Positions 1-32,464 of a stretch of 32,464 nucleotides of DNA are shown piece after piece; positions within the stretch are counted from its first letter, which is position 1, and each line of letters begins with the position of its first letter. Under the pieces are notes generated by a model, which did not search any database, had not been told where the DNA came from, and saw nothing but the letters and a program-made list of their open reading frames with translations. The translations under genes were made by a program, and so were the position numbers. Location of the stretch: contig SVRB01000004.1 in NCBI GenBank assembly GCA_015065045.1, forward strand, positions 1 through 32,464. The letters are read 5' to 3'. The DNA is from Oscillospiraceae bacterium. GTDB lineage: Bacteria; Bacillota; Clostridia; Oscillospirales; CAG-272.

Positions 1-231
1 GCGGCACCTACACCTACAGCAACGGCAACGCCTACACCTACAGCAACGGTGACAGCGGCACCTACGCCTACAGCAACGGCAACGCCGACTCCTACACCGA
101 CAGCGACAGCGGCACCTACGCCTACACCTACAGCAACGCCGACTCCCACACCCACACCGACGGCAACTCCTACGCCGACTCCCACTCCTATGAGAACACC
201 GATCGAGCTTCCCGGTATCAGACCAAGATAA
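1..231 (+). CDS. 3' end of a CDS cut by the window edge: Pro/Thr/Ala low-complexity tail of a probable surface or secreted protein
   Basis: Frame 1 is open from base 1 to the TAA at 229-231; translates as (PTPTATA)n repeats ending [13 protein letters not shown]. Confidence 0.6.
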
Positions 232-252
232 ATTTTATAATAAAACAAAAAA

Positions 253-290
253 AGAAGCCTTAGTCTAAAAGACAGAGGCTTCTTTTTAGT
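253..290. terminator. Rho-independent terminator
   Basis: AGAAGCCT...AGGCTTCT hairpin followed by a T-tract. Confidence 0.7.
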
Positions 291-304
291 TTTGGGTTAT
301 CTGA

Positions 305-679
305 TTATGCTTTCCAAAGGCTGTGGAGATTGCAGTATGCGTATACAGCTTCTACCTCGTCGCCATCGCAGATTGAGAAGCAAACCTTGGGTTCATCTGT
401 AGGAGAAAGCGCCTTTCTCTGATTACCGTATTTTGTCTGCAAAGAAACCCATTCTATGTAGTGTTCTTCTGTCATGGGGTGAATAACAGAGCCTACGGTT
501 ACGAAAACCTTTCCGTCCTTAACTTCGTATACAGGTACGTGCTTTTCAACAGCCGCATCTGTTGTTCCGGGGATAAGTTTTGTCATTTTCTGACCGCAGC
601 ACATAACCGGAACACCTTTATCTTTTACCATAGCGATGATATTTCCGCAGTGTTCACATATAAAAAATTTCTGTTCCAT
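305..679 (-). CDS. dfx: Desulfoferrodoxin / superoxide reductase
   Basis: N-terminal CEHC...CC desulforedoxin-type site; SOR motifs EKHVPVYE, HPMTEEHYIEWV and C-terminal CNLHSLWK. Confidence 0.92.
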   Translation of the reverse strand: MEQKFFICEHCGNIIAMVKDKGVPVMCCGQKMTKLIPGTTDAAVEKHVPVYEVKDGKVFVTVGSVIHPMTEEHYIEWVSLQTKYGNQRKALSPTDEPKVCFSICDGDEVEAVYAYCNLHSLWKA

Positions 680-770
680 AATTTATTTCTCCTTTTCTGA
701 TAAAAACTATTGTATAAATATTATACAATAAACTTAAAAAAGCTGTCAAGTAATTATTAGCAAAAATGGG

Positions 771-799
771 TTGAAAAAGACTGAAAAAAGGTGTATAAT
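771..799 (+). promoter_or_regulatory. SigA-like promoter
   Basis: TTGAAA-17 bp-TATAAT; implies the downstream start is ATG 835 rather than GTG 805. Confidence 0.65.
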
Positions 800-834
800 A
801 TTGTGTGAATAAAAGCTATAAGGATATAAGACAA

Positions 835-1380
835 ATGAATATTGATATAAGAAAAGCAGCTAAAAGTGATTATAAAATAATAAAAAGGCTGTTTGTGAAG
901 GCATTTCCGCCCGAGGAACGCCCACCATTTTTTATGCTAAAAAACAGAGCGCAGAAAAGTAAGGGCGAAATGCTTTCGGTATACGATGAAAATGAATTTA
1001 TCGGTTTTGCATATATTGTCAGCAGACTTGACGTTGCATACTTGTTTTACTTCGCAATAGAAGAAAGCAAAAGAGGGCAGGGGTATGGAAGCGCTGTTCT
1101 GTCCGAGCTTCAAAAGAGATATAACGGAAAGAGATTGTTCCTTGCCCGTGAGCAGCTTGACGAGACTGCCGAAAACTATGATGAACGCGTAAAGAGACAT
1201 AAGTTCTATCTAAAAAACGGATTTTATGACCTGCCTGTGATGATAAAAGAAGCAAACGTTATTTATGATGTTATGGGAGTAGGCGGAATCGTTACCGCAG
1301 AAGAATATGATATGCTTATGACTCAGTGGTGCGGCAGATTTATGCGCAGATTCGTTGATATGAGAATAATAGAAAAATAA
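835..1380 (+). CDS. GNAT family N-acetyltransferase
   Basis: MNIDIRKAAKSDYKIIKRLF...YLFYFAIEESKRGQGYGSAVLSEL: GNAT acetyl-CoA binding motif. Confidence 0.8.
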   Translation: MNIDIRKAAKSDYKIIKRLFVKAFPPEERPPFFMLKNRAQKSKGEMLSVYDENEFIGFAYIVSRLDVAYLFYFAIEESKRGQGYGSAVLSELQKRYNGKRLFLAREQLDETAENYDERVKRHKFYLKNGFYDLPVMIKEANVIYDVMGVGGIVTAEEYDMLMTQWCGRFMRRFVDMRIIEK

Positions 1381-1450
1381 AACAGAGTAAAGTAAATATA
1401 GTTTGTTTTTAATTAAATGCGAAACTAATATAAGAAAGAGGTAAAATATT

Positions 1451-1855
1451 ATGAAATCACTTTTTGAGATTAAGACCGAAATTCCTTTTGATTTGAATGT
1501 GTTTGAATGTATGAAAAAGATAGCGGTTGAATCGTTATCAGGTACAGAGAAAAATCAACACACGCAAGCTATTGTTTTGTTTTCGACGGCGGGAAATAAA
1601 TACAGCGCAATTATTAAAAACGCATTATCGAAAGAAAGATTGGACGAAAAAGCATTGCTTGAAAAATTGAAGATTGCCAATGATACAGAGATACGATATG
1701 TTTTATGTATGTGGCAGGATAACGGAATAGATATTCCTTCCTATAATTCCAGAGAAATGCTTTGCGAATTGAATCCTGAAAATAAGAAATCATTGATATT
1801 CGTTATGACAAAGGACGGAGTATCTTTGATAGAATTATCTGCAACAATGAAATAA
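1451..1855 (+). CDS. Hypothetical protein (134 aa)
   Basis: Complete ORF with upstream AAGAGG RBS and downstream terminator; family not recognised. Confidence 0.65.
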   Translation: MKSLFEIKTEIPFDLNVFECMKKIAVESLSGTEKNQHTQAIVLFSTAGNKYSAIIKNALSKERLDEKALLEKLKIANDTEIRYVLCMWQDNGIDIPSYNSREMLCELNPENKKSLIFVMTKDGVSLIELSATMK

Positions 1856-1860
1856 AAAAT

Positions 1861-1899
1861 ACCCCGATATATTTTTATATGTCGGGGGTTTGTTTTTTT
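1861..1899. terminator. Rho-independent terminator
   Basis: ACCCCGATATA...TATGTCGGGGGT hairpin plus T-run. Confidence 0.65.
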
Positions 1900-1907
1900 G
1901 ATAATAT

Positions 1908-2441
1908 TTATTTTGGTATTCCGTAAAGGCTTGTTACAGGGTCTTGAAAAAATGGTATTTTAGGCTGAAAAAAGGTTAAAATTATAAATGCTGATGCAAT
2001 AAGACAGATAAATACGAATGAGGCTTTATTGAACTTACAGCTTGATGTTTCTTGGTTAAATTTACGTGTTTCATAGAGAAAGGCAAATGCCGCCGACACG
2101 AAGAATATTGTAATATTTATCCAGTCGGGAGATTTTCCGAATATTCCGTTATACGTGTAAAACAGAACCGGAATAAGCGTTAAGCCGAGAAGTATGCCTT
2201 TTAGCTTTACGCGCCAGAAATTGCAGTATTCTTTTCCGAATATAAACCATTCGATAATTGAAAACACGAGCATAGGGAAGAATAAAAGCTTCATATGCTC
2301 CCAGGTTGACTCATTTACGGCAGAAAAGGGCGCTGTTAAGATGCTTCCGTTTGTCCAATCGTATAAAAAGTGAAGCAATGTTCCTGCCAACGATGTAAAA
2401 GCAAAGCCTACGAATTGCCAAAGATTTACCGTCTTCTTCAT
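1908..2441 (-). CDS. DUF6512-like integral membrane protein
   Basis: Multi-TM; GTLLHFLYDWTNGS...FSAVNESTWEHMKLLFFPML motif. Confidence 0.65.
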   Translation of the reverse strand: MKKTVNLWQFVGFAFTSLAGTLLHFLYDWTNGSILTAPFSAVNESTWEHMKLLFFPMLVFSIIEWFIFGKEYCNFWRVKLKGILLGLTLIPVLFYTYNGIFGKSPDWINITIFFVSAAFAFLYETRKFNQETSSCKFNKASFVFICLIASAFIILTFFQPKIPFFQDPVTSLYGIPK

Positions 2442-2557
2442 ACTATACCTTTCGTAAAATACAGTTTTATAACAATTATATTCACCTATTGTTTTAAATA
2501 TTCAAAAAATAAAAGGCAGTATTGTTTTTTCAATACTGCCTTAAGATTTTTAACAAG

Positions 2558-4216
2558 TTATTTTATTGAGTCAGGTGCTATTCCCAGTGCTAAAGCTATA
2601 TAGAATATCGCAACAGTAATGATTGCGTAGATAAGCATCGGTATAACGTTTATCTTTATTATTTTACCCTCTTTACCGCTAACGCCGATGGTTGCGCTTG
2701 CAGCAACAGCGTTGTTTATGCATACCATATTACCGATGGCAGCACCCACACACTGCATGGAAACGATAAACGCTGTAGGTAGGCTTAATACTGTTGCCGT
2801 ATTGAACTGAAGGTTGGTAAATAGGTTCATGGACACGGTTGCCGAGCCCGAAACGAAAGCTCCGAGAATTCCGATAAACGGTGAAATAAATACGTACAGC
2901 TCCTTACCGACAGCCGCTAGAGCCGTTGCCATTTGATCCATCATACTGATTCCGTCAGCGTTCTTGTATTTCATAACTTCAACAAGAGCAAGACCGAACA
3001 GAAGCGCTAATGCCGCGCCGGATATTTGTTTAACGGTATCCTTCCACGACTGCTTGATTTTCTTGCCGTCCATTTTGTGAATAAAGTTTGTGATCAGAGC
3101 AACCAAGATAAAGAACGTACCCGGAAGGTAAGCCCATTTAAGAGTCCAGTTAAGGTTTTCAAATCCCAAGATTTTATTTATACTAACAACAAAAGGAGCT
3201 TTTGTAGTAAGAAGAGTTTTTATTCCAAGCTGTGGAATTCTTGTGACTACAAGAATAATTGCAATCAAAACGTAAGGAATCCAAGCTAATAACAATGACA
3301 TTTTTGATTCAGTAACGGGAGTGACCTTGGTAGTTGCGCGCCATTCATCATTCCACTCGGCAGGATCTCCAAAATCCCACGTTTTTTTGGGAACGAGAAA
3401 TCCGTTTTTAGCCGCAATAACCGTTGTTACCAACGAAATCAACGATGCCAAGAGAGATGCGAATTCATAGCTAAGCAACGTTGAAGTAAGAACAAGCGTT
3501 ACTGAGAACGATATACCTGTAAGCAAAGCAAAGGGGGCAGCTTCAAGAGCGGGCTTGAATGACTTTTCTTCGCCGAACATTTTTGTTGTGATCATAAGCA
3601 CTATGAGGGGAAGAAGGATTCCCATAACCGCATGAGGAATTGTTGTCCAAAGAGAGAACTGTGAAACAAAAGCTTCATCGCCTCCAAGACCTAAAAGGTT
3701 CAAGCCTGCAGTTACAGGAGTACCTACAGCTCCGAATGAAACGGCTGTAGAGTCAAATACAAGAGTAATTACAGCGGCAGCCATCGGTGGAAATCCCAAG
3801 CATACAAGCAAAGGACCTGCCAAAGCCGCGGGAGTTCCAAATCCTGCAGCGGATTCAATAAACGAACAGAAGCAGAAGCCGATTATACAAGCCTGAACGC
3901 GCTTGTCGGGACATATTTTCATAAATCCGCGATTTATAGCAGCAGTAGCGCCCGATGCTTTCAAGGTGTTCATAACCAGTATAGCGCCCAAAATGATGAT
4001 CAATACTTCGATCGAACTCAGCATACCGTACAGTGTGCCGGCAAGTAGTGCCAAAGCCTCTATATCAAAAAATATAAAACCAAATAATACTGCCATTACA
4101 AGAGAAATAAGCAAACACCATTTTGCAGGCCAGTTAAAGACCATCATAAGAACAAGTGTTGCTAAAATGGGGAGAAATGCTAATAAAGCCAACATATTAA
4201 CCTCCGATATACGCAC
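2558..4216 (-). CDS. lldP: L-lactate permease family transporter
   Basis: 552 aa multi-[38 protein letters not shown] signature of LldP/LctP. Confidence 0.9.
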
Positions 4217-4625
4217 CCATTTTGTTGAAAAATGTTTTTAAAAAGAAAAAATCCTAATGATAAGTCGTTTTTTAAAGAAAAAACTTAATAAAAATAAGTA
4301 TATTTATGTTATTATTAATATATTTAAGTTGCAAGGTCATTATATCACTTAAAAAACAATATGTCAACCACATTTATCAGCCATCTAAGCTAATAAATTG
4401 CTTGTTCTTATATATTTATTTATAAATGTGGGCGTAAAATAGTAATATATCGTCGTATTACCGTCAATTTATAGTGTAAATTACGGAATATATATTGAAT
4501 TCTCGGCTTTTTTATGGTATATTTAAACGAGCGTATGTTTAAATTATTATAGTCAAATTATATGATGATTGAATAAAATGACAGAAGATATAGACTCAAT
4601 ATGGTTTTTAAGGGCAGGGATGTTT

Positions 4626-5573
4626 ATGAAAAAGAAAATAACGATCATTGGAGCAGGCGCAGTAGGTGCCACGACAGCGTACGCACTTCTTGCAAGAGGT
4701 GCTGCATCCGAGATAGTTCTTATAGATATAAATACAGAAAAAGCGCTTGGCGAAGCTCTTGATATAAGACAGGCTACACCGTTTTTGGAAAACTGTGATA
4801 TATATGCAGGTGATTACGTTGACGCTAAGGATTCTGACGTTGTTATTATTACGTCCGGCATCGGAAGAAAACCCGGACAGACACGTCTTGAGTTAGTACA
4901 GACAAATGTAAAGATAATCGAGAGTATCTCAGCTCAGATTACAAAGTATGCGCCTAACGCTATATATATTCTTGTGGCGAATCCGGTTGATATACTTACT
5001 TATGCATTTTTGAAGTACACGGGATTGCCGAAAAGACAGGTATACGGAACCGGAACGGTTTTGGACACAAGCCGTTTGCGTACACGTTTGGCTGAGATAT
5101 ATGACGTAAATAAGCAGCAGGTTTATGCAAACGTACTCGGAGAACACGGTGATACGTCTTTTGTTGCGTGGTCTTCGGCTACTATTGCGGGTGTTCCGAT
5201 TGATGAGTATCCCAAATCTATTGCAACACCTAACAGAGTTATACCCGAGTATAGTCGCGAAGATGTAGAGGAGTACGTTAAGACTTCGGGCAGTAAGATC
5301 ATTGCTCGTAAGGGCTGTACGGTATATGCTATTGCAACTGCAAGCTCGCATATTGTAAAGGTTATTGCGGGTGACGCTCAGACAGCGTTGACAGTATCTT
5401 CTCTCCACGAGGGAGAATACGGTATCAAGGATGTTTGCTTGAGTTCGCTTTCTCTTGTGGGAGATGACGGTGTAAATTCAATAATTACACAGCCTTTGTC
5501 TGACGAGGAGCTTAAGAAGCTTTACGCCTCTGCCGAAGCCTTGAAGGCAGTTATTCGCGGAGTTGGTTTATAA
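4626..5573 (+). CDS. ldh: L-lactate dehydrogenase (NAD-dependent)
   Basis: ITIIGAGAVGATTAYALL Rossmann motif, LGEHGDTSF active-site motif; start may also be ATG 4620. Confidence 0.92.
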   Translation: MKKKITIIGAGAVGATTAYALLARGAASEIVLIDINTEKALGEALDIRQATPFLENCDIYAGDYVDAKDSDVVIITSGIGRKPGQTRLELVQTNVKIIESISAQITKYAPNAIYILVANPVDILTYAFLKYTGLPKRQVYGTGTVLDTSRLRTRLAEIYDVNKQQVYANVLGEHGDTSFVAWSSATIAGVPIDEYPKSIATPNRVIPEYSREDVEEYVKTSGSKIIARKGCTVYAIATASSHIVKVIAGDAQTALTVSSLHEGEYGIKDVCLSSLSLVGDDGVNSIITQPLSDEELKKLYASAEALKAVIRGVGL

Positions 5574-5581
5574 TATATGTC

Positions 5582-5622
5582 AAAAACAAAAGGAGATTCG
5601 ATAGAATCTCCTTTTGTTTTTG
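5582..5622. terminator. Rho-independent terminator (bidirectional)
   Basis: CAAAAACAAAAGGAGATTC...GAATCTCCTTTTGTTTTTG. Confidence 0.75.
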
Positions 5623-5659
5623 TGAATACTTTTGCAGATTAGTAATCTTGCTGCAACGG

Positions 5660-5790
5660 TGCCTTCCCCTCGAGGAGAAGGTGTCACGAAGTGACGGATG
5701 AGGTGTATTTTGTCTAAGTGAGAATTTTTAGTGTTTGGGGAACCACCTCACCACCCGCTAACGCGGGAGCCTCCCCTCAAGGGGAAGCCT
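5660..5790. repeat. MITE-like intergenic element with imperfect terminal inverted arms
   Basis: Arms TGCCTTCCCCTCGAGGAGAAGG..GATGAGGTG and CCACCTCACCACC..CCTCCCCTCAAGGGGAAGCC are inverted copies; each arm also folds into two hairpins. Confidence 0.6.
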
Positions 5791-5968
5791 TTTGTTTGAA
5801 TTTTTACTTGACGAAAGAATTTTGCAATAATGTTAGTCGCATTTGTGGTGGTAGGGCAGATTTACAAGTATCTAATGTTTCAAAGGCTTTCAGTCGCAGA
5901 GCAAATAACCGAAATTGCTGGTGATCCCGATTATTATATGACAGAGAAATATCCAATAAACAAAAAAG

Positions 5969-5997
5969 TTGACGGTTATGTGTGAGTATAGTATAAT
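5969..5997 (+). promoter_or_regulatory. SigA-like promoter for the aldo/keto reductase gene
   Basis: TTGACG-17 bp-TATAAT. Confidence 0.65.
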
Positions 5998-6049
5998 ATA
6001 ATATACGTAGTGTATTTATAGAGAAATTTTTAGAAGCAGAGGATATTTT

Positions 6050-7144
6050 ATGTTTGAGAAAATAAAGCGTAATTTTGGTTTTGGCTGTATGCGTCTGCCA
6101 ATGAAGGACGGAGACGTAGACAGAGCTGAATTCATCCGAATGATAGATGCTTTTATGGAGGCGGGATTTAACTATTTTGATACGGCTCACGGATATATCG
6201 GCGGAAAAAGCGAAAAGGCTATTCGCGATTGTCTGACTTCACGCTATGACAGAGAGAGCTACGTATTGGCAAACAAAATATCCGATTGGCTTTTTAAAAC
6301 TGAAGAAGAGGTGCGTCCTCTGTTTGATTTGCAGCTTGAAATATGCGGTGTGGAATATTTTGATTTTTACTTATTCCACGCGCTTAGCAGCAAGTCGTAT
6401 GCAAAGCATAAAGATTGCAATACGTTTGAGATCGTTAAACAGCTGAAACGAGAGGGAAAGGTAAAGCATATTGCAATATCTTTTCACGATACTGCAGACG
6501 TTTTGGATATGATACTGACCGAACAGCCGCAGATAGAGGCAGTTCAGTTGCAGATAAATTATCTCGATTATGATGACCCGACAGTGCAGAGCAAAAAGTG
6601 TTATGACGTAGCGGTTAAACACGGCAAAAAGGTAATTGTTATGGAGCCTGTAAAGGGTGGAGCTTTGGTAAATCTTCCCGACGAGGCGGTTAATGAATTT
6701 AAGGCGTTAAGCGATGACGCTCCCGTTTCTTATGCATTAAGATATGCGGCAAGCTTTCCTGAGGTGTTTATGGTCCTCTCGGGTATGGGCAATATGGAAA
6801 TGATGGAATCGAATATCAAGACGATGTGTAATTTTGTTCCTCTTAACTCGAGAGAAATCGAAGCAACCGACCGAGCGCGAGAGATTATTCGTAAATATAG
6901 ACAGATTCCGTGCACAAAATGCAATTATTGCGCAGAGGTGTGCCCTAAGAGTATTCCTATTTCCGAATTATTTGCGGTGTATAATGAATATGCCTTAGCG
7001 CACGTCTCAAGAAAGGATACGTCAAGTCAGTTGTCGGCATTTGACGTTAAGGTAACCGATTGTATTGAGTGCGGAAAATGCGAACATATATGTCCGCAGA
7101 ATATTGCTGTTAGAGATCATTTCAAGAAGATTGCAAAGGTATGA
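6050..7144 (+). CDS. Aldo/keto reductase with C-terminal 4Fe-4S ferredoxin-type domain
   Basis: FGCMRLPM, FDTAHGY AKR motifs; C-terminal CTKCNYCAEVCP and CIECGKCEHICP. Confidence 0.9.
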   Translation: MFEKIKRNFGFGCMRLPMKDGDVDRAEFIRMIDAFMEAGFNYFDTAHGYIGGKSEKAIRDCLTSRYDRESYVLANKISDWLFKTEEEVRPLFDLQLEICGVEYFDFYLFHALSSKSYAKHKDCNTFEIVKQLKREGKVKHIAISFHDTADVLDMILTEQPQIEAVQLQINYLDYDDPTVQSKKCYDVAVKHGKKVIVMEPVKGGALVNLPDEAVNEFKALSDDAPVSYALRYAASFPEVFMVLSGMGNMEMMESNIKTMCNFVPLNSREIEATDRAREIIRKYRQIPCTKCNYCAEVCPKSIPISELFAVYNEYALAHVSRKDTSSQLSAFDVKVTDCIECGKCEHICPQNIAVRDHFKKIAKV

Positions 7145-7147
7145 TAT

Positions 7148-7180
7148 AAAAAATCCCCCGTATATTCGGGGGATTTTTAT
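7148..7180. terminator. Bidirectional rho-independent terminator
   Basis: AAAAAATCCCCCGTATATTCGGGGGATTTTT between convergent genes. Confidence 0.75.
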
Positions 7181-8920
7181 TTATCCTTGGTCAGTATATA
7201 CACTGTAGCAGTATGCGCCTACGGGGAAACGTTCGTCAGAGCTTTCCTCAATAATGATCCACAAAAACATATTTCCAAATTCCAATCTTCCTTTTATACC
7301 ACTTTCGTTAAAGACAAATACACCATCCTCTGCGTGCGCTGTAATTTTCAAAAAGGATTCAGTGGTGTTGTGTAACATGTAGTTATCTCTATCGGGGTCG
7401 GGATAGTAGTATGTAAAGGTATATCTGAAATTGACGTCCATTTGTGTGTCTGTTACGTTTTCAAAGTTTGCGTAAGTATAGCTATACGAAAGTTCTTTTC
7501 CGGTGGTTCTTTCCATATTAGCGTGTTTGCGCCAGGTTTGGTTTATACCGGATTTTACAAGATCCTCTGTTGTTTTAGTCAAAGGAGTATAGGTTATTCC
7601 GGATATGTTCCTGGTATGCTCGTAGGCTTTAAAGGGCTCAGGATAACAGAAGTAGTCATTATAATATATTTCCATTGACTCCTCATAGGTGATTAGTTCG
7701 GTCTTTCCGTCCTTTGTCAAATAGCGGTTGCCGTTTTTTGCTAATAAAATAGAATAAATATGATTGTAATCTCCGTTTTTTGTAAACTCGTACAGGCTGT
7801 GTTCCACTTCATTATATTCCACTTTGTCTACGTGGATAAGACCTTGGTCGTCAAGCCAGCAGGTCTCGTTTGAAAAAGCAGCCAACATTACAGGGGTACC
7901 GTTCTTTTTTGTGAATATGGCTTTAATACGGTAATCCTCATTCATAAGAATCAGTTCGTCTTGACCATCGCCGTTAAGGTCGATCTCGTCATATCCAACG
8001 TAGTAATGATCGCAATAAGAACCATACAAAAGAAGGTTGTAGTAATCAAATGCAACGTCATCAGGGAACGAAAAGAGATTATCATAATTACCTCTGGTCC
8101 ATTCTGTTGTATCAAATTTATCCAGACAGGTAGAGATTGACTTGTAGGTATTAAGGATATTTGAGTAGCTGGAGAAATCCGCTACAGGCAGATTTTTGTT
8201 TGTTTTATTGTCTGCCAGAGGGAGATGGATTCGAGGAGCGGATAATTTGAAATCGGAGTATCCCAGTTTGTTAGCCTTATCATATTCTCGAATAAGCTCA
8301 TCGTAAGTTTGCTCGTCAATTATAATACGTTTGCCGTTAACTATCTGAAACAGTTCAAGAATTTTACTCTTCTCAGCGTCGCGGACTCTACCGTAAACAG
8401 AGTCGTATGCCATTTTATCTCCGTCTACGCGGCAAGTATAAAATGTGTTTTCTACAATATTACCGTTTTCAGAGCTACGCACCATAAAAAAACGGTTTCT
8501 TGGGGCGAAATAAATTATGTCACCAGAGTTATTGTTAGCTTCCAACAAGATCGGCTTTCCGTCAGAAATAGTGAATATACCTTGAATAAATGTGGATTTT
8601 GTCATAAGAAGTAGTTCAAGAGTACCGTTGCCATCCATATCTTTATATCCATATCCCATATTATAGGCGCCTTCCGCACTTCTGCAGGAATTGACGATAC
8701 CGTGGAGAGTTTTTGCAATTTCAGCTTCGCGTTTGTCCATGCCTTTTGTGTCAAGCTTAGGTAATTCCTCACCGTTATATTTTGCGGTCAGAAGCTCTGT
8801 GTATTGAGAGATTATATCATCGTATAATTCTTTGTCGGAAACTTGCTGAGGCTTCTGCTTACAGGAAACTACCGATAAAAGCAGACATAAACAGATGGTG
8901 ATAAATAAAGTTTTTTTCAT
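7181..8920 (-). CDS. Lipoprotein with two DxxGDGxxEL-type calcium-binding-like motifs (paralog A)
   Basis: Signal peptide with lipobox LSVVSC; DMDGNGTLELLLM and DLNGDGQDELILM motifs; paralogous to 8979-10721. Confidence 0.75.
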   Translation of the reverse strand: MKKTLFITICLCLLLSVVSCKQKPQQVSDKELYDDIISQYTELLTAKYNGEELPKLDTKGMDKREAEIAKTLHGIVNSCRSAEGAYNMGYGYKDMDGNGTLELLLMTKSTFIQGIFTISDGKPILLEANNNSGDIIYFAPRNRFFMVRSSENGNIVENTFYTCRVDGDKMAYDSVYGRVRDAEKSKILELFQIVNGKRIIIDEQTYDELIREYDKANKLGYSDFKLSAPRIHLPLADNKTNKNLPVADFSSYSNILNTYKSISTCLDKFDTTEWTRGNYDNLFSFPDDVAFDYYNLLLYGSYCDHYYVGYDEIDLNGDGQDELILMNEDYRIKAIFTKKNGTPVMLAAFSNETCWLDDQGLIHVDKVEYNEVEHSLYEFTKNGDYNHIYSILLAKNGNRYLTKDGKTELITYEESMEIYYNDYFCYPEPFKAYEHTRNISGITYTPLTKTTEDLVKSGINQTWRKHANMERTTGKELSYSYTYANFENVTDTQMDVNFRYTFTYYYPDPDRDNYMLHNTTESFLKITAHAEDGVFVFNESGIKGRLEFGNMFLWIIIEESSDERFPVGAYCYSVYTDQG

Positions 8921-8978
8921 GATATTTCCTCTCTTTCGTCTGTTGTATAGACAAAATATTAGTTATGTCTTTTGTTTG

Positions 8979-10721
8979 TTATGTTATAATGATGTTCTTA
9001 AAGTTTTTATAAAAGGAGTGAGCGCCTACGGGGAAACGTTCGTCAGTGCTTTCCTCAATAATGATCCACAGATATGCATTTCCAAATTCCAATCTTCCTT
9101 TTATACCACTTTCGTTAAAGACAAATACACCATCCTCTGCGTGCGCTGTAATTTTCAAGAAGGACTCGGTTTTATCCACCAAGTAGTAATTGTCTTTGTT
9201 GGGGTCGGGATAGTAGAAGGAAAAGACGTATTTGAAATTCATACCCAACTGTGTGTCGGTTGCGTTTTCAAAGGTTACATAGGTTGAACTTTTTGCGCCA
9301 GACTTTCCGGTGGCTTCTTCCATATCGGATCCATTGTACCATGTTTCCTCAAATCCTGCCTTAACTATATCATCTGTTATTTCAGTAAAAGGGGTATAGT
9401 TTAATTTTGATACGTTTCTGGTCTGCTCGTTTGGATCTAAAATTTCGGGATAACAGAAAAATATATCTTTATATTCCAACGACTCCTCAAATGTAACAGG
9501 TTTGGTCTTGCCATTTTCGGTATAATAGCGTTTGGTTTCTGTAATAAGAAGTGAATAAAGAAGATTATAGTCACCGTTTTTTGTAAACTCGTATATGCTG
9601 TATTCCAATTCAGTGCCGTCATTGCGATCTACGTGAATAAAGCCTTGTTCATCAAGCCAACAGGCTCCGCGAAGAAACGCGTCTACTAATACAGGCACAC
9701 CGTTTTTTTGAGTAAAAATAGCTTTAATGTTGTAATTCTCAGTCAAAAGAACCAGTTCGTCCTGTCCGTCACCGTTAAGGTCGATTTCGTCATATCCTAA
9801 AAATAAGTCTTTACCATAAGCACCGTATATGAGTCGGTTGTAGTATTCAAAAGATAGGTCATTTGGGAATGTAAATAGGTTGTCATAGACACCATTGATC
9901 CAGTTGAGATAACTGAAATCATCTACACAAGTAGAGATTGTTTTGTAGGTCTTGAGAATTGCGGAGTAGCTTGAGAAATCTGCTACCGGCAGATCTATAT
10001 CTGTATCGTTATTTACCAAAGGAAGATAGATGCGAGGAGATGATAATTTGGAATAAATATAACCCGGATTAGTAGCCATACCATATTCTTCATACAGTTC
10101 ATCGAAGGTTTCTTCGTCAATTATAATACGTTTACCGTCAACAATTTGGAATGTTTCAGTAGTTTGTTTTTTCTCTCTGTCATAGATCGCACCATAAACA
10201 GAGATGTATTCCATTTTATCTCCGTCTACGTTGCAAGAATAAATTGTATTTTCTTCGATGCTGCCGTTTTCTATTGAACGCATTATATAAAAATGATTCT
10301 TTCGAGCGAAAAATATGATGCCGTCGGGTTCGTAGTTAGCTTCCAATAAAATCGGCTTTCCGTCCGAAATGGTGAAGATAGCTTTAATGGTTGTATATTT
10401 TGTCATAAGAAATAGCTCCGGTGTGCCGTTGCCATCCATATCCTTATATCCATATCCCATATTATAGGCAGATTTCTTGTCTTTACAAGCGCTGACAATA
10501 CTGTGGAGAGTTTTTGCAATTTCAGCTTCGCGTTTGTCCATGCCTTTTGTGTCAAGCTTAGGTAATTCCTCACCGTTATATTTCGCAGTGAGAAGCTCGG
10601 TGTATTGAGAGATTATATCATTGTATAATTGTTTGTCAGGAACTTGCTGAGGCTTCTGCTTACAGGAAACTACCGATAAAAGCAGACATAAACAGATGGT
10701 GATAAATAAGGTTTTTTTCAT
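8979..10721 (-). CDS. Lipoprotein with two DxxGDGxxEL-type calcium-binding-like motifs (paralog B)
   Basis: Lipobox LSVVSC; DMDGNGTPELFLM and DLNGDGQDELVLL; near-identical N- and C-terminal segments to paralog A. Confidence 0.75.
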   Translation of the reverse strand: MKKTLFITICLCLLLSVVSCKQKPQQVPDKQLYNDIISQYTELLTAKYNGEELPKLDTKGMDKREAEIAKTLHSIVSACKDKKSAYNMGYGYKDMDGNGTPELFLMTKYTTIKAIFTISDGKPILLEANYEPDGIIFFARKNHFYIMRSIENGSIEENTIYSCNVDGDKMEYISVYGAIYDREKKQTTETFQIVDGKRIIIDEETFDELYEEYGMATNPGYIYSKLSSPRIYLPLVNNDTDIDLPVADFSSYSAILKTYKTISTCVDDFSYLNWINGVYDNLFTFPNDLSFEYYNRLIYGAYGKDLFLGYDEIDLNGDGQDELVLLTENYNIKAIFTQKNGVPVLVDAFLRGACWLDEQGFIHVDRNDGTELEYSIYEFTKNGDYNLLYSLLITETKRYYTENGKTKPVTFEESLEYKDIFFCYPEILDPNEQTRNVSKLNYTPFTEITDDIVKAGFEETWYNGSDMEEATGKSGAKSSTYVTFENATDTQLGMNFKYVFSFYYPDPNKDNYYLVDKTESFLKITAHAEDGVFVFNESGIKGRLEFGNAYLWIIIEESTDERFPVGAHSFYKNFKNIIIT

Positions 10722-10952
10722 GATATTTCCTCTCTTTCGTTATTGCCGTTTTCATAGTTATGGTAACATAAAAATACATAATGGTCAAGGATTTCACATT
10801 ATGAAACAAAGTTAAAACAACAGTGAAAATGGTAATATATTATTATCTTAGAAGTCTTTCTATTTATTAGACGAAGTTTTTTACAAAAACTCTCAGTAAA
10901 TTTTATATTTTTTAAAATTATTCCGAGAAATTATGCTACCATTGCAGAATAA

Positions 10953-10981
10953 TTGACATTATGTGCATTCCATGTTACAAT
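10953..10981 (+). promoter_or_regulatory. Consensus SigA-like promoter for the NhaC-family gene
   Basis: TTGACA-17 bp-TACAAT, followed by GAGAGGA RBS and ATG 11022. Confidence 0.75.
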
Positions 10982-11021
10982 AAAAAAGATGTAAATTCAC
11001 GTCTTTGAGAGGAATAAATAT

Positions 11022-12329
11022 ATGAAAAAAGGAAATATATTGGCACTTTTGCCGGTTGGCGTTTTTATTGTGCTATATTTAGGATTAGGAATTACCTTTG
11101 AGTATATTTTGAAGATTCCTATGGGGTTTTATAAGATTCCAATTGTGGTAATCTTTTTGGTGTCGCTGCTTGTGGCTTGTCTGCAAAACAGAGAAAAAAG
11201 CTTTGAGGAGAAGCTGTCTTTGATGGGGCAAGGCGTGGGAGATAAGAATATTATCACCATGCTGCTGATTTTTCTAATGGCAGGTGTTTTCGTAGGTGTG
11301 ATCGGGAGAAACAGCGCCGAGAGCGTTGCTTATTTTATGCTGTCTATTGTTCCGCCTCGATTTGCAGTTTGTGTAATATTTATCGTTAGTTGTTTTGTTT
11401 CCACTGCTATGGGTACCTCAGTGGGAACCATTTCGTTGCTTACTCCAATCGCAGTAGCGATTTCAACGACATCAGGATTTTCCCTGCCGCTTTGCGTAGG
11501 TACAGTTATGGGCGGTGCTATGTTTGGCGATAATCTGTCATTCGTTTCTGATACCACGATTGCTGCCTGCAATGGTCAGGGATGCGCTATGAAGGATAAG
11601 TTCCGAACGAATTTTGCTATCGTCCTTCCTGCCGCCATTGTAACGCTTGGACTTATTCTCGTATTTTCTTTGCAGGCGGATATTCAGCCTCTGGAAAAAA
11701 TGTCTTATAATCTCGTTCAGATCATTCCATATCTTTTGGTGTTGATCGGAGGTATTATCGGAATTAACGTGTTTGTTACCCTTTTGATTGGTATCGTAAC
11801 AGGATGCGTGATCATGCTGGGGACGGGTGCTGTGGGCTTCATCTCGCTTCTTGAGAATATGGGTGACGGTGTTTCGGGTATGTTCGAAACCTCGATGGTT
11901 GCCATATTGGTGGCGGCACTCTGCGCTCTGATTCGCGATGCGGGCGGCTTCCAGTCTTTACTCAACGGCATACGTCGTGTGTTCCGCGGTAAAAAAGGCG
12001 GACAGTTAGGTATTGGGCTGCTTGTTGGAATGATGGATATTAGCACTGCCAACAATACGGTAGCAATCGTAATGGCAAACCCCATTGCCTCGGAGATGGC
12101 GAAGGAGTACAATATTTCTCCCAGAAAGACTGCATCGATCCTCGATACTTTCTCTTGCATATTCCAGGGCATTCTGCCTTACGGTGCGCAGATGCTGGTA
12201 GCGCTGTCTGCGGTTAGCACGATGGGATTAAAGCTTGGAGCTTTTGAGGTGATTTCTTACCTGTTCTATCCTATGATGCTGCTTCTCAGCTCTCTGGTGT
12301 TTATGTTCCTCATTCCCGATAAAAAATAA
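11022..12329 (+). CDS. NhaC-family Na+/H+ antiporter-like transporter
   Basis: Multi-TM; STAMGTSVGTISLLTPIAVAIS...GGAMFGDNLSFVSDTTIAA motif of the NhaC family. Confidence 0.85.
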   Translation: MKKGNILALLPVGVFIVLYLGLGITFEYILKIPMGFYKIPIVVIFLVSLLVACLQNREKSFEEKLSLMGQGVGDKNIITMLLIFLMAGVFVGVIGRNSAESVAYFMLSIVPPRFAVCVIFIVSCFVSTAMGTSVGTISLLTPIAVAISTTSGFSLPLCVGTVMGGAMFGDNLSFVSDTTIAACNGQGCAMKDKFRTNFAIVLPAAIVTLGLILVFSLQADIQPLEKMSYNLVQIIPYLLVLIGGIIGINVFVTLLIGIVTGCVIMLGTGAVGFISLLENMGDGVSGMFETSMVAILVAALCALIRDAGGFQSLLNGIRRVFRGKKGGQLGIGLLVGMMDISTANNTVAIVMANPIASEMAKEYNISPRKTASILDTFSCIFQGILPYGAQMLVALSAVSTMGLKLGAFEVISYLFYPMMLLLSSLVFMFLIPDKK

Positions 12330-12350
12330 CGAAAAACTTATAGAATAAAT

Positions 12351-12382
12351 AAAAACGGAAACCGAAAGGTTTCCGTTTTTTT
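12351..12382. terminator. Rho-independent terminator
   Basis: AAAAACGGAAACCGAAAGGTTTCCGTTTTTTT. Confidence 0.8.
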
Positions 12383-12383
12383 G

Positions 12384-12428
12384 CGGCTTGAACCAGCAAT
12401 GCTCTTCCTGAAACAATGGTCGAAACGT
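12384..12428. repeat. Short interspersed repeat, copy 1
   Basis: CTTGAACCAGCAATGCTCTTCCTGAAACAATGGTCGAAA resembles 16668-16706. Confidence 0.5.
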
Positions 12429-12456
12429 GTGTTTGAATATTACAACAAAAAACAAA

Positions 12457-12489
12457 GGCTGAATCAAGTACAAGTAACTTAATTCAGCC
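12457..12489 (-). terminator. Rho-independent terminator for the minus-strand dehydrogenase gene
   Basis: GGCTGAAT..AAGT/ACTT..ATTCAGCC hairpin followed on the minus strand by TTTGTTTTTTG. Confidence 0.65.
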
Positions 12490-12496
12490 AAAAAAA

Positions 12497-13618
12497 TTAT
12501 TTTTCCCAAGGGAATACGTATTGCGTAAGCTTAAGCTCGTCACGCACCATATTCAGTTCTTTTTGAACTGACGCGTTTATCGGAACTCCACCTTTGCGCG
12601 CAAGTCTTATTTCATACTCTTTTTCGCCCGCGGTATATATTCTGTCAGCGCCGGGAGCTTTCTTAGCAGCTCTCATGCTGCGTGTGATTTCACCTGCTTT
12701 TTTACGAGCTGTTTCTTCGCCCATAAAATGCTCAGTATCAATAGCTATAAACCAGTGGCCAAGGTTGTAATGACGGCGATTACCGTTTTCGTCTCTGCCG
12801 CTTAAAGCCTTGCCGTACGCTCCGTCTTGCAAAATGGATGCCATAAACTCAACAGCCATAGCAAAGCCATAACCTTTATATCCGCCGAGAGTTTCACCTA
12901 TTCCGCCTAAAGTGGTAAGCGCCGCAGTACCGCCGTTTATTCTCTTAATAGCTTCTCCTGCGTTGCCCTCTACAGCAGAGCCGTCATCAGCTACTACTGT
13001 TCCGACAGGCACGTTTTCGCCTATACGCTCATAATATTCAAGCTTGCCGTTCTGTGTAATTGATGTTGCGCAGTCAAAGTTAAAATCAAAAGCTTCGTCG
13101 GTAGGTACGCCGATTGTAAAGGGATTCGTACCGAACATACCCTCAACACTGTTTGTCGGAGCAACAGTGGGACGCGCGTTTGTTCCCGTCATACCGATAC
13201 AGCCTGCCTTTGTCGCCATTGAGGAATAATATCCTGCGATACCGTAATGGCAAGAGTTACGTACAACGACCATGCCCATTCCATATTCTTTGGCTTTTGC
13301 AATAGCCATACTCATAGCCTTGTGTCCGATTACTTGTCCCATACCGTGATGTCCGTCAATAACGGCAGTAGTCGGAGTTTCTTTTATTATTTCAATTTCT
13401 GTAACTGCGTTTTGAATACCCGCTTTGATTCTGTCAAGATATACGGGCTTAAATCTGTTTACACCGTGCGATTCAATTCCTCTTTTATCTGCTTCGAGAA
13501 GTACGTCGGCGCATATTTTTGCATCTTCTACAGGGATACCGTATCCCACAAATGCGTCTGTAACAAAGTTCGTAATTGTCTCCCAATCTACGACTATCGT
13601 TGAATTGTTTTTCGCCAT
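12497..13618 (-). CDS. Ldh family oxidoreductase (type-2 malate/L-lactate/ureidoglycolate dehydrogenase family)
   Basis: ADVLLEADKRGIESHGVNRF, VVVRNSCHYGIAGYYS, GYKGYGFAMAVEFMASIL signatures. Confidence 0.88.
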   Translation of the reverse strand: MAKNNSTIVVDWETITNFVTDAFVGYGIPVEDAKICADVLLEADKRGIESHGVNRFKPVYLDRIKAGIQNAVTEIEIIKETPTTAVIDGHHGMGQVIGHKAMSMAIAKAKEYGMGMVVVRNSCHYGIAGYYSSMATKAGCIGMTGTNARPTVAPTNSVEGMFGTNPFTIGVPTDEAFDFNFDCATSITQNGKLEYYERIGENVPVGTVVADDGSAVEGNAGEAIKRINGGTAALTTLGGIGETLGGYKGYGFAMAVEFMASILQDGAYGKALSGRDENGNRRHYNLGHWFIAIDTEHFMGEETARKKAGEITRSMRAAKKAPGADRIYTAGEKEYEIRLARKGGVPINASVQKELNMVRDELKLTQYVFPWEK

Positions 13619-13851
13619 TTATCCATTACCTCCACGGTTTGTTTGATTAACGTTATATCGGTAACAACATATAAGCTGCATCTATATATTTTATTGTAAC
13701 ACATATTGACAAATTCTGCAATACATTATTTAAATTTAAAAAGACTTTACCAATTTTAGACAGTATTCGAATATTATACTTGTAATAAGCATCTGTGTAT
13801 GCTATAATGAGGTATAGTAAAATATTACTTGTTTCAAGGAGATATAGAACG

Positions 13852-14358
13852 ATGAGTAAAGTAAAAAACGAACCTAAATACAAAAATGGTTTATTGCAGG
13901 CAGTAAGAGCGCAGCTTGAACACAGAGCGTTTTGGCTTTATCTGCTTTGCGATGAAGCACAGAAAAGAGGGCTTGACCCCAGAGATTTCGGTAGCGCGGC
14001 AGTAAAGAGATGCGGACTTTCTCAGGGAAATGACCTTGTAAAAAAGGGTAAGACAGATAGCTTGAAGGGACTTCGCAAGACGTTGTTTACAAAGGCGGCG
14101 CAGCTTGTTTTCGAGATGGATATTATTGAATCTACAGACGATAAGCTTTCGATAGATTTTCACTATTGTCCTCTTGTAAAGGCTTGGCAGAAGGCGGGCT
14201 GTACAGACGAAGAAATTGCAATGCTTTGCGATATTGCTATGTGCGGTGACCACGGTATCGGCGAATGTTACGGAAGCGTACTCGACCTTCCTAAGTGTAT
14301 TGCAAAGGGCGACGATATTTGCTCCCTCCGCTACCACAAAAAGACAGAAGAAAAGTAA
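13852..14358 (+). CDS. L-2-amino-thiazoline-4-carboxylic acid hydrolase-like protein
   Basis: EHRAFWLYLLCDEAQKRG...FHYCPLVKAWQKAGCTDEEIAMLCDIAMCGDHGIGE...CIAKGDDICSLRY; promoter TTGTAA-17-TATAAT overlaps the longer ORF start, so ATG 13852 is preferred. Confidence 0.7.
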   Translation: MSKVKNEPKYKNGLLQAVRAQLEHRAFWLYLLCDEAQKRGLDPRDFGSAAVKRCGLSQGNDLVKKGKTDSLKGLRKTLFTKAAQLVFEMDIIESTDDKLSIDFHYCPLVKAWQKAGCTDEEIAMLCDIAMCGDHGIGECYGSVLDLPKCIAKGDDICSLRYHKKTEEK

Positions 14359-14398
14359 AAAAAGCACATAACAGACTAATAAATAAAGGAGTTTTGAG

Positions 14399-14707
14399 AT
14401 GTCTATTAAATTGCAAAAAAAAATTAGATTTGTGCCTGCTTTAAATTTTTTTGTAACCGGTTTTTCACTTATTAAAGCATACCGTAGCAGTAATCAAGCT
14501 CGTGTTGCAGATATGTTAAAAATTGTGTTAGTTGGGTTTATATTAATGTTTTTAGTGAATATTCCGCAGATAATTCTCTTAGAATTTATTGAAAATGCAG
14601 TGTTCACAAATGTTCTGTCACTCATTTCAAATTATGCTACACTTTTTGTGCTCTCATCGTTTTTTATTATGCAACAGGAAAAATATTTAATGAATGACGG
14701 CAAATAA
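14399..14707 (+). CDS. Small membrane protein (102 aa)
   Basis: ORF with AAAGGAG RBS and hydrophobic segments; family not recognised. Confidence 0.55.
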   Translation: MSIKLQKKIRFVPALNFFVTGFSLIKAYRSSNQARVADMLKIVLVGFILMFLVNIPQIILLEFIENAVFTNVLSLISNYATLFVLSSFFIMQQEKYLMNDGK

Positions 14708-14797
14708 GTGGGGATAGATTTGTTTTTCATAACCTACGATCAAAAAAACGACGAAATGTACATACCATATTTTCACTTGATGTAAAGGAGATTTGTG

Positions 14798-15376
14798 ATG
14801 AAAAAAGTACAAATTCCTGCCGACATAAAAGCTTATGTAAACAGAAAAGTTATAAAAAAGATAATTTGTTGGGCGCTTTTGACTTTGGGGATTGTTTTGT
14901 TGATCACTTTGTACGGTGAAAAATGTTTTCATCGTTTAGATGATACGACGAAGCATATTATTTACACATTGCTTGCTTTATCGCCTGTTTATATTTTAAA
15001 AATGTATAGATTGATCGATAAATCGTGGTGCGGAGAATTGGTTGATATTGAGATTCGGTACACGACCGATAGTAATAGAGGTTTTAAGCCCACTCTCGAA
15101 ACGCTTTATACAAAAGAGACTGTGATTTTTCATGTAAAAGTTGGTGACAAGATCATAAAACGAAAAGCATACGAAAACGCTGCAAAAAACAGTAATATTT
15201 CTTCGTGCTATCGAAAGGGAGATTTTGTAGCGCATATATATGGTACTGATTACATTCAGATTATTAACGAAAAAGCTGAAAATGTAATTTGTGTTGTGTG
15301 CGGCTTATCAACTCCCGGAAATTTCGAAGAATGCCATTCCTGCCACCATACACTTAAGATAAATGTTGAAGAATAA
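14798..15376 (+). CDS. Membrane protein with C-terminal zinc-ribbon-like CxxC..CxxC
   Basis: AAAGGAG RBS; two predicted TM; VICVVCGLSTPGNFEECHSCHHTL. Confidence 0.6.
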   Translation: MKKVQIPADIKAYVNRKVIKKIICWALLTLGIVLLITLYGEKCFHRLDDTTKHIIYTLLALSPVYILKMYRLIDKSWCGELVDIEIRYTTDSNRGFKPTLETLYTKETVIFHVKVGDKIIKRKAYENAAKNSNISSCYRKGDFVAHIYGTDYIQIINEKAENVICVVCGLSTPGNFEECHSCHHTLKINVEE

Positions 15377-15411
15377 ATTTGCAGACAACAAAAAAACTTA
15401 TATAAAAAACA

Positions 15412-15438
15412 CGGGAATCGAAAGATTCCCGATTTTTT
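15412..15438 (+). terminator. Rho-independent terminator
   Basis: CGGGAATCGAAAGATTCCCGATTTTTT. Confidence 0.75.
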
Positions 15439-15565
15439 GTATTACTAAACTAATCGTGTATAAAATCAACTTAAACTAAACAGTGCGGTTATTGTAATTT
15501 AATCTACTCTTTGTTATTATGTAGTTAGAATAAGCGCTTCAACTTTTTAAAGGGAGTAATAATAA

Positions 15566-16636
15566 ATGAAAATTATATTAGGCAAACAATTAAAAAAATT
15601 ACGCAGGATAAAAGGTAATACCCAAGAGGAATTGGCTGAACACCTCGGAATTACTATGCAAGCTATTTCAAAATGGGAACGAGAAGAAGGATTTCCTGAT
15701 ATAACGTTTTTGCCTGCTATTGCTTCATATTACGGTGTAAGTGTTGATGAGTTGCTTGGTGTCGGAAAAGCTGAAAAAGAAAAAAAGATAAAAACCTACC
15801 ATGATAAAAATTTGGAACTTTTTCGCGAGGGCAAAAATTCAGAGCGTGTGGCTTTATGTCGTGAAGCAAATAAGGAATTTCCCGACGAGTTTTCGCTGTT
15901 GTATAATTTAATGTACGCATTGCAAGCCGAGGATATAAACAAAAATGCCGATGAAATTATTAAATATGGCGAAAGAATATTGGCGGAATCTACTGATAAT
16001 CACCTAAGGAGTGGCGCGATCCAATCTTTGAGCTTTACTTATTATTTCGCAAAGGGTGATGCGGAATCTGCTAAGAAATATGCTTATATGGCAGGCATAT
16101 ATAGCTCTACAGTTAATGAAATAATGCCGCGCTTGCTTGAGGGAGAAGAGGCAGTTGCGTTTTGTCAGACAAATATACAAACGCTTTTTGATATGATTTG
16201 GGGTAACACAAACACTATGTGTTGGAAAGGGAAATATTCCGCAGAAGATAAGATAAAAGCTTATACATTTGTGCTTGATTGCTTTAGATTGCTATATCCG
16301 GATGGCAATTACGGTTTTTATCATATAAGGGTAGCTGATTGCTATAAAGAATTGGCATATAGCTATCTTGAGCTTGGGAATGATGAACAGATGTTTATTT
16401 GCCTTGAAAAATCAGCGGAACATTCAATAAAATTTGACACAAGAAAAAATGGAATAAATACTGCATTTATGGTTAATAAGGTTAAGCAATCCGTAGATGA
16501 TTCCTATAAGGATTATCCTGAAAACAAATCGGGATTGCTTTTAAAAGCTTTAAAAAAAGATAAATTTGCGCCTTTTTACAACGATCCTCGCATGATAAGA
16601 ATTCTTGAAAAGCTAACTGAGGTTGCAGTTATATAA
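15566..16636 (+). CDS. XRE/HTH-type transcriptional regulator with C-terminal repeat region
   Basis: [57 protein letters not shown]. Confidence 0.9.
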
Positions 16637-16646
16637 TAATTTATTT

Positions 16647-16781
16647 TTATGCTTCGATATTGTACTCTTGAACCGGCGCTGACCTTCCTGAAACATTGGT
16701 CGAAATATGGCGCTCGTTGCTCCTGCAGTCTGTATTAGGACAAATGTTGCCGTAGAATAGTTCCTCAAGTATTGATCTCAT
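16647..16781 (-). pseudogene. Truncated DUF6809-like ORF (44 aa)
   Basis: Hand translation MRSILEELFYGNICPNTDCRSNERHISTNVSGRSAPVQEYNIEA*; AGGAGG RBS 8 nt upstream; N-terminus resembles DUF6809 (M+SILEELYYGNI). Confidence 0.6.
16668..16713. repeat. Short interspersed repeat, copy 2
   Basis: CTTGAACCGGCGCTGACCTTCCTGAAACATTGGTCGAAA resembles the 12384 copy, same orientation. Confidence 0.5.
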
Positions 16782-16906
16782 ATAATTATCCTCCTAAAAG
16801 TAGTTAGGATAATTGTAACGTGAGTTGGCACTTTTGCGAATGGGGGAAGAATGTTGTTTGCGGAAAAGTTGCAATAAAATGTAATACTAAAAATGTATAA
16901 ATGCTG

Positions 16907-16935
16907 TTGAAAGAAGTAGTGCTCTATGGTATAAT
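16907..16935 (+). promoter_or_regulatory. SigA-like promoter upstream of the dGTPase locus
   Basis: TTGAAA-17 bp-TATAAT. Confidence 0.6.
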
Positions 16936-17261
16936 GAAATTACAAGGCAGAAGAATAACTATATCTGATTATTATGGACATTCTGGGACAAAAAAATTCA
17001 AATGAATTGAAGATTCATTTGATTCCTCTAAACTTACTTTGATGGAAATAGGTTAACTCCCATTCAATGATTGTTTTCTGTATATATTATCAATGACTAT
17101 CTCTATGCTTCCATTGAGGAAACTGACACATTGCTTTTAGATTTTCCCGTCGATGAACCGAAATCGTGGAAAAACTTAACACTATGTTTTTGCAAAATTT
17201 GATGTGATGTCCCTTGACAATCAAGGTATTGCTAACTAATAAAATTTTTGGGGGTATTATT

Positions 17262-18497
17262 TTGTCAAAATTAAAATTTGAAAATCATGCTACTTTTCCA
17301 AATAATATTCATTGGGAATTACTAACCTCACGACAAAGTGAATTATATTTTCGTCCTGATGATATCCGTAGTCCGTTTGCAAGGGACTACACTCGAATCC
17401 TCCACTCGATGGCTTACCGTCGACTTAAACACAAAACCCAAGTTTTTTTCAATATTGATAATGACCATATATGTACACGAATGGAACATGTTGCACACGT
17501 TGAATCTGTGAGTTCGACGATTGCTAGAAGACTTGGATTAAATGAAGAACTTACAAAAGCAATTTCAATGGGACATGATTTGGGGCATGCTCCATTTGGA
17601 CATCAAGGAGAATCTGTAATAAAAAAACTGTGCAATAAGTATTTGAATCAAAGTTTTTGGCATGAACAAAATGGTTTGAGATTTGTTGACAAAGTGGATT
17701 TACTTGAAGATAACTATAAGTCTTTTAAAAACCTGAATTTAACATACGCGGTGAGAGATGGCATCATATCTCATTGTGGAGAAGTAGATGAAAACGGAAT
17801 TTTCCCTAGGAGTATAGACATTTCTATTGATGATTTTAATGAAGCGGGAAAATACCAAGCCGTTACATGGGAGGGGTGTGTAGTTAAAATTGCAGATAAA
17901 ATTGCTTATGTGGGTCGTGATATAGAAGATGCGATGAATCTTGGTTTTTTGGATCAAACAGCACAAAATACTCTTTTGCGAATGGCACAAGCTAATGATC
18001 AAAATGTATTAAACACGACTGTGATCATGCATAATATGATTATTGATATCTGTAACAACAGTTCCCCCAAAAATGGTATTTGCTTAAGTCACAAATTCAA
18101 TCAACAATTAAAAGATATTAAAGCATTTAATTACGAACACATCTACAATCACCCACGTCTTGAACCTTTTAAACACTATTCTGAACTTGTTATTACTCAA
18201 ATATTTGAATCACTTTTAACTATGTATGACGGAAAACACACTTGGAGTATGTTGAATGAAAATCGATGTTTTACACCTCAACTGGTAGATTCTTTTGAAA
18301 AATGGTTAGCTCGTTACTGCAATGTTAGCATAGTTCCAAATGGCGAATTAAAAGATTTGGCATTGAGTTGTACAAATGAAAAAATATATAAAAACTTGGA
18401 AACAAAGGAATTATACATCCAAGCAATAATAGATTATATTTCTGGTATGACTGATCGGTTTGCTATAGTGCTCTTTAATGAATTATTGCAGTTTTAA
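17262..18497 (+). CDS. dgt: dGTPase / HD-domain dNTP triphosphohydrolase
   Basis: RRLKHKTQVF, RMEHVAHVE, MGHDLGHAPFGHQGE HD motifs; TTG start with GGGGG RBS. Confidence 0.88.
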   Translation: MSKLKFENHATFPNNIHWELLTSRQSELYFRPDDIRSPFARDYTRILHSMAYRRLKHKTQVFFNIDNDHICTRMEHVAHVESVSSTIARRLGLNEELTKAISMGHDLGHAPFGHQGESVIKKLCNKYLNQSFWHEQNGLRFVDKVDLLEDNYKSFKNLNLTYAVRDGIISHCGEVDENGIFPRSIDISIDDFNEAGKYQAVTWEGCVVKIADKIAYVGRDIEDAMNLGFLDQTAQNTLLRMAQANDQNVLNTTVIMHNMIIDICNNSSPKNGICLSHKFNQQLKDIKAFNYEHIYNHPRLEPFKHYSELVITQIFESLLTMYDGKHTWSMLNENRCFTPQLVDSFEKWLARYCNVSIVPNGELKDLALSCTNEKIYKNLETKELYIQAIIDYISGMTDRFAIVLFNELLQF

Positions 18498-18601
18498 AAT
18501 TAATGTTTTGTATTTTTATGTAGAAAAATAGGATGTTACACACATTTGCGTAGCAAATTGCGTAACACCTACACAAAAACTGCGTAGCAGGTAAGAAAAA
18601 A

Positions 18602-18622
18602 GAGGCTATAAATAGTAGCCTC
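18602..18622. terminator. Terminator-like hairpin
   Basis: GAGGCTA-TAAATAG-TAGCCTC, T-rich on the minus strand, A-rich flanks. Confidence 0.5.
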
Positions 18623-18652
18623 AAAAAGTTCAAAAAAGCTTATAGGTAAAAT

Positions 18653-18684
18653 AAAAATCGGGAATCGTTTGATTCCCGATTTTT
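18653..18684 (-). terminator. Rho-independent terminator abutting the tRNA fragment
   Basis: AAAAATCGGGAATCGTTTGATTCCCGATTTTT. Confidence 0.65.
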
Positions 18685-18712
18685 GGTCTAAGTGACTGGA
18701 CTTGAACCAGCG
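18684..18712 (-). pseudogene. 3'-half tRNA-Pro fragment (T-arm plus 3' acceptor strand plus CCA)
   Basis: TGGTCTAAGTGACTGGACTTGAACCAGCG is identical to 18870-18898 of tRNA-Pro; no 5' partner CTAAGTG/CTAGGTG is found upstream. Confidence 0.7.
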
Positions 18713-18752
18713 ACCACAACCGTGAACCCCCAAAGCTCGATAAACTCGCTTC

Positions 18753-18794
18753 GGGGAACCCCTTCACCACCCCCTCTGCGCTCCGCGCAGGGCG
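18753..18794. repeat. GC-rich hairpin repeat related to an arm of the 5660-5790 element
   Basis: GGGGAACCCCTTCACCACCC then CTGCGC-TCC-GCGCAG hairpin; 18/20 match to GGGGAACCACCTCACCACCC at 5737. Confidence 0.55.
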
Positions 18795-18832
18795 TGATCT
18801 CGGACACTGCTTCAAAACCAAGCATATAAAAC

Positions 18833-18868
18833 AAAAAAAGCTGACGGGCTATTGCCCATCAGCTTTTT
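18833..18868 (-). terminator. Rho-independent terminator downstream of tRNA-Pro
   Basis: AAAAAAAGCTGACGGGCTATTGCCCATCAGCTTTTT. Confidence 0.7.
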
Positions 18869-18869
18869 A

Positions 18870-18945
18870 TGGTCTAAGTGACTGGACTTGAACCAGCGGC
18901 CTCTACCACCCCAAGGTAGCGCTCTCCCAGCTGAGCTACACCTAG
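18870..18945 (-). tRNA. tRNA-Pro (anticodon GGG)
   Basis: Acceptor CTAGGTG/CACTTAG, anticodon arm CTACC-TTGGGGT-GGTAG, T-arm GCTGG-TTCAAGT-CCAGT, encoded CCA. Confidence 0.93.
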
Positions 18946-19055
18946 TCAACAGACCGTATTATAGCACATCTGTTTCAAATAGTCAAGACCTCATTGAAAA
19001 TATTTTTTGCTTTTTATTGATTTTATTCCATTTTTTATTTATTTGTCTAAAAAAA

Positions 19056-19511
19056 TCAGTCGTTGTCGCCTTTCATCGCACTCAATTCCTGCATAAAGCT
19101 TTCAATATCGTTAAAATTTCGATAAACCGAAGCATATCTTACGTAAGAAACCTCATCAATATCGCGCAGCTTTTCAAGCACTCTGCGGCCTATCTCCGAC
19201 GTATGTACCTCTGTCTTGAACGAGTTACGCAAGTCAACCTCAATCTCTGTTATAATTCTCTCCATATCCTTAAGTGTAATCATCGAACGCTTATAGCAAG
19301 CCTTATCAAGTCCGTTCAAAATCTTATTTCTGTCAAAAATCTGTTTCGTTCCGTTCTTCTTTATAACAATGATCGGCACAGTCTCGTGCACCTCAAACGT
19401 TGTAAAACGTCTTCCGCAAGAAAGACATTCTCTTCTTCTTCTGATCTCAGAATCGGTCGGTCGGCTGTCTATTACCTTACTTACTGCATTTCCGCAAACA
19501 GGACATTTCAT
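19056..19511 (-). CDS. nrdR: Transcriptional repressor NrdR
   Basis: MKCPVCGNAVSKVIDSRPTDSEIRRRRECLSCGRRFTTFE zinc ribbon plus ATP-cone. Confidence 0.97.
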   Translation of the reverse strand: MKCPVCGNAVSKVIDSRPTDSEIRRRRECLSCGRRFTTFEVHETVPIIVIKKNGTKQIFDRNKILNGLDKACYKRSMITLKDMERIITEIEVDLRNSFKTEVHTSEIGRRVLEKLRDIDEVSYVRYASVYRNFNDIESFMQELSAMKGDND

Positions 19512-19662
19512 AAAATCACTCCTATTTTTATATTCCCTTTACAGTAAAATTATAACATAACACCAAATATGGTGTCAAGCCTTTTTTCTTTGCACAACAT
19601 ATTGTAACTTAAAACAACTTTAAATAAATAAAAACACATACAAACAAAAGAGGCAAGGTTTA

Positions 19663-19691
19663 TTGATTTTAGGTGCATAATATGGTATAAT
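19663..19691 (+). promoter_or_regulatory. SigA-like promoter
   Basis: TTGATT-17 bp-TATAAT upstream of the Dabb gene. Confidence 0.6.
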
Positions 19692-19763
19692 ATTTTATCA
19701 AAATAAATAATCGGTTAAGTTATTTTGCATACAAAGCCGATAATAAAAAATAAGAGGTGCGCT

Positions 19764-20066
19764 ATGATTAAGCATATTGTAATGTGGAGATTTAAAGAAG
19801 AAGCAGAAGGTAGAACAAAGCTTGAAAACATGGAGCTTGTAAGAGACAGACTCTATGCGCTTGTGCCCATTGTTCCTCAGATCAAAAAGATGGAAATCGG
19901 ATTTGATTTCAGCAAGACACCTATGTCATACGATATGATTCTCTATACTGAATTTGAAACAAAAGAAGATCTTGATATATACGCAGTTGACAGCGAACAC
20001 GCAAAGGTAAAGGTTATCGTTGCAGCGACAACAGAAGCTCGCGTTGTGCTTGATTACGAGGCATAA
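19764..20066 (+). CDS. Dabb family (stress-responsive A/B barrel) protein
   Basis: MIKHIVMWRFKEEAEG...YDMILYTEFETKEDLDIYAVDSEHAKV. Confidence 0.85.
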   Translation: MIKHIVMWRFKEEAEGRTKLENMELVRDRLYALVPIVPQIKKMEIGFDFSKTPMSYDMILYTEFETKEDLDIYAVDSEHAKVKVIVAATTEARVVLDYEA

Positions 20067-20080
20067 TATTACAAAAAGCG

Positions 20081-21046
20081 ATGAATAATATCGATTTTAT
20101 TCAGATACCAGACGAGAATAAAATTAAATACAGAAAAACCGTTGACGTTATCGCGATCGGACTATTGCTCCAGACACTACTATCAGAAGGCAGTTCTTAT
20201 CTGTTTTTGGTACTGTCGGGGGCTTTTTCGGCATTTGGACTTACTAAGGGAAGTATTGCTTACAACAACATAAGCTCGGGAGCCGATATTATAGTATACG
20301 CTTTGGTATTTCTTCTTCCGGCTTTGTTTATACTGAAATACGCGCCCGAGAAGAACAGCAGTATAGGCAATAAAATAAAATTGCCGAAGAATTTTATATC
20401 TGTTTTATTTGCGTTTCTCGGATGTATTGCTGTTTGCGGAAGCATTACAGCCATAATAAAAGTATCAATTGAAGAAATTGGTATAGGTTTTCATACCTTT
20501 GAATTTACCATCCCCCACGATATATTGGGAACAATATTGTTTATTGTTTCCTCAGCGGTAATACCTGCGATAGTCGAGGAGCTTCTGTTCAGAAAAGCCA
20601 TTCTCGGAAATCTCTTGCCGTACGGTAAATGGTTTGCTGTAATTTTATCATCTGTATGCTTTTCGCTGATGCACAGAAATCCATCTCAGACTATATATAC
20701 TTTTGTGGGAGGAATCATTCTTGCTGTTGTAGTTATAAATAGCAACTCTGTTTTTCCTGCGATGCTCTTGCATTTTTTGAATAATTTGTTATCGGTCGTT
20801 TATATGCTGATATATGAATACGCGAGCGAACAGACATATTTGCTTGTAGTATCGTGTATTGATATTGTTTTGCAGCTTTGCGGAATTATTTTCGTATGTG
20901 TATTGTTTGGAAAAGGTTTTTTTGAGCTTGAATCGCACTCTGACGGACTTACGTTTTCTCCGACAAAAAATCTTGTCAGAATCTATTTTGTAGTATACGT
21001 TTTATATTCTTTGTTTTTATCATTAAGGTGGGTATACGCTATATGA
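20081..21046 (+). CDS. CPBP family intramembrane metalloprotease
   Basis: Multi-TM; VEELLFRKAILGNL, LSSVCFSLMHRNPSQ, PAMLLHFLNNL motifs. Confidence 0.88.
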   Translation: MNNIDFIQIPDENKIKYRKTVDVIAIGLLLQTLLSEGSSYLFLVLSGAFSAFGLTKGSIAYNNISSGADIIVYALVFLLPALFILKYAPEKNSSIGNKIKLPKNFISVLFAFLGCIAVCGSITAIIKVSIEEIGIGFHTFEFTIPHDILGTILFIVSSAVIPAIVEELLFRKAILGNLLPYGKWFAVILSSVCFSLMHRNPSQTIYTFVGGIILAVVVINSNSVFPAMLLHFLNNLLSVVYMLIYEYASEQTYLLVVSCIDIVLQLCGIIFVCVLFGKGFFELESHSDGLTFSPTKNLVRIYFVVYVLYSLFLSLRWVYAI

Positions 21047-21543
21047 ACGAATATTTTGTTGAACAGACAAAAGAATATGATGAAGCTGAAGCTATAGAAT
21101 TTATGAAGGCTGCTATTGAACAGGCTAAAATGGCTGCTGACATCGGTGAAGTTCCTGTTGGCGCTGTTGTTGTATGCGACGGAAAAATCGTATCGGCGGA
21201 GTTTAATACAAGAGAAACGGGGAAGAATGCGCTTCACCATGCGGAAGTAAAGGCTATCGACTCGGCTTGTAAAGCGCTCGGCGGTTGGAGATTGCATAAG
21301 TGTGATCTATACGTAACGCTTGAACCCTGCCCGATGTGCGCGGGTGCTATTGTAAATGCGCGTATAAAGAGGGTGATCTTCGGTGCTTTTGACAAAAAGG
21401 CGGGCGCATTCGGAAGCGTTATAAATATGAATGACTTTCCTCTTAATCACAAGCCTGAGATACACAGCGGTGTATGTATAGATGAGTGTTCACAGCTTTT
21501 GTCGGATTTTTTTGCAAATCTGCGAAAGACTAAAAATAGTTAA
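21043..21543 (+). CDS. tadA: tRNA-specific adenosine deaminase
   Basis: HAEVKAID and TLEPCPMCAGAIVNARIKRVIFGAFDKKAGAFGS; ATGA overlap with the preceding gene. Confidence 0.93.
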   Translation: MNEYFVEQTKEYDEAEAIEFMKAAIEQAKMAADIGEVPVGAVVVCDGKIVSAEFNTRETGKNALHHAEVKAIDSACKALGGWRLHKCDLYVTLEPCPMCAGAIVNARIKRVIFGAFDKKAGAFGSVINMNDFPLNHKPEIHSGVCIDECSQLLSDFFANLRKTKNS

Positions 21544-21553
21544 GGGTACAACT

Positions 21554-22228
21554 ATGGAACAAATTAAGATACTGTACGAGGACAAGCATATTGTTATATG
21601 CGTAAAGCCTCAGAACATACTGTCACAGCAGGACGGTAAGGGCTCTCCTGATATGGTGAAGGCTCTCGGAGAAATGACGGGAGCTGACGTAAAGGTCGTA
21701 CACAGACTTGATTTTGGTGTTGGCGGCGTTATGGTGTATGCAAAAAGTGATATTGCCGCATCAAGACTGTCCGAGTGCGTCAGAAACAAGAGCTTTGAAA
21801 AGGAATACTATGCTATAGTTATGGGCAGACCCGAAGAGGACTTTGGTGTCTATAAGGATCTTTTATTCAAGGACTCGTCAAAAAATAAGACTTACGTTGT
21901 TGACCGAATGAGGAAAGGCGTTAAAGAAGCAAGTCTTGAATATAAGGTTATTGATGCAAAGGAAACCGAAAAGGGAGATATGTCTCTTGTGTGGATAAAA
22001 CTGCATACGGGCAGAACACACCAGATAAGAGTACAATTTGCCTCAAGAAGGACGCCCCTTTACGGTGACGGTAAATACGGAAGCAAAACGTCCGACAAAA
22101 AGACGGCGCTTTGGTCATACAGACTGACGTTTTTGCATCCTATAACTAAGAAAATTATCAGTTTTTCGGATATACCCGACGACTCGTTCCCTTGGAACGT
22201 TTTTGATTTTTCCGATAATAGATTGTAA
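21554..22228 (+). CDS. RluA family pseudouridine synthase
   Basis: VHRLDFGVGGVMVYAKS, LHTGRTHQIRVQFA. Confidence 0.88.
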   Translation: MEQIKILYEDKHIVICVKPQNILSQQDGKGSPDMVKALGEMTGADVKVVHRLDFGVGGVMVYAKSDIAASRLSECVRNKSFEKEYYAIVMGRPEEDFGVYKDLLFKDSSKNKTYVVDRMRKGVKEASLEYKVIDAKETEKGDMSLVWIKLHTGRTHQIRVQFASRRTPLYGDGKYGSKTSDKKTALWSYRLTFLHPITKKIISFSDIPDDSFPWNVFDFSDNRL

Positions 22229-22266
22229 ATAACAAGCATCATATATTTATTATGCGAGGTGTTATT

Positions 22267-23538
22267 ATGGCAAAAAAGAAAAAAGAAATATTAGTAGGTA
22301 TTTTTGGGCTGCGACGCGGAATTTCATTTATAAAGAATTTCAAACGAATTGAAGGCGTAAGGATCGTTGCAGTATGCGAAAAGATTGACGCGGATATTGA
22401 AAAAGCAAAAGAATTTCTCCCCGAAGATACAAAGATATTTAAAGATTTTGATGAGTTTATTGATGTGAAAATGGATGCCGTTGTTTTGGCAAACTTTTTC
22501 CACGAGCACGCAAAATATGCCATTAAAGCACTTGAAAAAATGATACATATATTGAGCGAGACGACAGCGGCGCCTACTCTTGCTGAGTGCGTACAGCTCT
22601 GTCGCGCTGTTGAAAAATCTAAGTGTAAGTATATGCTTGCCGCTAACACGTCGTGGATGCCCGGAGTATTCGAGCTTCAGCGTTTGTATAAGCAGGGTGT
22701 TATCGGTGATGCAATATACGGCGAGGCTGAATATTTACATCCGGCTGAAGCGTTGCCTTACGGATTTAAAAACAGGTCTAAAGAATTGTATACACATTGG
22801 AGAAAGCATCTGCCGAGAACGTTTTATAATATGCACTCACTCGGAGCATTGATGGAAATAACGGGATCGGTTCCCGTAAGAGTTTCGGGAAAGGCTTGTT
22901 TCTCGCCTAAATATGCGGAAAATATGGGTCAGCCATACGTTGGAGACGGTTCGGGAATCTCTATCACTGAAATGGACAACGGCGCTGTATTTACGGCAAC
23001 GGGATGTTCTTCTATGGGACCTGTCAGCAAGTGGTTTAGACTTGCTGGTGACAGAGGTAATATTGAAACATTACGATTTGATCAAACGGGTGTTCGTATT
23101 GACTATATGAAATTTGCCATTCCTGATAATGACGAGGCAAACGCAAGTAAATCATATTATCCCGATACAGCAGGCTCAAGCGGTATTTTTACTGACGAGG
23201 AGATAAAATACGCTGATTTGCCCGAAGCAACGAAAACGGGACATGCAGGGCATTGTGATTTCTGGTTGACACTATATTTTATCAAATACTTACGTGATGA
23301 AGTCGAGCCATTTTTTAACGTATATCGCGCAACGGCTCTTTCTGCTGCGGCGATTCTTTCCTGGAGAAGTATTTTGAATAAAGGTAAGGAGTATGATATT
23401 CCCGATTTTACCGACAAAAGACGTCGCAGAAAATATGAGAATGATAATCTCTCGCCTTTTCCTGATGAAAACGGAAACGTTGGACTTCCTTGCTCGAGTA
23501 AGGATTATAATCTTTTCAAAAAATATAATATTGAATAA
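22267..23538 (+). CDS. Gfo/Idh/MocA family oxidoreductase
   Basis: VGIFGLRRGISFIKNFKRIEGVRIVAVCE...MDAVVLANFFHEHAKYAIKALE. Confidence 0.85.
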   Translation: MAKKKKEILVGIFGLRRGISFIKNFKRIEGVRIVAVCEKIDADIEKAKEFLPEDTKIFKDFDEFIDVKMDAVVLANFFHEHAKYAIKALEKMIHILSETTAAPTLAECVQLCRAVEKSKCKYMLAANTSWMPGVFELQRLYKQGVIGDAIYGEAEYLHPAEALPYGFKNRSKELYTHWRKHLPRTFYNMHSLGALMEITGSVPVRVSGKACFSPKYAENMGQPYVGDGSGISITEMDNGAVFTATGCSSMGPVSKWFRLAGDRGNIETLRFDQTGVRIDYMKFAIPDNDEANASKSYYPDTAGSSGIFTDEEIKYADLPEATKTGHAGHCDFWLTLYFIKYLRDEVEPFFNVYRATALSAAAILSWRSILNKGKEYDIPDFTDKRRRRKYENDNLSPFPDENGNVGLPCSSKDYNLFKKYNIE

Positions 23539-23540
23539 AA

Positions 23541-23574
23541 AATAAGGGCGGACAATGTGTCCGCCCTTATTTTG
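23541..23574. terminator. Rho-independent terminator
   Basis: AATAAGGGCGGACAATGTGTCCGCCCTTATTTTG. Confidence 0.75.
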
Positions 23575-23652
23575 TTAATTTTTTTGTTTTCGTCAATAGA
23601 GAATTTTTTCAAAAAGTAAAATAAGAAAAATCTATTTAATTTTTTGCGGAGT

Positions 23653-23709
23653 CAAGAGGAGCTTTTTTTCAAAAAGCACCTCTTGTGTGGGTTCGGGAGC
23701 AAGGCTCCT
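23653..23709. repeat. Double-hairpin intergenic element
   Basis: CAAGAGG-A-GCTTTTT-TTC-AAAAAGC-A-CCTCTTG followed by GGGAGC-AAG-GCTCCT. Confidence 0.55.
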
Positions 23710-23860
23710 GATTGTTTGTGCTCTAAAATCCGTAGCTATAGCTCATATAAATAATGGTTGTCGCATATAATTATTCATAAAATATTTGAAAAATATTAGT
23801 TGTAAATACAATAATGAGTATGTTATACTAATTAGTGTGTATTGTTAGATTGGAGAAAGA

Positions 23861-24391
23861 GTGAAAGAGATATTTTCTTCTTTTTTTGAAAAAATGACCT
23901 CTCTTACGATGATGCTGAGCGGCGCTTTGTGTGAAGAAAGGTGTGTAATTACTCCTGAATCGGCTTTGGAAAGGTCGCGGATGCTTCGGAATGAATGTGT
24001 TGAACGCGCTGAAAAACAGTTTATAACACCTATTTGCAGAGAGGATATAGTGACGATATGTTTGAAAATACATAGGCTGAACTGTAATATATACGATATT
24101 CTAAAAAATAATTTATATGAGTTATCAAGCCGACGCTTTACTTTGGAAATAACTGAGCTATACAAGCTATGCCGACGTTTGCACGGGGTGTTTGAGAATG
24201 GCTTTCCAAAAAAATATTCAGATGCTCTTGACGTTGAATATATATTAAAATCGAAAGCAACAGAGAAAAGCAGGTATAATTATACGGAATTTATGTATGA
24301 ACAGCTGCTTTACAGCAGGATAAAATCCTGTTATGATGCTGTAATTGATATTTTGGAGCTTGTAGTTGTCACGGTTATAAAAAATACATAA
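23861..24391 (+). CDS. Divergent DUF47/PhoU-like protein
   Basis: GTG start with GGAG RBS; FEKMTSLTMMLSGAL...ECVERAEKQFITPICREDIVTICLKIHRLNCNIYDIL resembles the DUF47 TFITPFDREDI pattern. Confidence 0.6.
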   Translation: MKEIFSSFFEKMTSLTMMLSGALCEERCVITPESALERSRMLRNECVERAEKQFITPICREDIVTICLKIHRLNCNIYDILKNNLYELSSRRFTLEITELYKLCRRLHGVFENGFPKKYSDALDVEYILKSKATEKSRYNYTEFMYEQLLYSRIKSCYDAVIDILELVVVTVIKNT

Positions 24392-24408
24392 AACATAGGA
24401 CGGATAAT

Positions 24409-25287
24409 ATGTTCGGATACGTAAAACCGGAGTCGCGTGAATTAAAGGTAAAAGAATACGAGCTTTACAAGAGCGCATATTGCGGACTCTGTCGTGTTAT
24501 GGGCAAACGTTACTCTTATATATATAAAATGTCTTTGAGCTATGATTTTGTGTTTATGGTTCTTTTAAGACTATACGCTATGCCGGAAGATGTTTCGTTT
24601 TCACAAAAAAGGTGTATTGCTCATCCTTTGAAAAAGAAAACGATGATGGATTGCAATTCAGCTCTTGAGACGGCTTCCGATATTGGCGTGATAATGCTGT
24701 ATCACGATTTTCTGGACAAGATAAAGGATAAAGACGGTATAAAATCATTAGTTTGCTATCTTACGATGCCTGAGCTTAAAAGATTACGCAAAAAGGCGTG
24801 TAAGAATGAAAAAATAAAGGACTTTGACCTTTTTGTTGAACAGAAGCTGAACGAGTTATCTGAGATAGAAAAAGAGAATACGAAATCCATCGATATGGCA
24901 GCTGAGAATTTCGGAGAAATACTCGGAGAGGCATTGTCTATCGGGTACGATGGAAGTTTAAAAAGAACGGTATATGAAATTGGCAGAAATATCGGCAAAT
25001 GGGTATATATCATAGATGCTTTGGACGATATAGATGTTGACGAAAAGAAGGGCAACTATAATCCGTTTTTATTGGTATTCGATAGTTCCGACGAGGCAAA
25101 AAAACAGGGTAATATGATAAAGACTGCCATGTTGAATATTCTCTCGGATTGTGATAAAGCTTTTGCTTTGCTTGAAAATTCCGACAGCGGAGTATATAAT
25201 ATCCTTACGAATATAATCAGGCTCGGCAACGTCGAGACTGTTGACAAAATACTTAAGAAGAACGGCTTTGTTTTGACAGAAACATAA
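24409..25287 (+). CDS. DUF5685 family protein
   Basis: MFGYVKPESRELKVKEYELYKSAYCGLCRVMGKRY...LDDIDVDEKKGNYNPF. Confidence 0.8.
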   Translation: MFGYVKPESRELKVKEYELYKSAYCGLCRVMGKRYSYIYKMSLSYDFVFMVLLRLYAMPEDVSFSQKRCIAHPLKKKTMMDCNSALETASDIGVIMLYHDFLDKIKDKDGIKSLVCYLTMPELKRLRKKACKNEKIKDFDLFVEQKLNELSEIEKENTKSIDMAAENFGEILGEALSIGYDGSLKRTVYEIGRNIGKWVYIIDALDDIDVDEKKGNYNPFLLVFDSSDEAKKQGNMIKTAMLNILSDCDKAFALLENSDSGVYNILTNIIRLGNVETVDKILKKNGFVLTET

Positions 25288-25321
25288 AATATGTTTTTAA
25301 TCGAAAAGGAGTTATTTGAAA

Positions 25322-25933
25322 ATGACAGATCCATATAAGGTGCTCGGCGTATCAAGAAATGCGACCGATGAAGAAATAAAAAAAGCTTACCGCGAGTTAG
25401 CGCGTAAATATCATCCCGATAACTATGTAAATAACCCTCTTGCTGACCTCGTTGAAGAAAAAATGAAAGAAGTAAACGAGGCTTATGACCAGATCCAGAA
25501 GGAGAGAAGCGAAAACCGTTATTCATACGGTAATTCGACAGATGGCGGTTATTCGACGTATACAGGTGAATTTATACAGATTCGCGAGCTTATAAGAATG
25601 GGCAGACTTTCTGAGGCGGAAACCATGCTTAACTATATTCCTAACTCGGACAGAAACGGGGAATGGAACTTCCTTAAGGGCTGTGTGCTTGAGAGAAGAG
25701 GCTGGTATTTTGATGCTCAAAAGTTTTTTGAAGCAGCGTGCTATATGGATCCTGATAACCTTGAATATCAGGACGCATTGAAGAAAATAAAGAACAGCGC
25801 TAATTCGTTTGGTGGTTACAGAGCCTCAAATGTTGACAGGACAGGCTGTTCGATGTGCGACGTGTGTATGTCACTTATGTGTGCTGACTGCTGTTGTGAA
25901 TGTCTTGGAGGAGATTTTATACGTTGTTGCTGA
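25322..25933 (+). CDS. J-domain (DnaJ-like) protein with Cys-rich C-terminus
   Basis: [31 protein letters not shown]; tail [28 protein letters not shown]. Confidence 0.9.
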
Positions 25934-25941
25934 TAAATAAT

Positions 25942-26505
25942 ATGTCAAAGAAAAAGAAAAATCATAATATTCATAGACATAAAAGATGTATATCGAAGTC
26001 ACAGAAATTGTCTTTTTCGGCAATTATGTGCGCATTGGGGGTAGTAATTCTTTTAGTCGGCTCGATTATTGAGTTGGTCGATATTACTATGGCTGCGATT
26101 GCGTCCTTTCTTATCATAATTTGTATGATTGAGTTAGGCGGTTATATGCCTTGGCTTGTCTATGCCGTAACCTCTGCTTTGGGATTTTTATTGTTGCCAA
26201 ATAAGACGGTAATGATGATCTATATTTTGTTTTTCGGCTTTTATCCCATACTGAAAAACTATTTTGAAAGACTTAGTCCCATATTTAGCTGGATAGCAAA
26301 ATTTGTTGTTTTCAATATTGCCGTAGTATTTTATTACTTGGTTATAGAAAAGCTATTTTACGTAAATGCTGATTCTGTAAAGTCATATTTACTTGTTCTT
26401 GTAAACGTGATTTTCTTTACGTTTGATCTTACGTTAACGCTTTTTGTTACAGCGTACGTAAGAAAACTTCGTAAGCTTTTTCAGATTCATAAATTTTTTA
26501 AGTGA
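25942..26505 (+). CDS. Integral membrane protein (187 aa), basic N-terminus
   Basis: Several TM helices, 8 bp downstream of the J-domain gene; family not recognised. Confidence 0.7.
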   Translation: MSKKKKNHNIHRHKRCISKSQKLSFSAIMCALGVVILLVGSIIELVDITMAAIASFLIIICMIELGGYMPWLVYAVTSALGFLLLPNKTVMMIYILFFGFYPILKNYFERLSPIFSWIAKFVVFNIAVVFYYLVIEKLFYVNADSVKSYLLVLVNVIFFTFDLTLTLFVTAYVRKLRKLFQIHKFFK

Positions 26506-26515
26506 ATATAAGATA

Positions 26516-26553
26516 ACAAAAAGCCCTCACCGGTCAGGTGAGGGTGTTTTTTT
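26516..26553. terminator. Bidirectional rho-independent terminator
   Basis: AAAAAGCCCTCACCGGTCAGGTGAGGGTGTTTTTTT. Confidence 0.75.
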
Positions 26554-26556
26554 ATA

Positions 26557-26631
26557 TCATTTTCTTAGTTTAAATATTCTCCGTAACAGAGGAACGAATA
26601 TACGCGGTGATTTTACGATAACTATTTTCAA
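26557..26631 (-). CDS. spoVM: SpoVM-like sporulation micropeptide (24 aa)
   Basis: Hand translation MKIVIVKSPRIFVPLLRRIFKLRK* (TTG start); AAGGGGG RBS 8 nt upstream; K7 and P9 align with B. subtilis SpoVM MKFYTIKLPKFLGG... Confidence 0.8.
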   Translation of the reverse strand: MKIVIVKSPRIFVPLLRRIFKLRK

Positions 26632-26647
26632 AAGAATAACCCCCTTG

Positions 26648-26806
26648 TTATTTTTGCAAAATGTAGAGAATGCCGGCTGCAATTATAACCACAGCTTCAA
26701 TTACAGCCAGAAAATACGTAGGCAGGAAAAACGCCAAAAGGATTCCGCACCCGAATGACAGAATTATAAAGCCGAGCATTTTTAAAAGCGAGTTTTGTCC
26801 GCACAT
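26648..26806 (-). CDS. Small hydrophobic membrane protein (52 aa), not in the ORF track
   Basis: MCGQNSLLKMLGFIILSFGCGILLAFFLPTYFLAVIEAVVIIAAGILYILQK*; GGGAG RBS; its stop abuts the spoVM RBS. Confidence 0.75.
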   Translation of the reverse strand: MCGQNSLLKMLGFIILSFGCGILLAFFLPTYFLAVIEAVVIIAAGILYILQK

Positions 26807-26900
26807 TTTCAGAAATCTCCCTGATAAAGTTTCTTTTAGTACAGTATATGTTTTTTATAAAAAAGTGTTATTTTGATTTTTGACGGCAATTTCATAAAAT

Positions 26901-27773
26901 CTAAAATCCTATGCCCGTATAATCTCCAAAACCCTCGCCGAATACCTCTTTTGCCTCGCAAATAATAACGAAAGCCTTATCGGAATCGATAGACGCTACC
27001 GTTTTTTTCATAAGATAAATTTTGCTCTTTTTCAATGCGCAGATAATTATTTCTTTGTCTTTATTGAAAAATCCGCTTTTTCCGTTAAGTATGGTAATGC
27101 CAAAGCCAAGCTTTAAAAGCGCATCGCTTATTTCTTTGTTTTTGTCACTTATAATATATGCCACCTTGCCGTCTGATGCTCCGTAGATTATTGAATCAAG
27201 CGCCATATTTGAAATATAAATAGCAATAATACCGTAAAGGGCGCTATCAAGCTTTCTGAAAAACAATGCATAGAAGAATATTACTGTTAGGTCTATAATA
27301 AGGCAGACCTTTCCGATGGAAAGCTTTTTTATTTTGTATTTCAAAAGCTTTGCCAATAACTCCGTTCCGCCGGTGGTTGCACTTTTTTTCATTAGTATTC
27401 CGAGTGATCCGCCAAGGAGAAGGCTTCCAAAAATGCAAGCCAAAAAATTATCGGTTTTAGGAAACGTAAAAAATACAGTTAAAGTGTCGATAATCACCGA
27501 CGTGAAAAATATCGAAAAAAATGACGCGACCAAAAGCCGAAATCCCTCTTTTTTGAATCCGATAAGGAGTAACGGAAGATTTAAAACAAAAACTGTTGTT
27601 CCTATAGGTATAACAGGGATAAAATGATTTATAATTTGTGAGATGCCTGTAAATCCGCCCATAGCAAGACTGTTTGATTGAAAAAAAGCTACGAATGAAA
27701 ACGAATATAATATGCAACCGAAAATGATGATGAGATAATCTTTGAATACCGATCTTATTTTAGCCAAGGTCAA
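26901..27773 (-). CDS. YitT family (DUF2179) membrane protein
   Basis: GGFTGISQIINHF, SATTGGTELLAKLL, C-terminal DUF2179-like region. Confidence 0.88.
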   Translation of the reverse strand: MTLAKIRSVFKDYLIIIFGCILYSFSFVAFFQSNSLAMGGFTGISQIINHFIPVIPIGTTVFVLNLPLLLIGFKKEGFRLLVASFFSIFFTSVIIDTLTVFFTFPKTDNFLACIFGSLLLGGSLGILMKKSATTGGTELLAKLLKYKIKKLSIGKVCLIIDLTVIFFYALFFRKLDSALYGIIAIYISNMALDSIIYGASDGKVAYIISDKNKEISDALLKLGFGITILNGKSGFFNKDKEIIICALKKSKIYLMKKTVASIDSDKAFVIICEAKEVFGEGFGDYTGIGF

Positions 27774-27871
27774 TTCTCCGATCTATACATATATATTGCA
27801 ATAATCGGGTACACGGACTGAGTCTGTGTACCCTTTTATTACATCATAAAATTACAAAAAGCAAATAAAGA

Positions 27872-28306
27872 TTATAAATATTGACGAATGTCTACGGCAA
27901 GGTTGTTTTCGATCGATATAAGGTTTTTTGCCATATTTTTTGAGTTTTCATCTGCAGCTTTATACTGATTAAGATATCGGCTGAGTGATTTTACACCCAT
28001 ATTGCATCCGTCTGTCATAAGGTCGGCAACGGTATTGTCGGAGTCATCAACCATAAGCTTTGCATTCGTTTTTATCCAGGACATTCCTTTTGCCATAGGA
28101 TTAGGCTGTTTACCGTCATCGCTGAATCTGTTAAGCTCTGTGCGTATCTTACATTCAAGCTCTTCGTGGTCTTTTTTGCTTTCAATAAGCTTTTGTTTAA
28201 AATCTTGGTTCCTTACGTTGTCGATTACGTCTTCGAGGGAAGAAATTCCCATTTTTACTCCCGAATCACATTCTCTGAGCAGTCGTATTGTATCGTGTTC
28301 TATCAT
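27872..28306 (-). CDS. Hypothetical protein, possibly DUF2383/ferritin-like helical fold
   Basis: MIEHDTIRLLRECDSGVKMGISSLEDVI... all-helical composition; family assignment tentative. Confidence 0.6.
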   Translation of the reverse strand: MIEHDTIRLLRECDSGVKMGISSLEDVIDNVRNQDFKQKLIESKKDHEELECKIRTELNRFSDDGKQPNPMAKGMSWIKTNAKLMVDDSDNTVADLMTDGCNMGVKSLSRYLNQYKAADENSKNMAKNLISIENNLAVDIRQYL

Positions 28307-28453
28307 TTTTTTAGTCTCCTTTGGGTTTATTTACAAACAGTATGCCCCAGAAATATATAAAATATTTTTTGTTTTTGGAATGTAAAAAAATAGTGCTTGT
28401 AAGATTGGTGGGTATGTGATATAATATTTTTACTAATAATGGGGAGAAAAAAT

Positions 28454-29758
28454 ATGAAGATCAAAACGAAGAATATTTCTTTTGAAAAGATTGCGAAAAT
28501 CAAAAGACCTAAGCATTTTAATCCCGTTAAACCCAATATTTTTTTCAGAACACTTATCAGAGTTTTATCCCAAAAGGATTTGATGGCGACAAAATTTACT
28601 TATACTAAGACCGATATGGAAAAGGTGGGTGACGAGCCTTGTCTTATCCTTATGAACCATTCAAGCTTTTTGGATTTTGAAATAGCATATAAAATACTTT
28701 ATCCGAAACCCTTTTGCGTTGTTGCGACAACCGACGCATTTGTCAGCAAGGGTTGGCTTATGAGACTTATAGGCTGTATTCCTACACAGAAATTTGTAAC
28801 AGACGTTACACTTATAAATGATATGGAATATGCTTTAAAGACGTTAAAAATTCCCGTTTTGATGTATCCTGAAGCAGGTTACTCATTCGACGGTTGTGCC
28901 ACCTCGCTTCCGAGAGGCCTTGGCAGACTTTTAAAAAAGCTTGATGTTCCCGTTGTCAGCATACACACTGATGGTGTATTCTTGCATCAGCCTTTATATA
29001 ATTGTCTCAAAAAGAGAAAAATAAAGGCAAGCGCTGATATAAAATGTATTCTATCTAAGGACGAAGTAAGAGAAAAGTCGGTTCAGGAGCTTGATGAGGT
29101 GCTTGAGGAAGCGTTTACTTTTGACAGCTTTGACTGGCAGTATAAAAATAAGATCGAAATTACAGAGCCTTACAGGGCTGAGGGTCTTAACAGAATCTTG
29201 TATAAGTGTGCAAGCTGTATGACCGAGGGAATGATGGAAGGCAAGGGAACGAGCTTGAAATGCCACCATTGCGGAAAGGAATACGAGCTTGATAAATACG
29301 GAAGACTTAACGCGTTGAACGGAGAGACCGAATTCAGCCATATTCCCGATTGGTATAATTGGGAAAGAGAATGTGTTAAGAAGGAAATTGCCGACGGAAC
29401 GTATAAGCTTGACACAGAGGTGGATATATGCGTGTTGGTCGACTACAAGGCTTTGTACAGAGTGGGCGAGGGCAGACTTACACACGATAAAAACGGTTTT
29501 AAACTTGTAGGCTGTGACGGAAAGCTTGAATATACACAAAAGCCGCTCGTATCGCATAGCCTTAATTCTGATTATTATTGGTATGAAATAGGCGATATAA
29601 TCAGTATCGGAAACAAAGATACGCTTTATTACTGCTTCCCGAAGGGAAGTAACGTGGACGTTGTTGCAAAAACAAGAATAGCGGCTGAAGAATTATATAA
29701 GACGGTAAGACCGAAAAGGGCTGCAAAAAACGAAAAGACTGCAACGATCGAGAGCTGA
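28454..29758 (+). CDS. 1-acyl-sn-glycerol-3-phosphate acyltransferase-like (PlsC) protein with zinc-ribbon-like segment
   Basis: LILMNHSSFLDFEIAYKIL (NHxxxxD), PEAGYSFDG; CASC..CHHCGKEY. Confidence 0.85.
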   Translation: MKIKTKNISFEKIAKIKRPKHFNPVKPNIFFRTLIRVLSQKDLMATKFTYTKTDMEKVGDEPCLILMNHSSFLDFEIAYKILYPKPFCVVATTDAFVSKGWLMRLIGCIPTQKFVTDVTLINDMEYALKTLKIPVLMYPEAGYSFDGCATSLPRGLGRLLKKLDVPVVSIHTDGVFLHQPLYNCLKKRKIKASADIKCILSKDEVREKSVQELDEVLEEAFTFDSFDWQYKNKIEITEPYRAEGLNRILYKCASCMTEGMMEGKGTSLKCHHCGKEYELDKYGRLNALNGETEFSHIPDWYNWERECVKKEIADGTYKLDTEVDICVLVDYKALYRVGEGRLTHDKNGFKLVGCDGKLEYTQKPLVSHSLNSDYYWYEIGDIISIGNKDTLYYCFPKGSNVDVVAKTRIAAEELYKTVRPKRAAKNEKTATIES

Positions 29759-29791
29759 TTTATAAAAAAATTATAAATCAGAAAAAAATTC

Positions 29792-29820
29792 TTGACTTTA
29801 GCGTGGGAAAGTGCTATTAT
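29792..29820 (+). promoter_or_regulatory. SigA-like promoter of the T-box transcript
   Basis: TTGACT-17 bp-TATTAT. Confidence 0.65.
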
Positions 29821-29827
29821 ACTGATA

Positions 29828-30082
29828 TACTTTTAGATAACACGTTGACGAAAACCAGTAGGTAAAGGACTAACTCTTTCAGAGAATTGCCGTATAGGTG
29901 CGAGGCATAAGAGTGGGATTACTGAATTCATTTCCGAGTGGCTTGTTTGAACTTTTTAGTAGGACAAGACGGGGAAGCACCCGTTATAGTGCAAGGGTCT
30001 AAAAAATTCGGATCTATGAGAACCAACTGAGGTGGTACCACGGGATAAACTCGTCCTCTGCAATTATAATTGCAGAGGACTT
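29828..30082 (+). promoter_or_regulatory. T-box leader, predicted tRNA-Phe responsive (specifier UUC at 29927-29929)
   Basis: AGTA at 29857 opposite GAA-TTC-A at 29924-29930; T-box TGAGGTGGTACCACGGG at 30028-30044; terminator GTCCTCTGCAATTATAATTGCAGAGGAC plus T-tract at 30053-30085. Confidence 0.92.
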
Positions 30083-30149
30083 TTTGTTTTTGTTAAGCCT
30101 TATTGATTTTAATAGGTTTGTACAAATGAGTTGGAGGATATTAGAAATT

Positions 30150-31457
30150 ATGGAAAGGTATTATCAACCCGAAATTGAAAAAGCACCAAGAGAAACTATC
30201 GTAAAATTACAGAATGAACGCTTGGTGAATACTGTAAAAAGAGTTTATGAAAACGTTTCCCATTATCGTAAGAAGATGGATGAATCCGGAATAAAACCCG
30301 AGGATATAAAGAGTATCGACGATTTATACAAGCTCCCGTTCAGCTACAAGCAGGATCTTCGCGATACTTATCCTTACGGTATGTTTGCTGTGCCTATGAA
30401 GGACGTTGTAAGACTTCACGCATCGAGCGGAACCACTGGCAAACAGATAGTTGTTGGATATACTGAGAATGACCTTGATTTATGGAGTGACTGCTGCGCA
30501 AGAGCATTGACAGCGGCGGGCTGCACCGAGGAGGATAAGGTTCACGTTTCTTACGGATATGGACTGTTTACAGGTGGACTTGGCGCAGATGCAGGTTCAA
30601 AAAAGGTTGGAGCTGTTACTATTCCCGTATCGAGCGGTAATACGCAAAGACAGATCACAATTCTCAGAGATTTCGGCTCGACGATTCTTTGCTGTACACC
30701 GTCTTACGCTTTACATATGGCAGAAACGTTGTATGCTCAAGGATATACTAAAGATGATATAAATCTTAAAGCAGGTATATTCGGAGCAGAGCCCTGGACA
30801 AATGAAATGCGTCAGCAGATAGAAGAAATGCTCGGAATAAAAGCTTATGATATTTACGGTTTGACAGAGATAATCGGTCCCGGTGTTGGTTTTGAATGTT
30901 CAGAACAGTCTGGTATGCACATAAATGAAGACCACTTTATAGTTGAGGTGATTGACCCCGACACAGGAGAAGTGCTTCCCGACGGCACACAGGGTGAGCT
31001 TGTTTTTACTTGCATTACGAAAGAAGCGTTTCCGATTATTCGCTATCGCACAAGAGATATCGGAGTTATTACAAGAGAAAAATGCTCTTGCGGAAGAACG
31101 CTTGTTAAGATGACAAAGCCTCGCGGCAGAACAGACGATATGCTTATTATCCGCGGTGTAAATGTGTTCCCGTCACAGATAGAATCTGTTCTCATCGAAA
31201 AGGGTTATACCGCAAACTATCAGATAGTTGTTGACAGAGAAAATAACTTTGACAGTATTGAGGTTAGAGTTGAATTGAGCCCTGAAAACTTCCGTGATAC
31301 TATTAAGGGACTTGATAAGCAGGCTAAGGAACTTTCGGAAGCTTTGAAGGTTGTACTTGGACTTAATGCTCACGTTAAGCTTATGGAGCCCAATTCTATT
31401 CCTCGTTCCGAGGGTAAAGCTGTACGAGTTATTGACAAGCGTAAGCTTTTAGACTAA
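30150..31457 (+). CDS. paaK: Phenylacetate-CoA ligase
   Basis: RLHASSGTTGKQIVVGYT, YDIYGLTEIIGPGVGFEC, RTDDMLIIRGVNVFPSQIE; GGAGG RBS. Confidence 0.93.
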   Translation: MERYYQPEIEKAPRETIVKLQNERLVNTVKRVYENVSHYRKKMDESGIKPEDIKSIDDLYKLPFSYKQDLRDTYPYGMFAVPMKDVVRLHASSGTTGKQIVVGYTENDLDLWSDCCARALTAAGCTEEDKVHVSYGYGLFTGGLGADAGSKKVGAVTIPVSSGNTQRQITILRDFGSTILCCTPSYALHMAETLYAQGYTKDDINLKAGIFGAEPWTNEMRQQIEEMLGIKAYDIYGLTEIIGPGVGFECSEQSGMHINEDHFIVEVIDPDTGEVLPDGTQGELVFTCITKEAFPIIRYRTRDIGVITREKCSCGRTLVKMTKPRGRTDDMLIIRGVNVFPSQIESVLIEKGYTANYQIVVDRENNFDSIEVRVELSPENFRDTIKGLDKQAKELSEALKVVLGLNAHVKLMEPNSIPRSEGKAVRVIDKRKLLD

Positions 31458-31479
31458 AATACTAAGAGAGGTAAATGAG

Positions 31480-31908
31480 ATGATAAAACAGTTATCGGTA
31501 TTTCTTCAAAATAAATCGGGCAAGATCGCTTCGGTTGTAAATACACTTTACGAAAACGGAATAGATATCCGCGCGCTTTCTATTGCGGACACCGCTGATT
31601 TTGGAATTTTGCGTATGCTTGTAAACGACGTTGAAAAGGCAAGAGCCGCTTTGGCAAAGGAGAACTGCATTGTAAGCGTAAACGAAGTAGACGTTGTTGC
31701 TGTTCCTGACAAACCGGGAGGCTTGGCGGAGGTTTTGAAAAAACTTTCGGCTGCCCAGATAGATATTGAATATATGTATTCACTTATCGACAGAGGAACA
31801 GACGACGCGTATATGGTGTTCCGTTTATCAGACGAGGCGAACAGCTTTGGAGCGTTACAGGCAAACGGTATTGTTACCGTTCCCGGAGAAGTGCTCGGAC
31901 TTAAATAA
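31480..31908 (+). CDS. Tandem ACT-domain protein
   Basis: KQLSVFLQNKSGKIASVVNTLYENGIDIRALSIADT...VVAVPDKPGGLAEVLKKLSAAQIDIEYMY. Confidence 0.9.
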   Translation: MIKQLSVFLQNKSGKIASVVNTLYENGIDIRALSIADTADFGILRMLVNDVEKARAALAKENCIVSVNEVDVVAVPDKPGGLAEVLKKLSAAQIDIEYMYSLIDRGTDDAYMVFRLSDEANSFGALQANGIVTVPGEVLGLK

Positions 31909-31932
31909 AATATAATTGAGGTGTTTATAGAT

Positions 31933-32464
31933 ATGCAGGAAATGAGCAGAAAAACAAAGCATTTTACCGATTCTGTCATACGCCGTATGACAAGAATCGC
32001 TATTGCAAATAACGCGATAAATTTGGCGCAGGGCTTTCCGGATTTTGATCCGCCGAAGGTTTTGACAGACAGACTTGAGGAGATAAGCCAGATAGGCCCT
32101 CACCAGTATCCGATTACTATGGGAGCGCCCAATTTCAGACGTGCGCTCGCTGAAAAATGCGGTCGTTTTATGGGCAGAAAGATTGACCCTGAAACCGAGG
32201 TGGTTGTTACTATAGGTTCTACCGAGGCTATGGTTGATACTCTTTTTGCTATCACAAACCCCGGTGACAAGATCATTATGTTCTCTCCTTATTTTGAGAA
32301 CTACCGCGCGCAGACGCTTCTTGCTGACTGTGAACCTATATTCGTTCCCTTGATCCCCCCTGCATTCAATTATGATGCAAACGTGCTTGAGGATGCGTTT
32401 AAAAAGGGAGCTAAGGCTATACTTATCTGTAACCCCTCTAACCCCAGCGGTAAGGTGTTTACAG
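31933..32464 (+). CDS. PLP-dependent class I/II aminotransferase, 5' part (runs off window)
   Basis: Hand translation MQEMSRKTKHFTDSVIRRMTRIAIANNAINLAQGFPDFDPPK...GSTEAMVDTLFAITNPGDKIIMFSPYFENY...CNPSNPSGKVFT. Confidence 0.92.
   Translation, partial: MQEMSRKTKHFTDSVIRRMTRIAIANNAINLAQGFPDFDPPKVLTDRLEEISQIGPHQYPITMGAPNFRRALAEKCGRFMGRKIDPETEVVVTIGSTEAMVDTLFAITNPGDKIIMFSPYFENYRAQTLLADCEPIFVPLIPPAFNYDANVLEDAFKKGAKAILICNPSNPSGKVFT

Follow-up and report, generated by a model that had tools for sequence, protein, structure and literature searches.

A phenylalanine-type T-box before a paaK-ACT-aminotransferase operon in an Oscillospiraceae genome: probable origin from a tyrosine-type leader and probable role in phenylalanine supply

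Aromatic amino acids can be built from arylacetates, a route known from methanogens, which use a CoA ligase and an indolepyruvate:ferredoxin oxidoreductase (IOR), and from rumen bacteria, for which a passage of PMC7356843 cites Allison 1965 on the formation of phenylalanine (Phe) from phenylacetate. A biosynthetic role was proposed for AMP-forming ligases whose genes adjoin those of IOR (PMC13285125). The direction in which clustered CoA ligase and IOR genes work in gut anaerobes is still debated. Changing the tyrosine (Tyr) specifier UAC of a T-box to the Phe codon UUC is a classic laboratory experiment. Specificity changes of T-boxes are known, and a Tyr T-box of the Bacillus cereus group has evolved to read Phe (Wels et al., 2008, PMC2494555). 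A literature search found no paper that connects T-boxes to indolepyruvate or phenylacetate-CoA ligase genes; the main T-box surveys of 2008-2009 and supplementary tables lay outside this search, so that an earlier listing is possible, and a search for Ruminococcus together with arylacetates gave nothing direct; the parts are known, and the regulon was not found in the searched literature. Here we describe such a locus in the window, i.e., the whole stretch of 32,464 nucleotides analysed, which is the complete contig C113 of a draft genome of 1.40 Mb (G000; 137 contigs, 80% complete). We consider it probable that a Phe-reading T-box on paaK-ACT-aminotransferase raises the supply of Phe by salvage of phenylacetate, following the loss of a gene block and a change of the specifier from UAC to UUC in this lineage, with VorABC carrying out the carboxylation if this step still runs. 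The locus comprises the following features, with coordinates given in the window.

29836-30061, forward strand: T-box leader (RF00230; cmscan, full model)
29850-29860, forward strand: 5' side of the specifier loop, with helix GAAA (29850-29853), ACC and S-turn AGUA (29857-29860), read from the sequence
29881-29885, forward strand: AGAGA element, read from the sequence
29924-29934, forward strand: 3' side of the specifier loop, with GAA (29924-29926), UUC (29927-29929), A (29930) and helix UUUC (29931-29934), read from the sequence with the register taken from synthetase leaders
30022-30057, forward strand: antiterminator with the T-box bulge UGGU (30033-30036), from the Rfam alignment
30053-30085, forward strand: intrinsic terminator hairpin (30053-30080) and U run, from sequence and fold
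30150-31457, forward strand: putative PaaK-type AMP-forming arylacetate-CoA ligase, 435 aa (TIGR02155; AMP-binding_C_2)
31480-31908, forward strand: paired ACT-domain protein, 142 aa (PF19571 ACT_8, 80 bits)
31933-32463, forward strand: class I/II aminotransferase, truncated by the contig end (PF00155)

A preliminary description of this DNA had called a T-box at 29828-30082, and the covariance-model scan agreed: RF00230 matched at 29836-30061 on the forward strand over its full model (1-219) with 120.9 bits (gathering threshold 93) and an E value of 1.6e-26, which excludes a chance match. The leader was recovered again by a search of the whole window genome, in which nine T-boxes were found, and the mechanism is therefore in general use there. 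As in other T-boxes, the UGGU bulge lies in an antiterminator that excludes the terminator at 30053-30080; the region 30022-30092 folds with -24.9 kcal/mol (z -4.0), and folding of stem I by itself gave no useful signal (z +1.7). The blocks TGACGAAA and AGTA are invariant across six aligned leaders. UGGU pairs with ACCA, i.e., with the discriminator A73, as present in bacterial tRNA-Phe and tRNA-Tyr. The leader would thus act as a transcriptional riboswitch reading the anticodon of tRNA-Phe: the CCA end of the uncharged tRNA is predicted to pair with the bulge and to stabilise the antiterminator, so that paaK, the ACT gene and the aminotransferase gene are transcribed, while with charged tRNA-Phe the terminator would prevail.

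The specifier had been placed at UUC (Phe), 29927-29929, by alignment with the well-known glyQS leader. Because a codon assigned by position alone may be off by one base, the register was tested on tRNA-synthetase leaders with the canonical AGUA from this and related genomes, whose genes were identified by reading the proteins downstream, applying the rule that the codon is followed by one base and then by the stem I helix. The correct codon was the top call in all 13 canonical-stem-I synthetase leaders (valS GUC, two; thrS ACC, two; pheS UUC, four; tyrS UAC, four; alaS GCU, one), and the window leader, reading GAA-UUC-A-UUUC against GAAA-ACC-AGUA, carries UUC at exactly the position proposed. 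Three further leaders received no call from the script and stand outside the 13, namely the window genome's own pheS and serS leaders and one ileS leader; read by eye, the ileS leader shows AUC-A-CCCC. The own pheS T-box (G000:C108:3885-4128, L005) departs from the canonical stem I and lacks AGUA, though UUC-G-CUUC is legible in it by eye. Ranking codons by the G+C content of the stem I helix was discarded, as it gave shifted triplets (TCC, TCA, ACC) where the helix has five pairs; in line with the synthetase controls, codons were called from the innermost helix, which gives UUC or UAC. A shifted register would turn the specifier into UCA (Ser) or AUU (Ile), both of which overlap the site, and the +1 triplet remains UCA or UCC, both Ser, in the relatives. 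Such a shift is hardly credible, since the synthetase leaders fix the register, the congeners differ at the middle base of the UUC/UAC column, and the UGGU bulge requires A73, whereas the discriminator of bacterial tRNA-Ser is G73. A Trp specifier (UGG) was looked for in the arylacetate-operon leaders of the window genome and its relatives and none was seen.

The operon that had been proposed downstream of the T-box, consisting of paaK, an ACT gene and an aminotransferase gene, was borne out by the profile matches to TIGR02155, PF19571 and PF00155. PaaK matches TIGR02155 over the full model with 564.3 bits, and its substrate is uncertain because this score is below the equivalog cut-off of 646.3; the product is best called PaaK-like, and an arylacetate substrate, as suggested by the family, is not certain. 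The aminotransferase fragment is 93% identical to the full-length copy in the related locus L011 and matches the class I/II family, with no substrate class given by the profiles. Between the window genome and its closest congener (G038), dN/dS amounts to 0.042 for paaK, 0.028 for the ACT gene and 0.004 for the aminotransferase gene, the last being the most conserved of the three (99.4% identity over 176 codons); this strong purifying selection shows that the genes are in use.

Elsewhere in the window, a tRNA gene lies at 18873-18945 on the reverse strand (RF00005, 60 bits), whose loop resembles the anticodon GGG and which is probably a tRNA-Pro gene. A lactate cluster at 2558-13618 contains an L-lactate permease and two kinds of lactate/malate dehydrogenase, with an Na+/H+ antiporter-family protein nearby, and two adjacent genes on the reverse strand (7181-8920 and 8979-10721) encode proteins of 579 and 580 aa with zero Pfam matches.

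Related operons were collected from the 80 loci with the closest paaK genes and from 59 relatives searched as whole genomes. The majority of the paaK loci in this sample have no detected T-box, and paaK often lies right next to iorAB. Two arrangements with a T-box were found. In the first, the T-box precedes acsX, which encodes an AMP-forming acyl-CoA ligase, followed by an SSS-type symporter gene, iorA, iorB, paaK, the ACT gene and often the aminotransferase gene, some members being absent in some genomes; its codon is mostly UAC (Tyr), with UUC in L044 and before iorA-iorB-paaK of G041. In the second, paaK-ACT follows the T-box immediately, with UUC as specifier. Units with UUC occur in 16 genomes and all contain paaK, units with UAC occur in nine and all contain iorA, and no other specifier was found on arylacetate-operon T-boxes among the 80 loci and 59 genomes. 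Genome G022 has split arms, with UAC on acsX-iorA-iorB and UUC on paaK-ACT, which suggests that acsX serves a Tyr arm (4-hydroxyphenylacetate) and paaK a Phe arm (phenylacetate). On the PaaK tree the specifier changed at least five times, a count made without modelling gains and losses of T-boxes. In L221, L224, L225, L014 and relatives, iorA-iorB(-ACT) units are headed by another, more divergent paaK (46-56% identical), with no T-box detected before them; several of the genomes concerned also bear a Phe-T-box paaK. The strongest T-box of the set (L134, G026:C100:32604-32816; 156.6 bits) carries UAC (Tyr) and precedes a gene resembling SAM-methyltransferases.

This restriction to UUC and UAC fits a control of Phe and Tyr supply rather than catabolism. 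The anabolic direction that the preliminary description had proposed is supported accordingly, since control by starvation implies a supply role and the T-boxes of the relatives all read Phe or Tyr. Amino-acid fermentation is known to involve IOR and arylacetates (PMC13285125), and the operon could serve the fermentation of Phe to phenylacetate, or the breakdown or detoxification of phenylacetate; we regard this as very improbable, given that a T-box switches its genes on under starvation for its amino acid, that PaaK is of the AMP-forming type, which favours acyl-CoA synthesis, and that the Phe/Tyr specificity is preserved across lineages.

Within the genus, three congeners (G036, G037, G039) have UAC followed by acsX, the symporter gene, iorA, iorB, paaK, the ACT gene and the aminotransferase gene, while the window genome and G038 (97% complete, PaaK 94% identical) have UUC followed directly by paaK, the ACT gene and the aminotransferase gene. 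The leaders of the UUC pair and of the three UAC congeners are orthologous: they are 71-75% identical over about 315-320 bases, including an upstream promoter-like block, TTGACTTTA, and their specifiers occupy the same alignment columns and differ only by the middle base. The PaaK tree joins the two UUC species as sisters (SH-aLRT 98) and places them next to the three UAC species (98); both groups belong to a larger set of eight (97), of which L012, likewise with UAC, is a member. In G038, GGAGAATACAATG, which in G037 constitutes the ribosome-binding site and start codon of acsX, directly precedes the paaK start and is read as a deletion scar. From the full operon with UAC in three congeners, the orthologous leaders, the tree and the scar it follows that a UAC-controlled full operon lost acsX, the symporter gene, iorA and iorB and became UUC-controlled in the window lineage; for the symporter, the loss concerns its place between T-box and paaK. 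The losses were tested by searches; as the genus genomes are draft assemblies and absence from G000 alone is weak evidence, the argument also rests on G038.

IorA, IorB and acsX were not found anywhere in G000 or G038. The IOR that the preliminary description had held to be needed is therefore missing from the window genome and from its closest congener, and the proposed check beside the window meets the contig end inside the aminotransferase gene. IorA and IorB are present in G036, G037 and G039, and one full-length IorA was found in each of the 15 other examined genomes with this paaK, a regularity which, together with the incompleteness and fragmentation of the window assembly, would speak for IorAB having been missed in assemblies of organisms that still run the full route from phenylacetate to Phe. 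We judge this quite improbable, however, because the almost complete G038 lacks the same three genes and because the block is gone from its ancestral place in both species, leaving the scar.

The ligase that the IOR route to Phe and Tyr calls for is represented by the paaK-like gene at 30150-31457. It probably activates scavenged phenylacetate to phenylacetyl-CoA, which a 2-oxoacid:ferredoxin oxidoreductase would reductively carboxylate to phenylpyruvate and the aminotransferase would convert to Phe. The ACT pair is probably a sensor of an aromatic amino acid. Most relatives have IorAB as this oxidoreductase, its genes lying either within the operon or at another genomic site. In the window lineage this classic route is broken because IorAB is missing, and the carboxylation, if still running, is most likely catalysed by the genus-wide VorABC, the best remaining candidate. 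VorBAC is encoded in all five congeners (VorB 92-99% identical), and VorB of the window genome (G000:C120) matches NF005507 with 561 bits (cut-off 399). VorABC is not a specific replacement, however, since it is equally present in the congeners that keep IorAB. VOR-type enzymes can act on phenylpyruvate, which one archaeal VOR accepts at lower activity, and deletion of VOR in Clostridium sporogenes abolished phenylacetate formation (PMC13285125).

A prephenate dehydratase is present in G000, G036, G038 and G039, so Phe need not come from phenylacetate and salvage is not obligatory. Loss of this enzyme was considered as a possible mark of organisms that depend on salvage, but no clear link emerged: the enzyme is present in 47 of the 59 relatives, and the others vary in their paaK and IorA content. 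With the dehydratase in the window genome and G038, IorAB gone and the aminotransferase gene the most conserved of the operon, the Phe T-box might now serve the aminotransferase as last step of de novo synthesis from chorismate through phenylpyruvate, PaaK and the ACT protein being retained for a secondary function or for a different acid. This main rival appears unlikely in view of the strong purifying selection on paaK itself and of L013 and an 11-leaf clade of Phe-T-box loci, in which no homologue of this aminotransferase was detected by paaK and the T-box drives paaK-ACT. The reported activities of VOR, the retention of VorABC and the genes being in use lead us to prefer phenylacetate salvage with VorABC. 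In a stricter version, VorABC replaced the IorAB that was lost, and phenylacetate is still turned into Phe by PaaK, VorABC and the aminotransferase, controlled by a T-box that a single base change shifted from Tyr to Phe; acsX of the relatives, in the same version, is the 4-hydroxyphenylacetate-CoA ligase of a Tyr arm. We put this version forward tentatively, as a possibility less likely to hold than to fail.

Compared with known systems, the leader shares with tyrS- and pheS-type RF00230 leaders all landmarks, the transcriptional terminator and UUC or UAC in the canonical register, but it controls an arylacetate-CoA ligase operon. Three congeners and many relatives have clustered genes for CoA ligase, IorAB and aminotransferase, which resembles the arylacetate route of methanogens and rumen bacteria, whereas the window lineage is without IorAB. 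As in the Bacteroides IOR system with its AMP-forming arylacetate-CoA ligase, for which a biosynthetic direction was proposed (PMC13285125), the ligase gene of relatives adjoins the IOR genes; a T-box is unmentioned there, while here starvation control supports this direction. T-box codons, being encoded in the genome, offer an independent line of evidence on the direction and on the amino acid that each ligase serves, i.e., Phe for paaK and Tyr for acsX with iorAB. Like in the Bacillus cereus group, a Tyr T-box turned to reading Phe; there, this involved a duplication and a position before a transporter gene (PMC2494555), whereas here it took place in situ, before the same gene cluster and with the loss of four genes. 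The congener set also represents a natural counterpart of the laboratory change from UAC to UUC, tied to the loss of pathway genes.
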